DNA from: Myxococcus hansupus
GTDB taxonomy: Bacteria; Myxococcota; Myxococcia; Myxococcales; Myxococcaceae
Assembly (NCBI RefSeq): GCF_000280925.3
Contig: NZ_CP012109.1
Span: 6,902,501-6,966,500, forward strand
Reading direction: 5' to 3'
DNA length: 64,000 bases
Under the pieces are notes generated by a model, which worked only from the letters and a program-made list of their open reading frames with translations, was not told the origin of the DNA and made no database searches. Shown in pieces: positions 1 to 64,000 of this stretch (positions are counted from its first letter, which is position 1; every line of letters starts with the position of its first letter). Both the position numbers and the translations under genes were made by a program.

Positions 1-254
1 AGAAGCTGTCTGGCCCTCAGCCCGAGTACTCTCGTGAGGCGCTCGAGGCTCGCGTCCAGGGAACGATGATCGTGAAGTGCATCGTCACCGTGGAAGGTCG
101 AGTGGAGAACTGCCGGATCATCAAGCCCCTGCCCCACATGGACCGGGCCGTCCTGGACGCGCTGGCGTCGTCGCGCTACAAGCCCGTCACGTTCCAGGGC
201 CGTCCCGTGCAGGTGGACTACACCTTCACCCTGAACTTCAAGCTGCCGCGCTGA
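1..254 (+). CDS. TonB C-terminal domain protein (5' end outside window)
   Basis: The reading frame is open from base 3 and ends at the TGA at 252-254, so only the last ~83 residues are visible. They form a TonB_C fold: PEYSREAL, then an IVKCIVTVEGRVENC strand pair, a helix with DRAVLDALASSRYKPV, and a final strand VDYTFTLNFKL. This domain contacts the TonB box of outer-membrane receptors and passes proton-motive-force energy to them. It lies 71 bp before exbB and two exbD genes in the same direction, so it is the transducer of that system. The N-terminal membrane anchor and Pro-rich linker must lie upstream. Confidence 0.85.
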   Translation, partial: KLSGPQPEYSREALEARVQGTMIVKCIVTVEGRVENCRIIKPLPHMDRAVLDALASSRYKPVTFQGRPVQVDYTFTLNFKLPR

Positions 255-325
255 CTCCGGGCGCGTCGTTTAGAGCCGTATCGCCGACAACCCCGCGCTC
301 GTGAGGAGGAGCGCTCAACCCAACC

Positions 326-1012
326 ATGCAATTCACTCTCGCAGAAATCTGGGAGCACACGGGCCTCTTCGCCCGTATGATCATCTTCACCCTGGGCATC
401 ATGTCCATCGCCTCACTGGTCGTGATGGCGGAGCGCATGATCGTCTTCCGCAAGACGCGGTCTGACAGCCGCAACTTCGCCGCGAAGATGGGTGCCATCC
501 TGGCCAAGGGCGACCTGAACACGGCCGCCAACACCAACCTGGGCAAGGACGTGGGCCACCTGGGACGCGTGATCAACTCCGGTCTGACGGCGTACCGGAT
601 CAGCCCGAACAACAAGGACGTCGCGGTGGAGTCGGTGGCCCGTGCGCTCGAGCGCCAGGCTCAGCGCGAGGTCCAGAGCATGAAGCGCGGCCTGGGCCTG
701 CTGGCCACGGTCGGCTCCACGGCGCCGTTCGTCGGTCTGCTCGGAACCACGATGGGTATCGTCAACGCCTTCCAGTTGATGGCGGCGGCCGGCTCCGGCG
801 GTCTGGGCACCATCTCGGCCGGTATCGCCGAGGCGCTCATCACCACCGCCTTCGGTCTGCTCGTGGCCATCCCCGCCGTGATGGCGTACAACTTCCTGCA
901 GGGCTGGGTGGACGCGCGCTCGGTGGACATCTCCGAGTCGTCCAACGAGTTCCTGGACGTTGTTGCCCGCCACATGGGTGGTGGTGGCGCGCACTCCTCG
1001 CACGCGGCCTGA
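326..1012 (+). CDS. exbB: MotA/TolQ/ExbB proton channel protein
   Basis: This 228-residue inner-membrane protein has the three helices expected of ExbB/TolQ: about residues 12-38 (ARMIIFTLGIMSIASLVV), 128-150 (GLLATVGSTAPFVGLLGT) and 168-195 (GIAEALITTAFGLLVAIPA). The conserved TAPFVGLLGT and EALITTAFGL segments are intact. With ExbD it forms the proton-driven stator that powers TonB. ATG 326 follows a purine-rich AGGAGGAG at 304-311, a rather long spacing. It is second in a tonB-exbB-exbD-exbD operon. MotA or AglR/TolQ-type use (gliding motility in myxobacteria) cannot be excluded from sequence, but the TonB neighbour favours transport. Confidence 0.9.
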   Translation: MQFTLAEIWEHTGLFARMIIFTLGIMSIASLVVMAERMIVFRKTRSDSRNFAAKMGAILAKGDLNTAANTNLGKDVGHLGRVINSGLTAYRISPNNKDVAVESVARALERQAQREVQSMKRGLGLLATVGSTAPFVGLLGTTMGIVNAFQLMAAAGSGGLGTISAGIAEALITTAFGLLVAIPAVMAYNFLQGWVDARSVDISESSNEFLDVVARHMGGGGAHSSHAA

Positions 1013-1060
1013 GCCGTCACGGGCGAGGCCGGGGACGACCCGATGCCCTTCCCGTGAACC

Positions 1061-1093
1061 CGTCTCCAGCTCTTCTTCGGAGGGCTGGAGACG
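1061..1093 (+). promoter_or_regulatory. Strong hairpin between exbB and the first exbD
   Basis: CGTCTCCAGC (1061-1070) and GCTGGAGACG (1084-1093) form a perfect 10-bp stem with a 13-nt loop, in the 125-bp gap between exbB and exbD. There is no U-tract after it. It could be a partial terminator or an mRNA processing/stability element that sets the ExbB:ExbD ratio; the function is inferred. Confidence 0.5.
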
Positions 1094-1137
1094 CTCCGTG
1101 AAGGCGGGCACCTCCTTACCAGGAAACAGGTAAAGAC

Positions 1138-1554
1138 ATGGGAATGTCAGCAGGCCCCAAGGGGGGCGTCAAGAGCGACATCAACGTCACGCCGCTGGTC
1201 GACGTGGTGCTGGTGCTCCTCATCATCTTCATGGTCGTCACCCCGATGCTCCAGCGCGGCAAGTCCGTGGAGCTTCCGAAGGCCACCGAGATCGAGAAGG
1301 AAGGAAAAGGCAAGGAAGCCGACCCACTCATCCTCTCCATCACCCCGGACAAGAAGGTGTTCGTGGAGAACGATCAGGTGGATGACCAGGGGCTCCAGGA
1401 GAAGCTCACCGCGGAGATGCAGCAGGACCCGGGCAAGAAGATCCTGCTCAAGGGTGACAACGCGATCAGCGTCGGTGACGTGCGCAAGGTGTTGGACATT
1501 GCTCGCAAGTCCAAGGCCAAGCAGATCTCCCTGGGCGTCGAGGAGAAGAAGTAA
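1138..1554 (+). CDS. exbD: ExbD/TolR family biopolymer transport protein (first copy)
   Basis: 138 residues: a short cytoplasmic N-terminus, one membrane helix at about 20-42 beginning with the signature NVTPLVDVVLVLLIIFMVV, and a periplasmic domain ending KQISLGVEEKK. The Asp in PLVD is the expected proton-carrying residue. Its stop overlaps the next start as TAATG (1552-1556), so the two ExbD proteins are translationally coupled. A 66-bp stretch coding for the helix is almost identical to the second copy although the remaining sequence has diverged. Confidence 0.9.
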   Translation: MGMSAGPKGGVKSDINVTPLVDVVLVLLIIFMVVTPMLQRGKSVELPKATEIEKEGKGKEADPLILSITPDKKVFVENDQVDDQGLQEKLTAEMQQDPGKKILLKGDNAISVGDVRKVLDIARKSKAKQISLGVEEKK

Positions 1555-2048
1555 TGGCCGGACGCAAGCAACGGCAGTGGGTCAAGCCCCAGGCGCAGCC
1601 GAACTCGGAGATCAACGTCACGCCGCTGGTGGACGTGGTGCTGGTGCTCCTCATCATCTTCATGGTCGTCACCCCGCTCCTCGAGAAGGACATCGTGGTG
1701 CGGGTGCCGGACACCGAGGTCGAGCAGGATCCCACGCCTCCGGACCCGAACGACCAGCAGCTCGTGGTGCAGCTCGACAAGGACGGCGGCTACTCCATCA
1801 ACACGGAGAAGATTCCTCCCGCCGACTACGTCGCGCGACTCAAGCGAATGCTGGCGGCGAAGAAGGCCGACGACAAGGTCGTCTTCTTCATGGCGGATGA
1901 CGCCACCAACTACGGCCGGCTGATCACCGCGCTGGACGGCGCGAAGGCCGCCGGAGCGAAGGTGCTCGGCATGGCGACGGAGCTCCCGCAGAACGCCATC
2001 ATCCAAGGCACCTCCGTCGACACGCCGACCCCGGCACCGACGCCCTGA
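1554..2048 (+). CDS. exbD: ExbD/TolR family biopolymer transport protein (second copy)
   Basis: 164 residues, slightly longer than the first copy. It has the same NVTPLVDVVLV membrane helix at about residues 21-42 with the functional Asp, and a longer periplasmic domain (YVARLKRMLAAKK, TNYGRLITALDGAK) with a Pro/Thr-rich tail. It starts on the ATG overlapping the upstream TAA by one base. Paired ExbDs next to a single ExbB are common in myxobacteria; a heteromeric stator is an inference. A GC-rich hairpin follows the stop. Confidence 0.9.
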   Translation: MAGRKQRQWVKPQAQPNSEINVTPLVDVVLVLLIIFMVVTPLLEKDIVVRVPDTEVEQDPTPPDPNDQQLVVQLDKDGGYSINTEKIPPADYVARLKRMLAAKKADDKVVFFMADDATNYGRLITALDGAKAAGAKVLGMATELPQNAIIQGTSVDTPTPAPTP

Positions 2049-2054
2049 CCGTTC

Positions 2055-2082
2055 CCCACCCGGACCCTACGCTCCGGGTGGG
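2055..2082 (+). terminator. GC-rich terminator-like hairpin after the exb operon
   Basis: CCCACCCGGA (2055-2064) and TCCGGGTGGG (2073-2082) make a perfect 10-bp stem with an 8-nt loop, six bases after the second exbD stop. There is no U-run, so it is either a Rho-assisted or hairpin-only terminator, or a 3' stabilising element. Confidence 0.55.
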
Positions 2083-2089
2083 TACGCGG

Positions 2090-2145
2090 TTCACATCGAG
2101 AAGCTCGTCGGCTAGAGTTCACTTCTCATGGCCGACGAGCTTCTC
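2090..2145 (+). promoter_or_regulatory. DUF2378 gene promoter with a 15-bp perfect inverted repeat over the start codon
   Basis: A sigma-70-like pair, TTCACA (2090-2095) and TAGAGT (2113-2118), is spaced by exactly 17 bp. A perfect 15-bp inverted repeat has its left arm at 2098-2112 (GAGAAGCTCGTCGGC), filling that spacer, and its right arm at 2131-2145 (GCCGACGAGCTTCTC), which is codons 2-6 of the gene. The 18-nt centre holds the -10 box and the ATG (2128-2130). If transcription starts about 7 nt past the -10 box, the mRNA is almost leaderless and the palindrome acts as a DNA operator. If it starts upstream, the arms would fold as an RNA hairpin with the ATG in the loop. Confidence 0.5.
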
Positions 2146-2751
2146 ATTTTCGAGCAGACCATCGAAGCCCTGTACCTGCGGGCACTGCACGGGCGCCTGA
2201 CGCCCGAGTGCAAGGCGCGCCTGCGCCATGCGGGGCTCGACGTGGACCAGAAGCTCCGGCCCGCCTACGCGTTCGATGCGTGGATGACGTTCCTCCGCAT
2301 CACCTCGGAAGAGCTCTACCCGCAGCTCCCCCTCGAGCAGGCAACCGGGAAGCTGGGCGAGGCCTACATCGAGGGCTTCCGTGAGACGATGCTGGGCCGC
2401 GCCGTGCTGTCGCTGCTGCGCGTGCTGGGCCCGCGGCGCACGCTGATGCGGGCCACCCAGAACTTCCGCGCTGGCAACAACTACACCGAGTCCAAGCTGC
2501 GCGAAATCGGCCCCACCCAGTTCGAGCTCTGGATGAACGAGGTGGGCCCCTACCCCGCCTTCACCGCGGGCATCATCCACGCGGGGCTGCGGGTGGCCGG
2601 CGCCCAGGACATCCTCATCGAGATGTCCGGGTACGACGGCCACGCTTGCGTCTACCGAATCAACTGGAACGAAGCCTCGGTCTCCTCGGGCGTCGCGGGC
2701 AGCGGAGACTCCAAGGCCGCCAGCAGGTCGGGATCCATCAGCTCCCTGTAG
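2128..2751 (+). CDS. DUF2378 family protein (TIGR02265, Myxococcus-restricted paralogous family)
   Basis: 207 residues. The N-terminal part (LLIFEQTIEALYLRAL, LRPAYAFDAWMTFLRITSEELYP) and the centre (GFRETMLGRAVLSLLRVLGPRR, GNNYTESKLREIGP, FTAGIIHAGLRVAG) match the DUF2378 family, a lineage-specific expansion in fruiting myxobacteria with no established biochemical role. The last ~33 residues, a Ser/Gly-rich tail, are read through the 3' end of the convergent membrane-protein gene (100 bp overlap), so the tail is probably dispensable. There is no recognisable ribosome-binding site, which fits the near-leaderless promoter described for this gene. Confidence 0.85.
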   Translation: MADELLIFEQTIEALYLRALHGRLTPECKARLRHAGLDVDQKLRPAYAFDAWMTFLRITSEELYPQLPLEQATGKLGEAYIEGFRETMLGRAVLSLLRVLGPRRTLMRATQNFRAGNNYTESKLREIGPTQFELWMNEVGPYPAFTAGIIHAGLRVAGAQDILIEMSGYDGHACVYRINWNEASVSSGVAGSGDSKAASRSGSISSL

Positions 2752-3326
2752 ATGAACTCAGCCAGCAGGCCGGTCACCATCCAGATGGGCAGGATGTAGA
2801 GCGACGTCATCTGCCAGAGGATGGCGCCTTCATCCGCGTAGAACCAGATGCGGTATCCGGTGAGCCGCTCCAGCACCACGCCAGTGAAGCCCTCGAAGAG
2901 CAGGATGACCACGCCGTACACCGCCGCGCGCAAGCCGACGTGCTGGTACAGCATCCGGCGATACAGCGGCTCGATGAAGCAGAAGCACGCCACGCCGTAG
3001 ATGAGGAACATCCACAGCGAACACTGCCCGTAGGCGGTGACGATGGGGGTATCCCAGATGGCGTTGAGCCCCAGCCGCTCATCCACGCGCCATTGGAAGC
3101 GGAACAGCGCCTCCAGCAGCGGCACGTGCTGGGCAATCCGCACCAGGTTGTAGAAGAAGATTTCGGAGCTGAGCCCCACCATGCCGTAGAGGCAGAAGCG
3201 GAACACTCCGAATGCCAGCTTCATCCGCTGGCCGCGCTTGATGTCCGCTCTGCGAATGCGGACCTGCCGGCGCTGATAGCCATCCCCCGATTCCACTGCG
3301 ACCTTTGCCCCCATCGTGTCCCCCAA
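2652..3326 (-). CDS. Polytopic membrane protein of unknown function
   Basis: 224 residues with about five hydrophobic segments, for example FGVFRFCLYGMVGLSSEIFF, LWMFLIYGVACFCFIEPLY, AAVYGVVILLFEGFTGVVL and SLYILPIWMVTGLLAEFIY. The E-x2-TG...ERLTGYRIWFY stretch is reminiscent of the putative ABC_trans_CmpB-type (PF06541-like) membrane family, but I cannot assign it firmly. The N-terminus is basic (RRQVRIRRADIKRGQR), so it is probably inside. Its 3' end overlaps the convergent DUF2378 gene by 100 bp. Function unknown. Confidence 0.75.
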   Translation of the reverse strand: MGDTMGAKVAVESGDGYQRRQVRIRRADIKRGQRMKLAFGVFRFCLYGMVGLSSEIFFYNLVRIAQHVPLLEALFRFQWRVDERLGLNAIWDTPIVTAYGQCSLWMFLIYGVACFCFIEPLYRRMLYQHVGLRAAVYGVVILLFEGFTGVVLERLTGYRIWFYADEGAILWQMTSLYILPIWMVTGLLAEFIYRELMDPDLLAALESPLPATPEETEASFQLIR

Positions 3327-3362
3327 GGTGGGAGAACGCTACTGGAGTCGTCAGGGCCCTGG

Positions 3363-3395
3363 CTAGCCCCGGGTTCACAAATATGTCCGGGCTAG
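3363..3395. promoter_or_regulatory. Inverted repeat in the divergent region before comM
   Basis: CTAGCCC (3363-3369) and GGGCTAG (3389-3395) form an inverted repeat, extendable to 9 bp with one bulged C, in the 197-bp divergent gap between the membrane protein and comM. The right arm overlaps a TAGAAT -10-like hexamer (3393-3398), but I find no well-spaced -35. An operator role is tentative. Confidence 0.3.
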
Positions 3396-3472
3396 AATCC
3401 CATCTCCGCGCTCTAGGACGGGCATCCGCCGCGTGAGATTGGCGGCGAGTGGCCTACGCCTCGGGTGGACTC

Positions 3473-3488
3473 CGGTACAGCCATTGCT
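3473..3488 (+). promoter_or_regulatory. comM upstream element shared with recA (sigma-54-like spacing)
   Basis: CGGTACAGCCATTGCT matches 14 of 16 bases of CGGCACAGCCGTTGCT upstream of recA (6766-6781). It lies 51 bp before the comM ATG and just before the ribosome-binding site GGGAGGG (3511-3517). The GG-N10-GC spacing also fits a sigma-54 -24/-12 promoter (TGGCAC-N5-TTGC), with mismatches. It is either a shared regulator site or two sigma-54-type promoters. Confidence 0.4.
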
Positions 3489-3523
3489 GAGCAACCTCCA
3501 GCGACACGGCGGGAGGGCGGGAC

Positions 3524-5167
3524 ATGCTGGCGAGGGTGCGGTCGGGGGCGTTGATGGGCATCGACGTGGTGCTGGTGGAGTGCGAGGTCGACATGGCGCT
3601 CGGCCTCCCCTACTTCAGTGTCGTCGGGCAAGCGGAGGGCGCGGTCCGGGAGTCGAAGGTCCGCGTCATCTCCGCGCTGAAGAACACGGGCTTCGAGCTG
3701 CCGCAGAAGCGCATCACGGTGAATCTGGCGCCCGCTGACTTGAAAAAAGAGGGCGCTGCCTTCGAGCTCCCCATCGCGCTGGGCGTCCTGGCGGCGGCAA
3801 AGCTGATGGATGAGGGACCATTGGGGCGACTCCTCTTTGGCGGCGAGCTGTCACTGGATGGTGCCGTCCGTCCCATCAAGGGCGTGCTTCCCCTCGCCGT
3901 GGCTGCGCTCCGTGACGGCTTCGAGGGCGTCATGGTGCCCGCGGTCAACGCGGAGGAAGCCTCGTTGGTGGAGGGCCTGAACGTTTTTCCGGTCCATACC
4001 CTGAGAGAGGCGGTGGACCACCTGACGGGTGCGCGCCGCATCACCCCCTATGCTCGGGACGAGGTCCCTTCCACCTCCGGCCCAGGAGCAACGGCTCCTG
4101 ACATGTCCGACGTCCGGGGACAGGCCGATTTGAAGCTCGCATTGGAAATCGCGGCGGCGGGCGGCCACAACATCCTGATGTCGGGGCCTCCCGGCTCCGG
4201 CAAGACGATGCTGGCCCGGCGCCTGCCGGGAATCCTCCCGGAGATGACCTTCGCGGAGGCGATGGAGGTCACGAAGGTCTATTCGGTCCTCGGACTGCTG
4301 GGAGAAGGTCACTCGCTGATGCGGGAACGGCCCTTCCGCGCGCCCCACCACACGCTCTCCGACGCGGGGCTGGTGGGCGGTGGGCCTTCAGCGCGCCCCG
4401 GGGAGCTATCCCTCGCGCACAACGGCGTGCTGTTCCTGGACGAGCTTCCGGAGTTCCGCCGAAACGTGCTCGAGGTGCTGCGCCAGCCCATGGAGGAAGG
4501 CGTCATCCACCTGGCCCGAGCCAATCAGCACATCTCCTACCCCTGCCGGGTGATGCTGGTGGCGGCGATGAACCCGTGCCCGTGTGGCTACTACAACGTG
4601 CCGAACCGCGCCTGCACCTGCGGCGAACAGCGCGTCTTCGACTACCACACGCGCGTCAGTGGTCCGCTGCTGGACCGCATCGACATCAGCCTGCAGACCC
4701 GCCCGGTGGAGTACCACCACATGGCCCGCTCCTCCGCCGAAGAGCCGCCCAGCCAGTACTACCGCGAGCGTGCGCAGGCCGCGCGCGAGCGCCAACGCGT
4801 CCGGTACCGGGATGAGCCGGGCGTTCACTGCAACGCGCAGTTGCCCGCGCACCTGCTGCGCCGACATTGCGTGATGAGCGAGCGCGCGGGAGCGATGCTG
4901 CAACTGGCGATGCAGCGGTTCGGCCTGTCGGCGCGGGCGCATGACCGCATCATGAAGCTCGCATTGACGCGGGCGGACCTCGAAGGGCATGGCCGCATCG
5001 AGGACGACGATATGAAGCTCGCCATCAACTGCCGAATGCTGGACCGGCGAGACTGGCTCCAAAGCAAGCGCCAGGGGCCCATCCCCGCTTCGCAGCAGGA
5101 TGATGCCGCCTGGCGCAACCTCGCCGCCTCGGGGCGGGCCAGTCCACTAGAGGACTTCGAGGGCTGA
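3524..5167 (+). CDS. comM: YifB/ComM family Mg-chelatase-like AAA+ ATPase
   Basis: 547 residues, slightly longer than the usual ~500. The N-terminal Lon-like domain (residues 1-175, YFSVVGQAEGAVRESKVRV) is followed by an AAA+ core with Walker A GPPGSGKTMLARRLPG at about 218, Walker B LFLDELPEF at about 303, an NPCPCGYY-x-C-x-C insertion near 355, RVSGPLLDRIDI and a C-terminal Mg_chelatase_C helix bundle. ComM is a hexameric branch-migration helicase that helps integrate incoming single-stranded DNA during natural transformation. The start is fixed by GGGAGGGCGG just upstream. It shares an upstream element with recA, three kilobases away. Confidence 0.93.
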   Translation: MLARVRSGALMGIDVVLVECEVDMALGLPYFSVVGQAEGAVRESKVRVISALKNTGFELPQKRITVNLAPADLKKEGAAFELPIALGVLAAAKLMDEGPLGRLLFGGELSLDGAVRPIKGVLPLAVAALRDGFEGVMVPAVNAEEASLVEGLNVFPVHTLREAVDHLTGARRITPYARDEVPSTSGPGATAPDMSDVRGQADLKLALEIAAAGGHNILMSGPPGSGKTMLARRLPGILPEMTFAEAMEVTKVYSVLGLLGEGHSLMRERPFRAPHHTLSDAGLVGGGPSARPGELSLAHNGVLFLDELPEFRRNVLEVLRQPMEEGVIHLARANQHISYPCRVMLVAAMNPCPCGYYNVPNRACTCGEQRVFDYHTRVSGPLLDRIDISLQTRPVEYHHMARSSAEEPPSQYYRERAQAARERQRVRYRDEPGVHCNAQLPAHLLRRHCVMSERAGAMLQLAMQRFGLSARAHDRIMKLALTRADLEGHGRIEDDDMKLAINCRMLDRRDWLQSKRQGPIPASQQDDAAWRNLAASGRASPLEDFEG

Positions 5168-5183
5168 ACGCCTCCCCCTCACG

Positions 5184-6569
5184 TCAGTGCCTGGCGGGCG
5201 TCACAGGTTCCGCGCCGGAAGCCTTGGCCGCGTAGTGAGACTCGGGCAGCGACGCTTTCTCGCCGCCCTCTGGGAGGGCCGGAGCCCGCCGCAGGCGGTC
5301 CAACCGTGGCGCCGGCCCCGTGATGATGCGCGCCGACTTCCCGAACGTCAGGTACGAGTAGGCCCAGTCCAGCAGCACGGCCAGCCGGCTCCGGAAGCCG
5401 ATGAGGAAGGTGATGTGGATGAGCAGCCAGGCCATCCAGGCCGTGAAGCCCGACTGCTTGAAGCGACGGAACGCAATCCCGACCGCGTGCCCACGGCCAA
5501 TCACGGCGTACGAGCCACGGTCCCAGTACGAGAAGGGCTCCATCGGCTTGCCCTGCAACCGGCGACGGATGTTGTGGGCGGCGTGTTTGCCTTCCTGCAT
5601 CGCCGCGGGCGCGAGGCCAGGCACGGGCTTGCCGTCGGCGTCGTTGATCGACGCCAGGTCACCGACGACGAAGACGTCCTCGTGGCCCGGCACCGTCAGC
5701 TCGGGCGTCACGAGGACCCGACCGGCACGGTCGAGTTCGACGCCCAACGAGCGCGCCACCGGCGACGCCGCGACCCCCGCGGCCCAGAGCACCGTCCGCG
5801 CCGGAATGAACTCGGTTCCGATGAAGACGCCTTCCTCGTTGATGTTGGTCACCCGGGCGCCTGTCCTGACCTCGACCCCGAGCTTCTCCAACGTGCGGAG
5901 GGCCTTGCTCGACAAGTCGTCGGGGTAGGCGGGCAGCACCCGGTCGACGCCCTCGATGAGGATGATGCGCGCCTGTTTCGGGTCGATGTTGCGGAAGTCT
6001 CCTGGAAGCGAGTGGCGGCTGATTTCCGCCAACGAGCCCGCGAGTTCCACACCCGTGGGGCCCGCGCCAATGATGACGAAGTTGAGCAGCGAGCGGCGGA
6101 TCTCCGGGTCCGGTTCACGCTCCGCCAATTCGAACGCCACCAGGATGCGGCGACGAATCTGCACCGCATCCTCGATGGACTTCAATCCAGGAGCGAAGGC
6201 GGCCCACTTGTCGTTGCCGAAGTACGAGTGCGTCGCGCCCGTGGCGACCACGAGGTAGTCGTATTTCAGCTCCCCATCCGAGAGCAGGACCCGCTTGCCC
6301 GCGGTGTCCACGCCCGTCACCTCCGCGAGCACCACGCCGACCTGATGACGGCCGAGCAAGGCTCGGAGCGGCGCGGCGATTTCGCTCGGGCTGAGCGTCG
6401 CGGTGGCCACCTGGTAGAGCAGTGGCTGGAACAGATGATGGTTCTGCCGGTCCACCAACGTGACGCGCACAGGCGCCTTGTAGAGGTGGCGGGCGGCGTA
6501 GAGGCCGGCAAAACCACCGCCGAGGATGACCACATGGGGCAGGTCTTCGCGCTTTGATTTCGGGCTCAC
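5184..6569 (-). CDS. ndh: Type II NADH:quinone oxidoreductase (NAD(P)/FAD-dependent)
   Basis: 461 residues from the GTG at 6569; an in-frame TTG at 6617 would add 16 residues. The FAD-binding Rossmann motif VVILGGGFAGLYAARHL begins near residue 12. NHHLFQPLLYQVATATLS is the quinone-site signature of NDH-2, FVIIGAGPTGVELAGSL binds NADH, and VFVVGDLAS is the second FAD contact. The hydrophobic C-terminal stretch (FTAWMAWLLIHITFLIGF) fits peripheral membrane attachment. It oxidises NADH and reduces quinone without proton pumping. It ends 16 bp from the convergent comM stop. Confidence 0.9.
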   Translation of the reverse strand: MSPKSKREDLPHVVILGGGFAGLYAARHLYKAPVRVTLVDRQNHHLFQPLLYQVATATLSPSEIAAPLRALLGRHQVGVVLAEVTGVDTAGKRVLLSDGELKYDYLVVATGATHSYFGNDKWAAFAPGLKSIEDAVQIRRRILVAFELAEREPDPEIRRSLLNFVIIGAGPTGVELAGSLAEISRHSLPGDFRNIDPKQARIILIEGVDRVLPAYPDDLSSKALRTLEKLGVEVRTGARVTNINEEGVFIGTEFIPARTVLWAAGVAASPVARSLGVELDRAGRVLVTPELTVPGHEDVFVVGDLASINDADGKPVPGLAPAAMQEGKHAAHNIRRRLQGKPMEPFSYWDRGSYAVIGRGHAVGIAFRRFKQSGFTAWMAWLLIHITFLIGFRSRLAVLLDWAYSYLTFGKSARIITGPAPRLDRLRRAPALPEGGEKASLPESHYAAKASGAEPVTPARH

Positions 6570-6624
6570 GCCAGGAAGGTCATGCCTGCGCCGGCCATCT
6601 TCAACGCAAAGCGCCAAGCACTAT

Positions 6625-6642
6625 GCGCCTTAGAACAGGCGC
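6625..6642. repeat. Short inverted repeat in the ndh-recA divergent region
   Basis: GCGCCT (6625-6630) and AGGCGC (6637-6642) form a perfect 6-bp stem around TAGAAC, close to the start of ndh. A second imperfect dyad, GTGGA-N6-TCCAC, lies at 6667-6682. These are possible operators in the 295-bp divergent regulatory region. Confidence 0.3.
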
Positions 6643-6715
6643 CCATGCGTGTAGCTCATGCGACCCGTGGAGCGACGTCCACACACTCCACCGCGTGGGA
6701 CGTACAGCCACGCAT

Positions 6716-6732
6716 CTGGACGCCTGTTCACA
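6716..6732 (+). promoter_or_regulatory. Candidate LexA box upstream of recA
   Basis: CTGGACGCCTGTTCACA matches 14 of 17 positions of the Myxococcus LexA-box consensus as I remember it (CTRHAMRYBYGTTCAGS), including the complete YGTTCA core. It lies 133 bp before the recA ATG. The consensus is from memory and the last two positions do not fit, so confidence is moderate. Confidence 0.4.
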
Positions 6733-6765
6733 CGCTCACGCTGGGGCGCTAGAGGGGCTGGCGTA

Positions 6766-6781
6766 CGGCACAGCCGTTGCT
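6766..6781 (+). promoter_or_regulatory. recA upstream element shared with comM (sigma-54-like spacing)
   Basis: CGGCACAGCCGTTGCT lies 84 bp before the recA ATG and matches the element at 3473-3488 before comM at 14 of 16 bases. It also fits a -24/-12 promoter (GGCAC-N5-TTGC). A related GTACAGCCA core occurs again at 6702-6710. Confidence 0.4.
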
Positions 6782-6864
6782 CACTCGTCCGCTCACTGCG
6801 CCCGCCTCTCCTGGTGGGACGCAGCACTCAATCCAGGCAGGGCGGCGAGGGAGCGGCAGACGCA

Positions 6865-7889
<1,025 letters not shown>

Positions 7890-7893
<4 letters not shown>

Positions 7894-8396
7894 GACGCCG
7901 CCAGGGCGTCCAGGGCGACGGGGACGGCGACCTTGCGCTGGCCAGCACACAGCAGGAGTGTGCCGCCCTCCCCTTCTTCCAGAAGCTGCCCCACCTGGTA
8001 CTGGGCATCGCGCGAGAAGCGTGCCCGGGCCCGGCCCTGCTTCACACGGCAGGACAGGACACCCTCGGCATCCAGGTGCAACGTCGACGGGTCCAAAGCC
8101 TCCGCGGTGCGATCGCTCAGTCGCACCGACACCCGTTCGTCAGGCGTGACGTCCACGGTCCGAACCTCGTACGCCGCGCCCTCTACCTGGACGAAGCACC
8201 AGTCATTGCCGATGCGGAGCTGGTAACGGCCCGCTTCGTCCAGGACGAGCGACGCGTTGAACAGCTCGATGACCTTCGGGTGAAGGATGGGCTCGTCGTC
8301 GTGCCACCAACGCAGCGAGGCATCGAGGCGGATGCCGCTGTCTTCGCGGGTGTGCCAGCGCTTGCCGGGAGGCGGCGGTCCGGAGGGAGGTTGCAT
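7890..8396 (-). CDS. DUF1285 domain-containing protein
   Basis: 168 residues. The segment [30 protein letters not shown], followed by [28 protein letters not shown], is the DUF1285 signature; no catalytic function is known for the family. It has no signal peptide and is predicted cytoplasmic. The TAG stop (CTA at 7890-7892) is embedded in the same CTAG as the recA stop, so the two coding regions overlap by four bases. Upstream, only 57 bp separates it from the membrane protein ending at 8454. Confidence 0.8.
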
Positions 8397-8453
8397 GACG
8401 TCTCTTATCTGCGCGTGGCGCCAGGAGGATTCAAGCCCGTGAGGCCCAAGCGA

Positions 8454-9980
8454 CTACCAGTTCCGAACAAGCTCCGTGTAGCCACGGAAGGCCACGGCTC
8501 CCCAGAAGTTCACCAACACGCCAAGCGACACCGCGGCCAGCACCGCGCGGTTGCGCAAGGACCAGCCGCCCAAGGCGAAGAGCATCAACAGGTAGGGCGT
8601 GTAATCGAGGCTGAAGCGGAACCCGAACTGCATGTAACCGGTGTTCTGGTAGAAGAGTCCGGGCAACGCGCAGACGGCCACCGTGAGCCACACCGGCCAG
8701 TGCAGGCGCGGCCGCGTTTTCGGAACCAGCAGGAAGACGAGCAGCGGCAGCGTCAGCAGCAGCGTCAGTCCGTGCGGATCGTAGGCGAGCTTCAACGGCG
8801 ACAACGACACCGTGGGCAGCGTGAAGAAGGCCGCCTCCAGGTTCCGTCCCAGGTACTCCCAATTGAAGAGGCCCGTCCGGTCGATGTCCGCGTTGACGCG
8901 GTTGTTGAAGAGATAGGCGTGTCCGAACTCACTCAACCGGCCGTAGCGATAGACGTTGTAGGCGGCCGCGAGCCCCGCGAACGGCAAGGCGCCCAAGGTG
9001 AACAGCCCCAGCTTCCTTGCAGCGGGCTGCCAGTTCCGCGTCAGGGCCTTGAGCTGCGCGAGGCGGGACTCTGGCCCCGGGCACAGCGCCTCCAGGACGA
9101 AGAACAACCCGGTGAAGACCAGGGGCGTCCGGGTGAGCGTCGCCATGGAGAAGAACAGGCCCGCGAGCAAAGGGTGCCGCGCACGAACGGCGTTGCGCAC
9201 ATAGAGACAGGTGAGCGCCACGCCCATGACCTCGGCGCTGAACCAGACCTCGCCTCGGATGGCGCAGTAGAAGAACAAGGTGCCGAAGGCGAGGATGAGC
9301 GCCAGGGCGATGTTCTCGTTGCGATTGCGCGCTGTCTCTCCGTCCTTCGCCAGGAAGCGCAGCAGCGAATAGAAGAGCGCCACCGCCAGCGCGCCGACGA
9401 TGACGCCAAACGAGGTGTCGTTGAACTGATAGCCGTGCAACGCGACGAACGGCAGCATCGCCACGGCGGGGAAGGACGGGAAGCTCACGAACCAACGGTC
9501 CGTGGGGAGCGGCCGACCCGAACACCGGACCTTGTCGCCATCCACCACGCGAACGCAGGCCCAGTCCTCCATGTTGGGCAGGACCTGCGGGTCCACATCC
9601 AGCCGGCCTTCGAGCCAGGCCTGGGCCTGGTAGACGAAATGAGGCGCGGCGCTCTGCCGCAGGAACCGCTGCGAACTGAAGCTCGCCAGCACCACGAAGG
9701 CGACGAGGAACAGCACCACTTCCACGCGGTAGGCGGCCAGCCACATGCGCAAGGCGCTGAGCGGCACATTTCCCGATGGCCCCGGAGCGGGGACGGGCTC
9801 GGGTCCAGGGGAGGACGTGTGCCCCTGTCCAGCGGAGGGCTCCAGGGCGGACGTGGGTGCGGCCGGCGCGACAGGCAGGGACATAGTGGATGCCGTGCTG
9901 ACCCCTTGCGTGGCGACCGGGCTGACGGCGGCAGGCTCGGTGGAAGATGAACGGGGGCGCTTGGACTTGGAACGGCTCAT
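8454..9980 (-). CDS. Polytopic membrane protein, GT-C/GT39-like glycosyltransferase candidate
   Basis: 508 residues. A basic, Pro/Ala-rich cytoplasmic N-terminus of about 85 residues precedes roughly ten transmembrane helices (VVLFLVAFVVLASF, FGVIVGALAVALFYSLL, IALALILAFGTLFFYCAI, ALPFAGLAAAYNVY and others). A large first periplasmic loop (QAWLEGRLDVDP...RWFVSFPSFPAVAMLPFVAL) resembles the loop of dolichyl/undecaprenyl-phosphate-sugar mannosyl- or arabinosyl-type transferases. It probably acts on lipid-linked sugars at the inner membrane, but the donor is unknown. Its ATG overlaps the cinA stop as ATGA (9977-9980), so it is translationally coupled to cinA. Confidence 0.65.
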   Translation of the reverse strand: MSRSKSKRPRSSSTEPAAVSPVATQGVSTASTMSLPVAPAAPTSALEPSAGQGHTSSPGPEPVPAPGPSGNVPLSALRMWLAAYRVEVVLFLVAFVVLASFSSQRFLRQSAAPHFVYQAQAWLEGRLDVDPQVLPNMEDWACVRVVDGDKVRCSGRPLPTDRWFVSFPSFPAVAMLPFVALHGYQFNDTSFGVIVGALAVALFYSLLRFLAKDGETARNRNENIALALILAFGTLFFYCAIRGEVWFSAEVMGVALTCLYVRNAVRARHPLLAGLFFSMATLTRTPLVFTGLFFVLEALCPGPESRLAQLKALTRNWQPAARKLGLFTLGALPFAGLAAAYNVYRYGRLSEFGHAYLFNNRVNADIDRTGLFNWEYLGRNLEAAFFTLPTVSLSPLKLAYDPHGLTLLLTLPLLVFLLVPKTRPRLHWPVWLTVAVCALPGLFYQNTGYMQFGFRFSLDYTPYLLMLFALGGWSLRNRAVLAAVSLGVLVNFWGAVAFRGYTELVRNW

Positions 9981-11242
9981 GGCAGGGAACTCGCGGCGAG
10001 CAGGTGCTGCCGCAGCATTTCGAGCGTGTGGGAAGCGGCGAACAGGCGCACGCGGTCGCGGTCGCCCTTCACGGAGATGCGCTCACAGCGGGGAGGCGCA
10101 CCGGGCACGGACAGGCCGCAGTAGACGGTGCCCACCGGGTCCTCGGGCGTGCCGCCCCCGGGCCCCGCGTAGCCTGTCACCGACAGGCCGTAGGTCGTGC
10201 CACAGGCGGTGCGCACGCCGTCCGCCATCGCGATGGCGGTCTCACGCGACACGGCCGTGTGCCGGTCGAGGACGTCGGTGGGGACTCCCACCCAGGCGGA
10301 CTTCATCTTCTCCGAGTACACCACCGCGCCGCCGATGAAGACACTGCTGGAACCTGGGACGGCCGTGAGTTGCTGGGCGATGAGTCCTCCCGTGCAGCTC
10401 TCCGCCACCGCCAGCGTCGCGCCGGCCTGACGAAGCATCTCGAGCAGCACGGCGGCATACTCTTCCGCGTCCGCGCCAAAGACGCGCCGCCCCAGCACCT
10501 GACGGCACTCCTGCTCCACGGCGGCGAGCGCGGCGTCGGCCTCCGACTGGGAGGGCGCCTCCGACATCAACTTGAGGTGATTTTCGGGGGCGTGGGTACG
10601 GAAACCGAAGACGACGCGAGGATGCCGTGGCGCCATGGGGGCCACCGTCAGGTCGAGCTCCGATTCTGGAACCCCCACCGTGCGCAGCAGCCGGAAGGCG
10701 CGGTACGTGCGGCCGGGTTGCACGTCCAGGGCGGCGCGAACGCGCGGCAGCACCTCTCCTTCCAGGAGCGCGCGGAACTCACGGGGCACACCCGGCAGGA
10801 AGAAGAGCTGCGCCCCGCCCAGCTTCATCAGGACGAGCGGCGCGGAGCCCTCGGGATTCTTCAAGGGCTCGGCCCCCTGGGGGACGCGGGCCATGCGCAA
10901 GGCGCTGGGGTTCGGGGACAGCCCGCGCGCCGCGTAGCGTTCATGCAGCCACTGAAGGACTCGCGGGTCTTCCGCCAAGGGGACACCCGCGGCCACGGCG
11001 GCGCACTCGAGTGTGAAGTCATCCGCCGTGGGGCCCAGGCCGCCCGACACCACCACGACATCCGCGCGCGAAGCGGCTTCCTTCAGCGCCTGCGTGATGT
11101 CCGCTCGCACATCCCCGACCAGCACCACGCGCTCTACCTTGATGCCAAGGTCGAAGAGGCGGGCCTCCAGGTACGTGCTGTTCGTGTCCGTAATGAGGCC
11201 GGTGACGAGTTCGTCCCCGGTGCACAGCAGCTCGACGCGCAT
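9977..11242 (-). CDS. cinA: CinA family protein (competence/damage-inducible; NMN deamidase)
   Basis: 421 residues, normal for full-length CinA. The N-terminal molybdopterin-binding-like domain carries ELLCTGDELVTGLITDTNS and VVVSGGLGPTADDFT. The C-terminal CinA/PncC domain contains LAVAESCTGGLIAQQLTAVPGSSSVFIGG, with the catalytic Ser, and TYGLSVTGYAGPGGG. The family deamidates nicotinamide mononucleotide and has ADP-ribose pyrophosphatase activity in some members; in many bacteria it travels with recA. Here recA is only ~2 kb downstream on the other strand. It is coupled to the following membrane-protein gene. Confidence 0.93.
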   Translation of the reverse strand: MRVELLCTGDELVTGLITDTNSTYLEARLFDLGIKVERVVLVGDVRADITQALKEAASRADVVVVSGGLGPTADDFTLECAAVAAGVPLAEDPRVLQWLHERYAARGLSPNPSALRMARVPQGAEPLKNPEGSAPLVLMKLGGAQLFFLPGVPREFRALLEGEVLPRVRAALDVQPGRTYRAFRLLRTVGVPESELDLTVAPMAPRHPRVVFGFRTHAPENHLKLMSEAPSQSEADAALAAVEQECRQVLGRRVFGADAEEYAAVLLEMLRQAGATLAVAESCTGGLIAQQLTAVPGSSSVFIGGAVVYSEKMKSAWVGVPTDVLDRHTAVSRETAIAMADGVRTACGTTYGLSVTGYAGPGGGTPEDPVGTVYCGLSVPGAPPRCERISVKGDRDRVRLFAASHTLEMLRQHLLAASSLP

Positions 11243-11310
11243 GGGCCGCGCATCCTAGCGGTAGCTGGGCGCATCGGCACGGCTCGAAGAGGGGAGCTGG
11301 CTCGGCGCCT

Positions 11311-11332
11311 CCCGGTCCGGATGGGGACCGGG
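11311..11332 (-). terminator. Terminator-like hairpin after pssA
   Basis: CCCGGTCC (11311-11318) and GGACCGGG (11325-11332) make a perfect 8-bp stem with a 6-nt loop, 22 bp beyond the pssA stop on the minus strand and before cinA. No U-tract. Confidence 0.5.
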
Positions 11333-11353
11333 CAGGGAGCACCCCGCCCCGCC

Positions 11354-12217
11354 TCAGAGGTAGGCGGGCCCGTCGGAGCCTTGACCGGGCTCGGACTCTT
11401 CTTCTTCCTCGCCCTCGTCGTCGATGACCGCCGCCACCGCGACCGCGCCCGGAGCGGCGACCTTGCGGGCGACCAGCCTGCTCCGGACCAGCACCGCGGA
11501 CTCCAGCAGCCCCAGCGCGAGGTAGGCGCCACAGCACGCCACCAGGACCCAGGCTGGGTGGAGCTGCGTCGCAATCACCGTACCGCCCACCGCGACCAGC
11601 ATGAGGGCCAGCGCGCTCTTGCGGTTGGGCCGCGTGTCCTTGAAGGTCCGGTAGCGGACCGTGGACACCATCAGCAGCGACAGGCCCGCCACGGCCACCG
11701 CCATGGGCACCACGGCGCCCTCGGCCAGCGGCTCGCCCTGCGTCGCCGCGTGGTGCGAGATGATGACCGACACCAGCATGCCGGCCGCCACGGGGATGGG
11801 CAGACCGACGAAGAAGCTGCCACCGCCACCATGGGGATTGCGCGCCGCCAGCACGTTGAAGCGCGCCAGCCGCAACGCGCCGCAAGCGGCGAACGAGAAC
11901 GCGATGAAGAGCCCCACGAACCCCAGGGGCTCGAGCGCCCACTTGTACACCAGGAGGGAAGGCGCGGCCCCGAAGGAGATGACGTCCGCCAGGCTGTCGA
12001 GCTGCACGCCGAAGTCGCTCTGCGTCTTCGTCAGCCGCGCTACCCGGCCGTCGAAACCGTCGAAGAACATGGCGAAGAAGATGGCCAACGCGGCCTGGTA
12101 CATCTGCACGGGTTCCGCGTCCCCCGTGCACAAAGTCATGGCGTAGAAGCCGCAGAAAATGGACGTGACGGTAAAGAGATTCGGCAGCACGAACATCAGT
12201 TTCCGCAACTTCATCAT
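11354..12217 (-). CDS. pssA: CDP-diacylglycerol-serine O-phosphatidyltransferase
   Basis: 287 residues. The CDP-alcohol phosphotransferase signature is complete: DGFDGRVARLTKTQSDFGVQ followed by LDSLAD, with all the Asp residues that bind two metal ions. About seven to eight membrane helices follow, and LPNLFTVTSIFCGFYAM near the N-terminus is typical of PssA. It condenses CDP-diacylglycerol with serine to make phosphatidylserine, precursor of phosphatidylethanolamine, the main lipid and a chemoattractant in myxobacteria. The acidic tail (DDEGEEEEESEPGQGSD) is unusual. It is divergent from an alpha/beta hydrolase across 93 bp. Confidence 0.9.
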   Translation of the reverse strand: MMKLRKLMFVLPNLFTVTSIFCGFYAMTLCTGDAEPVQMYQAALAIFFAMFFDGFDGRVARLTKTQSDFGVQLDSLADVISFGAAPSLLVYKWALEPLGFVGLFIAFSFAACGALRLARFNVLAARNPHGGGGSFFVGLPIPVAAGMLVSVIISHHAATQGEPLAEGAVVPMAVAVAGLSLLMVSTVRYRTFKDTRPNRKSALALMLVAVGGTVIATQLHPAWVLVACCGAYLALGLLESAVLVRSRLVARKVAAPGAVAVAAVIDDEGEEEEESEPGQGSDGPAYL

Positions 12218-12310
12218 TCCCTCGACTTCCTCTGATGGCCGTGACTTCCCGGCGGCAGGACGGCGGGTGAACCGACCTTAGCAGGGTTTTATTTTTGAAA
12301 AGGAGGTCGC

Positions 12311-13474
12311 ATGGACGCTTCGCGGTGGGCAGTGTGGGTACTGGTCGCTGGGGTCGCACTCGTACTGTGGAACGTCGTATGGGTCGCGGCCGTGCGGCGT
12401 TGGTACCGGCCCCGCACGGAGCTGCCCCAGGTGCTCCGCGCCCGCTGCAAGGACGGCTGGGAGCTCGTGGTGCATGTCCGCCGCGCTCCCGTGCGCCGCT
12501 TCGAGGAGCCCGTGCTGCTGTGCCATGGGCTCGCGGCGAACCGGTTCACCTTCGACTTCGAGCCTCCTTATTCCGTCGCGCACTACCTGGCCGAGGCCGG
12601 CTTCGACTGCTTCAGCGTGGAGTGGCGCGGCACCGGGCACTCGCGCCAACCGCCCCGGGGGCGGAGGTACACGGACTTCACCATCGATGACCACATCCTC
12701 CAGGACGGTCCGGCGCTGCTCGAACTGGCCCTGAAGGAGACGGGCGCGAAGCAGGCGTTCTGGCTGGGTCACTCGCTGGGCGGGCTCGTGGGCTACGCCG
12801 TCGCGCAGGGGGAGTTGGGCGGAAAGCTGGCGGGGCTGCTGGCATTGGGCGCCCCCGTGCACCTCAAGTCGGAGGCCTTCCTGCGCACGCTCATCTCCAT
12901 GGGCGTGCGCGCCGCCTGGCCCGCGCGCTTCCGGCAGGAGTGGATGAGCGCCAGCATGGCGCCGTTCCTGGGCTACGTCACCCTGCCCCTTTCGGACCTG
13001 CTCGTGAATCCCGAGCACATCCCCCCGCGCATCCAACGGCAGGTCTACGCGAACATGATGTCGTCGATGAGTCGCAAGGTGCTGCTCCAGTTCCAGGACT
13101 GGATTGAGCACGATGCGTTCCGCTCCTTCGACCGAACGAAAGACTGGCGCGCTGGAATCGCACGGCTCGAAATGCCGTTGCTCATCATGGGCGGAAGCTC
13201 GGACCGGCTGGCCACCGCGGCCAACGTGGAGGCCCAGTTCGCGCTCGCGACCGCGACGGACCGGACACTGCACATCTTCGGCACCGACCATGGCGACAAG
13301 ATGAACTACGGGCACGGAGACCTCATCTTCGGCACTGGCGCGCCGACGGAGGTCTACCCCGTGATTCGCGAGTGGCTGGAGCGGCATGCCTCGCCGCTCC
13401 TCACGGCCATCACCGAGCCCGCGCCAGACCCGGTGGACGAGGAGCCTCGGGAGCCTGAACGCTCCGTGCCTTGA
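12311..13474 (+). CDS. Membrane-anchored alpha/beta hydrolase
   Basis: 387 residues. An N-terminal hydrophobic helix (WAVWVLVAGVALVLWNVVWV) anchors or exports it. The alpha/beta fold begins with PVLLCHGLAANRFTF (oxyanion HG), has the nucleophile elbow GHSLGG near residue 157, a candidate acid Asp in GGSSDRLAT and a candidate His in GTDHGD. This resembles the PhaC/acyl-transferase-like or esterase branch; the substrate is unknown. Perfect AAGGAGG lies just upstream (12299-12307). The AT-rich stretch at 12285-12303 in the divergent gap with pssA probably holds a promoter. Confidence 0.8.
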   Translation: MDASRWAVWVLVAGVALVLWNVVWVAAVRRWYRPRTELPQVLRARCKDGWELVVHVRRAPVRRFEEPVLLCHGLAANRFTFDFEPPYSVAHYLAEAGFDCFSVEWRGTGHSRQPPRGRRYTDFTIDDHILQDGPALLELALKETGAKQAFWLGHSLGGLVGYAVAQGELGGKLAGLLALGAPVHLKSEAFLRTLISMGVRAAWPARFRQEWMSASMAPFLGYVTLPLSDLLVNPEHIPPRIQRQVYANMMSSMSRKVLLQFQDWIEHDAFRSFDRTKDWRAGIARLEMPLLIMGGSSDRLATAANVEAQFALATATDRTLHIFGTDHGDKMNYGHGDLIFGTGAPTEVYPVIREWLERHASPLLTAITEPAPDPVDEEPREPERSVP

Positions 13475-13483
13475 GGTCCTCGG

Positions 13484-15421
13484 CTACTTCGGGGGCGCTT
13501 CGCGGTGGACACAGGCGGCGGACAGGCCCCTCGTGTCTTCCGTGCGCACGTTCCGCAGGCGCACTTGCGTGGCGCCGCCGCACTCCGCATGAACGAGCCC
13601 TTCCGCCAGGTCCCGCGCGGTAAGCCCGTCGACGTGGAGTTCACCGTCGCCCAGGGCGCCCAAGGCGGTCGCCGCTCCGCGAATCTCCACCTCCGAGGCG
13701 CGCAGTCTCGACAACGTGTCCACCAACAGGCCCACGGCCCCGCATCCCCGCAGGTTCGCATCACGCAGGGACACGCGCGCATCCTGCGCGACCAGCACGC
13801 AGGCGCCTTGCGCGTCGCGCACGACGACATCTTCCACGTCCGCCTCGAGTTGGCGCAGGTGCAGTCCATCCCCCGCGATGCCGTCCGAGGTGCGCACTCG
13901 CTCAATGGTCGCGTCGCGAAGTCGCAGCTTTCCGCGAATCGCCATCAGGCCGTACTCGGACGCGCCCTCAATGCGAATGCGCTCGACATCCAGGTCTCCG
14001 CCCATGAACTGAAGCCCGCCGTACTCGCCGCTGTCGCGCACGACGATGTCCCGAAGCTGGGCCTGTGACATCGACAGCCCCATGCCCGCCCGTAAGGCGC
14101 GCACCGAGGTGAAACGCCGCACCTCGAGCCTGCGGGCCCGCATCGCGGACACCGCATATTCGTGCCCCGTCACCTTCACGTCGTCGAGCACCAGCATGCC
14201 GTTCATCACGGAGAAGGCGGCGGATTGCCCACCTTCCGCCGTGGAACGGCGCACCTCCGCCCGCGCTTCATCCACGCTCACCGCCGTCGCGGGCCCGGAG
14301 AAGCGCGTGTCCTCCACCACCACCTGACTGTCGGCGCCGCGCACTCGGACCGCCCGGCGATAGGGGCCGGTGAAGGTGCTCGTTCGGATGCTCGCCTGCG
14401 CCAGGGGAACACGGTGATGATCACCGTTGGCAGGCTCCTCCGCGCCGGAGGGTCCCCGCGTCGCATGGTCCGCTCGCGAAGGCTCCGGGTCGCCGCGTCC
14501 TTGCCCCTCATGGGTCGCGAGTGGCGGCTTCGAGCTGGCTCGTCCCTGTGTCGCGGGAGCTTCTTGCGAAGACGCCGGGGCGCCACGTCCTTGCCCCTCA
14601 CGCGCCGCGAGCGGGACCTCCGGGCCAACACGCCCCTGTGTCGCGGGAGCTTCTCTCGAAGGCTCCGGGGCGCCGCTTCCTCGCCCCTCACGGGCCGCGC
14701 GCGGGGCCTCCGAGCCGGTCCGTCCTTGCGTCGTCGGATCCACCCGCGCACCGTCAACTCCGGACGCATCGAGGTCCGCCGGTTCAGCGCCGGTGGAGGC
14801 CGTGGCTCCCGCGGGTGCGCCACCCGAGACTCCTGGCTCGGACTCCTCCGATGATTGTCCCCGTTCGATCAGCACGCCCACCGAGGCCGTGGGACCCGCC
14901 TCGAACCGGCCACCCTCCACGTCGAGGAATCCTGCCGACACCTTCACGGCGCCCAGTCGCTGGCCCTGGAAGGCCACTCGCGTCAGGCGCACCCTTCCGC
15001 CATTCGCTACATCCAACCCCGCTCCACCACCCTCAACCACAACATCCGACACTGTCGCATCCCCACCGACCTGGAGCACCGTGCCTTCAGGAGTGGCCCC
15101 CTCCAGCACCACACCCGGCCCCCCACCCTCCAATCGGGTCCCTGGAGGCAGCACGAAAGGCCCCTGGTAGCGCCCCGGTGCCAGCCGCACCGTGAGCGGC
15201 CCGGGCAGCCCCAGGGCCTCCCCTAGCGATCTCAGTGGCCGGGCACGGGAACCCTCCCCGGGGCCCTCCGTCGAGGCGTCTACCCAGAGTTCGGCGCGGC
15301 CCGGCTCGGGCGGCGCGGCCTCACGCTGCGCGGGGCTCCGGCAGGTGCAGGACAGCAGCAGGATCAGCGGCAGAACGGTTCGAAAATGCACGCAAGCAAG
15401 CATCCTAGCGGCTTTCCGCAT
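13484..15421 (-). CDS. Right-handed beta-helix lipoprotein with a 30-residue repeat insert
   Basis: 645 residues. The signal peptide ends in a lipobox (LPLILLLSC), so it is a lipoprotein; ATG 15403 is an alternative start that keeps the signal. Residues ~45-190 and ~340-640 are parallel beta-helix rungs (GRYQGPFVLPPGTRLEGGGPG, VRVRGADSQVVVEDTRFSGP, LRLRDATIERVRTSDGIAG), like DUF1565/NosD-type surface proteins. Between them, residues ~220-325 form a Pro/Gly/Arg/Glu-rich tandem repeat of 30 residues (EAPATQGR...REGQGRGAP). A cell-surface or outer-membrane role is likely; no catalytic motif is seen. Confidence 0.75.
   Translation of the reverse strand: MRKAARMLACVHFRTVLPLILLLSCTCRSPAQREAAPPEPGRAELWVDASTEGPGEGSRARPLRSLGEALGLPGPLTVRLAPGRYQGPFVLPPGTRLEGGGPGVVLEGATPEGTVLQVGGDATVSDVVVEGGGAGLDVANGGRVRLTRVAFQGQRLGAVKVSAGFLDVEGGRFEAGPTASVGVLIERGQSSEESEPGVSGGAPAGATASTGAEPADLDASGVDGARVDPTTQGRTGSEAPRAAREGRGSGAPEPSREAPATQGRVGPEVPLAAREGQGRGAPASSQEAPATQGRASSKPPLATHEGQGRGDPEPSRADHATRGPSGAEEPANGDHHRVPLAQASIRTSTFTGPYRRAVRVRGADSQVVVEDTRFSGPATAVSVDEARAEVRRSTAEGGQSAAFSVMNGMLVLDDVKVTGHEYAVSAMRARRLEVRRFTSVRALRAGMGLSMSQAQLRDIVVRDSGEYGGLQFMGGDLDVERIRIEGASEYGLMAIRGKLRLRDATIERVRTSDGIAGDGLHLRQLEADVEDVVVRDAQGACVLVAQDARVSLRDANLRGCGAVGLLVDTLSRLRASEVEIRGAATALGALGDGELHVDGLTARDLAEGLVHAECGGATQVRLRNVRTEDTRGLSAACVHREAPPK
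14450..14760. repeat. 90-bp tandem repeat inside the beta-helix lipoprotein gene
   Basis: Imperfect direct repeats with a 90-bp period, e.g. CCCTGTGTCGCGGGAGCTTC at 14544 and again at 14634, about 3.5 copies. Length is a multiple of three, so copy-number change would keep the frame and lengthen or shorten the linker between the two beta-helix halves. Confidence 0.7.
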
Positions 15422-15637
15422 GACCGCACCCGCGCGCGATCAGACCGACCTCGCAAACGATCAATATCTCAAAGACTTTCTTCAAAACGCGATCCCACAC
15501 AGCTCTTTCCTATTCACCGTGCGTGGCTTGCAACGATGTATCGGAAGAGGCGCGCCACACCCTTCCTACGCCCTGTGTTTCAGAGGGCCAACTTTTCATC
15601 CGGAGGCCGATTTTCCGGCTCCAAACCGCAGCCGGCA

Positions 15638-15666
15638 TTGACAGGGAAAAGAGCGATTTGTTACCA
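15638..15666 (+). promoter_or_regulatory. Sigma-70-type promoter of the HU gene
   Basis: TTGACA (15638-15643, perfect -35) and TTACCA (15661-15666) are separated by 17 bp, 50 bp before the HU ATG. The ~294-bp region upstream of HU is otherwise relatively AT-rich for this genome (e.g. GATCAATATCTCAAAGAC at 15456-15475) and contains no gene. Confidence 0.55.
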
Positions 15667-15715
15667 CCGGCCGGGTTAAAGCACTTCAAGGCCAGACAAC
15701 GGATGGAGGGGCGTA

Positions 15716-15985
15716 ATGACCAAGGCAGAACTCGTCGAGGTGGTGGCGGCGCAGACACGTCTCACCAAGAAGTCAGCGGCGCAGATTCTCGACATCGTCT
15801 TCACCAACATCGGTAAGGCGGTGAAGAAGGACGCCCGCTTCAGCTACCCCGGCTTTGGGACCTGGTCGGTTCGCTCGCGCAAGGCGCGCAAGATTCGCAA
15901 CCCCCAGACGAACGAGATGATGAAGCTCAAGGCGTCGAAGACCATCGGCTTCCGGCCCGCCAAGGAGCTGAAGAACTCGCTCTGA
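15716..15985 (+). CDS. HU family nucleoid DNA-binding protein
   Basis: 89 residues, the standard HU size. MTKAELVEVVAAQTRLTKKSAAQILDI is the dimerisation helix pair; FSYPGFGTWSVRSRKARKIRNPQTNE contains the GFGTF-like turn and the DNA-wrapping arm with the intercalating RNPQT proline; TIGFRPAKELK ends the fold. HU bends and compacts DNA. GGAGGG (15705-15710) lies five bases before the ATG. It has its own promoter and a terminator-like hairpin right after the stop, so it is monocistronic. Confidence 0.95.
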   Translation: MTKAELVEVVAAQTRLTKKSAAQILDIVFTNIGKAVKKDARFSYPGFGTWSVRSRKARKIRNPQTNEMMKLKASKTIGFRPAKELKNSL

Positions 15986-16004
15986 GCCCCCATCCGGTGG
16001 GCTC
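15984..16004. terminator. Bidirectional terminator-like hairpin between HU and the M23 peptidase
   Basis: GAGCCC (15984-15989) and GGGCTC (15999-16004) overlap the HU stop. A second, 9-bp stem, CAGGGGCGC (16008-16016) with GCGCCCCTG (16031-16039), lies within the last codons of the convergent peptidase gene. Confidence 0.5.
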
Positions 16005-16006
16005 GC

Positions 16007-17011
16007 TCAGGGGCGCTCTTCCGAAAGGAGGCGCCCCTGATGCTTTGCGGGGTACCCCACGGCTGGTCCCCGGGCCACCGGTGGGGCGGGCTCCGGCGGA
16101 GGCTCGGCGTCACCCAGCGCCTCCAGTGGATCCATGGGCTGGCCGTCGAGCCACAGCTCGAAGTGGAGGTGAACGCCCGTGGCGAGGCCCGTCTCTCCCG
16201 CCATCCCCACCGCGTTCCCCCGCTCCAGGACCTCTCCAGCATCCACCAGGATGCGGGACAGGTGGCTGTAGCGCGTCACCCAGCGCCCCTCGTGCTGGAC
16301 CTCCACCTGCAAGCCATGGTCGCCGTTGCGCCCCGCTCGGAGCACGACGCCCTTGTCCGCCGAGAAGATGAGCTGCCCCTGCGTGGCCTTCAGGTCGATG
16401 CCCAGGTGACGCCGGTGGACGCCCGTCACCGGGTGCCAGCGGTAGCCAAAGAGACTGGTGACGGAGACGGGCTCCAGCGGCCAGGAGAAGCGCGGCGGCA
16501 GGTCCTCGGCCGCCACGGGGGGCTGCTCCAGACGGCGCAGCTCCGCGGTGCGCACGGCCAGCCGACCCACGCGCAACACGACGGCCTCGGCCAGCGTGGC
16601 CGGGATGTCGCCGTAGGTGAAGCCGTCCCGCTCCAGCTCGGTCTCCAGGAGGCTCTGGGCCCGCAGCAAATCGCTGGAGTCCACGCGCGCCACGGGGCGC
16701 AGCAGGAAGCCGTCCAGCGCGAGGGTCACCTGCTCCCAGTTCTCCACCTGCGCCGCCGGCATCACCCCACCGCGCGCCACCTGCTGACGCAGGGCCTGCG
16801 CCTGGGTCGAGAAGGTGGCCAGCGTGGCATGGAGCTCCGAGGACGACTCCGGCACACGATGGCGCACCCGAAGCGCGGCGCCTTCAGCACCCTGCCCGGG
16901 TGAACGCGAGGGCGCGGAGGCATAGAGCTCCTCGAAGCTCATCTTCGGCTCCGCGCCACGGTTGGCGCAGGCACAAGCAGTGAGGAGGGCGAAGAGGCTC
17001 AGGCGACGCAC
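16007..17011 (-). CDS. M23 family (LytM-type) peptidoglycan endopeptidase lipoprotein
   Basis: 334 residues. A short signal peptide ends in LLTAC, a lipobox. The N-terminal ~180 residues are helical. The LytM domain (about 190-305) starts GYRWHPVTGVHRRHLGIDL, which supplies the first zinc ligands His and Asp, and continues YSHLSRI and GVHLHFEL with the catalytic HxH. All zinc ligands are present, so it should cleave peptidoglycan cross-links in the periplasm rather than be an EnvC-like degenerate activator. It is convergent with HU across a double hairpin. Confidence 0.9.
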   Translation of the reverse strand: MRRLSLFALLTACACANRGAEPKMSFEELYASAPSRSPGQGAEGAALRVRHRVPESSSELHATLATFSTQAQALRQQVARGGVMPAAQVENWEQVTLALDGFLLRPVARVDSSDLLRAQSLLETELERDGFTYGDIPATLAEAVVLRVGRLAVRTAELRRLEQPPVAAEDLPPRFSWPLEPVSVTSLFGYRWHPVTGVHRRHLGIDLKATQGQLIFSADKGVVLRAGRNGDHGLQVEVQHEGRWVTRYSHLSRILVDAGEVLERGNAVGMAGETGLATGVHLHFELWLDGQPMDPLEALGDAEPPPEPAPPVARGPAVGYPAKHQGRLLSEERP

Positions 17012-17150
17012 GGCGCCTGAAGCCTACCATGCCCCGCTCGAAGCGCTCCTCACACGCCGCGCGTCCGTGCCCGGGTGTTCTGGGACACGCCTTTCACCGG
17101 GCGTGGACATCCGCGGGTGTTCGGAAGCACAACGCCGGTGGGACTCGCGT

Positions 17151-18176
17151 TCAGGCCACCGCGCGGCGGATGCGGGACAGGGCCTCGTCGATGTCGCGCG
17201 CGGACACGTCCAGGTGGGTGACGAGCCGCAGCGTGCGCGGCGCTCCGGCAGGATTCGTCAGCACCCCATGGCGCTCCAGCAGCGCCACGACTTCGTGCGC
17301 GGCCTGGGGGAACTCGGCGAAGACCATGTTCGTCTCCACGCTCGCGGTATCCACCGTCACGCCCGGCAGCTCGGCCAGCCCCGCCGCCAGCCGGCGAGCG
17401 TTCGCATGGTCGTCCGCCAGCCGGCTCACGTGGTTCTCCAAGGCATACAGCGCCGCCGCGGCCAGGATGCCCGCCTGCCGCATGCCACCGCCCAGGCGCT
17501 TGCGCAGACGGCGCGCCTCGCGAATGAGGTCCACACGGCCCACGAGCGCCGAGCCCACCGGAGCGCCCAGCCCCTTCGAGAAACACACCGCCGTCGTGTC
17601 CGTCCGCGAGGCCCACGCCGACACGGGCACGCCCAGCGCGACGCTGGCGTTGAAGAGCCGGGCACCATCGAGGTGCACCCCCAGCCCCGCCTTGCGCGCC
17701 GCCTCGACGACGGCCTGGAAGCGCTCCACGGGCCACACCGCGCCGCCGCCGCGGTTGTGCGTGTTCTCCAGCGACAGCAGGCGCGTGCGCGGGTTGTGGA
17801 TGTTGTCCTCGCGCACGGCCGCGCTCACGGCCTCGGGCGTCAGCAGGCCGCGCTGTCCTGGCAACGGCTGCGGCTGCACACCCCACAACGCGGGCACCGC
17901 GCCGCCTTCGTAGTGAAGGATGTGGCTGCCCGCCTCGGTGAGCACCTCGTCCCCGGGCCGGCAATGCGCGCCGATGGCGAGCTGGTTGGCCTGGGTTCCC
18001 GAGGGCACGAACACGGCGGCCTCCAGGCCGAGCAGCTCGGCGACACGGGCTTCCAGCCGAAGCACGGTGGGGTCCTCGCCGTAGACGTCGTCTCCCACCT
18101 CCGCGTCGGCGATGGCGCGCCGCATGGCGGCCGTGGGCTGGGTAACGGTGTCGGAACGGAAGTCGATGCGCTTCAT
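17151..18176 (-). CDS. ltaE: Low-specificity L-threonine aldolase
   Basis: 341 residues from the ATG at 18176, which begins [21 protein letters not shown], the conserved family start; upstream in-frame codons have no similarity and run toward nth. [11 protein letters not shown], the PLP-stacking region and the PLP lysine in [19 protein letters not shown] are intact. The enzyme cleaves threonine or allo-threonine to glycine and acetaldehyde. It is divergent from nth with 73 bp between starts. Confidence 0.92.
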
Positions 18177-18249
18177 GGGGTCTCCCCGAATGGCCATGTC
18201 CCAACGGGTGGTGCTTGGGCTCCTGGCGGGTGTGACATACAACGGCGCC

Positions 18250-18960
18250 GTGCCTGGACGTGAGACGGTCGCGGAGAAGCGAAAGCGCGCGCTGACGGTG
18301 ATGGACCGGCTGGCCGCGGACATGCCGGATGCCCGCATCGAGCTGGACTACCGGACGCCCCTGGAACTCCTGGTGGCCGTCATGCTCTCCGCGCAGTGCA
18401 CGGACAAACGCGTCAACATCGTGACGCCCGCGCTCTTCCAGCGGTTCCCCTCCGCCCAGACCTACGCGGAAGCAGAACCGTCGGACGTGGAGCCCTTCAT
18501 CCGCACCTGTGGCCTGTACCGCGCCAAGGCGAAGAACATCGTCGCGGCCGCGCGGACGCTGGTGGCGGAGCACGCCGGGCAGGTCCCCTTGAAGCGGGAC
18601 ACCCTGGAGAAGCTTCCGGGCGTGGGCCGCAAGACGGCGGGGGTGGTGTGCATCCACCTGGGGGGCGACGACGCCTTCCCCGTGGACACCCACGTGAAGC
18701 GGCTCGCCTACCGGCTCGGGTTCACCACGAAGGAGGACCCGGACAAGGTGGAGGCCGACATGCAGGCCGTGCTGCCGTCGGAGCGATGGACACTGGGCCA
18801 CCAGCTCCTGGTGTGGCACGGACGGCGGACCTGCTTCGCCCGCTCGCCCGACTGTGCTCGCTGCGTCGTCGCGGACCTCTGCCCCAAGAAGGGCGTGAAG
18901 GCCGCACCGGCCGAGGCGGCTACGGAGAAGCCGACGCGCCCTGCTCGCGCGAAGTCTTGA
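18250..18960 (+). CDS. nth: Endonuclease III (DNA glycosylase/AP lyase)
   Basis: 236 residues from GTG 18250 ([14 protein letters not shown]); the frame is open further upstream but that part would overlap ltaE and lacks similarity. The helix-hairpin-helix [12 protein letters not shown] carries the catalytic Lys, VDTHVKR carries the catalytic Asp, and [17 protein letters not shown] is the C-x6-C-x2-C-x5-C ligand set for the [4Fe-4S] cluster. It removes oxidised pyrimidines in base excision repair. The Ala/Lys-rich tail overlaps the convergent def gene by 41 bp. Confidence 0.93.
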
Positions 18961-19447
18961 GGCGCTTCATCCGCTTGCGGATGAACTCGCGCTTCAGCGA
19001 GGAGATGTGGTCCACGAACACGGTGCCGTTGAGGTGGTCCGCCTCGTGCTGCACCGCGATGGACAGCAGGCCCTCGCAGCGCAGCGTCTGCTCGTTGCCA
19101 TCCGGGTCGAGGAACTTCACCGTGACGGCGGCGGCGCGATCCACGTCGGCGGACTCGCCGGGGATGGAGAGGCAGCCCTCGTTGTAGGTGGTGTCCCCCT
19201 CCATGGCGATGATCTCCGGGTTGATCATCGCGACGGGCTTGAGCTCCGGCTGGGCGTGCGTCGTGTCCAAGACGATGACACGCTGGAGCACGCCAATCTG
19301 CGGGGCGGCCAGGCCCACGCCTTCGGCGGAGTACATCGTTTCGAACATGTCCTTCACCAGCGTGCGGATGGAGTCATCCACCTTCGCCACCGGCTTGGCC
19401 TTCTGCTTCAGGACAGGGTCGGGCCAGATAAGGATCTCGCGGACCAT
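18920..19447 (-). CDS. def: Peptide deformylase
   Basis: 175 residues from the ATG at 19447 (MVREILIWPDPVLKQKAKPV). The three deformylase motifs are intact: GVGLAAPQIG, EGCLSIPG (metal Cys) and QHEADHLNG (two metal His and catalytic Glu). It removes the N-formyl group from nascent proteins. It is not next to fmt, which lies 43 kb away with rsmB, a rearrangement of the common def-fmt-rsmB order. The basic C-terminal helix ([13 protein letters not shown]) may dock on the ribosome. Confidence 0.95.
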   Translation of the reverse strand: MVREILIWPDPVLKQKAKPVAKVDDSIRTLVKDMFETMYSAEGVGLAAPQIGVLQRVIVLDTTHAQPELKPVAMINPEIIAMEGDTTYNEGCLSIPGESADVDRAAAVTVKFLDPDGNEQTLRCEGLLSIAVQHEADHLNGTVFVDHISSLKREFIRKRMKRLKTSREQGASASP

Positions 19448-19536
19448 GTCCGCCGTCTTAACCGTCCTGGGGCGGGCGGGCAACCACCGCGGATGGGCTT
19501 TCCCACACGCCCGGGAGCCCGTCCGTCCGGAGGGCG

Positions 19537-22500
19537 TCAGTCGAGCAGGCTCCGGGCGTACTCCGCGCGCAGCCGGTCATCCCCCAGCGCCTGCGCGGCC
19601 TCGGAGAGCACGCTGCGAATCTGCTGCGCGCGGTGCTGGAGCGCTGGGTCCGGATGTCCCGCGAAGCGCAGGGGATGGAACTCGGCGGCCAGGAGTTCGT
19701 AGGCGCGTTTGACCTCCTCGCCCCCCGCCGAACGGGCCAGCCCGAGCACCGTGAAGTAGTCCGCGTCCTGGATCTCCTCGAACTTGGCCTCCAGGCGCCG
19801 GACGTCCAGTTCGGGAGGCAGGTCGCCCGCTTCGTCGTCATCCCCGCCAGGCTCCAGCGAGATGAGCCCCAGTGTCCGCGCCACCGCGAGCGACTTCAAA
19901 GCCGAGTCCTGGGGCAGTCCCGCGCCCAGGAGCAACGCCTCCAGCGTGTGCTCGCCGTCCACCTGGGACAGGAGGTGGAGGTCTCTCGGGGGCAGACCGA
20001 AGTCACCGGGGGCCAGGTGGATGTCGCCGCGGGTGACGCGCGCGCGCAGGCCGCCAGCCGCGTCGAGGAGGGACTCGGAGGTGAGCGTGTTGCGCAGGGC
20101 CTCGGCCAGCAGGTGGAGCGGTGGGCGCGTGGCGGCGGCGAGCGCCACTTCGTGCGGCGCCGGCTCCGCCACCAGCCGGTAGAGCGTCGAGGGCTCCGCC
20201 AAGGCGTCCAGGAACACCTGCTCGGTGTAGCGCTGGACCAGGGGCACGGCTTCGGACTCGCGCAGGTAGCCCCGGCCTCGCAGGGCCTCCAGCAGCGCGG
20301 CGGTGGTGGCGCTGCGCACCAGCCGCAGTTCGCCTTCCTGCCTCGCGTCGATGAGGCCGTCCGCGCGGGCCCGGTCGACCAGGCTCTCCCCCGGGGCCGA
20401 GGAGACAGCGCCCACCAGCGTGCCATCCCTCAACCAGAGGACGCGCAGGGCGTTCATCACCTTCAGCTCCAGGCGCATCTCCATGCGGGCTTCGCACAGA
20501 CGGAGCACCAGCTTCGTCAGGCCGTCCTGGGTGACGCTGCCACTGCGCGCCACCGCCAGCTCCGGCCGGCCCGGCGGGGCCTCCAGCGGAAGAAGGGAGG
20601 CTCTCGCCTGTGCGGCGGCTTCCTCGGCGTCTCGGAGCGCGCGCTCCTCCAGCTCCAGGCGCTCACGCTCGTTCCGCTCGCGCTGGGCCTCGGACTCGGC
20701 TTCGACGCGGGCCTTCTCTTCGCGGAGGGTTTCCAAGGACTGCTCGACGGATTCGCGCGACTCGCGCTCCTTCGACAGGTTGTCGCGAAGCTGCTGGTGC
20801 TCCAGTCGGAGCTCCGCGAGCTCCTCGGAGATGCGTGCATTCTCCGCGAGCAGCCGGGACTCGGATTCGTTACGGGCCCGGGATTCATCCTCGAGCCGCG
20901 TCTCCAACGTGGCGCGCTGCTTCGCCTCCGCGTCCAGGCGCACTTCCAGGGCGGTGCGATGACGGCCCTCCGTCTTCGCGCGGGTGGCCGCTTCGGCTTC
21001 GGCCTGGGTGGCCTGCTGGATGCGGGCCTCGGCGTCGGCGCGGCGCTGGGCTTCGGCCTCGGCACGTGACTCCGCATCGGTGGCGGACTTCAGCGCGGCC
21101 TCGGCGCGGGCCTCGGCTTCTGCGCGCTTCTGGGCTTCCGACTCCAGCCGGGACTCCAGCTCCGCGCGCTTCTGGGCCTCGGCTTCTGCCTGGGCGGCGA
21201 CGCTGGCGCGGTGCGCTTCTTCTGCCTCGGCACGTGCCTGCTCGGCGGCGTGCTGCTCGGCTTCCTTCCCTGCGAGGGCCTCGGCTTCGGCTCGCTGCCG
21301 GGACTCCTGTTCCGCGCGGGCCTCGGATTCGCGTTCGGCGCGGGCCTCGGCTTCGGCTCGGCGCGTGGCCTCCGTGGCGACCCGGGCCTCGAGTTCGGCG
21401 CGGGTCGCGGCTTCGGTCTTCGCGAGCGTCTCCGCCTCGGCGCGCAGGGCGGCTTCCCGTTCGGCTCGGGCTTCGGCTTCGGCGCGGGCCTCGGCTTCAC
21501 GCTCGGCGCGGGCTTCCGCGTTCACACGGGCCGTGGCTTCACCTTCCGCGCGGATTTCGATGGCCGCACGGAGCTTGGACTCGCGCTCGGCGCGGGCCTC
21601 GGCTTCGGCACGGGCCTCGGCTTCGCGCTCGGCGCGGGCTTCCGCGTCCTGATGCGCCTTCGACTCGTTCGCGGCGCGGGCTTCCGCGTCGAGCCGAGCC
21701 TTCGACTCGACCTCGGCGCTCGCTTCGGCGTCGACTCGGGCGTGTGCGACGTGCTCGGCACGGCGCTCGGCGTCAGCATGAGCGGACGCTTCGCTGTCGG
21801 CGCGCGCTTCGGCTTCGGCACGAGCAGTTGATTCAGCGTTGGCGCGGGCTTCGGCTTCGACGAGGGCTGTCGTCGCGGCGTTGGCGCGGGCTTCGGCTTC
21901 GGTGCGAGCGGCGGCCTCAGCGTTGGCGCGGGCCTCCGCTTCGACGAGGGCTGTCGTCGCGGCATTGGCGCGAGCCTCGACTTCGGCACGAGCAGTCGCC
22001 TCAGCGTTGGCGCGGGCCTCGGCTTCGGCACGAGCAGTCGCCTCAGCGTTGGCGCGAGCTTCGACTTCGGCACGAGCAGTCGCCTCAGCGTTGGCGCGGG
22101 CTTCGACTTCGGCGAGGGATGTCGTCGCAGCGCTCGCGCGGGCTTCGACTTCGGCGAGGGATGTCGCCTCAGCGTTGGCTCGGGCTTCGAGGTCCGCGCG
22201 GAGGGCTGACTCGGCTTCGACTCGAGCTGCCGCTTCGGCGCGCGCGGTGGCTTCCGCGTTCTCGCGAGCCTCCGCCTCCGCATTGGCGCGCGCTTCGGCT
22301 TCGGCTCGCGCTTCGGCCTCGGCGGTCGCTCGGGCTTCCGCTTCGGCCCGTGCGGCCGCCTCCGTGTTCGCTCGGGTTTCGGCCTCTGCACGCGCAGTCA
22401 CTTCAGCGTTGGCACGGGCCTCCGCTTCCATGCGCGCCGCAGCTTCAATCTCCGCGCGCGCCGCGGCTTCCGCATGGGCGGTTGCTTCAGCGTCGGCGCG

Positions 22501-25500
22501 CGCTTCGGCGGCCGCTCGGGCTTCCGCTTCAGCCCGGACGCGCGACTCCGCGTCACTTCCAGCCGAGAACTCCGCTGCGACACGGGCTTCGGCCTCAACT
22601 CGGGCCGCGGATTCGCTATCGGCTCGCGACTGCGCCTCGACCAAGGCCGTCGCCGCGGACTCCAGGCGCGCTTCCGCGTCGACTCGGGCCGCAGATTCGA
22701 TTTCCGCGCGGGCTGCCGCTTCGGCGAGGGCGGTCGCCACGGACTCCAGGCGCGCTTCCACCTCAGCCCTCGCGGAGGACTCGATTTCAGCCAGCGCCTG
22801 CGCCTCGGCCAACGCGGTTGCAGTGACCTCCAGACGTGCTTCCACATCGGCCCGCGTCGCGGACTCAATCTCCACGAGCGCCTGCGCCTCGGCCAATGCC
22901 GTTGCCGTGGCCTCCAGACGTGCGTCCGCGTCCGCGCGCGCCGAGGACTCAATCTCGGCCCGCGCCTGCGCTTCCGCCAACGCGGTTGCCGCCGCTGCCA
23001 CGCGCGTGTCCACATCGCCCTGCGCCCGAGCCTCCGCCTCGGCGAGCGCGGCCGTGAGGGCCTCCAGACGCGCTTCCGCATCCACTCGCGCGTCCGCTTC
23101 AGCCTGGGCCAAGGCGATGGCCTCGGCCTGCTCCCGAGCCGCCAAGTCCGCACGGGCCTCGGCTTCCGCGTGGGCGTGCGCCAGTTGCTGCGCGCGAATG
23201 TCGGCTTCGAGCCGCGCCGCGGCCTCGACCTCGGACCGGGCTTCCGCGGCCTCGCGGGCACGGGTCTCCGCATCGATGCGCGCTTCCGACACCGACGTCT
23301 GGCCTTCGGCGGACTCGACCCGGCGCTCCGCGACCTCGCGCGCCTTCGACTCCGACTCTGCGCGGACCTCCGAGACGACGCGCCCCGCCGCCTCCGCCTC
23401 CAGGCGCGCTTCGAGCGCCTTCAGCGCCTGGGTCGCAGCGGCGGCTTGCGTCTCCGCGGCCTCGCGAGCCTGGGCCTCGGCATTGGCTCGGTCCTCGGCA
23501 TCGATGGCCCGGAGTTCCGCCTCGGCACGTGCATCCTCGGCCTGCCGCGCCAGGGCCTCGACTTCAGCCGTGAAGGCCTCCGCTTCCGTGCGGAGGGTGA
23601 CTTGCGATTCCAGCTCCGCGCGCAGGGCCGAGAGCGCGTCGACGTCTCCCGCCGACTGCTCGATTCGACTCAGGACGGCCTTGGCCGCCGCGTCCATCGA
23701 CACACTCGAGTCCCGCTGCGCCCGAGCCTCGGACTCACGCTGGCGGAGCGTCTCCAGCTCGGCCTCGGCTTCGGCCCGGAGCACCGCTTCGCGAGAGTGT
23801 TCTTCTTCCTCGGTCGCGAGGCGTTCCTGGAGCGCCTGGAGTTGCTGCTCCATTTCACGGCGCCGCGCGGACTCCTGCTCCAATTCCGCGGAGACGGAGT
23901 GCACACGTGCGTGGGCCTCTTCGAGCTGGCGCTCGGCCTCCTCCTGCTGAGCCTGCCACTGCGCCATCAGCGCGGGGACCGCGAAGCCGCCTGCGGCGGG
24001 CGCCACGGGCGGACTTTCAACCGGCTTGGCCACGGGCTCCGCCGAGCGCGTGTCCTCAGTTTCCGAGTCGAACCAGTCAGCGCCAACACTCGGCGCGGGC
24101 GCCGAAGACTCCGGTTCCGAGTCGAACCAGTCTTCGCCAACACCCGCTGCTGCCGAGGTCTCGGCGGCCTCTGGAGAGCCGGCCTCCGCGTCGTCACTTT
24201 CGTGACCCGACGCCGCGGCTTGAAGCTCCGCCTCCAGCAATTCCCAGTTGGACGCGGACACCGCCGCGGCATCTGGCTCCGACGCGTCAGCGGAGTCACC
24301 GGCGGTCGGATCCGACGCATCCGCGGAATCGCCAAGCGCGGATTCCGTCCCCCAGGCGTCTTCCGACTCCGTGTTCGCGGCCGCTGTTCCCCAGGAATCG
24401 TCCGACCCGGGAGTGGCCGACTCCGTCCCCGCCACACCACCTGGCACAGAAGCAGCCGGATCCGTTTCCCAGGAACCATCCGACGCAGAGGGGTCCGACC
24501 CGTCCCCCCAAGAAGCATCCGATGCCGCCGCGACCGCGTCATTCTCTGACGCATCGCCCGAATCCAAGGAGGCTGACGCCGCCCCCGCCACATCCGAAGA
24601 CGCGGGGGTGTCCGATGCCTCCCAAGAGTCGTCCGACTCCGCTCCCGCAGCAGGTGCCGCCGAGGCGGCCCACGAATCGTCCGACTCCGCGCCCGCAGCA
24701 GGTGCTGCCGACGTGGCCCAGGAGTCGTCAGCATCAGGTGCCGCCGACGTGGCCCACGAATCGTCCGACTCCGTTCCCTGCTCGGGTGCCGCCGACGCAG
24801 CCCAGGAGGTATCCGACTCCGCTCCTGCCTCGGGTGCTGCCGACGTGGCCCGGGAGTCATCCGACTCCGCTCCCGCCTCAGGTGCCGCAGACGCCCCCCA
24901 GGAAGCATCCGCCTCAGGTGCGGCCGACGTGGCCCAGGAGTCATCCGACTCCGCTCCCGCCTCAGGTGCTGCCGACGTGGCCCAGGAGTCATCCGCCTCA
25001 GGTGCCGCCGACGCGCCCCAGGAGGCATCCGACTCCGCTCCCGCCTCAGGTGCTGCCGACGTGGCCCAGGAGTCATCCGCCTCAGGTGCCGCCGACGCGC
25101 TCCACGAGCCACCCTGCTTCGAAGCCTCCGTCTCCCATCCAGACGCAGCCTCTCCGGGCGCATCCCCCACTCCGGCCCACGACGCCTCCGGCGCCTGGCC
25201 AGCGAACGCCATCTCCGGGTCGGGAGGCAGCTCCGTCCAGGGGGTGCCATCCGTGGCGGGCAGAGGCTCGGCGACAGGGCCACCGCGCATGGCCGCCAGC
25301 TCCGCTTCCGCATCGGAGAGGGAATCCCGCGTGCCAGCCTCCGGCGTCTCCACGTCGAAGAAGCCTTCGTCCCCGAGTCGAGGCGCAGCAGGCCCAGGTT
25401 GGGTGACGGGCTCCTCCGTCCAAGCCAACTGCCCGACCGGAGGCACTTCTCCGTCCGCCTCCGATGCGTCGTCGAGCCCGGCCAGGCGCTCCGCCTGAGC

Positions 25501-26331
25501 CCGCAGCTCCGCCTCCATGCCCTCCGGCTCCGCCGCATGCCCCCGAGACAAGCCGGGGTACGCCCCTTCCCCGGGCGCAGCGCCGCTCACCGCCGAGCCC
25601 CAATCCGAATCCGAATCCGAATCCGAAGACGGCTCTCCCCACCCGTCCGCCGAGTCCTCCGACGCAGCCGGCTCGGGGGCCACCGGCGGGGCCTCCACCT
25701 CGGGCTCCGAGGCCGTGCTCGAACCGGACGCTCCGTGATGCTCGCGTTGCTGCTCCGCCACGTGGGCGGTGCGCTCCGCGTCCGTCATCGCCGCCAGCTC
25801 CCAGTCCGTCTGGTGCAACGGAGCCAGGTCCCCGAAGAGCGCGTTCGCCAGCGCGGCGTCCCCAGCGACCGCGGGAGGCGGCGTCGCATGCCACGTTTCG
25901 CCGTCAGCGCCACTCGACACCCCGGCGCCACCCGCGGACGCGGGCATCCGCCGATTCTCCACCACGTGCCAGGCATCCGCCGCATCCGCGGGGGCCCGGA
26001 CCAGGGAATCCACCAGCGAGATGAAGGCCGCGCCCTCCAGCGGCAGCGGCGCCACGGGGGCGCTGAAGCCGGGGATGGATTCGCCCAGAAGCAGCACCCG
26101 GGCCGACTTGCCGTCCGGGTGTTGCAGCAGCTCTTCCAGCACCAGGTGGCCGCGGCCACTCTCCACGCCGGGCGCGAGCACGAGCAGCACGGGCAGGTGG
26201 TGCCCGTACGCGATGAGGGCATCCGCGGCGGACGTGGCGAGGATGACCTCGTAGCCGTCACGCGTGAGCAGACGCCGCACGGCGGCGATATTGGCGATGT
26301 CGTCGTGGACGAGAAGGACCGGTGCGCCCAT
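19537..26331 (-). CDS. Giant pseudoreceiver / Trp-acidic repeat / coiled-coil / PATAN-like / J-like scaffold protein
   Basis: 2264 residues, without frame breaks. Residues 1-~110 are a response-regulator receiver fold ([18 protein letters not shown]), but the phospho-acceptor site reads VLLVLAPG, with Ala in place of Asp, so it cannot be phosphorylated there. Residues ~130-780 are acidic and disordered, with [10 protein letters not shown]-type repeats. Residues ~790-1900 form an enormous Ala/Glu/Arg coiled coil with a 14-residue period ([14 protein letters not shown]). Residues ~1925-2110 resemble a DUF4388/PATAN domain. The last ~75 residues are a J-domain-like bundle ([21 protein letters not shown]) in which HPD is replaced by HPL. 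The architecture recalls AglZ and FrzS of Myxococcus, polarity/gliding-motility proteins, but it is much longer. A filament-like scaffold is my inference. Confidence 0.8.
20630..23950. repeat. Degenerate 42-bp repeat array coding for the coiled coil
   Basis: The DNA repeats with a 42-bp (14-codon) period; it is clearest at 21830-22200, where GCGTTGGCGCGGGCTTCGGC-type units recur. The composition leaves long open frames on the opposite strand, which are shadows rather than genes. Confidence 0.7.
24600..25115. repeat. Repeats coding for SWxxSAAPEA motifs in the giant scaffold
   Basis: Units of about 30-50 bp containing GCCGACGTGGCCCAGGAGTC recur at least ten times and code for (D)[15 protein letters not shown]. 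Each protein unit puts one Trp in an acidic, Ser/Ala-rich context. Confidence 0.7.
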
Positions 26332-26346
26332 GGGGGGGCCACGAGT

Positions 26347-28734
26347 CTACAGCATGGCTCCCGGATCCACGTCGATCACGACCTTCACGGTGGAAGGAAC
26401 TTCGGCCAGGGCCGCTTCCACCCGGGCGAGCAGCGGGGCGAGCGCCGTATGCGTTGGCCCCTTCAAGAGGAACTGCCAGCGCGTCTTCCCTCGGATGCGG
26501 GAGATGGGCGCCAGCGCCGGGCCCAGCAAACGGACCCCGGCGGACGCGGGCGGCATGTTCCGGGAGACGAGGTTCCCCAGGGAGCGCGCCACGCTCGCCG
26601 TCTGCTCGGGGTGCTCCCCTTCCAGGCGGACGGCGGCCATGCGCGAATATGGAGGGTAGGCCAGCGCCTTGCGCCACTCCAGTTCCTGGGTCGAGAAGCC
26701 GCTGAAGTCGTGGGCCAGCACCCGCCGCACCGGCTCCGCGTCCGGGTTGTAGGTCTGGACCAGCACCCGCCCCGGGTCCTTGCCCCGGCCCGCGCGGCCA
26801 GCGACCTGGGTGAGCAGGTGGAAGGTGCGCTCGGCGGCGCGGAAGTCCGGGATGGACAGGGACGTGTCCGCCATCACGACGCACACCAGCGTGACGCCAG
26901 GGAAGTCGTGCCCCTTGGCCACCATCTGCGTGCCCACCAGGACATCCAGCTCCCGGCGCGCGAACGAGGCCAGCATCTCCGTCAGCCGCTCCGCGCTGGT
27001 GGCCGAGTCCCGGTCCAGACGCGCGACGCGCGCGGTGGGAATGCGCTCCAGGACCTCCGCCTCCACGCGCTCGGTGCCGATGCCCAGCTTGAGCATGGGC
27101 CCCGTGCACTCCAGGCACTGCTCCGGCACGGGCATGGCCAGGCCACAGTAGTGACACACCACCCGGCTCTGCGAGCGGTGGTGCGTCAGGCACACGTCGC
27201 ACTCGCTGCACTTGAGTGACAGGCCGCACACCTCGCACAGGAGCACGGTGCTGTGGCCCCGGCGGTTCAGGAAGAGGATGACCTGCTGGCCCCGGCCAAT
27301 CGTCTCCTCCATCGCCGCGAGCAGCGGCGGACTGAGGATGGGCGCCTCCTCCGTCACCACGCCCTCGCGGGGCCGCTCCAGGCGCAGGTCCACCATTTCA
27401 ATGGAGGGCATGGGCCGGTCGTCCACGCGGCGCTTCAGCTCCAGGAGCCGGTAGCGTCCGCGGTTGACGTTCTCCAGCGTCTCCAGCGCGGGCGTGGCCG
27501 AGCCCAGCACCACCACCGCGCTGGCCTGCTTGCCTCGCACCACGGCCAGGTCGCGCGCCTGGTAGCGCAGCTTCTCCTCCTGCTTGAAGGAGGGGTCGTG
27601 CTCCTCGTCCACGACGATGAGGCCCAGGTTGTTCACCGGCGCGAACACCGCCGAGCGCACGCCCACGGCGATCTTCACGTCGCCCCGCCGCAGTGCCTGC
27701 CAGTGGAAGAGCCGCTCCCGGTCCTTCAAGGCCGAGTGCAGCACCGCGACCTCCGAGCCGAAGCGGCTGCGGAAGCGCCCCACGAGCTGCGGCGTCAGCG
27801 CGATTTCCGGTACGAGGATGAGGGTGCCCTTCCCCAGCGTCAGCGCATGCTCCGCCGCGCGCAGGTACACCTCCGTCTTGCCGCTGCCCGTGACACCGTG
27901 AAGCAGGAAGGGCTGGAAGGCGCCCGCGTCCAACGCCGCGCGCAGCTCCACGCCCGCCGCGGCCTGCTCCGGCGTGAGGTGGTCCGGACGGCCCTGAATC
28001 AGGCCCTCCTTCACCCCCGCCTCCACCGTCTTCTCCTCCAGCTTGGCGAAGCCGCGCGTGGCCAGCTTCTTCAGCGTCTCGCGCGCGCCTGGAATCGCGT
28101 GGGCCACTTCCTCCAGCGGCGCGCGGCCTCCCACGGCCAGCAAGTAGGCGAGCGCGGCGGACTGCGCGGGCGCCCGCGACAGCTCCGGCGGCACCTCGTT
28201 CACGAGCGCCACCGCGAAGTGCTGCACGTCCGGCTTGGCTTCCTTCTCCTCGACCGCCTTCGACAGGCCCGGGGGAAGCGCGCCGCGAATCACCTCGCCC
28301 AGCGGGTAGCGGTAGTGCACGGCCGCGAAGCGCAGCAACGCGATGAGGTCCTTGGGCAGGGACGGCGAATCCTCCAGCACGCGCTGGACGGCCTTCAGCC
28401 GCACCTTCTCGCCGGGCGGCGGGGACGCGGGCCCCAGGTAGAAGCCCAGCGCCGTGCCTCGACCAAACGGCACGAGCACGCGCTGCCCGGGCTCCAGGCG
28501 GCCCGCCAGCTCCTCCGGCAAGGTGTAGGTGAATTCGCCCCGGACGGGGCGGCCAACGGCAATGGAGGCCAGGACGGGAGCGCTCACTTCGGCGCGCACT
28601 GTAGCGGCGACGGCGGGCTCTGACAGTTCCCGGCGGCTTTTCACACCGGAGGTGCGCACCGTCCTGGAACCCCGCGTCGTGGGGGCCTTCGAAGGCGCCG
28701 CGTCCTCCCCGCTCCACAAGGGTCGCTGTTCCAT
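26347..28734 (-). CDS. priA: Primosomal protein N' (PriA replication-restart helicase)
   Basis: 795 residues from the ATG at 28734, which has GGGAGAG just upstream; further in-frame codons are not PriA-like. The N-terminal 3'-DNA-binding domain (VGRPVRGEFTYTLPEELAG, LVPFGRGTALGFYLG) is followed by Walker A HGVTGSGKTEVYLR at about 280, DEEH at about 376, and a zinc region at about 500-545 with eight Cys (CEVCGLSLKCSECDVCLTHH, CHYCG, CLEC). PriA reloads the replisome at stalled forks. The first ~45 residues are an unusual basic extension. Confidence 0.95.
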   Translation of the reverse strand: MEQRPLWSGEDAAPSKAPTTRGSRTVRTSGVKSRRELSEPAVAATVRAEVSAPVLASIAVGRPVRGEFTYTLPEELAGRLEPGQRVLVPFGRGTALGFYLGPASPPPGEKVRLKAVQRVLEDSPSLPKDLIALLRFAAVHYRYPLGEVIRGALPPGLSKAVEEKEAKPDVQHFAVALVNEVPPELSRAPAQSAALAYLLAVGGRAPLEEVAHAIPGARETLKKLATRGFAKLEEKTVEAGVKEGLIQGRPDHLTPEQAAAGVELRAALDAGAFQPFLLHGVTGSGKTEVYLRAAEHALTLGKGTLILVPEIALTPQLVGRFRSRFGSEVAVLHSALKDRERLFHWQALRRGDVKIAVGVRSAVFAPVNNLGLIVVDEEHDPSFKQEEKLRYQARDLAVVRGKQASAVVVLGSATPALETLENVNRGRYRLLELKRRVDDRPMPSIEMVDLRLERPREGVVTEEAPILSPPLLAAMEETIGRGQQVILFLNRRGHSTVLLCEVCGLSLKCSECDVCLTHHRSQSRVVCHYCGLAMPVPEQCLECTGPMLKLGIGTERVEAEVLERIPTARVARLDRDSATSAERLTEMLASFARRELDVLVGTQMVAKGHDFPGVTLVCVVMADTSLSIPDFRAAERTFHLLTQVAGRAGRGKDPGRVLVQTYNPDAEPVRRVLAHDFSGFSTQELEWRKALAYPPYSRMAAVRLEGEHPEQTASVARSLGNLVSRNMPPASAGVRLLGPALAPISRIRGKTRWQFLLKGPTHTALAPLLARVEAALAEVPSTVKVVIDVDPGAML

Positions 28735-28815
28735 GACTCTCCCTTCAACCGCCACCCCAACCCCAGCCGTCCTGCTACCGGGGTCCACAGTGCAGGGAGG
28801 GTCTGACATGTTTCG

Positions 28816-28841
28816 CGGGTTCCGCCGGAAGACGGAACCCG
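28816..28841 (-). terminator. Terminator-like hairpin between the GST gene and priA
   Basis: CGGGTTCCG (28816-28824) and CGGAACCCG (28833-28841) make a perfect 9-bp stem with an 8-nt loop, 25 bp after the GST stop on the minus strand. No U-tract. Confidence 0.5.
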
Positions 28842-28865
28842 GGACGTCAGGGAAGCACCGGGGAC

Positions 28866-29492
28866 TCAGGCGCCGGTGACCTTCTTCCACGAGGGCCGGG
28901 CGCTGACGCGCTCCCACCAGGAGGCCACGCCCTTGTACTGGCCCAGGAGCGTTCCGCCGCCCGCGGCGACGAAGAAGTCCATGTACGGCATCCAGCAGAC
29001 CTCCGCGAGCGAGAAGCCGTCGCCCGCGAGGTACGGCTGCTTGCTTAGCACCGGGTCGACGAGGCCCAGGACGCGCTCGACGCCCTTCATACCCTCGTCG
29101 ATGCGGGCCTCGTCCGCCGCGCCGCCGCCGAAGAAGGGCTTGAAGAGGCGCTCCCAGATGACCTTCATCGCCGCGGGCGTGAAGTAACTGTGCTCCACGC
29201 TGATGAACTGCTCCATGGCCGCGAACGCGCGCGCGTCGGACGGCGTCAGCGCGGCGCCCGGCAGCTTGCGGTCCAGATAGCGGATGATGGCGCGCGACTC
29301 ATAGACGCGGAAGCCGTCGTCATCCTCGAACGCGGGGATGACACCGAAGGGCTGACGCTCCACGTGCGCGGGCTGCTTGTGCTCGCCCTTCGCGAGGTCG
29401 ATGAGAACGAGCTCCGCCTCCTGGCCCTTCTCCGCCAGGGTGGTGAGGACCATGCGCGTGGCCGTGCTCATCGGGTGGCCGTACACCTTCAT
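28866..29492 (-). CDS. Glutathione S-transferase family protein
   Basis: 208 residues. The N-terminal thioredoxin-like domain begins MKVYGHPMSTATRMVLTTLAEKG, with the Ser of PMSTATR at the expected catalytic position, and has GVIPAFEDDDGFRVYESRAI (cis-Pro plus the glutathione-binding ES motif). The all-helical C-terminal domain includes PYLAGDGFSLAEVCWMPYMDF. The Ser-based site and the EQFISVEHSYFTP segment resemble phi-class enzymes. It is likely to conjugate or reduce electrophiles; the substrate is unknown. It is flanked by hairpins on both sides. Confidence 0.88.
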   Translation of the reverse strand: MKVYGHPMSTATRMVLTTLAEKGQEAELVLIDLAKGEHKQPAHVERQPFGVIPAFEDDDGFRVYESRAIIRYLDRKLPGAALTPSDARAFAAMEQFISVEHSYFTPAAMKVIWERLFKPFFGGGAADEARIDEGMKGVERVLGLVDPVLSKQPYLAGDGFSLAEVCWMPYMDFFVAAGGGTLLGQYKGVASWWERVSARPSWKKVTGA

Positions 29493-29596
29493 GTGAGATT
29501 CCTCTTCGCGGCGGGCCGGGGAGAGTCCCGGCCTGGCGGGGCCACACTCTTCATGGCCACCTCCAGCGCCGCAAGGAATTCAGGAAAGTGCCGTTC

Positions 29597-29622
29597 CCGC
29601 CGGGGCGCGTCATCCCCGGCGG
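29597..29622 (-). terminator. Terminator-like hairpin after the galU operon
   Basis: CCGCCGGGG (29597-29605) and CCCCGGCGG (29614-29622) form a 9-bp stem with an 8-nt loop, ten bases after the stop of the gene downstream of galU. Confidence 0.55.
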
Positions 29623-29632
29623 CCCTGACGGT

Positions 29633-30388
29633 CTACAGGGTGAAGAGCGCGTCGGGCAGGCTGGCCCGGTTGTCACCCTTCAATGCGGTGAAGCGCAGGT
29701 TGCGCTGGCCCCCGCGCCAGACCTCGATGGTGCGCGGCATCAGCTCACCGGTGGCCGGCGAGTTGTAGTCGAGGAAGCGCACGTCCCAGGCCGTTCCCGA
29801 AGCGTCCGTGTAGCGGAGGCGCGCCGGGCGGAAGGAATCCTTGTAGACCCAGAACTGCGGACGCCCCTCGGCCATCTCGCCGAGGACATAGGCGACCTCG
29901 CCGCCCAGGCGCGCCAGACCGGTGCGACCCGTCTCCACGCCGAGGCTCTGGAGGTGCCGCAGCACCGACTCCTTCACCTCCTGCACGTTGCCACTGCCCG
30001 TGGCGAGCAGCGGGCACACCTGCGCGACGAGCACCGACATGGCGGGAATCTCGGTGCCCTGCGCCTTGCGCCGGCCTCCGGACTGGACCACCGCGGACGG
30101 CGTGCTGCCGTCGGCCACCGAGGCCTCGAAGCGGCAACGGCCGGGCGTGCGGATGGACAGCACGCCATCCCCCTGCACCTCCGGCCGGTCCGTGGGCGTC
30201 CCCAGCGCGGCACCAGCCTCCTTCACCGACGCTCCACCGAAGCTGAGGGAGCCTTCCACGCGCAACGTGGAGAGCCTCTGCTCGGCGCGCTCCGCCGCCA
30301 TGCGACGGATGATGGAGCTTCCGGGCAGCACGTAGGCGCCCGCGGCGAAGGAGACCAGGACTGCGAGGAGTGCAACGGTGCGCTTCAC
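29633..30388 (-). CDS. Exported protein of unknown function downstream of galU
   Basis: 251 residues with a Sec signal peptide (MKRTVALLAVLVSFAAGAYV). The rest is beta-rich: LRVEGSLSFGGASV, VQGDGVLSIRTPGRCRFEASV, AWDVRFLDYNSPATGELMPR and IEVWRGGQRNLRFTALKGDN. The layout of strands ending in a P-R-x-IEV motif recalls LolA/LolB-like lipid-binding folds, but the match is weak. ATG 30388 overlaps the galU stop (30385-30387) as ATGA, so it is co-translated with galU, suggesting a periplasmic or envelope role connected to polysaccharide or lipoprotein assembly. Confidence 0.7.
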   Translation of the reverse strand: MKRTVALLAVLVSFAAGAYVLPGSSIIRRMAAERAEQRLSTLRVEGSLSFGGASVKEAGAALGTPTDRPEVQGDGVLSIRTPGRCRFEASVADGSTPSAVVQSGGRRKAQGTEIPAMSVLVAQVCPLLATGSGNVQEVKESVLRHLQSLGVETGRTGLARLGGEVAYVLGEMAEGRPQFWVYKDSFRPARLRYTDASGTAWDVRFLDYNSPATGELMPRTIEVWRGGQRNLRFTALKGDNRASLPDALFTL

Positions 30389-31287
30389 GGCTTCTCCGTC
30401 TTCACGACTTCACGCATGAACTCGAGCAGGCCGGAACGCAGCTCCGGGCGCTTGAGCGCGTAGGCGATGTTGGCCTTCAGGTAACCCACCTTGTCGCCGG
30501 CGTCATACCGCTGGCCCTTGAAGCGGTAACCCAGGAGGCCCTGCTGCTGCTGGAGGGTGGCCAGACCGTCGGTGAGCTGGATTTCCCCGCCCACGCCCGG
30601 CGTCTGGTTCTCCAGGATGGGGAAGATGTCCGGCGGCAGCACGTAGCGGCCAATGACGGCGAGGTTGGAGGGCGCGGTGCCCTTCTTCGGCTTCTCCACG
30701 ATGCGCTCGATGCGCATGACACCGTCGCCCAGGTCCGTGCCCGCGGCGATGCCGTACATGTGCGTCTCGTCGTCCGGCACCTCCATGAGGGCGATGACGG
30801 CCTGGTTGTACTGGCGGTACACACGGGCGAGCTGGCGGATTCCCGGCTCCTCGGCGTCAATCATGTCGTCGCCCAGCAGCACGCCGAAGGGCTCGTTGCC
30901 GATGACGCTCTTGGCGCACAGCACCGCGTGACCCAGCCCCTTGGGCTCCTTCTGACGGACGCTGACGACGCGGACCAGCTCCGCGATGGCGCGCAGCTTG
31001 TCGGCCTCGCCTTCCTTCCCGCGCGAGCGCAGGGTGGTCTCCAGCTCGAAGCCGATGTCGAAGTGGTCCTCGATGGAGCTCTTGCCCCGGCCGTTGATGA
31101 GGACGACGTCTTCGATGCCCGCGGAGACCGCCTCTTCCACGATGTACTGGAGCGTCGGAGTATCGACGATGGGCAGCATCTCCTTCGGAACCGCCTTGGT
31201 CGCCGGCAGAAAGCGCGTGCCCAGGCCGGCTGCCGGGATGACACACTTGCGGATGAGGGGCTCTACCTTCGGGGTTTTGGAGGCCAT
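30385..31287 (-). CDS. galU: UTP-glucose-1-phosphate uridylyltransferase
   Basis: 300 residues from the ATG at 31287 (MASKTPKVEPLIRKC). The nucleotide-binding signature IPAAGLGTRFLPATKAVPKE, the metal region LLGDDMID, the sugar-binding TPGVGGEIQLTDGL and RYDAGDKVGYLKANI are intact. It makes UDP-glucose for lipopolysaccharide, exopolysaccharide and spore-coat sugars. The in-frame sequence upstream (MSILSGLMGSDAIN...) would overlap the divergent gene and is unlikely. A 7-bp inverted repeat lies between it and the outer-membrane protein gene. Confidence 0.95.
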   Translation of the reverse strand: MASKTPKVEPLIRKCVIPAAGLGTRFLPATKAVPKEMLPIVDTPTLQYIVEEAVSAGIEDVVLINGRGKSSIEDHFDIGFELETTLRSRGKEGEADKLRAIAELVRVVSVRQKEPKGLGHAVLCAKSVIGNEPFGVLLGDDMIDAEEPGIRQLARVYRQYNQAVIALMEVPDDETHMYGIAAGTDLGDGVMRIERIVEKPKKGTAPSNLAVIGRYVLPPDIFPILENQTPGVGGEIQLTDGLATLQQQQGLLGYRFKGQRYDAGDKVGYLKANIAYALKRPELRSGLLEFMREVVKTEKP

Positions 31288-31303
31288 GAGGGCTGCGAAT
31301 CTA

Positions 31304-31326
31304 TTGATGGCGTCTGACCCCATCAA
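31304..31326. promoter_or_regulatory. Operator-like inverted repeat between galU and the outer-membrane protein gene
   Basis: TTGATGG (31304-31310) and CCATCAA (31320-31326), perfect 7-bp arms with a 9-bp spacer, sit in the middle of the 60-bp divergent gap. The position suggests a shared regulator site. Confidence 0.4.
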
Positions 31327-31347
31327 GCCGGATAGGATGCTCATGTC

Positions 31348-32196
31348 ATGTCGCTGCGTTCCCTGGTGCTGATCGCCCTCTGTGTGTCCACTACCTCGCT
31401 GGCTCAGCCGGCCGAGGACCTCCGGGATGTCATGAGCGCGCGCGCCTATGGCATGGGCGGCGCCTACCGGGCCCTGGGCCTGGGCGGCGACGCGATGCTG
31501 GGCAACCCCGCCGCCATGGTCCTCTTCCCGTCCTACCGGCTCGAAGGCACGGGCGGGTGGGACGTCGAGAAGAAGGAGGGGCAGCTCGGGGTCTCCGTCA
31601 TCGACGCGGCCACCAGCCGCCTGGGCATGGGGCTCGACTACCACTGGGTGAGCGTGGGCCGCGGCGGCGCCCGCGCCAGCGCGCACATGAGCTCGCTGGG
31701 CGTGGGCCTGCCCGTCAGTGAGATGCTGATGCTCGGCGCCACGGTCCGCTACCTGCGCATGAGCGGCCAGTCGCGGTTCGCCAACTCCGTCACGGGTGAC
31801 GCCGGAATCATCCTGCGGCTGTCCCAGCAGTTGATGGCGGGCTTCTCCGCGCACAACCTCGTCGATACCGGCAACGAGGAGCTGACCCGCTACTACTCGG
31901 CGCACGTGGGCGTGATGACGGGGTTGCTGACGCTCGCGGGCGACGTGCGCGCGGACTTCACGACGAACGACGCGACGACGTTCACGTACCACGGCGGCAT
32001 GGAGTACATCCTCGGGCAGGTGTTCCCGTTCCGCGCGGGCTACACGTACGACGGCTTCACCCGCACGTCCCAGCTCAGCACGGGGCTCGGCTTCATGTCC
32101 GAGGGCGGCGGCGGAATCGACGTCGCCTACCGGCATGACCTCGGCGGCCCCAAGGGGCGGCTGCTGGCGCTGACCATCAAGCTGAACATGAACTGA
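31348..32196 (+). CDS. Outer-membrane beta-barrel protein (PorV/UPF0164-like)
   Basis: 282 residues with a signal peptide (VLIALCVSTTSLAQ). The mature part begins with a conserved R-A-Y-G-M-G-G-A-Y-R-A...AMLGNPAAM motif seen in PorV/PorQ-type and other 14-strand barrels, followed by alternating amphipathic strands (LGMGLDYHWVSVG, LGATVRYLRMSG, FPFRAGYTYDGFT), ending LALTIKLNMN. It is probably an outer-membrane protein; the cargo is unknown. It is divergent from galU, and its stop is one base from the convergent TPR gene stop within CTGAGTCAG. Confidence 0.8.
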   Translation: MSLRSLVLIALCVSTTSLAQPAEDLRDVMSARAYGMGGAYRALGLGGDAMLGNPAAMVLFPSYRLEGTGGWDVEKKEGQLGVSVIDAATSRLGMGLDYHWVSVGRGGARASAHMSSLGVGLPVSEMLMLGATVRYLRMSGQSRFANSVTGDAGIILRLSQQLMAGFSAHNLVDTGNEELTRYYSAHVGVMTGLLTLAGDVRADFTTNDATTFTYHGGMEYILGQVFPFRAGYTYDGFTRTSQLSTGLGFMSEGGGGIDVAYRHDLGGPKGRLLALTIKLNMN

Positions 32197-32197
32197 G

Positions 32198-35100
32198 TCA
32201 GCGCGGCGCCCGGAGCGGCAGGTAGCGCTCGGAGGCGGCGAAGCGGAGCAGCTCCACCAGCTCCGCCTCGTTGTCCCGGCGCGCGCGCAGCACGGTCAGC
32301 GCGGGCCCCATGCTGCCACAGGCCACGAGCCCTGCCCGGTTCGCGGAGTCGCGCGCGGCGTCCGCGAGCGCGGAGGCCTTGAAGTTCTGCGTGCCCGGCT
32401 CCAACAGGGCCACGGCGCGCTCCAGGGCCTTCGGGGAGAGGGACTCACGGACCACGCGGGCCTCTTCTCCGGTGGCGCGGGGGTCCTTGAGCACGGTGGA
32501 CAGCAGCGCGAGGGCGCGGAAGAGCTGGCGTCCCTTGAGGGCCCGGAGCGCGAGCAGGTCCGGCGACAGGGACAGCAAGGCGCGTCCCGCGTGGAAGCGC
32601 AGCTCCGGCGCGGGCATGGACTCTCGCAGGAGGAGGCGGCCCACGAGCAGGCGCGGATGGCCCGCGTGCACGGCGGTGAAGGGCGGACCGTCATCCTCCG
32701 CGAGCACGAGCTCCGGCAGGTGGACATCCAGCATCCGCGCGGCGGTGTGCAGCGCGTCGAGCACGTCGGGTGCTGCCGGGCCCGCGGTGGCGCGCAGCAG
32801 CTCCGAGGAGCCGGCGGCGCGGCCCTCGGCGGGGAACAGGCGGCAGAGCGCGATTCCGGTGCAGGCGAGCAGCTCGCCGGAGGGCGTCCGCAGCCCCGGG
32901 TGACGCAGGCCCGCGCGCTCGTCGGACGTCAGCGGCGGGCGCTGGCCTTTGGGCGCGGGGGTTTCGAGGCCGTCGAGCGCGTCGGCGATTTCGCGCATCA
33001 GCGAGGCGCGGTCGGGGTCGCCGCGCTGGTCGAAGTACTCCGCGAGCGCGCGGTACGGCGCCGCTTCCAGCGGGCGCTCCCGGATGTGCCGAAAGCCGTC
33101 GGGCTCGGTGTCCTGGGCGGGCAGGTAGGCGGGGGCGGGAGCGGGAGCGGCGGATTCGCGGGGCTCCGCGGCGCCGGGCGCGGGTTTGGGCGGCTCGGGC
33201 GGAGCTGGCGGCTTCGCGATGAAGGTGCGACCCGGTGCCGGGGCGGCCATGGTGCCTTCGGGACGCGCGCCACGCACGACCCGGCGCACGGGGTCCATGC
33301 GGCCCGGAGGTGCTTCCCAGGAGATGACTCGCGTCTCGGGCACCGACGGCGCGTTGAGGTCCAGCACCTCGCCCGTGATGAGGTCGATGGCTCCGGCGCG
33401 CTGCGGGCTCTGCTCGTCCGTGCCCTGCCGTGCGGCGGGCTCCGCGTCGCGGCCAGGGGATGCTGCACGGGCCGAGGCTCGCTCTCTCCGCGATGGCGCG
33501 GGCGCTCGCGGCGCAGCGGCGGCGGGAGGGAAACCTGATGCGTCCGCGGTGTCGGCTGGGGCGCGAGGCGCGGGGGCTGGCTTGTTGCCCGGGGCCGAGG
33601 CGGGATTGCGCGGCGCGGGGCTTGGGGGGAAACCCGCTGCATCCGCGTTATCGCTGCTCGCGGCGGGGGCGCGAGGCGCGGGGGCTGGCTTGTTGCCCGG
33701 GGCCGAGGCGGGATTGCGCGGCGCGGGGCTCGGGGGGAAACCCGCTGCATCCGCGTTATCGCCGCTCGCGGCGGGGGCGTGAGGTGCGGGCGCCGGCTTG
33801 TTTCCCGGTACCGAGGCGGGATTGCGCGGCCGGGGCGCGGACGCGTTTCCGGGAGCGGAAGAAGGATCGCGTGGCGCCGATGCTCCTGGGCCGCCCTCTC
33901 CTCCACCGGAAGCACGCGGGGCAGAAGCTGAGGCATTCCCTGGCTCTGAGGCCGGGTTGCGCGGCGCGGGCACAGGCGCGTTTCCAGCGGCAGACGCCGG
34001 GTCACGCGGCGCGGGCGCCGGTGCGTTTCCGGGAACTGAAGCCGGGTTACGCGGTGCGGGTGCGGGTGCGGTCCCACTGACAGATGCCGGGTTACGCGGT
34101 GCCGGTGCAGTCGCGTTTCCGGGGACCGAAGCAGGGTTACGCGGTGCAGGTGCGGGAGCGTTTCCAGCGACAGATGCCGGGTTACGCGGTGCCGGTGCAG
34201 GCGCGTTTCCGGGGACCGAAGCAGGGTTACGCGGTGCGGGCGCTGCCGCACTTCCGGAGGCCGCGGCCGGGTTGCGCGGCGCGGGCGCGGGCGCATTTCC
34301 GGGGACTGAAGCAGGGTTGCGCGGCACAGGCGCTGCCGCATTTCCTGAAGCCGATGCAGGGTTACGCGGCGCGGGCGCCGGTGCGTTTCCAGGAGCAGAC
34401 GGCGGATTCCTCGGCGCGGGCGCTGCCGCATTTCCTGAAGCCGATGCAGGGTTACGCGGCACAGGCGCCTGGGCGTTTCCAGGCGCAGACGCAGCATTCC
34501 TGGACGCCGAACCCGCCGACCCTCCAGAAGGCGCTGGGTTGCGCGGCGCGGGCGCCGGTGCGTTACCAGGCTCAGAGGCGGGATTGCGCGGCGCGGGCGC
34601 TTGTACGTTCCCGGGCAGCGATGCGGGGCCGCGTGACTCGGGCCCTGATGGAATCATCGCAGCAACGGCCGCCCCTGGGTCCGTCGTGGACGTGACCTCA
34701 CTGGCCAGGTGCTCGACGTTCGCGGGGGCGTGCATCAACGCGGGCGGCGCGGGAACGAGCGGCGCCCGGGGACCACTTGGCTCGCGACGCGGCGTCGCGG
34801 AGCGCGGGGGCTCGGGAGGAGGAAGCTCACGCTCCTCGCGCGCCTGACGGAGCCCTTCCGCACGACGCGCGTAGATCTGCGCGCGTTCGGGATTGCCCAG
34901 CACCTCGCGCCACAGCCGCGCGAGCCGGTCCCACGTCTGCTCACGCTCCTCTTCGTCCTCCGTCGCGGTGGCCGCGTGCTCCAGCGCCCAGGCGGCCTCG
35001 CCCAGGTGCTCTCGCTGAAGCAGGCGCTCCACGAGCATCAACCAGGCGTCCTTGTGGCCCGGCTCGTAGCGCACGGCTTGCCGCAGTTCATCGAGCGCGG

Positions 35101-35746
35101 CGTCCGCGTCGCCCTTCGCCTCCAACGTGGCCACCAGCTCCAGCCGGGCCTGTCGCGCCGAAGGGCCACGAGACTCCTGGACAAGCTGCGCACGGAGCAA
35201 CTGCGAGAGCACCGTCGTGTCGCCGAGCCGCCGCGCGAGCGCCGTGAGCTGCACACGCGCCTGCTCACTGTCGGGGCTCTCCGCCAGCACCTCGCTCCAG
35301 GCCCATTGCGCGAGTCGCGGGTTGCGCAGCGACTCCTCCGCGACATGGGCCAAAACCCGCAGCGCCTCCAGCCGGTCCGGCGTACGCCGCGCCATCGGCG
35401 CCAGCGCACTTCGGAGGCGCTCCGCGATGGTGGAACGCTCCGCATCGGACACACAGCGGAGCAGTCCCGCGAGCACGGGCAACAAGCCGGGCGAGAGCGA
35501 CTCCGCCGCCTCGAAATCGGCGCGAGCCTTCTTGAACTCGCCCATGTGAAGCCAGCGTTCGCCACGCGTCAGCAAGGCGCCCGCCCGTGCACGGCCGCTG
35601 GGCGCCCGACGAATGGCCTCATCGAGCGCGCGCCGCACGAGCGATGCATCGCCCCGCGCCGCGAGCAGACGCACCTGGTCTCGAAGCGCCGCGCGGTCGC
35701 CGGTCAGGTCGACGATTTCCCGGTACATCCGCGCGGCACCCGCGGG
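32198..35746 (-). CDS. TPR giant, C-terminal part (downstream of a frameshift)
   Basis: This frame continues the gene that begins at 38097. Rejoined, the product would be about 1966 residues. This part starts with TPR helices (AGAARMYREIVDLTGD, ARADFEAAESLSPGLLPVLAG, AALDELRQAV-type units) to about 34900, then a Pro/Ala-rich region with 15-residue repeats (APRNPASVPGNAPAP) and three 36-residue repeats containing SSDNADAAGFPP. It ends in a conserved globular helical domain (EAAPYRALAEYFDQRGDPDRASLM, LACTGIALCRLFPAEGRAAGSSEL, ELVELLRFAASERYLPL) of a type found at the end of other myxobacterial TPR proteins. An ATG at 35860 in this frame is a shadow of the upstream part. Function unknown; a scaffold is likely. 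Confidence 0.75.
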   Translation of the reverse strand, partial: PAGAARMYREIVDLTGDRAALRDQVRLLAARGDASLVRRALDEAIRRAPSGRARAGALLTRGERWLHMGEFKKARADFEAAESLSPGLLPVLAGLLRCVSDAERSTIAERLRSALAPMARRTPDRLEALRVLAHVAEESLRNPRLAQWAWSEVLAESPDSEQARVQLTALARRLGDTTVLSQLLRAQLVQESRGPSARQARLELVATLEAKGDADAALDELRQAVRYEPGHKDAWLMLVERLLQREHLGEAAWALEHAATATEDEEEREQTWDRLARLWREVLGNPERAQIYARRAEGLRQAREERELPPPEPPRSATPRREPSGPRAPLVPAPPALMHAPANVEHLASEVTSTTDPGAAVAAMIPSGPESRGPASLPGNVQAPAPRNPASEPGNAPAPAPRNPAPSGGSAGSASRNAASAPGNAQAPVPRNPASASGNAAAPAPRNPPSAPGNAPAPAPRNPASASGNAAAPVPRNPASVPGNAPAPAPRNPAAASGSAAAPAPRNPASVPGNAPAPAPRNPASVAGNAPAPAPRNPASVPGNATAPAPRNPASVSGTAPAPAPRNPASVPGNAPAPAPRDPASAAGNAPVPAPRNPASEPGNASASAPRASGGGEGGPGASAPRDPSSAPGNASAPRPRNPASVPGNKPAPAPHAPAASGDNADAAGFPPSPAPRNPASAPGNKPAPAPRAPAASSDNADAAGFPPSPAPRNPASAPGNKPAPAPRAPADTADASGFPPAAAAPRAPAPSRRERASARAASPGRDAEPAARQGTDEQSPQRAGAIDLITGEVLDLNAPSVPETRVISWEAPPGRMDPVRRVVRGARPEGTMAAPAPGRTFIAKPPAPPEPPKPAPGAAEPRESAAPAPAPAYLPAQDTEPDGFRHIRERPLEAAPYRALAEYFDQRGDPDRASLMREIADALDGLETPAPKGQRPPLTSDERAGLRHPGLRTPSGELLACTGIALCRLFPAEGRAAGSSELLRATAGPAAPDVLDALHTAARMLDVHLPELVLAEDDGPPFTAVHAGHPRLLVGRLLLRESMPAPELRFHAGRALLSLSPDLLALRALKGRQLFRALALLSTVLKDPRATGEEARVVRESLSPKALERAVALLEPGTQNFKASALADAARDSANRAGLVACGSMGPALTVLRARRDNEAELVELLRFAASERYLPLRAPR
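33540..34640. repeat. 45-bp and 108-bp tandem repeats in the TPR giant gene
   Basis: Three nearly identical 108-bp units begin at about 33579, 33687 and 33795 (GGCTTGTTGCCCGG...). Upstream in the coding sense, about 20 copies of a 45-bp unit (GGGTTACGCGGTGC...) code for APRNPASVPGNAPAP. Both periods are multiples of three. Not CRISPR: there are no spacers and the array is translated. Confidence 0.8.
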
Positions 35747-38097
35747 TCGTGGAGCTCGTTCTCCATCACCTCCGCGAGGCGGGTCAGCGCCTCGGCTCGA
35801 CGAGAGGCGTCCTTCGCCTGGTCCGCCCGCTTGAGATAGAGCTGGGCCAACTCGGCCCATGCCCTTCGGGCGATGAGCTGGGCCTCGACCTTCTGCGAGC
35901 GCGTGACTTCATCGTTGTCGTCCTCGTGCGTCGAGGAACGAGGCTCGGCGGGCGCGGCCACGGACGACGCTGTCGCGGGACCGCCAGACAGCGCCGCCTC
36001 CAGCTCCGCCAGGGACACCTCCATGGTTCCCGACCGCGAGTCGACAGCGGGATCCACCTTGGATGCGACAGCAGCAGGCAGCGCCTCCGAAGCGACCGGT
36101 GTCTTCCGTCGCTCGGCCTTCGCAGGCGCAGACGCTCGCGGAGGAACGGGAGGTGGCGCATCAGCGAGGTGGAACGGTTGAGCTTCGGAGGTGACTTCGT
36201 CCGACGCCGAGGCGTCGTGCCACGTCGCGGCAGGCTGCGAACTTCGTAGGGCTGTGGGCCCGTCGTCGTCCGGACTGTCTGTCCAGGGAACGGACAGCGC
36301 CTCGCTCTTGAACGCGAACTCACGGGCCGGCTCGGTGCGGGGGACCAGCACATCCGCGCCCAGTGCGGGCATCTCCACTTCCGTCTTGCGCGCCTCGAAA
36401 TCCAACGCACGCGGAGGCACGGAGATCGCCGGTAGCTCCACCAGCGTCCTGGGGGCTTGCGCCACGGGGATGTTTATCGCCGGCAGCTCCAACACCGTCT
36501 TGTGAGACTCCAACGACGTGCTCGGTGACGCCACGCCCGTCGCAGGCACCTGTGCTTCGACGCCCTCCAGCTCGGGCGCGGCGCCTCCTGGTGGCACCGC
36601 CATCGACCGCGAGCCGGCAGCAACAGGCGGCTTCCTCTCAGAGGGAGTCTCCGTCGCACTCACATTCGAACCGCTTGCGTGCGCGACAGAATCACCGGAG
36701 GGAGTCGCCACAACGGATGACTCCGTTGCGCTTTGGCGAGTGGCCTCAGACGTATCGCCAGACGCCAACTCCGCCGCAGGCAGCTCCGTCACGCTCTTCC
36801 GTGCCGGATTCGTCGGAGCATCGGAAGCGCTGGACGACAGCTCTGCCGCGGGCAGCTCCGTCACGCTCTTGCGCGAGCCCCCCGGGCGAGAGACAGCAGG
36901 AGCGGGTGACGCCCCCACAGAGGGCCACTCCGTCGCGCTCTTGCGCGGACCGCTCACCTGCGGCTCAGCGACGACAGGCAGCGTTTCCACGACGGGAATC
37001 TCCGTCGCGCTCTTGCGCGGACCGCGCACCTCCGGCTCAGCGACGACAGGCGGCGTCTCCACGACGGGAAACTCCGTCGCACTCTTGCGCGGACCGCTCA
37101 CCTTCGACTCAGAGCCGACAGGCGGCGTCTCCACGACGGGAAACTCCGTCGCACTCTTGCGAGGACCGCTCGCCCGCGACTCCGACGCAACAGGCGGCAG
37201 CCCCGCTGCGGAAAGCTCCGCTGCACTCGTGCGCGGACCGCTCACCTTCGGCTCAGAGCCAACAAGCGGCGTCTCCACCTCGGGAAGCTCCGTCGCACTC
37301 TTGCGTGGAGCGCCGACCGGAGCGGCCTCGACAGCAATCACCACAGAGGGCAACTCCGTCGCGCTCGTCCGTGAGCCGCCCTGCGCCCCCCCTCCTTCCA
37401 CCACCACCGAGGCCTCCGCACGGGTGGCCGCTCCCGTCGGCGACGCCCCTTGCCCCCCCGCCGGAGTCGCCACGGTCAGCGGCGGCCCAATCACCGTTTC
37501 GATGAGGTAGACGCGGTCGTCGTACTCCCACGACGCCGCATCCGGAGCGCCATCCTTGCGGACGGGGAGCTTCGCCAACACGCCCTGCGTCGACGTGGCC
37601 CCCTCCTCCGGAACCACCCCACCACCGCCCGACGCTCTCGCACGGAGAACCTGGAGCACGCGTTGAGCGCGCCGGTCGTCGGGCCACTCCAACAGGAGCG
37701 CCTCCAAGGCGGCGATGGCACGAGGAACCTGCTCCACGCGCCGCAGGACCCTCGCGAGCTGACGATGCACCGCGCGCCGGCTGAACGCCGCCGTGGGCGC
37801 CGCTTCGAGCGTGATGATGGCGGCCGCCTCGGTGCCCGCCAGCAGCGCCATGCGCACAATCCCGGCGGCCAGGCGCGGCGTCATCGACAGGCCACGGCTG
37901 GCGCGCGCCAGTTCACCGAACGCCCGGGCCGCGGAGCCCTCACGCAGCAGTCGCGCGGCGGCGCGAATGTGTCCGTCCACGACCTCGCTTGTATCCACCG
38001 CGGCCTTGCCGCCGGACGCGCCGGGCTGCAGCGCCTCCTGTCGGACCGCTGCGTGCTCCGGCGTGCCGGCGTTCTTGCCGTTTCTCACGCCACCCAT
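35704..38097 (-). CDS. TPR giant, N-terminal part with RKSATELP motif array (frameshifted at 35744)
   Basis: 797 residues as read. Residues ~35-170 are TPR-like helices (GHIRAAARLLREGSAARAFGEL, VHRQLARVLRRVEQVPRAIAAL). Residues ~210-620 are disordered and contain about 13 copies of a (R/K)-(K/T/S)-(S/T)-x-T-E-(L/F/I)-P motif, three of them in exact 24-residue repeats (GPRKSATEFPVVETPPV). TPRs resume at ~740 (AWAELAQLYLKRADQAKDA) and the frame breaks after ENELHDP. Adding one C to the CCC (minus strand; GGG at 35744-35746) restores PAGAARMYREIVDLTGD and opens the frame to 32198. ATG 38097 is 22 bp from the divergent GT2 gene. Confidence 0.8.
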   Translation of the reverse strand: MGGVRNGKNAGTPEHAAVRQEALQPGASGGKAAVDTSEVVDGHIRAAARLLREGSAARAFGELARASRGLSMTPRLAAGIVRMALLAGTEAAAIITLEAAPTAAFSRRAVHRQLARVLRRVEQVPRAIAALEALLLEWPDDRRAQRVLQVLRARASGGGGVVPEEGATSTQGVLAKLPVRKDGAPDAASWEYDDRVYLIETVIGPPLTVATPAGGQGASPTGAATRAEASVVVEGGGAQGGSRTSATELPSVVIAVEAAPVGAPRKSATELPEVETPLVGSEPKVSGPRTSAAELSAAGLPPVASESRASGPRKSATEFPVVETPPVGSESKVSGPRKSATEFPVVETPPVVAEPEVRGPRKSATEIPVVETLPVVAEPQVSGPRKSATEWPSVGASPAPAVSRPGGSRKSVTELPAAELSSSASDAPTNPARKSVTELPAAELASGDTSEATRQSATESSVVATPSGDSVAHASGSNVSATETPSERKPPVAAGSRSMAVPPGGAAPELEGVEAQVPATGVASPSTSLESHKTVLELPAINIPVAQAPRTLVELPAISVPPRALDFEARKTEVEMPALGADVLVPRTEPAREFAFKSEALSVPWTDSPDDDGPTALRSSQPAATWHDASASDEVTSEAQPFHLADAPPPVPPRASAPAKAERRKTPVASEALPAAVASKVDPAVDSRSGTMEVSLAELEAALSGGPATASSVAAPAEPRSSTHEDDNDEVTRSQKVEAQLIARRAWAELAQLYLKRADQAKDASRRAEALTRLAEVMENELHDPRVPRGCTGKSST
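36890..37330. repeat. 72-bp repeats coding for GPRKSATE(F/I)PVVETPPV
   Basis: Units of 72 bp (24 codons) around CACTCTTGCGCGGACCGCTC recur about five times in this stretch, with looser copies on either side. Confidence 0.7.
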
Positions 38098-38119
38098 GGG
38101 TGCGACAGTCTACACAACG

Positions 38120-39138
38120 ATGCCCGTTCCGGCTGTTACTGTCCTCTTGCCCGCTCGAAACGCCGAAGCCACCGTGGCGCGGGCCGTCCGCAGCCTCCTG
38201 GCAGGCACCCTGCGCGACCTCCGGGTCCTCGCGGTGGACGACGGCTCCACCGACCGCACGAGAGAGGTACTGGACGACCTCGTCGCTGAAGATGCCCGTG
38301 TGGAAGTCCTTGACGGCGGTGGCCGAGGTCTGGTGGCGGCGCTGAACCTGGCGCTCGAGCAAGCCACCTCTCCCTATGTCGCCCGGATGGACGCCGATGA
38401 CGAGTCCCTCCCCGGCGCCTGGAAACCAGCCTCACCGCCCTGGAAGCGGACCCCCGGTTGGCGGGCGTGGGCACCGCCGTGGAGCTGTTCCGAGAGGACC
38501 AGCCCGTCAGCCCGTCACTCCAGGCCTATGCCACGTGGATCAACGGCCTGACCTCCGCCGAACGACTCGACCGCGAGCGCTTCATCGAAAGTCCCCTCTG
38601 CCACCCCTCGGCGTGCCTGCGCCGGGACGCCCTGGTCGCCGTGGGCGGCTGGAAGGACGGAGACTTCCCCGAGGACTACGCGCTCTGGCTCGAGCTGCTC
38701 GACCGGGGCTTCGCCTTGAAGAACCTGCCCGACGTGCTGCTGCGCTGGCGCGACAGCCACGGGCGGATGACGCGCACCGATCCACGTTACGCCCTGAAGC
38801 GCTTCATGTGGATGAAGGCGCGCTACCTGACGCGAGGCCGAGGGCCCCTCGCGGATGGGCGTCCCTGCACGGTGTGGGGCGCGGGCCCGAGCGGAAAGAC
38901 GCTGACGTACTTCCTCCACGAAGCAGGCGCCCGCGTGGAGCGATACGTGGAGGTGCATCCTCGCAAGGTGGGCACCCATATCCACGGCATCCCCGTGGTG
39001 GCGCCCCAGGAGCTGGGGGCCCCGGGCAAGGGCCACCTCCTGGTCTGCGTGGGCGTCCGCTGGGCCCGCGCGGAGATTCGCGAGGACCTCCTGAGCTGGG
39101 GCTGGGTGGAGGGACGCGACTTCACCTGCGCGGCGTGA
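38120..39138 (+). pseudogene. GT2 family glycosyltransferase with C-terminal Rossmann-like domain, frameshifted
   Basis: From ATG 38120 the frame gives a GT-A fold (VTVLLPARNAEATVARAVRS, VDDGSTDRTREVLDDL, the DxD-type ARMDADDESLPG near residue 92) and would then stop at 38551 after losing similarity. The next frame, from 38417 on, reads LETSLTALEADPRLAGVGTA and continues the family to 39138. One missing C after GGC (38414-38416) explains it: GGC-CGC-CTG-GAA would give GRLETSL. Rejoined length is about 339 residues. The last ~90 residues (CTVWGAGPSGKTLTYFLHEAG, GIPVVAPQEL) form a nucleotide-binding-like domain attached to some bacterial GT2s. It may be a real inactivation or a sequencing error. 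Confidence 0.85.
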
Positions 39139-39142
39139 CGCC

Positions 39143-40087
39143 TCAAGCCCCCTCGGGGCCCCAAGCCCGGATGGGCCCCGTGAGCGCCGCGAGGCCCGCC
39201 GCGGCGAAGAAGCGCATCACATCCTCCGGCACGGGCGCCTCCACCCGCAGCACCTTCCCCGTTCGCGGATGTCCCAGCTCCAGCGCCTGCGCGTGAAGCA
39301 GACACCGGGCCGCCTCCACGCCCCCGGCCCGGGGCAGCCCGCCATAACGCGCGTCACCCAGAATCGGAGCACCCAGCGCTGTCAGGTGCGCGCGAAGCTG
39401 ATGCGTGCGCCCCGTGTGAGGCAGCAGCTCCACGACACAGAACGCCGGCCCCGAGAACAGCGTGTGGAAGTCCGTCAGCGCGGGCACGCCGTTCGCCGCC
39501 CGGGTCGCCCGCCAACGCCCCGGACGCGACGGGTCCTTCGACAACGGCAGGTCCACCGTCCCATTCAGGGGCAGCCCAGGCCCGGCGACCGCGACGTAGC
39601 GCTTGCGAGCGCGTCCCTCCCGGAACTCGGCCGCGAGCGCCGACGTGGCCTCCGCGCTCTTCCCGAACACCGTCACACCGGACGTCTCCCGGTCCAGGCG
39701 ATGCACCAGCCCAGCCGGGCGCCCCAGCTTCTCGCCCACCAGGTCCACCAGGCTGCCGCCCACGCGGCCCTCGGTGGGCTGGGCCGTCACGCCCGCCGGC
39801 TTGTCCACGGCGATGACGTCCGCGTCCTCGTACAGCACGCGCAGTTCGGGCGCGGGGGCGGCTTCGGCCAGGGCGCTCTGCCCGCCCTCCTCCAGCACCA
39901 CCGTCACCACCTGACCGGCGACGAGCCGCGCCTTCGCGTCACGGCTGCGCTTGCCCGCCACGTAGACGGCGCCCACGCCCACCAGCTCGCGCGCCCGCGC
40001 CTCCGCGAGGCCCAGCTCGGAGGCCACCGCGGCGTCCACCGCCTTCCCCACCAGCGCGCCTTCCACCCGGAACGTCCGTCGCTTCAT
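39143..40087 (-). CDS. RluA family pseudouridine synthase
   Basis: 314 residues. An N-terminal S4-like RNA-binding domain (GKAVDAAVASELGLAEARARE) precedes the catalytic domain, with HRLDRETSG at 129-137 (catalytic Asp 132), RKRYVAVAG and LLPHTGRTHQLRAHL. It isomerises uridines in 23S rRNA or tRNA; whether it is RluC-, RluD- or TruC-like cannot be read from sequence alone. Its stop lies four bases from the GT2 stop; the GT2 stop TGA is the loop of the dyad GGCG-TGA-CGCC (39132-39142). Confidence 0.92.
   Translation of the reverse strand: MKRRTFRVEGALVGKAVDAAVASELGLAEARARELVGVGAVYVAGKRSRDAKARLVAGQVVTVVLEEGGQSALAEAAPAPELRVLYEDADVIAVDKPAGVTAQPTEGRVGGSLVDLVGEKLGRPAGLVHRLDRETSGVTVFGKSAEATSALAAEFREGRARKRYVAVAGPGLPLNGTVDLPLSKDPSRPGRWRATRAANGVPALTDFHTLFSGPAFCVVELLPHTGRTHQLRAHLTALGAPILGDARYGGLPRAGGVEAARCLLHAQALELGHPRTGKVLRVEAPVPEDVMRFFAAAGLAALTGPIRAWGPEGA
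39154..39180. terminator. GC-rich hairpin at the convergent GT2/pseudouridine synthase ends
   Basis: CGGGGCCC (39154-39161) and GGGCCCCG (39173-39180), 8-bp perfect stem, 11-nt loop, within the last codons of the pseudouridine synthase and downstream of GT2; a possible bidirectional terminator. Confidence 0.35.
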
Positions 40088-40218
40088 GCCCTCACCTCGC
40101 TCGGCGCCCCACCGCCCACGTTTCCCATCCCCGCGTCAGGCCCAGATGTCATGCGGCGGCACTCTACGCGCGCATCACCCTTTCGCGCCGCCCGCTTCCT
40201 GTTACCTTCCGCGCCCCC

Positions 40219-41739
40219 ATGGACCGCCCCCTGCACTCCGTGCGCACGCGGCTGGACGAATTCCTCGCCGAACTCGCCACGCTGCACTACCGGAACGGCG
40301 CCGGGCTCCCGCCGGAGTCGTCCGCCGCCGAGCTCCTCGCCGCCTTCCCCGAGCTGTCCTCGCCGGACACGTTCTCCGCCGCCAACGAGGCGCTCGCCAA
40401 GGCGCGCTCGCGGAACGACGCCCTCACCGTCCGCCGCATCCAGCTCGTGCGCGAGGTGGTGGCCTCGCACGTCGAGGACGCGCTCGCCACACGGCACGTG
40501 GACGCCATCGCCACACTGGAGTCCCAGGCCCGGCTGACGGCGGATGACCAGACCTACGCCTTCGGTGAGGCCCTGGCCCGCATTCCGCGCGAACCCGGCC
40601 GGGGACGCCGCGCCCTGCTGGAGCGCGCCACCGGTGAGTTCCTCTGGCAGAACCGCACCCGCTACGGCGACCGGCGCGAGGCGGCCCTGCAAGCGGCGGA
40701 ACAACTGGGCGCGAAGGACTACCCCGCCCTGCGCCAGGACGTCACCGGCATCGACTACGACGCACTGGCCGAGTCCGCGCAGCGGATGCTCGTGAAGACC
40801 GAGGACGCCTACCGCGACGTGCTTGCGTACGTCCTCAAGAAGGTGGACCCGCTGCTGCGCCCGCTCCCCTCGGGAGATGCGCGCCGCCACGACCTCCAGA
40901 CGGCGCTCCAGGCCCCCTGGATGGACGGCTTCTTCCGGCGCGAGGACGCCTTCCCCGCCGTGGTGCGCTGGTTGGGCGAATGGGGCCTGACGCCCAACGC
41001 GGGCGGGCGCATCCGCATCGATGACGAAGACCGGCCCGGCAAGGCCTCGCGCCCCTTCGTCGCCGTGGTGCGCGTGCCCAACGACATCCGGCTGGTGCTC
41101 CAGCCGCGGGGCGGCCTGGACGGACTCGCGGGCCTGCTCCACGAGCTGGGCCACGCACAGCACCGCGCACACGTCTCCGACACGCTGCCCATGGAGCTGC
41201 GCCGCCTGGGCGACGCCTCCGTGACGGAGGCCCACGCCGCCGTCTTCGAGCGGGTGCTCCTGTCCTCCGAATGGCACAAGCGCTACCTGGGCCTGCCCAC
41301 CATGGCCGCGCGCGACACGGTGCGACTGGCGGCATTCCAGGCCCTGACGCTGCTGCGCCGTCACGCCGCGAAGCTGTCGTATGAGCTGTCGCTGACGCGC
41401 AAGGGCGCCTCGGCGGAACGCGCGGACGAATACGCGGACGGCCAGCGACACGCGCTCTTCGTCGAACCCCACCCGGGCTTCTTCCTCCACGACGTGGACC
41501 CGCAGCTCTACGTGGCGCACTACCTGCGGTCCTGGGCCTTGGAGACCCAGCTCACCGCGCGCCTCACAGAGCGGTTCGACGAGGACTATTGGAGGAACCC
41601 CGCGGCCGCCACCTGGTTGAAGGGGCTGTACGCGCGTGGGGGAACGGACGACGCGGAAGGATTGGCCACGGAGACGTCGGGCACGCCGTTGGCGTTGCCC
41701 GAGGCCGGGGAGCGCCTCGTGGCCATCCTCAACCGGTAG
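40219..41739 (+). CDS. HExxH metallopeptidase (M3-like/oligoendopeptidase-like)
   Basis: 506 residues, all-helical, no signal peptide. GLLHELGHAQHRAH near residue 308 is the zinc HExxH helix and VTEAHAAVFERVLL, about 28 residues later, supplies the third ligand Glu, the spacing of M2/M3 gluzincins. The C-terminal part (FFLHDVDPQLYVAHYLRSWALE) resembles the YVVHYLRAW region of oligoendopeptidases, but the overall sequence is diverged and shorter than PepF (~600). It probably cleaves short peptides in the cytoplasm. Confidence 0.75.
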   Translation: MDRPLHSVRTRLDEFLAELATLHYRNGAGLPPESSAAELLAAFPELSSPDTFSAANEALAKARSRNDALTVRRIQLVREVVASHVEDALATRHVDAIATLESQARLTADDQTYAFGEALARIPREPGRGRRALLERATGEFLWQNRTRYGDRREAALQAAEQLGAKDYPALRQDVTGIDYDALAESAQRMLVKTEDAYRDVLAYVLKKVDPLLRPLPSGDARRHDLQTALQAPWMDGFFRREDAFPAVVRWLGEWGLTPNAGGRIRIDDEDRPGKASRPFVAVVRVPNDIRLVLQPRGGLDGLAGLLHELGHAQHRAHVSDTLPMELRRLGDASVTEAHAAVFERVLLSSEWHKRYLGLPTMAARDTVRLAAFQALTLLRRHAAKLSYELSLTRKGASAERADEYADGQRHALFVEPHPGFFLHDVDPQLYVAHYLRSWALETQLTARLTERFDEDYWRNPAAATWLKGLYARGGTDDAEGLATETSGTPLALPEAGERLVAILNR

Positions 41740-41757
41740 TAGGACTCCGCCAGACGG

Positions 41758-42102
41758 CTACTTCTTCTTGCGGAGCGCCCGGACAATCTTGTCCTTGGTC
41801 GGATTGGCGGCTGCGTCCCGCGCGCGCGTGGCGGCGACGGGCTTGCTGGCGCTGGCCGCGGGCTTGGCACCCGCGCGAGCGCGCATCGCCTTCATCAACT
41901 GCATCTCGATGAGGAGGAGCTCATCCGCCAGCTCCGCGTTGTCACCCGCGGCACGGGCCAGAGGCGCACGGCTGCTGGACGCGCCAGCACCATGGCGCAT
42001 GCGCAGAACCTTCTCCTCCTCGGCCGACAGCGTGCGCGTCTTCTCCAACGCCGCTTTGACCTCCTTGGCCGTCACCGTGCTACTTCCGACCTTGCGCTCC
42101 AT
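41758..42102 (-). CDS. Small protein with a sigma-70 region-4-like stretch
   Basis: 114 residues from the ATG at 42102, preceded by AGGGAGC. It is Ala/Lys-rich and helical. Residues ~17-36 read TRTLSAEEEKVLRMRHGAG, closely resembling the region 4.1 motif of primary sigma factors (LT-x-REEKVLRMRFGIG), but the helix-turn-helix that should follow is missing and is replaced by DNAELADELLLIEMQLMKAM and a basic tail ending KDKIVRALRKKK. It could bind RNA polymerase or DNA; no function is known to me. Confidence 0.7.
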   Translation of the reverse strand: MERKVGSSTVTAKEVKAALEKTRTLSAEEEKVLRMRHGAGASSSRAPLARAAGDNAELADELLLIEMQLMKAMRARAGAKPAASASKPVAATRARDAAANPTKDKIVRALRKKK

Positions 42103-42308
42103 CGCCGCTCCCTTGCTGTGAAGCCCCGCTGAACATCCGAGCATGTCGGACGCGTCCGGGCCGCAACCGTCGAGGATTCTAGAGGACGCAAGAGTCAGCG
42201 CAAATTTTCTTCCAACATCTCGCTGCCGGGATGTAGCGCGCGCGTCCACCATCGCTCCCAGGGAAACCCTGGAGTCCCAGCCAGACGTTCACCTGGAAAC
42301 GGGCCCGT

Positions 42309-42330
42309 GGGGCCGGGTCGCCCGGGCCCC
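42309..42330 (-). terminator. GC-rich hairpin after the 42-43 kb lipoprotein gene
   Basis: GGGGCCGGG (42309-42317) pairs with CCCGGGCCCC (42321-42330), with one bulged C and a 3-nt loop, 11 bp beyond the lipoprotein stop on the minus strand. A second hairpin, CCAGGG-AAA-CCCTGG, lies at 42258-42272. Confidence 0.45.
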
Positions 42331-42340
42331 TCACGCGGGC

Positions 42341-43366
42341 TCAGGTGCCCTCTTCGTCCTCGGGCTCGGGCGGCGCATCCGAGCCGGCCGCGTCCGTCCC
42401 CTTCTTGCGCTTGAGGCCGAAGGTGTCGAGCGCGTCGGCGATGCCCTGGGGCTTGTCCGCGTCCGGGAGGAACTCCTCGGGCGGTTGGAGCTTGGGGTCC
42501 TTGCCGACCTCGGAGAGCACGGCCTCCAGCGTCATGCGCAGCTCGGCGGCCTCGGACGTCTTCTCTCCGGGCACGCCGATGCGGCCGTCCAGCCGGGCCT
42601 TGAGGACCACGGAGGTGGCGGCATCCACCAGCACCTCGCCGTCCAGCGAGCGCGGCAGGCGGTGGGCGAAGAAGTTGGCCCGGCGGACAGTCGTCTCGTC
42701 CGCGCCCTTCTTGGCCTGGGGCGAGGGCGGCAGGGGCCGCGAGGCGTCCCCTTCCGTGGCGGGCGCGAGCGTCACGATGTAGCGCCAGGCGGTGCGGCCC
42801 TCGTGGGTGACGGTGCCCTCGGGCGTCAGCTTCAGGCGGCCCTGGAAGAGGCCGTCGAAGTCACGGATGGCGCCGGTCAGCTCCGCGCGGGTGCGCTCGG
42901 CCATGCCGCGGTCGCGGAGGCGCTGACGGTACGGGCCATAGCGGTTGCGGGCGAAGACCTGGCCGCCCACGCGCATGACCTCCAGGCCCTGGTCCCGGGA
43001 GTTCTCCAGCACGCCGTGGAAGTCCCCGCTCACCCCGCCTGGGCCCGCCCGGAAGGTGCGCGTCTCGGTGAGCTTCACCGGAATGGAGGCCTCGGAGGTC
43101 CACTCGTACCCCAGCGTCGCCTGGTAGCGGTGCGGGCCCAGCCGCTCGGTCACCTCGGCGGCGTCCATGCCCAGGATGCGGCGCGCCACCTGCGGGTTGT
43201 CCGCGACATCCTCGGGGGGCAGCTTCTGCTGGGCGGACGCGACGACCTTCGGGGGGTCCTCCGGCGAGAAGATGCGTGCCTTGGCCGCCTTGTCGACCGG
43301 GTCCGAGCAGCCCGCGGCGGCCAGCGCCACGGCAAAGGTGAAGGCGGACTTCTTCAGACGGCTCAC
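42341..43366 (-). CDS. Lipoprotein of unknown function
   Basis: 341 residues from the GTG at 43366, supported by GGAGGAG just upstream. VSRLKKSAFTFAVALAAAGCSD is a lipoprotein signal (LAAAGC). The mature part contains YQATLGYEWTSEASIPVKLTETRTFRA, GDFHGVLENSRDQGLEVMRVGGQVFARNRYGP and a late Lys/Pro/Glu-rich tail; a beta-rich sheet similar to outer-membrane lipid-carrier folds is possible. It is probably a periplasmic or outer-membrane lipoprotein. Divergent from the DUF2058 gene across 105 bp. Confidence 0.75.
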   Translation of the reverse strand: MSRLKKSAFTFAVALAAAGCSDPVDKAAKARIFSPEDPPKVVASAQQKLPPEDVADNPQVARRILGMDAAEVTERLGPHRYQATLGYEWTSEASIPVKLTETRTFRAGPGGVSGDFHGVLENSRDQGLEVMRVGGQVFARNRYGPYRQRLRDRGMAERTRAELTGAIRDFDGLFQGRLKLTPEGTVTHEGRTAWRYIVTLAPATEGDASRPLPPSPQAKKGADETTVRRANFFAHRLPRSLDGEVLVDAATSVVLKARLDGRIGVPGEKTSEAAELRMTLEAVLSEVGKDPKLQPPEEFLPDADKPQGIADALDTFGLKRKKGTDAAGSDAPPEPEDEEGT

Positions 43367-43471
43367 GACTCCTCCGGGAGGGTACGACAGGGTCGGCAAG
43401 TTACGTGGGGCATACACGAGCGGCAAGCAGTGGCTTGCGTGCGGCCGTGCAAGGGATAGAACGCCCAACTC

Positions 43472-44338
43472 ATGCAGAACCTGCGCGACAAGCTATTGAA
43501 GGCGGGCCTCGTCTCCGAGGAACAGGCCAAGAAGGTGGAGACCAAGCCCAGCCAGGCGGAAGCCCGGCGGTCCGGTCCCCAGGAGGGCGGGCGTTCAGGC
43601 GCGAACCGTCCTCCTCCCCGCCGTGATGACAACCGGACACAAGGCGGCCCGCCGCGAGGCGAAGGCGGAGGCGGAGGCCGTCCCAGCGGTGGCCGTGACG
43701 CCGGCCGCCGCGAGGGCGGAGGCCGTCCCAGCGGTGGCGGCTTCGGTCCCCCGCGCCATGGTGGCGGTCCCCAGCACGGGCGGCCGGCTCCCACGGAGCG
43801 GGCCATCCCCAAGCTGCCGCCCATGCCGGGCTCCAAGGCCTACCAGCGCGCCGAGTCCAAGCGGCAGGTGGAGCTGGACCGGGCCCTGCGCGAGCTGGTG
43901 CTGGGCTCCCAGATCCCCGTCGAGGCCGGTGAGACGGCGTTCTACTTCATGACCCGCAAGGGCAAGCTGCGGCGGCTGGAGCTCAGCCCTGCACAGGCGA
44001 AGCAGCTCGAGGAAGGCGAGCTCGGTGTGGTGGAGCGCCCCGAGCCCGCGCAAATCGAGCACTCGCTGGTGCCCTCTTCGGCGGCCGAGCAGATGTTCGC
44101 GCTGTCGAAGAAGTCGGTGCGCTTCCTCAACCGCAAGGAGAACCCCGTCGGATTCATGAACGACGAGGAGCTCAAGGCGCAGCAGGCCGCCGAGGCCTCT
44201 GGCACCGCGGTCGAGACGCCCGACGAGCCCGAAGGCGAGGCCGACGCCGCGCCCGAGGCCGCCGAGACGTCCGAGGCTCCGGCCGAAGGCGACGCCGCCG
44301 AGCCCGCTCCGGGCAGCGACGACGCCAAGAACGGCTGA
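43472..44338 (+). CDS. DUF2058 (YaiL-like) protein with an RGG-like disordered insert
   Basis: 288 residues. The N-terminal MQNLRDKLLKAGLVSEEQAKKVE and the middle FYFMTRKGKLRRLELSPAQAKQL...ELGVVERPE are the two signatures of DUF2058, proteins annotated as nucleoprotein/polynucleotide-associated. Between them (residues ~35-110) is a Gly/Arg/Pro-rich segment with RRDDNRTQGG, GRPSGG and RREGGGRPSGG repeats, like RGG RNA-binding regions. The C-terminus is very acidic (~60 residues, Glu/Ala/Pro). The basic RGG block plus an acidic tail suggests an RNA-binding condensate-type protein; this is inference. Confidence 0.8.
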   Translation: MQNLRDKLLKAGLVSEEQAKKVETKPSQAEARRSGPQEGGRSGANRPPPRRDDNRTQGGPPRGEGGGGGRPSGGRDAGRREGGGRPSGGGFGPPRHGGGPQHGRPAPTERAIPKLPPMPGSKAYQRAESKRQVELDRALRELVLGSQIPVEAGETAFYFMTRKGKLRRLELSPAQAKQLEEGELGVVERPEPAQIEHSLVPSSAAEQMFALSKKSVRFLNRKENPVGFMNDEELKAQQAAEASGTAVETPDEPEGEADAAPEAAETSEAPAEGDAAEPAPGSDDAKNG

Positions 44339-44354
44339 ACTGAATCCCGTCTGT

Positions 44355-44387
44355 CCCCTCCCCGTGCGTCATGACGCCGGGGAGGGG
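44355..44387 (+). terminator. Long inverted repeat after the DUF2058 gene
   Basis: CCCCTCCCCG (44355-44364) pairs with CGGGGAGGGG (44378-44387), and the intervening GCGTCATGACGC (44366-44377) is itself a perfect palindrome, giving a near-continuous 16-bp stem with one bulge. No U-tract; terminator or DNA-level operator. Confidence 0.55.
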
Positions 44388-44479
44388 GTAGTTCCGCCGG
44401 TGCTTCCGACGAAGGCGTGCTTGGTGTGCCCTGTTCGCGGCCGCCCTGCTGGCGCCGCTCCGCGAAAGCGCGCTTCAGC

Positions 44480-44615
44480 GCCTCCGCCCCCAGCGAAGCA
44501 ACTCAGGCAATGGGCCGAACCACCACGCGCGCCAACGCACCGCCAGTGCCTCCGCCCCCAGCGAAGCAACCCAGGCGATGGGCCACACCACCGCGTGCGC
44601 CAACACAGATGCAGT
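44480..44615. repeat. Two-copy 68-bp tandem repeat in the noncoding gap 44339-44713
   Basis: GCCTCCGCCCCCAGCGAAGC begins at 44480 and again at 44548; the two 68-bp copies match closely over most of their length (…GGGCC-ACCACC-GCGCCAAC…). The whole 375-bp gap contains the long palindrome at 44355-44387, this repeat and no convincing gene; the SDR promoter must lie in it. Confidence 0.7.
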
Positions 44616-44713
44616 GCTCCCCCACCGGGCCAGCCCCCGAGGCCACCGCGTGGCGAGGCCTGGGCCGAGCACACCTTGATGCCAGCGTGCGGTGTGGACG
44701 CTAGTCTGGCCGC

Positions 44714-45475
44714 ATGACGACGACCCAGAAGACGGTGGTGGTAACGGGTGCGAGCCGCGGCATCGGCCGCGCCGTGGCGCTGGCCTTCGCGAAGCAAGGT
44801 CACGACGTGTGGGCACTGGCGCGCTCGGCGGACGCACTGGCGTCGCTCCAGAAAGAAGGGGGCGAGCGCATCCGTCCACACGCGGTGGACGTGGCCGACG
44901 AGGCCGCGCTGCTCGCCGCGACCCAGCGCATCCTCGCGGAGGGCCCACCCCGGGTGCTGGTGAACAACGCGGGTATCACCGTGTCGGCCCCGCTGACCAA
45001 GACGCGCACCGAGGACCTCGCGCGGGTGATGGCCGTCAACGTGACCGCGCCCTTCCTCCTGTGCCGCGAGCTCATGCCCTCCATGGCCAAGGCGGGCGGT
45101 GGCCGCGTCATCAACATCGGCTCCATGGCCGCGGTGCGCGGCGTGAAGTACACGTCCGCGTACTGCGCCTCCAAACACGCGCTGCTGGGGCTGACGCGCG
45201 CGCTCGCCACGGAGTACGCGAAGAAGCACGTGACGGTGAACATCGTGAACCCGGGCTGGGTGGAGACGGACATGTTCGCCGGGGCCACGTCCGCCATCAG
45301 CGCCACGACGGGCCGCAGCGAGGAGCAGGCGCGCGAAGCCCTGGCGTCCATGAACGCCATGGGCCGCATCATCACCCCGGAGGAAGTCGCCGCCCTGTGC
45401 CTGTTCCTCGCGTCGGACGCGGCCGGCGGCATCACCGGGTCGGCCTACGCCATCGACGGCGGTGAAGTGGGCTGA
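44714..45475 (+). CDS. SDR family oxidoreductase (3-oxoacyl-ACP reductase-like)
   Basis: 253 residues, classical SDR length. TGASRGIGRAVALAFAKQG binds the dinucleotide; NNAG, the catalytic Ser (NIGSMAAVRG), YCASK and NIVNPGWVETDM are all present, so it is catalytically competent. The C-terminal GITGSAYAIDGGEVG is typical of FabG-like enzymes. It probably reduces a beta-keto or hydroxyl substrate with NAD(P)H; no fatty-acid gene is adjacent. It precedes the PQQ-propeller lipoprotein by 139 bp. Confidence 0.9.
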   Translation: MTTTQKTVVVTGASRGIGRAVALAFAKQGHDVWALARSADALASLQKEGGERIRPHAVDVADEAALLAATQRILAEGPPRVLVNNAGITVSAPLTKTRTEDLARVMAVNVTAPFLLCRELMPSMAKAGGGRVINIGSMAAVRGVKYTSAYCASKHALLGLTRALATEYAKKHVTVNIVNPGWVETDMFAGATSAISATTGRSEEQAREALASMNAMGRIITPEEVAALCLFLASDAAGGITGSAYAIDGGEVG

Positions 45476-45614
45476 GACTTCACTCCCAATCCGCCTGACT
45501 GCCTGCCCCTCCGCCGCCCCTGCCTGGGTGTGTTGCGCCGGGGGAATCCCATCCCCACTGTGCGCGACCACCCTGGCGACAAGCGGTGGGGTGGGCAGGT
45601 GTCAGGAGGCGGGC

Positions 45615-47165
45615 GTGAGTCGACTTCGAAGCGTGGTGCTGGGCGCGTGTTTGTGGGCGGGCTGCTCCTCACCGGAGGACGCAGCAAGCGCCTCCGCTGA
45701 ATCGCCCCCAGGCGAGACGCAGACGCCGTCCTCCGAGGGCTCCACCTCCGAGCCGGCACCTGGGCCCACACCGGCCCCACAGACGCCAGCGCCCAGCGCG
45801 GCCACGGCGTGCTCCGGGCCCGAGGGGACGGCACGGCTCGCCTGGAGCCATGACGCCGCGTGGAATCACACGGTGGACTTCCGCGGCACCATGGACGCGG
45901 ACGGCAACACCTATTGGACGGAGTGCGAGAGCAGCTATTGGGTGGACAAGGACCCGAGCCAGCTCGACTGCCAGCTCGTCTCCGTCACGAGGGACGGAGC
46001 CATGCGCTACCAGCGCGCCCTCCCCCCACCCGGCGCCTGGGCGGTGCACACGGTGGACGGCGGGCAGCTCTTCGTGACGGGCCGGCTCGCGCTGCTCACC
46101 GCGATGGACAGCGCAACGGGACAGGTGCGTTGGAGCGTCTCGCTGGGCGCGGTGAAGGACACCAACCCGGAGGCCCACCACGCGCTCCGCGTCGAATCGC
46201 TGGTGCGCAGCCCGCCCTACCTGGTCGCGGTGGTGCATGACACGTTCGGCGACGTGGGCGCGGAGGACTTGCTGGTCGCCGTGCACGCGGACACCGGCGC
46301 GGTGGCGTGGCAGGTGCGCATGCCGCCCATCTACGCGCCGCTCGTGGTGGACACGGACGGCAACATCTACGCCGGCGCCTCCGACGTCCTGGAGCAGACC
46401 ACGGAGCTCTTCTCGTTCTCCTCGGACGGTCAGCTCCGCTGGCGCACGCACCGCGAGGGCGTCCTGGACCCGACCGCGGTGGATGACGGCACGCTGCTGC
46501 TGGGCCGCTCGGAGCTGGTGGACGCGGCCACGGGCGCGCCGCGCGCCACGCTGGCCACGGCCTCCGCCGAATCCTTCGACTATTCACTGGGCCGCTCCAG
46601 CTCGCCCTTCGGCCGCGCGGCGATGCAGGCGGGGCGCATGCTGGTGCTGCCAGACCTCCAGTGCACCACCGAGGGCTGCCCCACCACCACGCACCCGGGT
46701 GACACCTTCCTCTACGGCTTGGACGTCGAAAGCGGCGCGGTGAAATGGCACCGGGCCGTCGGCGCCTGGCCCATGTCGCCCCTCCTCACCCAACGCGATT
46801 CGCTGCTGCTGGTGGACCGCCCCGTGGAGGCCCAGTGCGGGGAGAACATCTGCACGGGCGAGGACGCCGGTATCGGCACGTTCCTGCGGGAGCTGGACCT
46901 GGACGGCCAGGAGCTGTCCGCGTGCGCGCTGCCGGGGAAGGCGCCCTACATCACCCCGCCCGCGCTGCACCAAGGCCGCGTGGTGCTGGGCGCGTGGACG
47001 AACTGGAACGCGGAGAACGATTGGACGCAGCGGATGAGCATCCGCGCCTTCGACCTCGCGACGCCCACCGAGCCCGCGACGGGAGGCTGGGTGAGCGCGG
47101 GCGGCGGCAACACGCGCTCAGGACAGGCGAAGCCCGAGGCCGCGCCCGCCCAGGCCCTGCGCTAG
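45615..47165 (+). CDS. PQQ-like beta-propeller lipoprotein
   Basis: 516 residues from GTG 45615, with AGGAGG at 45604-45609; the longer in-frame form would start inside the SDR gene. VVLGACLWAGCSS is a lipobox signal. After a Pro/Ser/Glu-rich linker come repeated propeller blades (VDFRGTMDADGNTYWTEC, LLTAMDSATGQVRWSVSLG, LLVAVHADTGAVAWQVRM, YGLDVESGAVKWHRAVG) in the PQQ/BamB-like style. It is an exported outer-membrane or surface lipoprotein, with no PQQ-dehydrogenase active site. Its TAG stop shares CTAG with the convergent chemoreceptor gene. Confidence 0.85.
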   Translation: MSRLRSVVLGACLWAGCSSPEDAASASAESPPGETQTPSSEGSTSEPAPGPTPAPQTPAPSAATACSGPEGTARLAWSHDAAWNHTVDFRGTMDADGNTYWTECESSYWVDKDPSQLDCQLVSVTRDGAMRYQRALPPPGAWAVHTVDGGQLFVTGRLALLTAMDSATGQVRWSVSLGAVKDTNPEAHHALRVESLVRSPPYLVAVVHDTFGDVGAEDLLVAVHADTGAVAWQVRMPPIYAPLVVDTDGNIYAGASDVLEQTTELFSFSSDGQLRWRTHREGVLDPTAVDDGTLLLGRSELVDAATGAPRATLATASAESFDYSLGRSSSPFGRAAMQAGRMLVLPDLQCTTEGCPTTTHPGDTFLYGLDVESGAVKWHRAVGAWPMSPLLTQRDSLLLVDRPVEAQCGENICTGEDAGIGTFLRELDLDGQELSACALPGKAPYITPPALHQGRVVLGAWTNWNAENDWTQRMSIRAFDLATPTEPATGGWVSAGGGNTRSGQAKPEAAPAQALR

Positions 47166-48988
47166 AGCCGGTAGCGCCCGACGATGGCGCTCAGCTCTGC
47201 GGACGCCGCCGACAACTGGATGGCCGACTGCTCACTGGCGGCCATCCGGTCGACAATCTGGTCCGCCAGGTCCGCCATGGAGCTGAGCGCGGCGAACAGC
47301 TCCGCGATGCCCGCGTCCTGCTGACTCACCGCCTCGGCGATGCTGCGCACCGTCTTGCCGTTGTTCTGGATGATGCCCGCCAGCGAGCGGAGGCTCTCGC
47401 CCGCGGCGCGCACCTGCTCCAGGCCGCCCTCCACCTCGCGCGCGCCGCCCTCGCTGGTACTCACCGTCTGCGAAATGGCGCGGCCGATGTCACTCAGGAT
47501 GGACTGCACGCGCGTGGTCGCTCCAGCGGACTGGTCCGCCAGTGAGCGCATCTGCCGCGCCACCACCGCGAACGAACGGCCCGAGTCACCGCTGCGCGCC
47601 GCCTCGATGGAGGCATTGAGCGCCAGCACGTTGGACTGGTCCGCCAGGTCCTTCACCGTGCGGGTGATGTCCCCCACCTGCCGCGTGCGCTGATGCAGCT
47701 CCGCGATGGTGCGGCCAATGTGCTCCACGTGCGAACGGATGTGCGTGAGCCCGCCCACGCTGCCGGACACGGCGGCCTCACCCGCCTCGCCAAAGCCGCT
47801 GGCCTTGTCCGCCTCGCGCAGGATGACATCCACGCGGCGGGCCGCCGCGCGCGAGGCCTCCTGGAGCTGCTGCGCGGCGATCTGCGTCTCATGCAGCGCC
47901 ACCGCCTGCTGCGACACCGCCTCGTTCTGGACGGCCGCGGACTCGGTGAGCTCCGTGGAGGCCGTCTCGAGCTGCACGGAGGAGTGCTGCAACGCCATCA
48001 GCAGCTCGCGCAATTGCGCCATCAGCTCCGTGAAGGAGCTGGCGAGCTGGCCAATCTCGTCCTTCGAGCGCACCTCCAGGCGCGCCCGGAAATCGCCTTC
48101 CGACACCATGCGCGCCGTGGCCGCGGTCAGCTCGCGCAGCGGCTCCGTCATCCGCCGCACCAACACGAAGATGGCCGTGCCCGCCGCCGCCGTGAGGGCC
48201 ACGCCCAGGAGCACCACCAGCAGCAACGAGACGCGGTACTGCGCCGCTTCCTTCCAAGTGTCGCGCGTGAGCAGCAGCTCCACGCCCGGCCCCACGTCCA
48301 CCCGGCGCAGGTGCAACGACACGCCGCTCACCTTCACCGAATCCGGCCGCCCCTTCCCCGACAACGCCGCGAGCAGCGACTCCGACGACACCGCGCTCAA
48401 CGCGTGCGCCACCGGCGTCTCCTCCACGGTCAGCACGCCTTCCACGCCGCGCTCGTCGCGCAGCGCCAGGAGCGCCTGCTCCCCCAGCACACGGCCCAAC
48501 ACCACGGAGCCCACGGTGCGGCCACCCGCCTCCACCGGCCGAGACACGGCGTGATGGGGCACGCCGCCCACCAGGACCACGCGCGGCTCGCCCTGCTTCA
48601 CCAGGGACGCCAACCCGGCCACGCTTCCGGAGGCGAGGCTCGCGCGCACGCCCTCCGCCGCGTCCAACACGACGAGCAGGTCCACGCCCATCAGCGCCTG
48701 CTGCGCGCGCAGCTCGGCCTGGAGTTGCGAGGAGTCCGCCGCGTCGCGAGACAACAGCGATGACAAGGTCGCGTTCGCCGCGGTGACGCGCGCGAGCGCG
48801 GTGAGTTCTCGCGCCTCGTGAGCCACGACCCGGCTCCAGGCGGATTCGTCCTGGGCCAGCCGCGAGGTGAGCACCTCGTGAGACCACGAGCGAAGCGAGA
48901 TGGACGTCAGCCCGACACTCAACGCGGAGAGGCCGAGGATGACGAGAGAAAGAGCTGTGGTCAGGCGCGCGGCAAGGCTGTGCGTCAT
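47162..48988 (-). CDS. Methyl-accepting chemotaxis protein
   Basis: 608 residues from the ATG at 48988. TM1 (ALSLVILGLSALSVGLTSIS, ~10-32), a ~215-residue periplasmic sensor (Cache-like: VAGLASLVKQGEPRVVLVGGVPHHAVSRPV), TM2 (SLLLVVLLGVALTAAAGT, ~250-275), HAMP (RRMTEPLRELTAATARMVSEGD) and a signalling coiled coil whose hairpin tip reads ARSGDSGRSFAVVARQMRSLA. The C-terminus stops at SELSAIVGRYRL without a CheR pentapeptide. It senses a periplasmic ligand; no che genes are nearby, so it probably feeds a distant cluster. Its stop overlaps the PQQ lipoprotein stop. Confidence 0.92.
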   Translation of the reverse strand: MTHSLAARLTTALSLVILGLSALSVGLTSISLRSWSHEVLTSRLAQDESAWSRVVAHEARELTALARVTAANATLSSLLSRDAADSSQLQAELRAQQALMGVDLLVVLDAAEGVRASLASGSVAGLASLVKQGEPRVVLVGGVPHHAVSRPVEAGGRTVGSVVLGRVLGEQALLALRDERGVEGVLTVEETPVAHALSAVSSESLLAALSGKGRPDSVKVSGVSLHLRRVDVGPGVELLLTRDTWKEAAQYRVSLLLVVLLGVALTAAAGTAIFVLVRRMTEPLRELTAATARMVSEGDFRARLEVRSKDEIGQLASSFTELMAQLRELLMALQHSSVQLETASTELTESAAVQNEAVSQQAVALHETQIAAQQLQEASRAAARRVDVILREADKASGFGEAGEAAVSGSVGGLTHIRSHVEHIGRTIAELHQRTRQVGDITRTVKDLADQSNVLALNASIEAARSGDSGRSFAVVARQMRSLADQSAGATTRVQSILSDIGRAISQTVSTSEGGAREVEGGLEQVRAAGESLRSLAGIIQNNGKTVRSIAEAVSQQDAGIAELFAALSSMADLADQIVDRMAASEQSAIQLSAASAELSAIVGRYRL

Positions 48989-49238
48989 TCGCTGCAAGGC
49001 CAGGGGATGGGCGGGGGGACCCAGTGGAGAGAGTTCCAGCCTATCCCGAGAAGGCACCGCTGTTGAGCGTGGATCATCAGGTATCAGGAATGACCCGGAG
49101 AAGGCGCGGATGACACGTCACGGGACCTACACCGATGCCACGTGCCTACGTCTTCGGCCATGCCTGCACGCTCGGCCATGGACAGTCGCCCTCGCGTTGC
49201 ATTGACCGAGATGGAAGCCGCGCGATTGCGTGCGGCCC

Positions 49239-49838
49239 ATGCGCTCGCCCTCTCTTTCGCAAGCCCTGGCATTGCTCGCATTCCTGCCCACGGGCCTTCG
49301 CGCGGAGGACATCACGGGCGAAGCCCGAGACCGGGCCGAGCGCTCGTTCACTCCTCGCAACTTCATCAACCTGCGCGTGGGGGGCTCCACGGCGAACGGC
49401 AACGGCCGACCAGAGCTCTGCATGGAGCTGTCGCCCGTGGCCTTCCTCTCGCTGGAGGGCTGCGGCACCGGCAGCGGCTTCCTGCACGGCGACCCCGAAC
49501 CGGAGGTGGCGCACTTTCGAGCGAAGCTGCGGCTGACGAGCTTCGACGTGGCGCGCTGGGGCACGCTGCAGCCGTTCATCGCCGGAGGCTTCGCGGAGTC
49601 ACAGGTGGGCCGCGACGACCCGGGGTTCCAGTTCAAGGGGACCGACAGGCGCCGCGTGGCGACGACGGGCCCCGAGGGAGGATTCGGACTGCGCTATCTC
49701 CGTCCGCTGGCCTCGGGCTTCGAGCTGGTGGGCGACCTCAACTTCAGCCTCGCGTGGCTGCCGCACGCCCCCCAACTCATCAAGCCCGGCGACACCTGGT
49801 TGCCCTCCGCCAGCCTCTCCTTCGGCGTCGGGTTCTGA
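49239..49838 (+). CDS. Small outer-membrane beta-barrel protein
   Basis: 199 residues from ATG 49239 (a GTG nine bases earlier is possible). Signal peptide SQALALLAFLPTGLRA, then NFINLRVGGSTANGNGRPE and strands such as LELSPVAFLSLEGCGTGSGF, FGLRYLRPLASGFELVGDLNFSL and the terminal LPSASLSFGVGF, whose last residue is Phe as required for BAM insertion. An OmpA/OmpW-like 8-strand barrel is likely. The 250-bp region upstream (48989-49238) holds no gene. The stop lies in CTGAG-GCGA-CTCAG (49835-49848), which also contains the convergent phosphatase stop. Confidence 0.75.
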   Translation: MRSPSLSQALALLAFLPTGLRAEDITGEARDRAERSFTPRNFINLRVGGSTANGNGRPELCMELSPVAFLSLEGCGTGSGFLHGDPEPEVAHFRAKLRLTSFDVARWGTLQPFIAGGFAESQVGRDDPGFQFKGTDRRRVATTGPEGGFGLRYLRPLASGFELVGDLNFSLAWLPHAPQLIKPGDTWLPSASLSFGVGF

Positions 49839-49844
49839 GGCGAC

Positions 49845-50588
49845 TCAGGCCTCCGCGACGCGCAGCACCACCGCGGTGATGTTGTCCTTGCCGCCCGCTT
49901 CATAAGCGTCGGAGACCAACGCGTCGCAGACCTCGCGCGCGGAGGACAACGTGAGGCGCTTCATCAAGCCCTCGACGCCCAGCGGCTCGTAGAGCCCGTC
50001 CGAACACAGCAGGAAGACATCCCCTGGCTCCGTCTGGAGCCGCTGCACGGTGGGCTCCGCGTTGTCCGTGCCCAGCGCGCGGGTGATGAGGTGCCGCAGG
50101 TTTCCAGAGCCCCCAGGGGGCTCCATGCCGGCGTCCCGCAGTTCCTCGATGAGGGAGTGGTCGCGCGTCAGCGGCTCCAGCTTCCCCGCGCGCAACCGGT
50201 ACAGGCGGCTGTCACCCACGTGCGCCACCGCCGCGCCGTTCTCACTCACCGCCAGGGCCACCACGGTGGACGCCATCTCGCGCAGGCGGCCCACGCGCTG
50301 CGCCTGGAGGTTGCGCTGCGCCAGCGCCGAGCACGCCGCCAGCAGGTTCTCCTCATGACTGAGCCGAGGGTCCGGCACCGTGGGCCACATCGAGTCCCGG
50401 TCCTGCCCCAACCGCAGGCCAAAGCCCACGAAGGTGTCCACGACACACCGGCTGGCGACTTCGCCCCCTTCTTGGCCGCCCAGCCCGTCCGCCACCACGA
50501 ACAGTCCCAGCTCCGGCGCCACGCAGAACGCATCCTCGTTGTGCGGCCGACGCCCGATGTGGGTCTGTCCCGCGCTGTCCATTCTCAT
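49845..50588 (-). CDS. PP2C-type Ser/Thr protein phosphatase
   Basis: 247 residues from the ATG at 50588, with GAGGAGG just upstream. All metal-coordinating motifs are present: RRPHNEDAF, FVVADGLGGQEGG, GDSRLYRLRAG, LCSDGLYEPL and GGKDNITAVVLRV. It dephosphorylates Ser/Thr residues, opposing the many eukaryotic-type kinases of myxobacteria. No kinase is adjacent. The 400-bp gap upstream (50589-50988) contains no convincing gene. Confidence 0.93.
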   Translation of the reverse strand: MRMDSAGQTHIGRRPHNEDAFCVAPELGLFVVADGLGGQEGGEVASRCVVDTFVGFGLRLGQDRDSMWPTVPDPRLSHEENLLAACSALAQRNLQAQRVGRLREMASTVVALAVSENGAAVAHVGDSRLYRLRAGKLEPLTRDHSLIEELRDAGMEPPGGSGNLRHLITRALGTDNAEPTVQRLQTEPGDVFLLCSDGLYEPLGVEGLMKRLTLSSAREVCDALVSDAYEAGGKDNITAVVLRVAEA

Positions 50589-50988
50589 GACTGCCTCCTC
50601 GGGCTTCCCACCAGCAAGCGGGAGGCCAGCGCCCTTCCCCCGACGGACGCAAGCTACGGATACCCCGGATCGATGGATTCCTGGGGAGGGACTGCCACTG
50701 CACCGCGCCCTTCGGGCCGCACCCGTCCACTGGCGGACGCTGCAAGTGCCCTCCATTCGTCAACAACCCTCACAACGTGGGGTCGCGCCCCCACACCGGG
50801 GACCGCCCTCCACAGGTCGCTGGTGACGGAAGCGCCCGCTCGGCAGGTCGTTTCCACCAGGGTGTGCGAATACCAATGCAACGAAATGACGAACCCGCCG
50901 CGCCTGAAGCGGGGGGCGTGGCAACTTCCTGGGGGACGGAGCGACAATTCCGATGCGGCCGGGCGTGTGTGCCGCAGGGGAGAACTCG
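50589..50988. other. 400-bp gap without a gene
   Basis: This divergent intergenic region between the phosphatase and the acidic protein gene has no ORF with recognisable coding character. It is slightly less GC-rich than its surroundings (e.g. GTGCGAATACCAATGCAACG at 50862-50881). It must hold both promoters, but I could not identify well-spaced -35/-10 or -24/-12 elements. Confidence 0.5.
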
Positions 50989-52158
50989 ATGTCGTCCATC
51001 CGTCGCATCACCGCGAGCATCTCCAGCGCCATCTCCCGGGCCCGGCTCGATACGAACGTGGAGTCCGTGTCGCCGCTTGCCCCGCGCGAGCCGCTGCAGC
51101 CCGTGCCCTCCGTGCGGCGGGGTTACGCAGACGAGAGCGAGTTCCAGGCCGAGGTGGATGACCTGGACACGTCGCTCGCCGCGCACGCGCCGAAGCTGGC
51201 GGGCGTGGACGCCACGGACGCGGAGACGCCCGAGCACCTGCGCGTCTTCGCCGGTGAGAGTTCCTTCGAGGCGTCGCCCCGGCGCTACTCGCAACTGCTG
51301 GGCTCGCAGCTTCCGTCCGCGCTCGGCGCGCCGCGAGATGCCGTGAGTGGTGGCGGGCAGTACCGGCCCCCGGTCCGTGGCCCCACGGCGCAGGACATGG
51401 GCAGCGACCTGCTCTCACCGGAAGCCGCCGCCTGGGAGCTGCAGAACCTGGACAGCGCCCCCCCGCCCACGTCCATGGAAGCGGAGGACGTGCTCTTCAT
51501 GCTGAATGGGCCCGGCGCCGCGGTGGAGCACGAAGCCCCGCTGGAGCTGGGGCTGGAAGACATCTTCGAGGAAGCGCCGCTCACCGCGTCCGAGGTGGAA
51601 GCGGGCTTCGCGAGCGCGGCCAGCAGCCACCGTCCCCGCGCGCAGGGCGCGTTCTTCCCCAGCCCGGATGACGGCTTCGCCGCGGACGCGGTGGATGCCT
51701 CGGTCTCCAACACGCCGGCGAACCACGTCGCCCAGGCCGCGGGCATCGATGCCGTGCCGGCCGACGTCGCGACCGCCGCCGCTGGAGACGCGCGGGTCGA
51801 CGACGCGCCCGCGGGCTTCGCGCTGGGCAGCGCCTACGCGGCCACCTACGGACAGCAGTTCGCCACGCGGCAGGCGCTGGACCCGGCCGTCAGCCCCGCG
51901 GGCCCGGATGACTTCCTCGCGGATCCACTCGACCTGGGCCTGATGGTGCCGGACGAGCCGTCCGTGGAGGACGCAGCCGTCGCGGGCGTGCTGGGCTCCA
52001 TCGCCGCCAACCCCGCCGCGGCGAGCGCGCCCGTGGCCGCGTCCTTCGCCGCGCAAGGTGTCGAGGCGGTCGCGGAGTCCCTGTCGGCGGAGCTGCCGCC
52101 CGAAGGCATCCCGGCGGACGCGAGCACCGTGACCAGCGAGCCGCCCCCCGAACACTGA
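50989..52158 (+). CDS. Acidic low-complexity protein of unknown function
   Basis: 389 residues from ATG 50989, with GGGGAG upstream (a start at 50953 is possible). The N-terminus is basic and Ser/Ile-rich (MSSIRRITASISSAISRARL); the rest is Ala/Asp/Glu/Pro-rich with no Cys, no membrane helix and no known domain. DLLSPEAAAWELQNLDSAPPP and LGLEDIFEEAPLTASEVEAGF are the most ordered-looking parts. The amphipathic N-terminus could be a secretion or targeting signal. Myxococcus-type genomes contain many such proteins; function unknown. Confidence 0.65.
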   Translation: MSSIRRITASISSAISRARLDTNVESVSPLAPREPLQPVPSVRRGYADESEFQAEVDDLDTSLAAHAPKLAGVDATDAETPEHLRVFAGESSFEASPRRYSQLLGSQLPSALGAPRDAVSGGGQYRPPVRGPTAQDMGSDLLSPEAAAWELQNLDSAPPPTSMEAEDVLFMLNGPGAAVEHEAPLELGLEDIFEEAPLTASEVEAGFASAASSHRPRAQGAFFPSPDDGFAADAVDASVSNTPANHVAQAAGIDAVPADVATAAAGDARVDDAPAGFALGSAYAATYGQQFATRQALDPAVSPAGPDDFLADPLDLGLMVPDEPSVEDAAVAGVLGSIAANPAAASAPVAASFAAQGVEAVAESLSAELPPEGIPADASTVTSEPPPEH

Positions 52159-52171
52159 AGCACCAAGCCGC

Positions 52172-53452
52172 TCACGGAGGCGGCGGGGGCGGGGTCTCGT
52201 CGTAGGTCTCAAGCCGCATCAGGACGCCCTGGACGTCCCGATTCAGCTCGTCGAGATAGCGCTGCCGCTCCTCGCTCTGCCACTCCGCGTTGGAGAAGAC
52301 CGACTCGGGATAGTCGTTCGTGGTGTGCACGTAGCCACGCAGGCTGGTCATCAGCTCGCGGTCCGGGTCGCCCCGCTCCTTGAGCAGGAAGCCCTCCACG
52401 TCGCGCAGCTTCAACGGGAAGGTGGGCGCCTCATCCAGCACGAGGTTGCCGGCGATGGTGAGCTTCACCTCCTGGTCCCCCTGCCGCAGCTCCTCGTTGA
52501 AGGACACGTGCGCGAAGGGCATGCCGCTCTCGTCGTCCACGCGGCCCGCCACCACGTACCGTCCCGCCTTCTGGACACGAATCCCGAGGTAGAGCTGGAG
52601 CGAGCCCTGCTCCAACACCTCACGAACCCGGCCGGTGAACTTCGCCGGAGGCGACGGCGTGTACATGATGTCGAAGAACGCGGAGCCCTCCGTCCCCCCC
52701 GAGCGCACCTGGACGTCCACGCGCAGCGTGCCCGAGTACAAGGGGAAGCCCTGCTTCGACGGCTGGAAGCGCCCCGTGAAGGTGCCGTCGCTGGAGAGCG
52801 CATCACCGCCCGCGCCGTCGTCGCTGAAGACCAGGGGCACCGGCACCACGCTGTCAGCGCCAGGCATGTGCTCGGCTTCGTGCGCGGTCGCTGAGACCAC
52901 CTGACAGGGCCGAGGCATGCGCCGCGCGTCCTCGCAGCCGACGAAGAAGTGCACCACCTCGTCACCCACCACGAACACGCGGTCCTGCTTCAACCGGAGC
53001 TGCACGTCCGAGCTGTCACGGCTCAACGGGCGCGTGCGCTCCGGCTCCGCCAGCTCCATCTGGTCCGGATGCTCGCTGGCGGGCCGCGACTCGGGCGGAT
53101 ACCGCGTCGCTTTCATGTACGACGCCAGCGCCTGCTTCGCGCGGGCCAGGCGCTGCTCCCACAGGTGTCGCTCCGCCGCCCGCTTCTCGTCCTCGGGGCT
53201 GCGCGCCTGCCCCTGGACCGCCACGCCCATCACCGGACCCGGAGACTTCACGCCAGGAGCGCGTCGGGACCGCTCGGGGGCGGATGCCGCCGCCCCCGGG
53301 GAGACGACTTCCGCGGCGTCACTGTCAACGGACGCCGCGCCCAGCCGGTTCAACCACCACCACCCCACACACCCCAGGACGAGCGGGATGAGGGGGATGA
53401 CCCACAAGGCATGACGCGCACGCGACGGGGAAACAGGACCGGTTGGAGTCAT
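52172..53452 (-). CDS. Membrane-anchored protein with a choice-of-anchor X-like domain
   Basis: 426 residues. One N-terminal helix (ALWVIPLIPLVLGCVGWWW) anchors it, followed by a Pro/Ala/Arg linker. The segment VPVPLVFSDDGAGGDALSSDGTFTGRFQP is the choice-of-anchor X signature, and two Ig/CNA-like beta modules follow (GTLRVDVQVRSGG, AGRYVVAGRVDDESGMPFAHV). The C-terminus is helical and ends in a Pro run. Its start is 23 bp after the stop of the secreted hydrolase gene, so the two are co-transcribed; a surface adhesin or assembly partner is plausible. Confidence 0.75.
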   Translation of the reverse strand: MTPTGPVSPSRARHALWVIPLIPLVLGCVGWWWLNRLGAASVDSDAAEVVSPGAAASAPERSRRAPGVKSPGPVMGVAVQGQARSPEDEKRAAERHLWEQRLARAKQALASYMKATRYPPESRPASEHPDQMELAEPERTRPLSRDSSDVQLRLKQDRVFVVGDEVVHFFVGCEDARRMPRPCQVVSATAHEAEHMPGADSVVPVPLVFSDDGAGGDALSSDGTFTGRFQPSKQGFPLYSGTLRVDVQVRSGGTEGSAFFDIMYTPSPPAKFTGRVREVLEQGSLQLYLGIRVQKAGRYVVAGRVDDESGMPFAHVSFNEELRQGDQEVKLTIAGNLVLDEAPTFPLKLRDVEGFLLKERGDPDRELMTSLRGYVHTTNDYPESVFSNAEWQSEERQRYLDELNRDVQGVLMRLETYDETPPPPPP

Positions 53453-53475
53453 GGTGCTTCAGGGGGCGGAAGGCC

Positions 53476-54363
53476 TCAGTAAGCGTACTTGACGACGTCC
53501 GCGCGGACTGGGGCGATGATGCCACCCCACCTGCCCGCGGCGGAGTGATTGTACTCCTCCCGGTCGTCGCGCATCTCCACCGTGTGGAAGCCCCACTTCG
53601 CGCGCCCGTCGCTGCACGCCGCCGTGCCCAGGTTCAACGTGCCGCCGCAGAACCAATCCCCGGGGTTGCACTGCGAGCTGCCCGCGCTGCCGGACACGCC
53701 ACCCGTCGAATGGTACGCCACCGCCTCGTCGTCCTGGCCCGGGAGCACGAAGGAGTACAGCGTGCCCTTGGACGCCGCGAACATGTAGAACCACACGTTG
53801 CGCGTGGTGTTGTGGTTGTACATGGCACGCGCGGTGGTGGTGACCAGGTCGCTCACCAGCGGCTCCGACACCGCCCACTCACCAATGTCCGCCAGCTCGC
53901 TGCCACCGGCCGCGCCCGACGCCACGTTCACCCACTTGATGTTCCAACCCGGCTGCTTCCTGCCGCCGCTGACGTTCCCACACACGCCGCTGGCGTTGGG
54001 CGACGCGTTCTTCACCTGGCGCTCCGAGCCGCCGAACATCGACAGCGCGTAGCCAATCTGGAGATTGCCGGCGCTGTGCGCGGCGATGTAGCACCAGTTG
54101 TCGCCCGTGCAGAAGCAGTCCAGGGCATCACGAATCCGGTAGTTCTCCGAACCGATGCGCGCGCGGCCGTCCCAGTTGACGGCCTTCTTGTTCACGCCCG
54201 CCGCCGTGTTCGCGGGCCCCCAGTAGCTGAAGTCGTTGTAGTCACCCGCCCGCGTCGTGCCTCCATTGCGGCCATGAATCCACAGGGTGTAGTTGGCCGC
54301 AGCGGCCTCCGTACCAGCCAACATCGTGGCGGCGGCGATGACCGTACCGATGAGCTTCTTCAT
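53476..54363 (-). CDS. Secreted lipase/esterase-like alpha/beta hydrolase
   Basis: 295 residues. Sec signal MKKLIGTVIAAATMLAGTEAAAA. The mature enzyme starts with a strand and oxyanion turn (YTLWIHGRNGGTTRAGDYND), then CYIAAHSAGNLQIGYAL, in which AHSAG occupies the nucleophile elbow (GxSxG variant), and ends with candidate acid and base in VEMRDDREEYNHSAAG. Seven Cys, several close together (DCFCTGDNWC), suggest disulfides outside the cell. GGAGG lies 10 bases before the ATG. It heads an operon with the anchored protein; predatory lipolysis or matrix modification is an inference. Confidence 0.75.
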   Translation of the reverse strand: MKKLIGTVIAAATMLAGTEAAAANYTLWIHGRNGGTTRAGDYNDFSYWGPANTAAGVNKKAVNWDGRARIGSENYRIRDALDCFCTGDNWCYIAAHSAGNLQIGYALSMFGGSERQVKNASPNASGVCGNVSGGRKQPGWNIKWVNVASGAAGGSELADIGEWAVSEPLVSDLVTTTARAMYNHNTTRNVWFYMFAASKGTLYSFVLPGQDDEAVAYHSTGGVSGSAGSSQCNPGDWFCGGTLNLGTAACSDGRAKWGFHTVEMRDDREEYNHSAAGRWGGIIAPVRADVVKYAY

Positions 54364-54427
54364 GTAGAGCGCCTCCAGCGCTACCGAGGGGGGAGCCCGC
54401 CAGGAGGGGGACCGAGCGGGGAGGCGT

Positions 54428-54457
54428 ACTGTAGAGGCATGAGGTGTAAAAGGTCGA
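54428..54457 (-). promoter_or_regulatory. Candidate promoter of the secreted hydrolase operon
   Basis: On the minus strand, TCGACC (54457-54452) and TACAGT (54433-54428) have an 18-bp spacer, 65 bp before the ATG at 54363. Each box matches four of six consensus bases. Confidence 0.3.
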
Positions 54458-54523
54458 GGTCACGGAAATCTCGACGTACACGCAAGAACTGACGCGTCGC
54501 ATCAATGCCTTGCATCTCCTCGG

Positions 54524-54550
54524 GACGCGACACTCCATCGCCCTCGCGTC
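54524..54550 (-). terminator. Hairpin at the aminotransferase stop
   Basis: GACGCGA (54524-54530) and TCGCGTC (54544-54550) form a 7-bp stem with a 13-nt loop that includes part of the aminotransferase stop codon (54549-54551). Confidence 0.35.
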
Positions 54551-55679
54551 AACGCATGGTGTCAGCCACGAAGCGATCCAGGCGGGCCAGCGCGTCGGGC
54601 AGGTTCGACCGTCCCAACCCCATGCGGAAGTGATTGCCGGGAAAGTCGTAGACGTCACCGGGCAGCAGCAACACGCCTTCGCGCTCGCGCAGCGCTTCCG
54701 TGAAGTGGGCCACCGGCGTCTCGCGCAGCAGCTTCGGGAAGGCCACGCTGCCAGCGCGCGGGCGCACCCAGCGGAAGGTGTCCGTGTGACGCGCGAAGAA
54801 GGCATCCAGCAGCGCCAGGTTCTCCGTGAGCAACGCGCGGCTGCGCGCGAGCACCCGCTCCTGGGCGCGCAAGGCGATGAGTGACAGCACCTCGCTGGGC
54901 GCGCTGTTGCAGATGGTGGTGTAGTCCTTGTAGGCCGCGCACCGCCGGAGCAACGCCTCGTCGCGACAGGCCAGCCAGCCCACGCGCAACCCCGCGAGCC
55001 CGAAGGCCTTCGACATCACGCCCAGGCTGATGCCCAGCGGCGAGTGGCTGGCCGCGGGCGGCAGCGTGTCGGCGGTGTCGTACTCCAGCAGCCGGTACAC
55101 CTCGTCGGACAACACGTAGATGCCACGCTCGCGCGACAGCGCGTACAGCGCGTCGAACGTCGCGCGGTCCAGCAGCGCGCCCGTGGGGTTGTGGGGGAAG
55201 TTCACCACCAGGAGCCGCGTCTCGGGCCGCAGCGCGCGGCGCAGGGCGTCCAGGTCCAGGGCCCAGCCGTCCTCCTCGCGCAGCCGCAGCAGCGTCACGT
55301 CCGCGCCGGTGGCGCGCGCGACTTCGTGCAGGGACTGATAGCCCGGCCACGTGACGACGGCGTGGTCGCCCGTGCCCAGCAGCACATTCACGAGGACGAA
55401 GAGCGCCTCCTCCGCGCCCGCGAAGGTGAGGACCTGGTCGGGCGAGAGGCCGGGATACAGCGCGGCAATCTCCTCGCGCAGGGCGGGCAGGCCCGTGGAT
55501 TCGGTGTAGCCCAGCGTCAGCCCCTCCCAGCGGGCGCGCTCGTCCGGGCCGGCGAGCGCCAGCAAGTCCTGCATCCGCCAGCCCTCGATGTCCGACGAGC
55601 ACAGCAGGTAGGGCGCCGCGAACTCCCAGCGCGCGAAGTAACGCTCCAGCTTGAAGTCGGGGATGCGCATGGCGGGCAT
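54549..55679 (-). CDS. PLP-dependent class I/II aminotransferase
   Basis: 376 residues from the ATG at 55679 (55670 is an alternative); the upstream in-frame part is unrelated. MRIPDFKLERYFARWEFAAPYLLCSSDIEG, NFPHNPTGALLD, SDEVYRLLEY and the PLP lysine in VMSKAFGLAGLRVGW are intact. The start and the CNSAPSEVLSLIAL segment resemble the arginine/ornithine-type or capreomycidine-synthase-like fold I subgroup rather than AspC. Amino donor unknown. It is divergent from the thioredoxin-fold gene. Confidence 0.88.
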   Translation of the reverse strand: MPAMRIPDFKLERYFARWEFAAPYLLCSSDIEGWRMQDLLALAGPDERARWEGLTLGYTESTGLPALREEIAALYPGLSPDQVLTFAGAEEALFVLVNVLLGTGDHAVVTWPGYQSLHEVARATGADVTLLRLREEDGWALDLDALRRALRPETRLLVVNFPHNPTGALLDRATFDALYALSRERGIYVLSDEVYRLLEYDTADTLPPAASHSPLGISLGVMSKAFGLAGLRVGWLACRDEALLRRCAAYKDYTTICNSAPSEVLSLIALRAQERVLARSRALLTENLALLDAFFARHTDTFRWVRPRAGSVAFPKLLRETPVAHFTEALREREGVLLLPGDVYDFPGNHFRMGLGRSNLPDALARLDRFVADTMR

Positions 55680-55782
55680 GTCTGCCTGCTTCACGGCCTG
55701 CCGTCCAGCGACGTCCGGCGGCGAAGGCCCGTGCCTAGCTTGAGTCGCGTCCTTTCCAACGCCAGGCCTCATGGGAGCCCCT

Positions 55783-56256
55783 ATGCCCAAGCTCGACATC
55801 CCCATCACCTTGCTGGACCCGGACGGCGGGTGGATCAACACCCCCGTCCACGTGTCCGAGCTGGATGAGCTGCCCGTCCTCCTCCACTTCTTCTCCCTCA
55901 AGCAGCGCGGGAATGACGCGGACATCGACGCGGTGAAGCGCATCCTCGCGGAGTTCGCGCCCCGGGGCCTGCGCATCATCAGCGTGGACGTCACCGCCTC
56001 CGACAAGGAGCTGCGCGACACCAACGCGGTGGAGGCCTTCGCGCGAAAACACGGGCTCTACCACCCCATCGCCGTGGACGACGGCTCCATGGCGCGCGCC
56101 TACGACGTGGCGGAGACGCCCGCGTGGCTGCTGTTCGACGCGGACTCGGGCCGGCTGCGCCACCACTTCTCCGGGAAGAACGCCTCCCAGCACGCGCGGC
56201 AGGTCCTGGAGCGCTTCGTCCAATCCAGCGCCGCGGCTCCCGCGCACGCCCCCTGA
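55783..56256 (+). CDS. Thioredoxin-fold protein lacking cysteines
   Basis: 157 residues from ATG 55783 (161 from the in-frame ATG at 55771). LPVLLHFFSLKQRGNDADIDAVKRI sits where TlpA/AhpC-type proteins have their CxxC or peroxidatic Cys; the cis-Pro ETPAWLLFDADSG and the final helix are present. The whole protein has no Cys, so it cannot be a thiol oxidoreductase; it may be a structural or ligand-binding variant. It lies 16 bp before an SDR gene in the same direction, probably one operon. Confidence 0.8.
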   Translation: MPKLDIPITLLDPDGGWINTPVHVSELDELPVLLHFFSLKQRGNDADIDAVKRILAEFAPRGLRIISVDVTASDKELRDTNAVEAFARKHGLYHPIAVDDGSMARAYDVAETPAWLLFDADSGRLRHHFSGKNASQHARQVLERFVQSSAAAPAHAP

Positions 56257-56272
56257 CACCCTGGAGTCCACC

Positions 56273-57319
56273 ATGGCGACTCGCCGAAAGAATCCAGACG
56301 CTTCCCGCTTCTCGTTCGGCACGGTGGCCGCGGCAGGTATCGGCGCGGTGCTCGGCCTGCGCCGGCTGCTGCGCTCGCGCTTCCAGTTCAAGGACTGCAC
56401 CGTCCTCATCACCGGCGGCTCCCGGGGGCTGGGGCTGGTGATGGCCCGTCAGCTCCTGAAGGAAGGGGCGCGCGTGGCCATCTGCGGCCGTGACGAGCAG
56501 ACCCTGGAGCGCGCCCGCGAGGAGCTGGAGCGCACGGGCGGCGAGGTGTACGCCATCCCCTGCGACGTGACGGACCCGGTGCAGGTGGAGGCCCTGGTCT
56601 CCGCCGTGCATGAGCGGTGGGGCGCGGTGGACGTGCTCATCAACAACGCGGGCATCATCCAGGTGGGGCCGCTGGAGTCCATGACGTTGGAGGACTTCGA
56701 GGAGGCCATGGACACGCACCTGTGGGCGCCGCTGTACACCACGCTGGCCGTGCTGCCGGAGATGAAGCGGCGCGGCAAGGGCCGCATCGTCAACGTCGCC
56801 TCCGTGGGCGGCAAGGTGAGCGTCCCGCACCTGGTGCCGTACTCCGCCAGCAAGTTCGCGCTCGTGGGGCTGTCGGACGGCCTGCGCGCGGAGCTGCGTC
56901 AGGACGGCATCCTGGTCACCACGGTGTGCCCGGGGCTGATGCGCACGGGCAGCCCGCGCAACGCGTACTTCAAGGGCAACCACGAGGCGGAATACGCGTG
57001 GTTCGCCACGGGGGACTCGCTGCCCGTCACCTCGCTGAGCGCCGAGCAGTCCGCGCGGAAGATTCTCGAGGCATGCCGGCGCGGCGACGCCGAAGCCGTG
57101 CTGGGCCTGCCCGCGAAGCTGGCCGCCGCCGGGCGCGCGCTGGCCCCCAACCTGACGGCCACGCTCACCGCCTGGGCCAACCGCTTCATGCCCCAGGACA
57201 GCAGCCAGGACCGCTACACCGGCAGCCAGAGCGAGACGCCGCTGACGCAGTCCTGGCTCACCGAGCTGACCCGCCGCGCGGCCGAGCGAAACAACGAGAC
57301 CGAGGTACCGCTGCACTGA
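56273..57319 (+). CDS. SDR family oxidoreductase with membrane-proximal N-terminus
   Basis: 348 residues. A ~40-residue N-terminal extension (VAAAGIGAVLGLRRLLRSRFQF) precedes LITGGSRGLGLVMARQLL, NNAG, the catalytic Ser (VASVGGKVS), YSASK and VCPGLMRTG. A C-terminal extension of ~90 residues (EAVLGLPAKLAAAGRALAPN) is beyond the usual SDR core and resembles SDRs that act on lipids at membranes. It is catalytically complete; substrate unknown. Its TGA stop lies in the left arm of a hairpin shared with the convergent glycosyltransferase. Confidence 0.9.
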   Translation: MATRRKNPDASRFSFGTVAAAGIGAVLGLRRLLRSRFQFKDCTVLITGGSRGLGLVMARQLLKEGARVAICGRDEQTLERAREELERTGGEVYAIPCDVTDPVQVEALVSAVHERWGAVDVLINNAGIIQVGPLESMTLEDFEEAMDTHLWAPLYTTLAVLPEMKRRGKGRIVNVASVGGKVSVPHLVPYSASKFALVGLSDGLRAELRQDGILVTTVCPGLMRTGSPRNAYFKGNHEAEYAWFATGDSLPVTSLSAEQSARKILEACRRGDAEAVLGLPAKLAAAGRALAPNLTATLTAWANRFMPQDSSQDRYTGSQSETPLTQSWLTELTRRAAERNNETEVPLH

Positions 57320-57343
57320 CGGGCACCCCGGCGGTCCGTCAGT
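57315..57343. terminator. Bidirectional hairpin carrying both convergent stop codons
   Basis: ACTGACGG (57315-57322) and CCGTCAGT (57336-57343) form a perfect 8-bp stem with a 13-nt loop. The SDR TGA (57317-57319) is in the left arm and the glycosyltransferase TGA (57339-57341 on the minus strand) is in the right arm. Confidence 0.6.
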
Positions 57344-58436
57344 CCTGGGCCATCTCCATGGCCCAGTGGCCCCGGTGCTCGTAGGCCAGGGCGAGCTGCT
57401 CGCGCAGGGCGGCCAGCATCCGCGTGTTGCCGTCCTGCTCGTAGCCCTGGAGCGCCTGGTGGCAGCGAGGCAGGCGCGCGAGGAACTCCTTCATCGCGTC
57501 CACCGTCAGCTCCTTCACGTACATGCCGTAGCCGAGCTTCTCCAGATAGAGCGCGTTGATGATCTGCTCGAACTGGCCCAGGAGCGGCACGCTGAGCACC
57601 GGCTTGCGCAGGTACACCGCCTCGCTCATCAGCGTGTAGCCACCGCTGGCCACCACGCCCCGCGCGGTGCGCAAGTCGTCGATGAAGCCCTTCTCGCTGA
57701 AGGGCCGGTACGTGAGGTTGCCGTCCACCAGGTCCTCGGTGATGTCCCGGCGCAGCCCGTACACGCGGCAGGGGATGCCCGCGGCCTTGAGGATGTCGGG
57801 CAGCGCCGTGTTGGTGGTCGACGTCTGGTACACGAGCAGGTGCTCGCCGGGCTCGGACTTCGCCTCGAGGATTTCGGGCCGCAGAATCGACGGGGCCAGC
57901 GTGGTGCGCCGCTTGCGAAGCTCCGGGTAGAAGAACGAGGTGACGAGGTAGTGGAAGGCCCCCGGCAGCTTCGCCTTCACGATGGCGCGCGAGGTCTCGA
58001 AGCTGTCCTCGTAGCCCGCCAGCAGCGCCGGCTCGTGCTTGCACCGGTTGATGACCTGCATGTTGTCCACGCTGATGACGGGCAACCGGTGCGTCTTCGC
58101 GAACATGTAGCTGAACGACTCGAAGTCGCTCACCACCACGTCCGGACGGAAGTCATCCACCAGCTCGAAGTACTGGCGGATGTTCTGCGGCCAGCCCTTC
58201 ACGGCGCCCGTGAGGTTCTGCAGCACCGTCTGCCACTTCTTCACCGAGTTCCCCTCGTAGGCGAGCGTCAGCCCCCAGATGCCGTGCACGTTTTGAAAGC
58301 GCTTGGCCAGGTAGTCCTGGGCCCGGCCGGACACCACGATGTGGACCTCGTGCTCCTTCGTGAGCTCCTCGAGGAGGACGCGGGAGCGCGTCGCATGGCC
58401 CATGCCTTCGCCGACGACACCGTAGAGGATTCGCAT
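57339..58436 (-). CDS. MJ1255/VC2487 family glycosyltransferase
   Basis: 365 residues from the ATG at 58436. MRILYGVVGEGMGHATRSRVLLEEL is the GT-B N-terminal loop of this MurG-like family, and the EVHIVVSGRAQDYLAKRF and ISVDNMQVINRCKHE segments agree. The nucleotide-sugar site GVVASGGYTLMSEAVYLRKPVLSVP, with FEQIINALYLEKLGYG, is intact. It is probably cytoplasmic and transfers a sugar for a glycolipid or cell-envelope polymer. Divergent from a small membrane protein by 70 bp. Confidence 0.85.
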   Translation of the reverse strand: MRILYGVVGEGMGHATRSRVLLEELTKEHEVHIVVSGRAQDYLAKRFQNVHGIWGLTLAYEGNSVKKWQTVLQNLTGAVKGWPQNIRQYFELVDDFRPDVVVSDFESFSYMFAKTHRLPVISVDNMQVINRCKHEPALLAGYEDSFETSRAIVKAKLPGAFHYLVTSFFYPELRKRRTTLAPSILRPEILEAKSEPGEHLLVYQTSTTNTALPDILKAAGIPCRVYGLRRDITEDLVDGNLTYRPFSEKGFIDDLRTARGVVASGGYTLMSEAVYLRKPVLSVPLLGQFEQIINALYLEKLGYGMYVKELTVDAMKEFLARLPRCHQALQGYEQDGNTRMLAALREQLALAYEHRGHWAMEMAQD

Positions 58437-58506
58437 GCCCGGCAGCATACGCGGCCGACACACGCCCCGTTGAGCCCGCCCCACGCTCACGGCTATAGCT
58501 GCCCGC

Positions 58507-58809
58507 ATGCCCTCCTCCCCGGAGCCCTCCCCTCCCCCGCGGCCGTCCCTGGGACGCTCCGCCGCGACGGGCCTGTTCGGCGGCCTGCTTTTGGGCGGCC
58601 TGGGTCTGCTCGCCGTGGGCCTGAGCAACCTCTTCGTCGCCCCAGGCTGCGAGGGCCTCACCGGGCCGGAGTGCAAGCTGGTGGAGGACGCCACCCGGGA
58701 GGTGGGGCGGACCCAAGCCCTGGGCGGGGGAGCACTGACGGCGCTCGGCGCCTCCCTCTTCGCCCTCTTCCGGCCCCGCCCGCCACCCGCGGGCCCGGAG
58801 GACGCCTGA
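58507..58809 (+). CDS. Small two-helix membrane protein
   Basis: 100 residues. A Pro/Ser-rich N-terminus, TM1 (LFGGLLLGGLGLLAVGLSNLF), a short loop with two Cys (GCEGLTGPEC) and TM2 (ALGGGALTALGASLFALF), then a Pro-rich end. The ends are probably cytoplasmic and the Cys pair periplasmic. No family recognised. Confidence 0.65.
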   Translation: MPSSPEPSPPPRPSLGRSAATGLFGGLLLGGLGLLAVGLSNLFVAPGCEGLTGPECKLVEDATREVGRTQALGGGALTALGASLFALFRPRPPPAGPEDA

Positions 58810-58899
58810 GCCCTGGCCGCAATCCCCCCATCGCCCGATGGATGGCCAACCGGACACCAGCCGGGTTAGGTAGTGTGCCCGCGAAGTAAAGTCGTTCTA

Positions 58900-58917
58900 A
58901 TTAACTTCTGGCCTAAT
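58900..58917. promoter_or_regulatory. Inverted repeat before the LysR gene
   Basis: ATTA (58900-58903) and TAAT (58914-58917) with a 10-bp spacer lie in the only AT-rich stretch of this gap, 30 bp before the lysR ATG. The layout fits a LysR-type autoregulatory operator. Confidence 0.4.
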
Positions 58918-58946
58918 CATTGGGTTTGGGGGTAGGAGACGACCTT

Positions 58947-59852
58947 ATGCAGCTCGAATCCCTGAAGATGTTTTGCGACGTGGTCGAGACCGGTTCGTTC
59001 TCCCGCGCCGCGCAGCTCAATCACGTCACCCAGTCCGCCGTGAGCCAGCAGATTCGCGCGCTGGAGAATCGGTACGAGCAGAAGCTCTTGTCGCGCAGCG
59101 CGCGGCAGGTGACGCCGACGCCGGCCGGGGAGCGGCTGTTCCGGGGGTGCAAGGAAATCCTCGCCCGCTTCTCCGAGGTGGAGCAGGAGATTCGCGAGCA
59201 GGCCACCGAGGTGGCGGGCACCACCACGGTCTCCACCATCTACTCGGTGGGTCTGCACGAGCTGAACACGGTGCAGAAGCAGCTCCTCAAGTCGCACCCC
59301 AAGGTGAACATGCGCCTGAACTACCGGCGCAATGACCAGGTGTACGACGACGTGATTCTGGGCGCGGCGGAGATTGGCATCGTCGCCTATCCGCAGCCCC
59401 GCGCGGGCGTGGACATCCTCTCCTTCCGCGACGACAAGCTGGCGGTCGTGTGTGCCCCGGGGCACTCCTTCGCCACGAAACAGAAGGTCAGCCTCACCGC
59501 GCTGTCGGGCGTGCCCTTCATCGCGTTCGACCGCGAGGCGCCCACGCGCAAGGCGCTGGACCGGCTCTTCCGCGAGAAGAACATCGACATCAACCCGGTG
59601 ATGGAGATGGACAACGTGGAGACCATCAAGCGGGCGGTGGAGATGGGCCTGGGCGTGGCCATCCTCCCCATCTCCACGGCGCAGGGTGAAATCAAGGGCG
59701 GCACGCTGGTGGCCAAGCCCTTCGCGGAGGGGCCGGTGTCGCGCCCCATTGGCCTGCTCATCCGCAAGGGCAAGTACCTGGACCGCGCCTCCGCGGCGGT
59801 GTTGGAGGCGTTCAAGGCCGCCGCCAACCTGCCGCACGCCGACGAGGCCTGA
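58947..59852 (+). CDS. LysR family transcriptional regulator (CysB/CbbR-like)
   Basis: 301 residues from ATG 58947 with GGAG at 58934-58937. The N-terminal winged helix-turn-helix is canonical: LKMFCDVVETGSFSRAAQLN followed by HVTQSAVSQQIRALE. The effector domain (TVSTIYSVGLHELNTVQKQL, GIVAYPQPRAGVDILSF, MGLGVAILPISTAQGE) is complete. It is not next to an obvious target; the divergent small membrane-protein/glycosyltransferase side is separate, so it may act only on itself or on distant genes. Confidence 0.92.
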   Translation: MQLESLKMFCDVVETGSFSRAAQLNHVTQSAVSQQIRALENRYEQKLLSRSARQVTPTPAGERLFRGCKEILARFSEVEQEIREQATEVAGTTTVSTIYSVGLHELNTVQKQLLKSHPKVNMRLNYRRNDQVYDDVILGAAEIGIVAYPQPRAGVDILSFRDDKLAVVCAPGHSFATKQKVSLTALSGVPFIAFDREAPTRKALDRLFREKNIDINPVMEMDNVETIKRAVEMGLGVAILPISTAQGEIKGGTLVAKPFAEGPVSRPIGLLIRKGKYLDRASAAVLEAFKAAANLPHADEA

Positions 59853-59858
59853 GCCCCG

Positions 59859-61175
59859 TCAGTAGAGCTTCCGGAGGCGCGCGGCGAAGAACCCGTCGAA
59901 GCCCTCCGGACCCGGCAGCGTGCGCAGGTATGCCTGCGTCAGCGGCAGCTTGAGGCCCGGCAGCACGGGCGGCTCGGCCGTCCACTCCGGGTGGCTGCGC
60001 AGGAACATCTCCACCTGGTCCTGCCCCTCCAGCGGGTCCATGGTGCACACCGCGTACACGAGCAGGCCCCCGGCCGGAACCGCCTCCTGGCAATTCTCCA
60101 GGATGCGCCGCTGAAGCGTGGCCAGCCGGGCGATGTCCTCCTCCTTGCGGCGGTAGCGCAGCTCCGGGTGGCGGCGCAGCGTGCCCAGCCCCGAGCACGG
60201 CGCGTCCACCACGAAGGCGTGGAACTCGCCCCAGGCCTCCGGGAAGGGCTCCGCGGCGTCGTGCGCGAAGGCCTTCAGGCGTGACTCCAGCCCCAGCCGG
60301 CGGGCCTCCGCCTCAATCTTCCGCAGCTTGTGCGCGTGGAGGTCCACCGCGACGACGTCGTGCGACTGCGCCTGGTGACAGGCCTTGCCGCCCGGCGCCG
60401 CGCAGGCGTCCAGCACGCGCGCGGACTCCGGAATCGCGCCGTAGACGCCCACGAGCTGCGCGGCCTCGTCCTGCACCTGCCACAAGCCCTCCGCGTAGCC
60501 GTACACGTCCTCCACCCGGCCCACGGACGGCAGGGTGATGCCCACCGGCGACACGGTGGTCGCCGTCGCCTCCACGCCCACTTCCTGGAACTGGGCGAGC
60601 AGCGCGTCCCGCGTCACCTTCGCGGTGTTGGCGCGCACCACCACGGCGGGCGACTGGTTGTCGGCCACCAGCATGGCCTCGGCGCGCTCGCGGCCGAACT
60701 GGCGCAGCCAGCGCTCCACCAGCCACTGGGGATGGCTCTCCCGCACCGACAGGTGGTGCGCCAGGTTGGACACGGGCGGCAGCGGCGGCCCGGGCAGCTC
60801 CGCCAGCTTGCGCAGGATGGCGTTGGCGAAGCCCGCGGCGCGGGCCAGCCCCACCTCCTTGAGCGCCTGCACCGTCTCCGCCACCGCGGCGCGCGCGGGC
60901 ACGCGGGTGTGGAAGATTTGGTAGGCGCCAATGCGGAGCGCCGCCAGCACCTTGTCCTCCAGCGCGTCCAGCTTCCGGTCGGCGAAGCGGGCAATGGCGT
61001 AGTCCAGCGCGAGCTGCCGCCGGGTGGCGCCGTAGGTCAGCTCGGTGACGAGCGCGGCGTCGCGAGGGTCCTTCGGGGGCGACTCGGACAACTGCGTGTC
61101 CAGGACGACGTTGAGGTAGGCGTCCGTCGCGCGGACCCGCGCGAGGATTTGAATGGCGAGAGCGCGGGCGTTCAT
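59859..61175 (-). CDS. rsmB: 16S rRNA m5C967 methyltransferase RsmB/Fmu
   Basis: 438 residues. The N-terminal NusB-like domain (ALAIQILARVRATDAYLNVVL...ELTYGATRRQLALDYAIARF) precedes the SAM methyltransferase domain with ARVLDACAAPGGKACH, DAPCSGLGTLRRHPEL (catalytic motif IV Cys at about residue 322) and VYAVCTMDPLEGQDQVE (motif VI Cys). It methylates C967 of 16S rRNA. It begins four bases inside the end of the AroQ-like gene (ATGA-type overlap), so it is the third gene of fmt/aroQ-like/rsmB. Confidence 0.93.
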   Translation of the reverse strand: MNARALAIQILARVRATDAYLNVVLDTQLSESPPKDPRDAALVTELTYGATRRQLALDYAIARFADRKLDALEDKVLAALRIGAYQIFHTRVPARAAVAETVQALKEVGLARAAGFANAILRKLAELPGPPLPPVSNLAHHLSVRESHPQWLVERWLRQFGRERAEAMLVADNQSPAVVVRANTAKVTRDALLAQFQEVGVEATATTVSPVGITLPSVGRVEDVYGYAEGLWQVQDEAAQLVGVYGAIPESARVLDACAAPGGKACHQAQSHDVVAVDLHAHKLRKIEAEARRLGLESRLKAFAHDAAEPFPEAWGEFHAFVVDAPCSGLGTLRRHPELRYRRKEEDIARLATLQRRILENCQEAVPAGGLLVYAVCTMDPLEGQDQVEMFLRSHPEWTAEPPVLPGLKLPLTQAYLRTLPGPEGFDGFFAARLRKLY

Positions 61176-62101
61176 CCTTCGTCGAGCCGGGTCAAGAGGT
61201 CCACGAGCTGCTCATCCGAGAGCCGCGTCGCGGGCAGGTTGGAGAGGGTGAGGCTCTGGAGGCTTTCCTCCAGCAAGTCACGGTGGCCGTTCTCCGCGGG
61301 CGCGCCGCGCTGCACCGCCTGGTACTGGGAGCGGGCCCAGGCGGCCAGCTCGGCGGCGGAGAGCCGCCCCGAAAGCCGGTCTGAAATCTTCTGGCGCACC
61401 AGGGCGCGCGTGAGCAGGTCCGCCGCGGGGGTGAGCCCCTTCACCCCACCCCGCCCCAGCGTCTTCGCCTGACGGGCCGCGCGCAGGTCCTCCACCGGCG
61501 CCAGCTTGCGGCCCAGCGTCTTCGTGGGCCCCGCCGTCTTCACCGCGCGCGCCAGCGACCGGGCCGTGTCCGTGGAGCCGTCCTTGCGCGGCGGGCGCTT
61601 CAGCACGGTGATGGGCGTCACCTTCGCGCCCTTGGTGGCGCCGCCCTTCTTGCGCGCCAGCGGCTTCTTCGGCTCGGGCATCGTCGCCGAGAAGACGCCG
61701 CTGCCAAACGTCTCCAGCGCCTGGAGGTAGGGCTCGAAGCCCGGGCCGCCATGAATCTGGAGCACGCAGGCCTCGCCCACCACGGACTCCCGCGCGGGGG
61801 GCTTGAGCAGCACCTCGATGGCGGGCACCCCCGCGGCATCCAGGCCGTCCTTGAGCGAATAGGAGCCGAACAGGCCGGCCGGGTTGATGATGATGCCGTC
61901 CAGCTCCTCCAGCTCGCTGCCGAGCGTGTCGAGCAGGTCGCCCTCGTGGTTGGACTGGACCACCGTCAGCTCCACGCCCAGCGCCTCGGCGCGCGCGTGC
62001 ATCGCGGCGTCCAGGTCCTCCAGCCGCCCGCCGGACGCGCTGTCCCGCACGCCCAGCAGGTTGAGGTTGGGTCCGTGCAACACCAGCAATTTCATGCCCA
62101 T
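61172..62101 (-). CDS. Degenerate type II dehydroquinase (AroQ)-like protein with a C-terminal extension
   Basis: 309 residues from the ATG at 62101, with GGGAG upstream; AroQ normally has ~145. The first ~145 residues keep the AroQ fold: LLVLHGPNLNLLGVR, VVQSNHEGDLLDTLGSELEE, IIINPAGLF, PAIEVLLK. However, the catalytic lid REP-x2-(Y/F)G reads RDSASGG, NPGA-(F/Y)-(T/S)H reads NPAGLFGS, and EVHxSN reads EVLLKP, so the aromatic and both His residues are gone. The C-terminal ~160 residues are basic and helical (TKTLGRKLAPVEDLRAARQA) and end LSDEQLVDLLTRLDEG. It lies between fmt and rsmB; a translation-linked role is inferred. Confidence 0.85.
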   Translation of the reverse strand: MGMKLLVLHGPNLNLLGVRDSASGGRLEDLDAAMHARAEALGVELTVVQSNHEGDLLDTLGSELEELDGIIINPAGLFGSYSLKDGLDAAGVPAIEVLLKPPARESVVGEACVLQIHGGPGFEPYLQALETFGSGVFSATMPEPKKPLARKKGGATKGAKVTPITVLKRPPRKDGSTDTARSLARAVKTAGPTKTLGRKLAPVEDLRAARQAKTLGRGGVKGLTPAADLLTRALVRQKISDRLSGRLSAAELAAWARSQYQAVQRGAPAENGHRDLLEESLQSLTLSNLPATRLSDEQLVDLLTRLDEG

Positions 62102-62115
62102 CACCCGTTCTCCCG

Positions 62116-63054
62116 TCAGGCCCCGGCGAAGGGCTGGCTGCCCGGCGCCAGCTTGTTCCCCAGCAGGAAGTCGGCGGCGCGCATCACCCGCTTTCCTTCC
62201 GGCTGGAGCTCCAGCAGCACCAGCGAACCCTCGCCGCATGCCACCTCGATGCCGTCCGGCCCGGACGCCAGCACCGTGCCGGGAGTGCCACTACCACCAC
62301 TGGCCAGCGCGCGGTGCACCTTCAGCAGCTTTCCGCCCAGCGTGGTGAAGGCCCCGGGCCACGGCGTGAAGGCCCGCAGGCGTCGCTCCAGCTCCACCGC
62401 GGGCTTCGTGAAGTCCAACCGCCCCTGGTCCTTCTCGATGATGGGGGCCAGCACCATGCCCTCGGAAGGCTGCGGCACGGGCTTCAGCTCGCCGCTCAAG
62501 TAGGCGGGCAGGAACTCGCGCAGCACCTCGCCGCCCAGGGCGGCGAGCTTCGGGTACAGCGTGGCGCTCGTGTCATCCGCGGCGATGGGCAGGCGCTTCA
62601 TCGCCAGCACCGGGCCGGTGTCCAGCCCTTCGTCCATCACCATCAGCGACACGCCCGTCTCCGTGTCGCCATGGGCAATGGCCCACTGGATGGGCGCCGC
62701 GCCCCGGAAGCGCGGCAGCAGCGAGCCGTGCACGTTGACGCAGCCCTTCGTGGGCAGGTCCAGCAAGTCCTTGGGGAGGATGCGGCCATAGGCCGTCACC
62801 ACGCAGATGTCGGGCGCGTACTGGCGCAGCTCCTCGGAGAACGGCGGCGTGCGCAGCTTCGTGGGCTGGAGCACGGGCACGCCGCGCGACAGGGCCAGCT
62901 CCTTCACGGGCGGCGCCGTCACCGTGTTGCCGCGGCCCTTGGGCTTGTCCGGCTGGGTGACGACGGCCACCACGTCTCCCAGCTCGAAGCACGCGGCCAG
63001 CGACGCCACGGCGAACTCGGGGGTGCCCATGAAAACGATGCGGGGTCTGCTCAT
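62116..63054 (-). CDS. fmt: Methionyl-tRNA formyltransferase
   Basis: 312 residues. RIVFMGTPEFAVASL, the formyl-THF-binding core with catalytic Asn, His and Asp (CVNVHGSLLPRFRGAAPIQW, DEGLDTGPV), and the C-terminal OB-like tRNA-binding domain (RLRAFTPWPGAFTTLGGK) are all present. It formylates the initiator Met-tRNA. It is the first gene of fmt/aroQ-like/rsmB; def, its usual neighbour, is at 18.9-19.4 kb instead. Confidence 0.96.
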   Translation of the reverse strand: MSRPRIVFMGTPEFAVASLAACFELGDVVAVVTQPDKPKGRGNTVTAPPVKELALSRGVPVLQPTKLRTPPFSEELRQYAPDICVVTAYGRILPKDLLDLPTKGCVNVHGSLLPRFRGAAPIQWAIAHGDTETGVSLMVMDEGLDTGPVLAMKRLPIAADDTSATLYPKLAALGGEVLREFLPAYLSGELKPVPQPSEGMVLAPIIEKDQGRLDFTKPAVELERRLRAFTPWPGAFTTLGGKLLKVHRALASGGSGTPGTVLASGPDGIEVACGEGSLVLLELQPEGKRVMRAADFLLGNKLAPGSQPFAGA

Positions 63055-63083
63055 GGTGGTGCGCTTCTCCTGCGCCGGGCGAC

Positions 63084-63665
63084 TCAGGCCACGGACTTGA
63101 AGGTGCTCCCAGTGGGGTTGTCCACTGCCTGACGTTTGCGCGTGTGCAGGGCGCTCAGCGTGCCCAGGGCCTCCAGGGCCTCGGGCGTGGTGGCCACCGG
63201 CCGCAGCGCCTCCAGCACCGTCTCCAGGGCGTAGGCTTCGTCGGCCTCGCGCTCCCGGATGCGCGTCACCGCTTCACTGAAGCGGTCGAAGAACAGCTTG
63301 AGCTCATCCCCGCGCCGCAGGGGCCGCATGCGCGGATAACGGCCGGCCGCCAGCGCCGACACATAGAGACTCATGACGTGGACGGGGCCCGCGACCCGGT
63401 GGGTGAAGACGAGGCCGAAGAGCCCCATCACCACCGCCGTGCCCAGGGCGCCGAGCACCGTGAGCCACAGCAGCGTCTGCCCACCATCCATTCCCGAGGC
63501 CACGGACATCACATGGACGCGGTGCGCCAGCAGTCCGAATACGAAGATGCCGCCGGCGCCAATCCCTGCCAGCAGCAAGATGTATTTGAGCTGAAACGGC
63601 CGGTCCAGGATGTACGTCCGGCGGACGTGGCTCGGGCGCACCGTCTTTTGATTCCCATCGGACAT
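63084..63665 (-). CDS. Two-helix membrane protein with HAMP-like linker
   Basis: 193 residues from the ATG at 63665. A basic N-terminus (KTVRPSHVRRTYILDRPFQLK) precedes TM1 (YILLLAGIGAGGIFVFGLLA), a short periplasmic loop, TM2 (LTVLGALGTAVVMGLFGLVF) and a HAMP-like segment (HRVAGPVHVMSLYVSALAAGRYPRMRPLR). A cytoplasmic helix pair with REREADEAYALETVLEAL follows. There is no kinase or cyclase domain, so it may be a signalling adaptor. Unknown function; upstream of fmt on the same strand. Confidence 0.7.
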   Translation of the reverse strand: MSDGNQKTVRPSHVRRTYILDRPFQLKYILLLAGIGAGGIFVFGLLAHRVHVMSVASGMDGGQTLLWLTVLGALGTAVVMGLFGLVFTHRVAGPVHVMSLYVSALAAGRYPRMRPLRRGDELKLFFDRFSEAVTRIREREADEAYALETVLEALRPVATTPEALEALGTLSALHTRKRQAVDNPTGSTFKSVA

Positions 63666-63768
63666 GTCGTTGACCAGCGTACCCCAGGTGCCCGCAGTGG
63701 ATTGCTTCCTTCCTCGTGCGAGGTTTACACGGAAGACAGGACAACCTCGCAGCCGCCGTGGAGATCGC

Positions 63769-64000
63769 ATGACCCGCTCTCTGACCGCGTTGTGTGTGGC
63801 GCTCTCGTTCGCGCTTTTGGCTGGGTGCAAGGAGGACCCAGCGACCCCCGAGTACTGGGAGTCCAACCTCCAACAGTACCGGCGGGCGGAGGACCGCATC
63901 CGGATGGTGGAAGCCATGCGTTCATCGGGAAAGATGAACGAGAGCTTCCTGCCCATGCTCCACGAAAGGCTGGGCTCCGAGCGGAAGCCGGAGGTCCGCG
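63769..64000 (+). CDS. Lipoprotein, 3' end outside window
   Basis: 77 residues are visible from ATG 63769. The signal MTRSLTALCVALSFALLAGC has a clear lipobox (LLAGC). The following KEDPATPEYWESNLQQYRRAEDRIRMVEAM and LPMLHERLGSERKPEV suggest helical (HEAT-like) repeats. Product and length cannot be determined. It is divergent from the HAMP-like protein. Confidence 0.8.
   Translation, partial: MTRSLTALCVALSFALLAGCKEDPATPEYWESNLQQYRRAEDRIRMVEAMRSSGKMNESFLPMLHERLGSERKPEVR

Follow-up and report, generated by a model that had tools for sequence, protein, structure and literature searches.

Given that a perfect 15-bp palindrome overlaps the promoter and start codon of a DUF2378 gene in Myxococcus hansupus, we questioned whether it acts in DNA, as the binding site of a repressor, or in RNA. 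The window, here and below, is the whole stretch of 64,000 nucleotides that was analysed. An initial annotation of its sequence had described a TTCACA-17 bp-TAGAGT promoter and an ATG bracketed by the two arms, the left one filling the spacer between -35 and -10 and the right one forming codons 2-6, with a transcript predicted to be nearly leaderless; it favored a DNA-binding repressor over an RNA switch. We find the layout exactly as it was described, and our results point to RNA. The features on which the argument draws are as follows.

1554-2048, + strand: TolR/ExbD-type gene (PF02472, 5.6e-23; TolR/ExbD profiles), the last of a tolQ-tolR-tolR cluster
2066-2082, + strand: conserved, genus-specific CCTACGCTCCGGGTNGG box, located after the tolR stop and ahead of the -35
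2090-2095, + strand: -35-like hexamer TTCACA, from a consensus scan and orthologues
2096-2112, + strand: promoter spacer, 17 bp
2098-2112, + strand: 5' (left) hairpin arm, within the -35/-10 spacer
2113-2118, + strand: -10 hexamer TAGAGT; in the predicted RNA, 2113-2117 also pair with 2125-2127 and 2129-2130
2125-2127, + strand: CTC ahead of the start codon, predicted inner stem with GAG at 2115-2117
2128-2130, + strand: ATG start codon, near-leaderless and without a Shine-Dalgarno core; in the predicted read-through RNA its A is bulged and its U and G are paired
2128-2751, + strand: DUF2378/TIGR02265 gene, 207 aa (PF09536, 1.5e-59; TIGR02265, 9.7e-65)
2131-2145, + strand: 3' (right) hairpin arm, identical with DUF2378 codons 2-6
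2146-2151, + strand: T-rich tail ATTTTC, identical with codons 7-8, candidate U-tract
2652-3326, - strand: convergent gene without a Pfam or NCBIfam match

The dyad, the promoter and the upstream tol genes

The two arms are perfectly complementary over 15 bp each, with 18 nt between them, and form the sole inverted repeat of at least 12 bp with a loop of at most 30 in the window. In a consensus scan of 1900-2400, TTCACA-17-TAGAGT was likewise the sole sigma-70-like site (shuffles gave a mean of 0.0). Since twelve first-order Markov sequences yielded a mean of 1.0 repeats of at least 12 bp and 0.08 of at least 15 bp, the length of the dyad alone is only mildly improbable, and the case for it rests on comparison with relatives.

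The stop codon of the TolR/ExbD-type gene lies 79 nt ahead of the DUF2378 ATG, and the corresponding gap measures 44-86 nt in 43 of 44 orthologous loci (the scripted value of 577 for L025 probably reflects a wrong ExbD frame). The left arm starts 49 nt past the tolR stop in the window and roughly 15-25 nt past it in other genera. Within this gap, the first 14 bases of the CCTACGCTCCGGGTNGG box recur at 0-1 mismatch in all 27 loci of the window's genus; inspection by eye did not find the box in other genera, and at 0-1 mismatch it occupies a single site in the genome. It is possibly the site of an activator. A second perfect inverted repeat, of 10 bp (CCCACCCGGA/TCCGGGTGGG), occupies 2055-2082 between tolR and the -35, and its left half is not kept in most relatives, as seen by eye.

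Conservation and pairing among orthologues

Searching 96 genomes of the family at E <= 1e-70 returned 44 orthologues in six genera, 27 of them in the window's genus; L030 (G057; 49% identity, with an in-frame stop) is excluded from every orthologue count. The -10 reads TA[GC]A[GT]T in all 44, with TTCAC or TTCCC 17 bp from it in 41 and about 18 bp from it in L055, L060 and L061. The left arm adjoins the -10, and the leader from the -10 to the ATG measures 9 nt in 30 loci, 11 in eight, 10 in four, 12 in one and 6 in one, so that the spacing of the arms varies by several bases; in L029, one base is inserted inside an arm. None of the 44 carries GGAG, AGGA or GAGG ahead of the ATG. These distances suggest that DUF2378 transcription starts at the AUG or within a few bases of it and, since the position of the -10 is kept throughout, that the predicted start lies downstream of the left arm.

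Pairs 2-12 of the dyad are Watson-Crick or G·U in 44/44 orthologues, the inserted L029 base being omitted by hand; the check that the initial annotation had proposed, for the dyad in orthologous upstream regions, thus finds the core pairs kept across six genera. Pair 12 is A-T in 27 orthologues and G-C in 17, and it tracks codon 5, which reads CTT as opposed to CTC or CCC always in step with the left arm (44/44) and is never CTG, even though the 27 genus members use CTG more than any other leucine codon in this gene. At pair 11, 28 orthologues have A-T, 15 have G·T and one (L061) has G-C, an exchange accompanied by a Leu-to-Pro change. Over pairs 1-15 we counted 25 G·T cells versus 2 A·C cells; breaks are commoner at the outer pairs 13-15, and three orthologues have a broken pair 1.

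For covariation we aligned 34 of the 44 orthologues (alignment A1, 32 distinct). Pairing is kept in 94.0% of cells versus 90.3% after shuffling and 22-49% when the arms are slid against each other. The covariation score of 0.173 versus 0.115 was reached by 0/500 shuffles, with much of the covariation stemming from a single division that sets the window's genus apart from the other sequences; changes on both sides occur at 2 pairs only, a number that 383/500 shuffles reach as well. An exact-pattern scan of genome contigs found 14 stretches with the dyad, of which 12 hold the whole 207-aa gene and two (L072 and L073) have a gene frame that runs off the stretch. Thirteen of these records are titled Myxococcus, Pyxidicoccus, Archangium or Hyalangium, M. 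xanthus AM003 being among them, and one Comamonas. Collectively, these sequence comparisons argue that the dyad is real and old. The record titled Comamonas sp. KCTC 72670 (L075, BNCN01000002.1) holds a myxobacterial locus with a 98% identical protein, and its title looks wrong. Downstream of the dyad, codons 10-13 (CAG ACC ATC GAA; 2155-2166) are invariant in 27/27 genus members, including an A-ending Glu codon, which possibly marks a further constraint at the level of nucleic acid.

Predicted RNA structure of the element

The element in the window is predicted to fold at -36.9 kcal/mol compared with -12.6 for shuffles (z -9.7), bearing in mind that windows of at least equal stability are not rare in this GC-rich DNA (114/21,314). 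The predicted hairpin comprises 20 pairs, one bulge and an apical loop of 7 nt, as the stem reaches beyond the dyad, where the CTC that precedes the ATG is paired with GAG of the -10, and TG of the ATG with TA of the -10. Elsewhere the inner stem is built from other letters, namely GTGG/CCAC, GCG/CGC or GGGA/TCCC. When 31 distinct orthologous sequences were compared, the native leader gave a better fold than its shuffles did on average in 28 and was equalled by at most 5% of shuffles in 11, with no folding gain from the leader in L029, L062 and L063; the sense RNA was more stable than the antisense RNA in 30/31, by a mean of 4.5 kcal/mol. The only Rfam match was Ms_AS-4 (E 0.47, below the gathering score), located elsewhere and on the other strand.

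Right after the dyad, the third codon position is unusually rich in T. Among I, V and F codons, T stands there in 42/88 cases at codons 7-8 versus 8/103 at codons 9-20 and 28/727 at codons 21-160, and because the 44 genes are related we also give the count for 11 representatives, which is 9/22 versus 3/29 and 2/179. As exceptions, codon 64 is TTT in 12/27 genes, and 2/6 starts of paralogues also hold one T-ending codon at this place. A U-tract under selection would have this appearance; alternatively, T-rich codons near the start could serve translation initiation. A consensus terminator scan of 1900-2400 called none, the tail is short, with runs of no more than 5 T among the 16 of 44 gene-bearing loci listed, and the stem is predicted to be interrupted at the AUG.

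The operator reading

A repressor, be it DUF2378 itself or another protein, would account for a perfect dyad that lies over a promoter and is kept in orthologues. Such an operator should keep its spacing and its letters constant; we found neither constant, and the operator reading is therefore not supported. The spacing of the half-sites is inconstant, with an insertion inside one arm of L029; the letters of the inner stem differ by lineage while pairing is mostly kept; G·T cells far exceed A·C cells; and the sense strand is favored in folding. When up to 3 mismatches are allowed, the 20 bases of arm and -10 together occur once in the 9.49 Mb genome. Sites for the 15-base arm show no enrichment relative to a reversed control (118/129 versus 158/131 sites at up to 2 mismatches), and the arm alone has 13 further one-mismatch sites among those listed. 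A repressor with a single target would pass this search for shared sites.

The suggestion of a family-wide operator found no backing at the 17 other TIGR02265 loci of this genome, which show no comparable dyad at mechanically chosen starts, the longest arms there being 9 bp. Neither did a covariance model of the element (R1) match at the starts of these paralogues; one weak match (E 0.021) lies on the opposite strand, about 400 nt away from the L038 gene. Searched across its own genome, R1 recovered the element on either strand plus one weak match at E 0.06.

For autoregulation, the fold of the protein is informative. The AlphaFold2 model of DUF2378 (pLDDT 74.6, built from 13 close sequences) matches the H-NOX structures 3tf0_A and 1u4h_A over 168 residues (Z 14.3, rmsd 3.1 A, 13% identity), with a best Foldseek E of 1.9e-6 and TRAPP subunits next at Z about 9; no DNA-binding fold stands among the structure matches listed, and by sequence no solved-structure relative was found below E 0.3. 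The folds matched are those of sensors and adaptors. The H-NOX-like model of DUF2378 offers a structural clue to a myxobacterial family without an assigned function, which counts 18 loci in this genome. The hallmark of H-NOX proteins is a conserved proximal histidine ligand. Across 33 family sequences, none of the columns that reach 90% conservation is a histidine, and haem binding by DUF2378 is therefore not supported. The convergent gene and the 3' end of DUF2378 share 100 bp (2652-2751).

The hairpin in loci that lack the DUF2378 gene

We sampled nine loci without the gene, from 5/16 g31 genomes, 2/2 g30 genomes, G061 and G099. All nine have a stable predicted hairpin 3' of tolR (z -3.3 to -6.6), and the -10 motif is absent in 9/9. 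R1, built from gene-bearing loci only, matches six of them, at E 1e-9 (L086), 8e-8 (L082), 1.5e-6 (L079), 4e-5 (L084), 5e-5 (L085) and 0.005 (L080). It does not match L078, L081 and L083, so the g31 hairpins could be replacements. For the 16 of 44 gene-bearing loci that were listed, the best tail scores lie between -3.0 and -4.6, and for the nine gene-less loci between -3.5 and -5.2, over search ranges that are similar and not identical. Longer T-runs occur in gene-less loci, for example in L085 and g31.

The remains at these loci differ. G061 (L086) lacks the body of DUF2378 and retains residues 176-206, at 81% identity, where the gene would overlap the convergent gene; the first codons still spell EAGELLVF, the -10 and the ATG are gone, and the hairpin folds at -43.8 kcal/mol. 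In G099 (L085) the right arm still encodes VAGELLVF and is followed by TTGTTTTTTG. These codon relics make the loss of the gene plain in L085 and L086. Both g30 loci (L079 and L082) keep the arms and still have an ATG, with CG in place of the TA of the -10, and five g31 genomes have a 15-pair stem with a T-run after tolR.

Two further loci, L087 and L099, which belong to two genera at a greater distance, carry an orthologue (54-55% identical, with the same convergent neighbour) inside the operon, 40 and 4 nt after tolR respectively. Neither gives an R1 match; the structure after tolR is weaker in L099 (z -2.7) and absent in L087 (z 0.4), and both orthologues read GTC TTC at the position of codons 7-8. 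At 16 more distant loci (L088, L089, L098 and L100-L112) we found no gene by pattern and no R1 match below E 0.8, the orthology of TolR being unsure there; in all, R1 was run on 27 loci, with the further TolR-like matches L090-L097 left out. In L106, a 12-bp repeat follows the TolR-like gene. We count the 16 distant loci neither for nor against the proposed reading.

On a midpoint-rooted tree from 984 columns of the tol genes, covering 27 of the 44 gene-bearing loci and 11 others (the 16 distant loci lie outside it), the gene-less loci fall in three separate places, and three changes are forced by well supported branches. The simplest history would run from a gene in the operon to a hairpin with its own promoter, and from there to repeated loss of the gene with the hairpin kept. 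Because the tree is midpoint-rooted and the operon-type loci adjoin the long-branched L029, we infer the order of events, including the direction of change in g30 and g31 and the first step of this history. An element that outlasts the gene most likely serves tol.

Proposed mechanism and its alternatives

The initial annotation had set RNA aside on the ground that DUF2378's own transcript lacks the left arm; RNA derived from tolQRR would hold both. We propose that transcripts running through tolQ, tolR and tolR as one unit fold, directly after tolR, into a long hairpin of about 20 bp and -37 kcal/mol, which would serve as the 3' end or terminator of the tol operon. The sigma-70-type promoter of DUF2378 would lie within this hairpin, with the left arm as its spacer and the -10 and leader as the inner stem, and the right arm would double as codons 2-6. 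RNA from the internal promoter would begin at the AUG or just ahead of it, without the left arm, and would stay unfolded and be translated leaderless; tol-derived RNA would end at the hairpin or, on escape, have its AUG locked. A single element would in this way close the tol unit, open the next one and separate DUF2378 expression from that of tol. We consider it probable that the palindrome is such a tolQRR 3'-end or terminator hairpin, with the leaderless promoter, start and first codons of DUF2378 inside it and read-through either ended or deprived of its AUG. A bolder version would make the 20-bp hairpin a composite switch, at once tolQRR terminator, leaderless promoter and AUG lock. A polymerase coming out of tol has to pass over the DUF2378 promoter before the hairpin is complete, so tol activity would actively exclude expression of DUF2378, here taken as an H-NOX-like sensor, and the element would switch transcription states instead of forming a passive boundary. 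An ordinary operon would have been its starting point, with reduction to a plain terminator on three or more occasions. Taken as a whole, we hold this version to be possible and well short of probable.

The T enrichment at codons 7-8, set against a weak tail and the absence of a scan call, leads us to rank the combination of terminator and AUG lock first, an AUG lock second and a stabiliser third. With an AUG lock only, the hairpin would hide the AUG in read-through tol mRNA, in the style of T4 gene e, and would end no transcript. The pairing of the AUG in the predicted read-through RNA, the lack of the left arm expected of internal-promoter transcripts and a layout like that of T4 gene e (PMC3014915) all agree with such a lock; the T-rich tail and the persistence of the hairpin in three lineages without the gene argue against it, and we regard it as unlikely. 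Somewhat less likely still is a hairpin that stabilises the 3' end of tol mRNA or stops an RNase, with the end itself made by processing or by Rho. A strong stem with a weak tail would suit this role, as would the hairpin kept where the gene is missing, but the longer T-runs of gene-less hairpins (L085 and the g31 loci) and the T enrichment in codons 7-8 speak for termination.

A DNA operator we judge very improbable, since the initial preference for a repressor, whether autoregulatory or acting across the family, runs against the variable spacing, the inner stem, the bias towards the sense strand, the single genome site, a protein model that matches H-NOX and TRAPP folds, and hairpins that outlive both the gene and the -10 in three lineages. 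Coincidence, in the sense of a chance complementarity between the conserved spacer and the conserved N-terminus, has in its favor that each arm has its own reason to be conserved and that 12-bp repeats arise about once per window by chance. It leaves unexplained why codon 5 keeps step with the left arm in 44/44 orthologues and is never CTG, and why a hairpin is found where the gene is missing, and we give it hardly any credence.

Relation to known systems

If the proposed terminator-plus-lock hairpin is correct, the locus would illustrate a route by which a gene leaves an operon without moving, in that a boundary hairpin grows and a promoter, a start codon and first codons are made from it. 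One bacterial family presents three states, with the gene in the operon, a hairpin with a leaderless gene, and a hairpin alone. The locus also cautions against reading every dyad that covers a promoter as an operator where an operon ends just upstream. Among the matches listed, openly licensed PMC text contained neither a description of this arrangement nor a transcription-start map of Myxococcus.

The fold that the DUF2378 model shares with the H-NOX/sGC heme domain extends over the aligned 168 residues; the two differ in the low sequence identity and in the lack of a histidine among the highly conserved DUF2378 columns. When insertion sequences of the IS10/IS50 type are protected against transcription from outside, read-through RNA folds and hides the start region, and RNA from the element's own promoter does not. 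The folding of read-through RNA over the start region is predicted here as well; unlike those cases, the setting is an operon boundary, and no mobile element was seen at it.

With intrinsic terminators the element shares a GC-rich stem right after the last gene of an operon, a short predicted apical loop and a T-rich tail, and gene-less loci show ordinary-looking examples at the matching place. It differs in that hairpin and tail are built from the spacer, -10, leader, ATG and codons 2-8 of the next gene, and in that its tail is weak and escaped the terminator scan. Zymomonas terminators average a stem of about 11 bp, a 4-nt loop and -17 kcal/mol (PMC7566282), an average that the stem and energy of the present element exceed.

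The closest likeness is to T4 genes e, soc, 49 and I-TevI, for which PMC3014915 describes hairpins that sequester the start codon together with an internal late promoter. In gene e, the start is hidden in the long transcripts made early, and shorter, open transcripts without the 5' arm come from a promoter at that arm (PMC3014915). Both there and, by prediction, here, a long upstream transcript pairs the start region and an internal promoter drops the 5' arm. The present gene differs from the T4 kind in being bacterial and chromosomal, near-leaderless and without a Shine-Dalgarno sequence, and its hairpin apparently serves the upstream operon too, being present where the downstream gene is missing.
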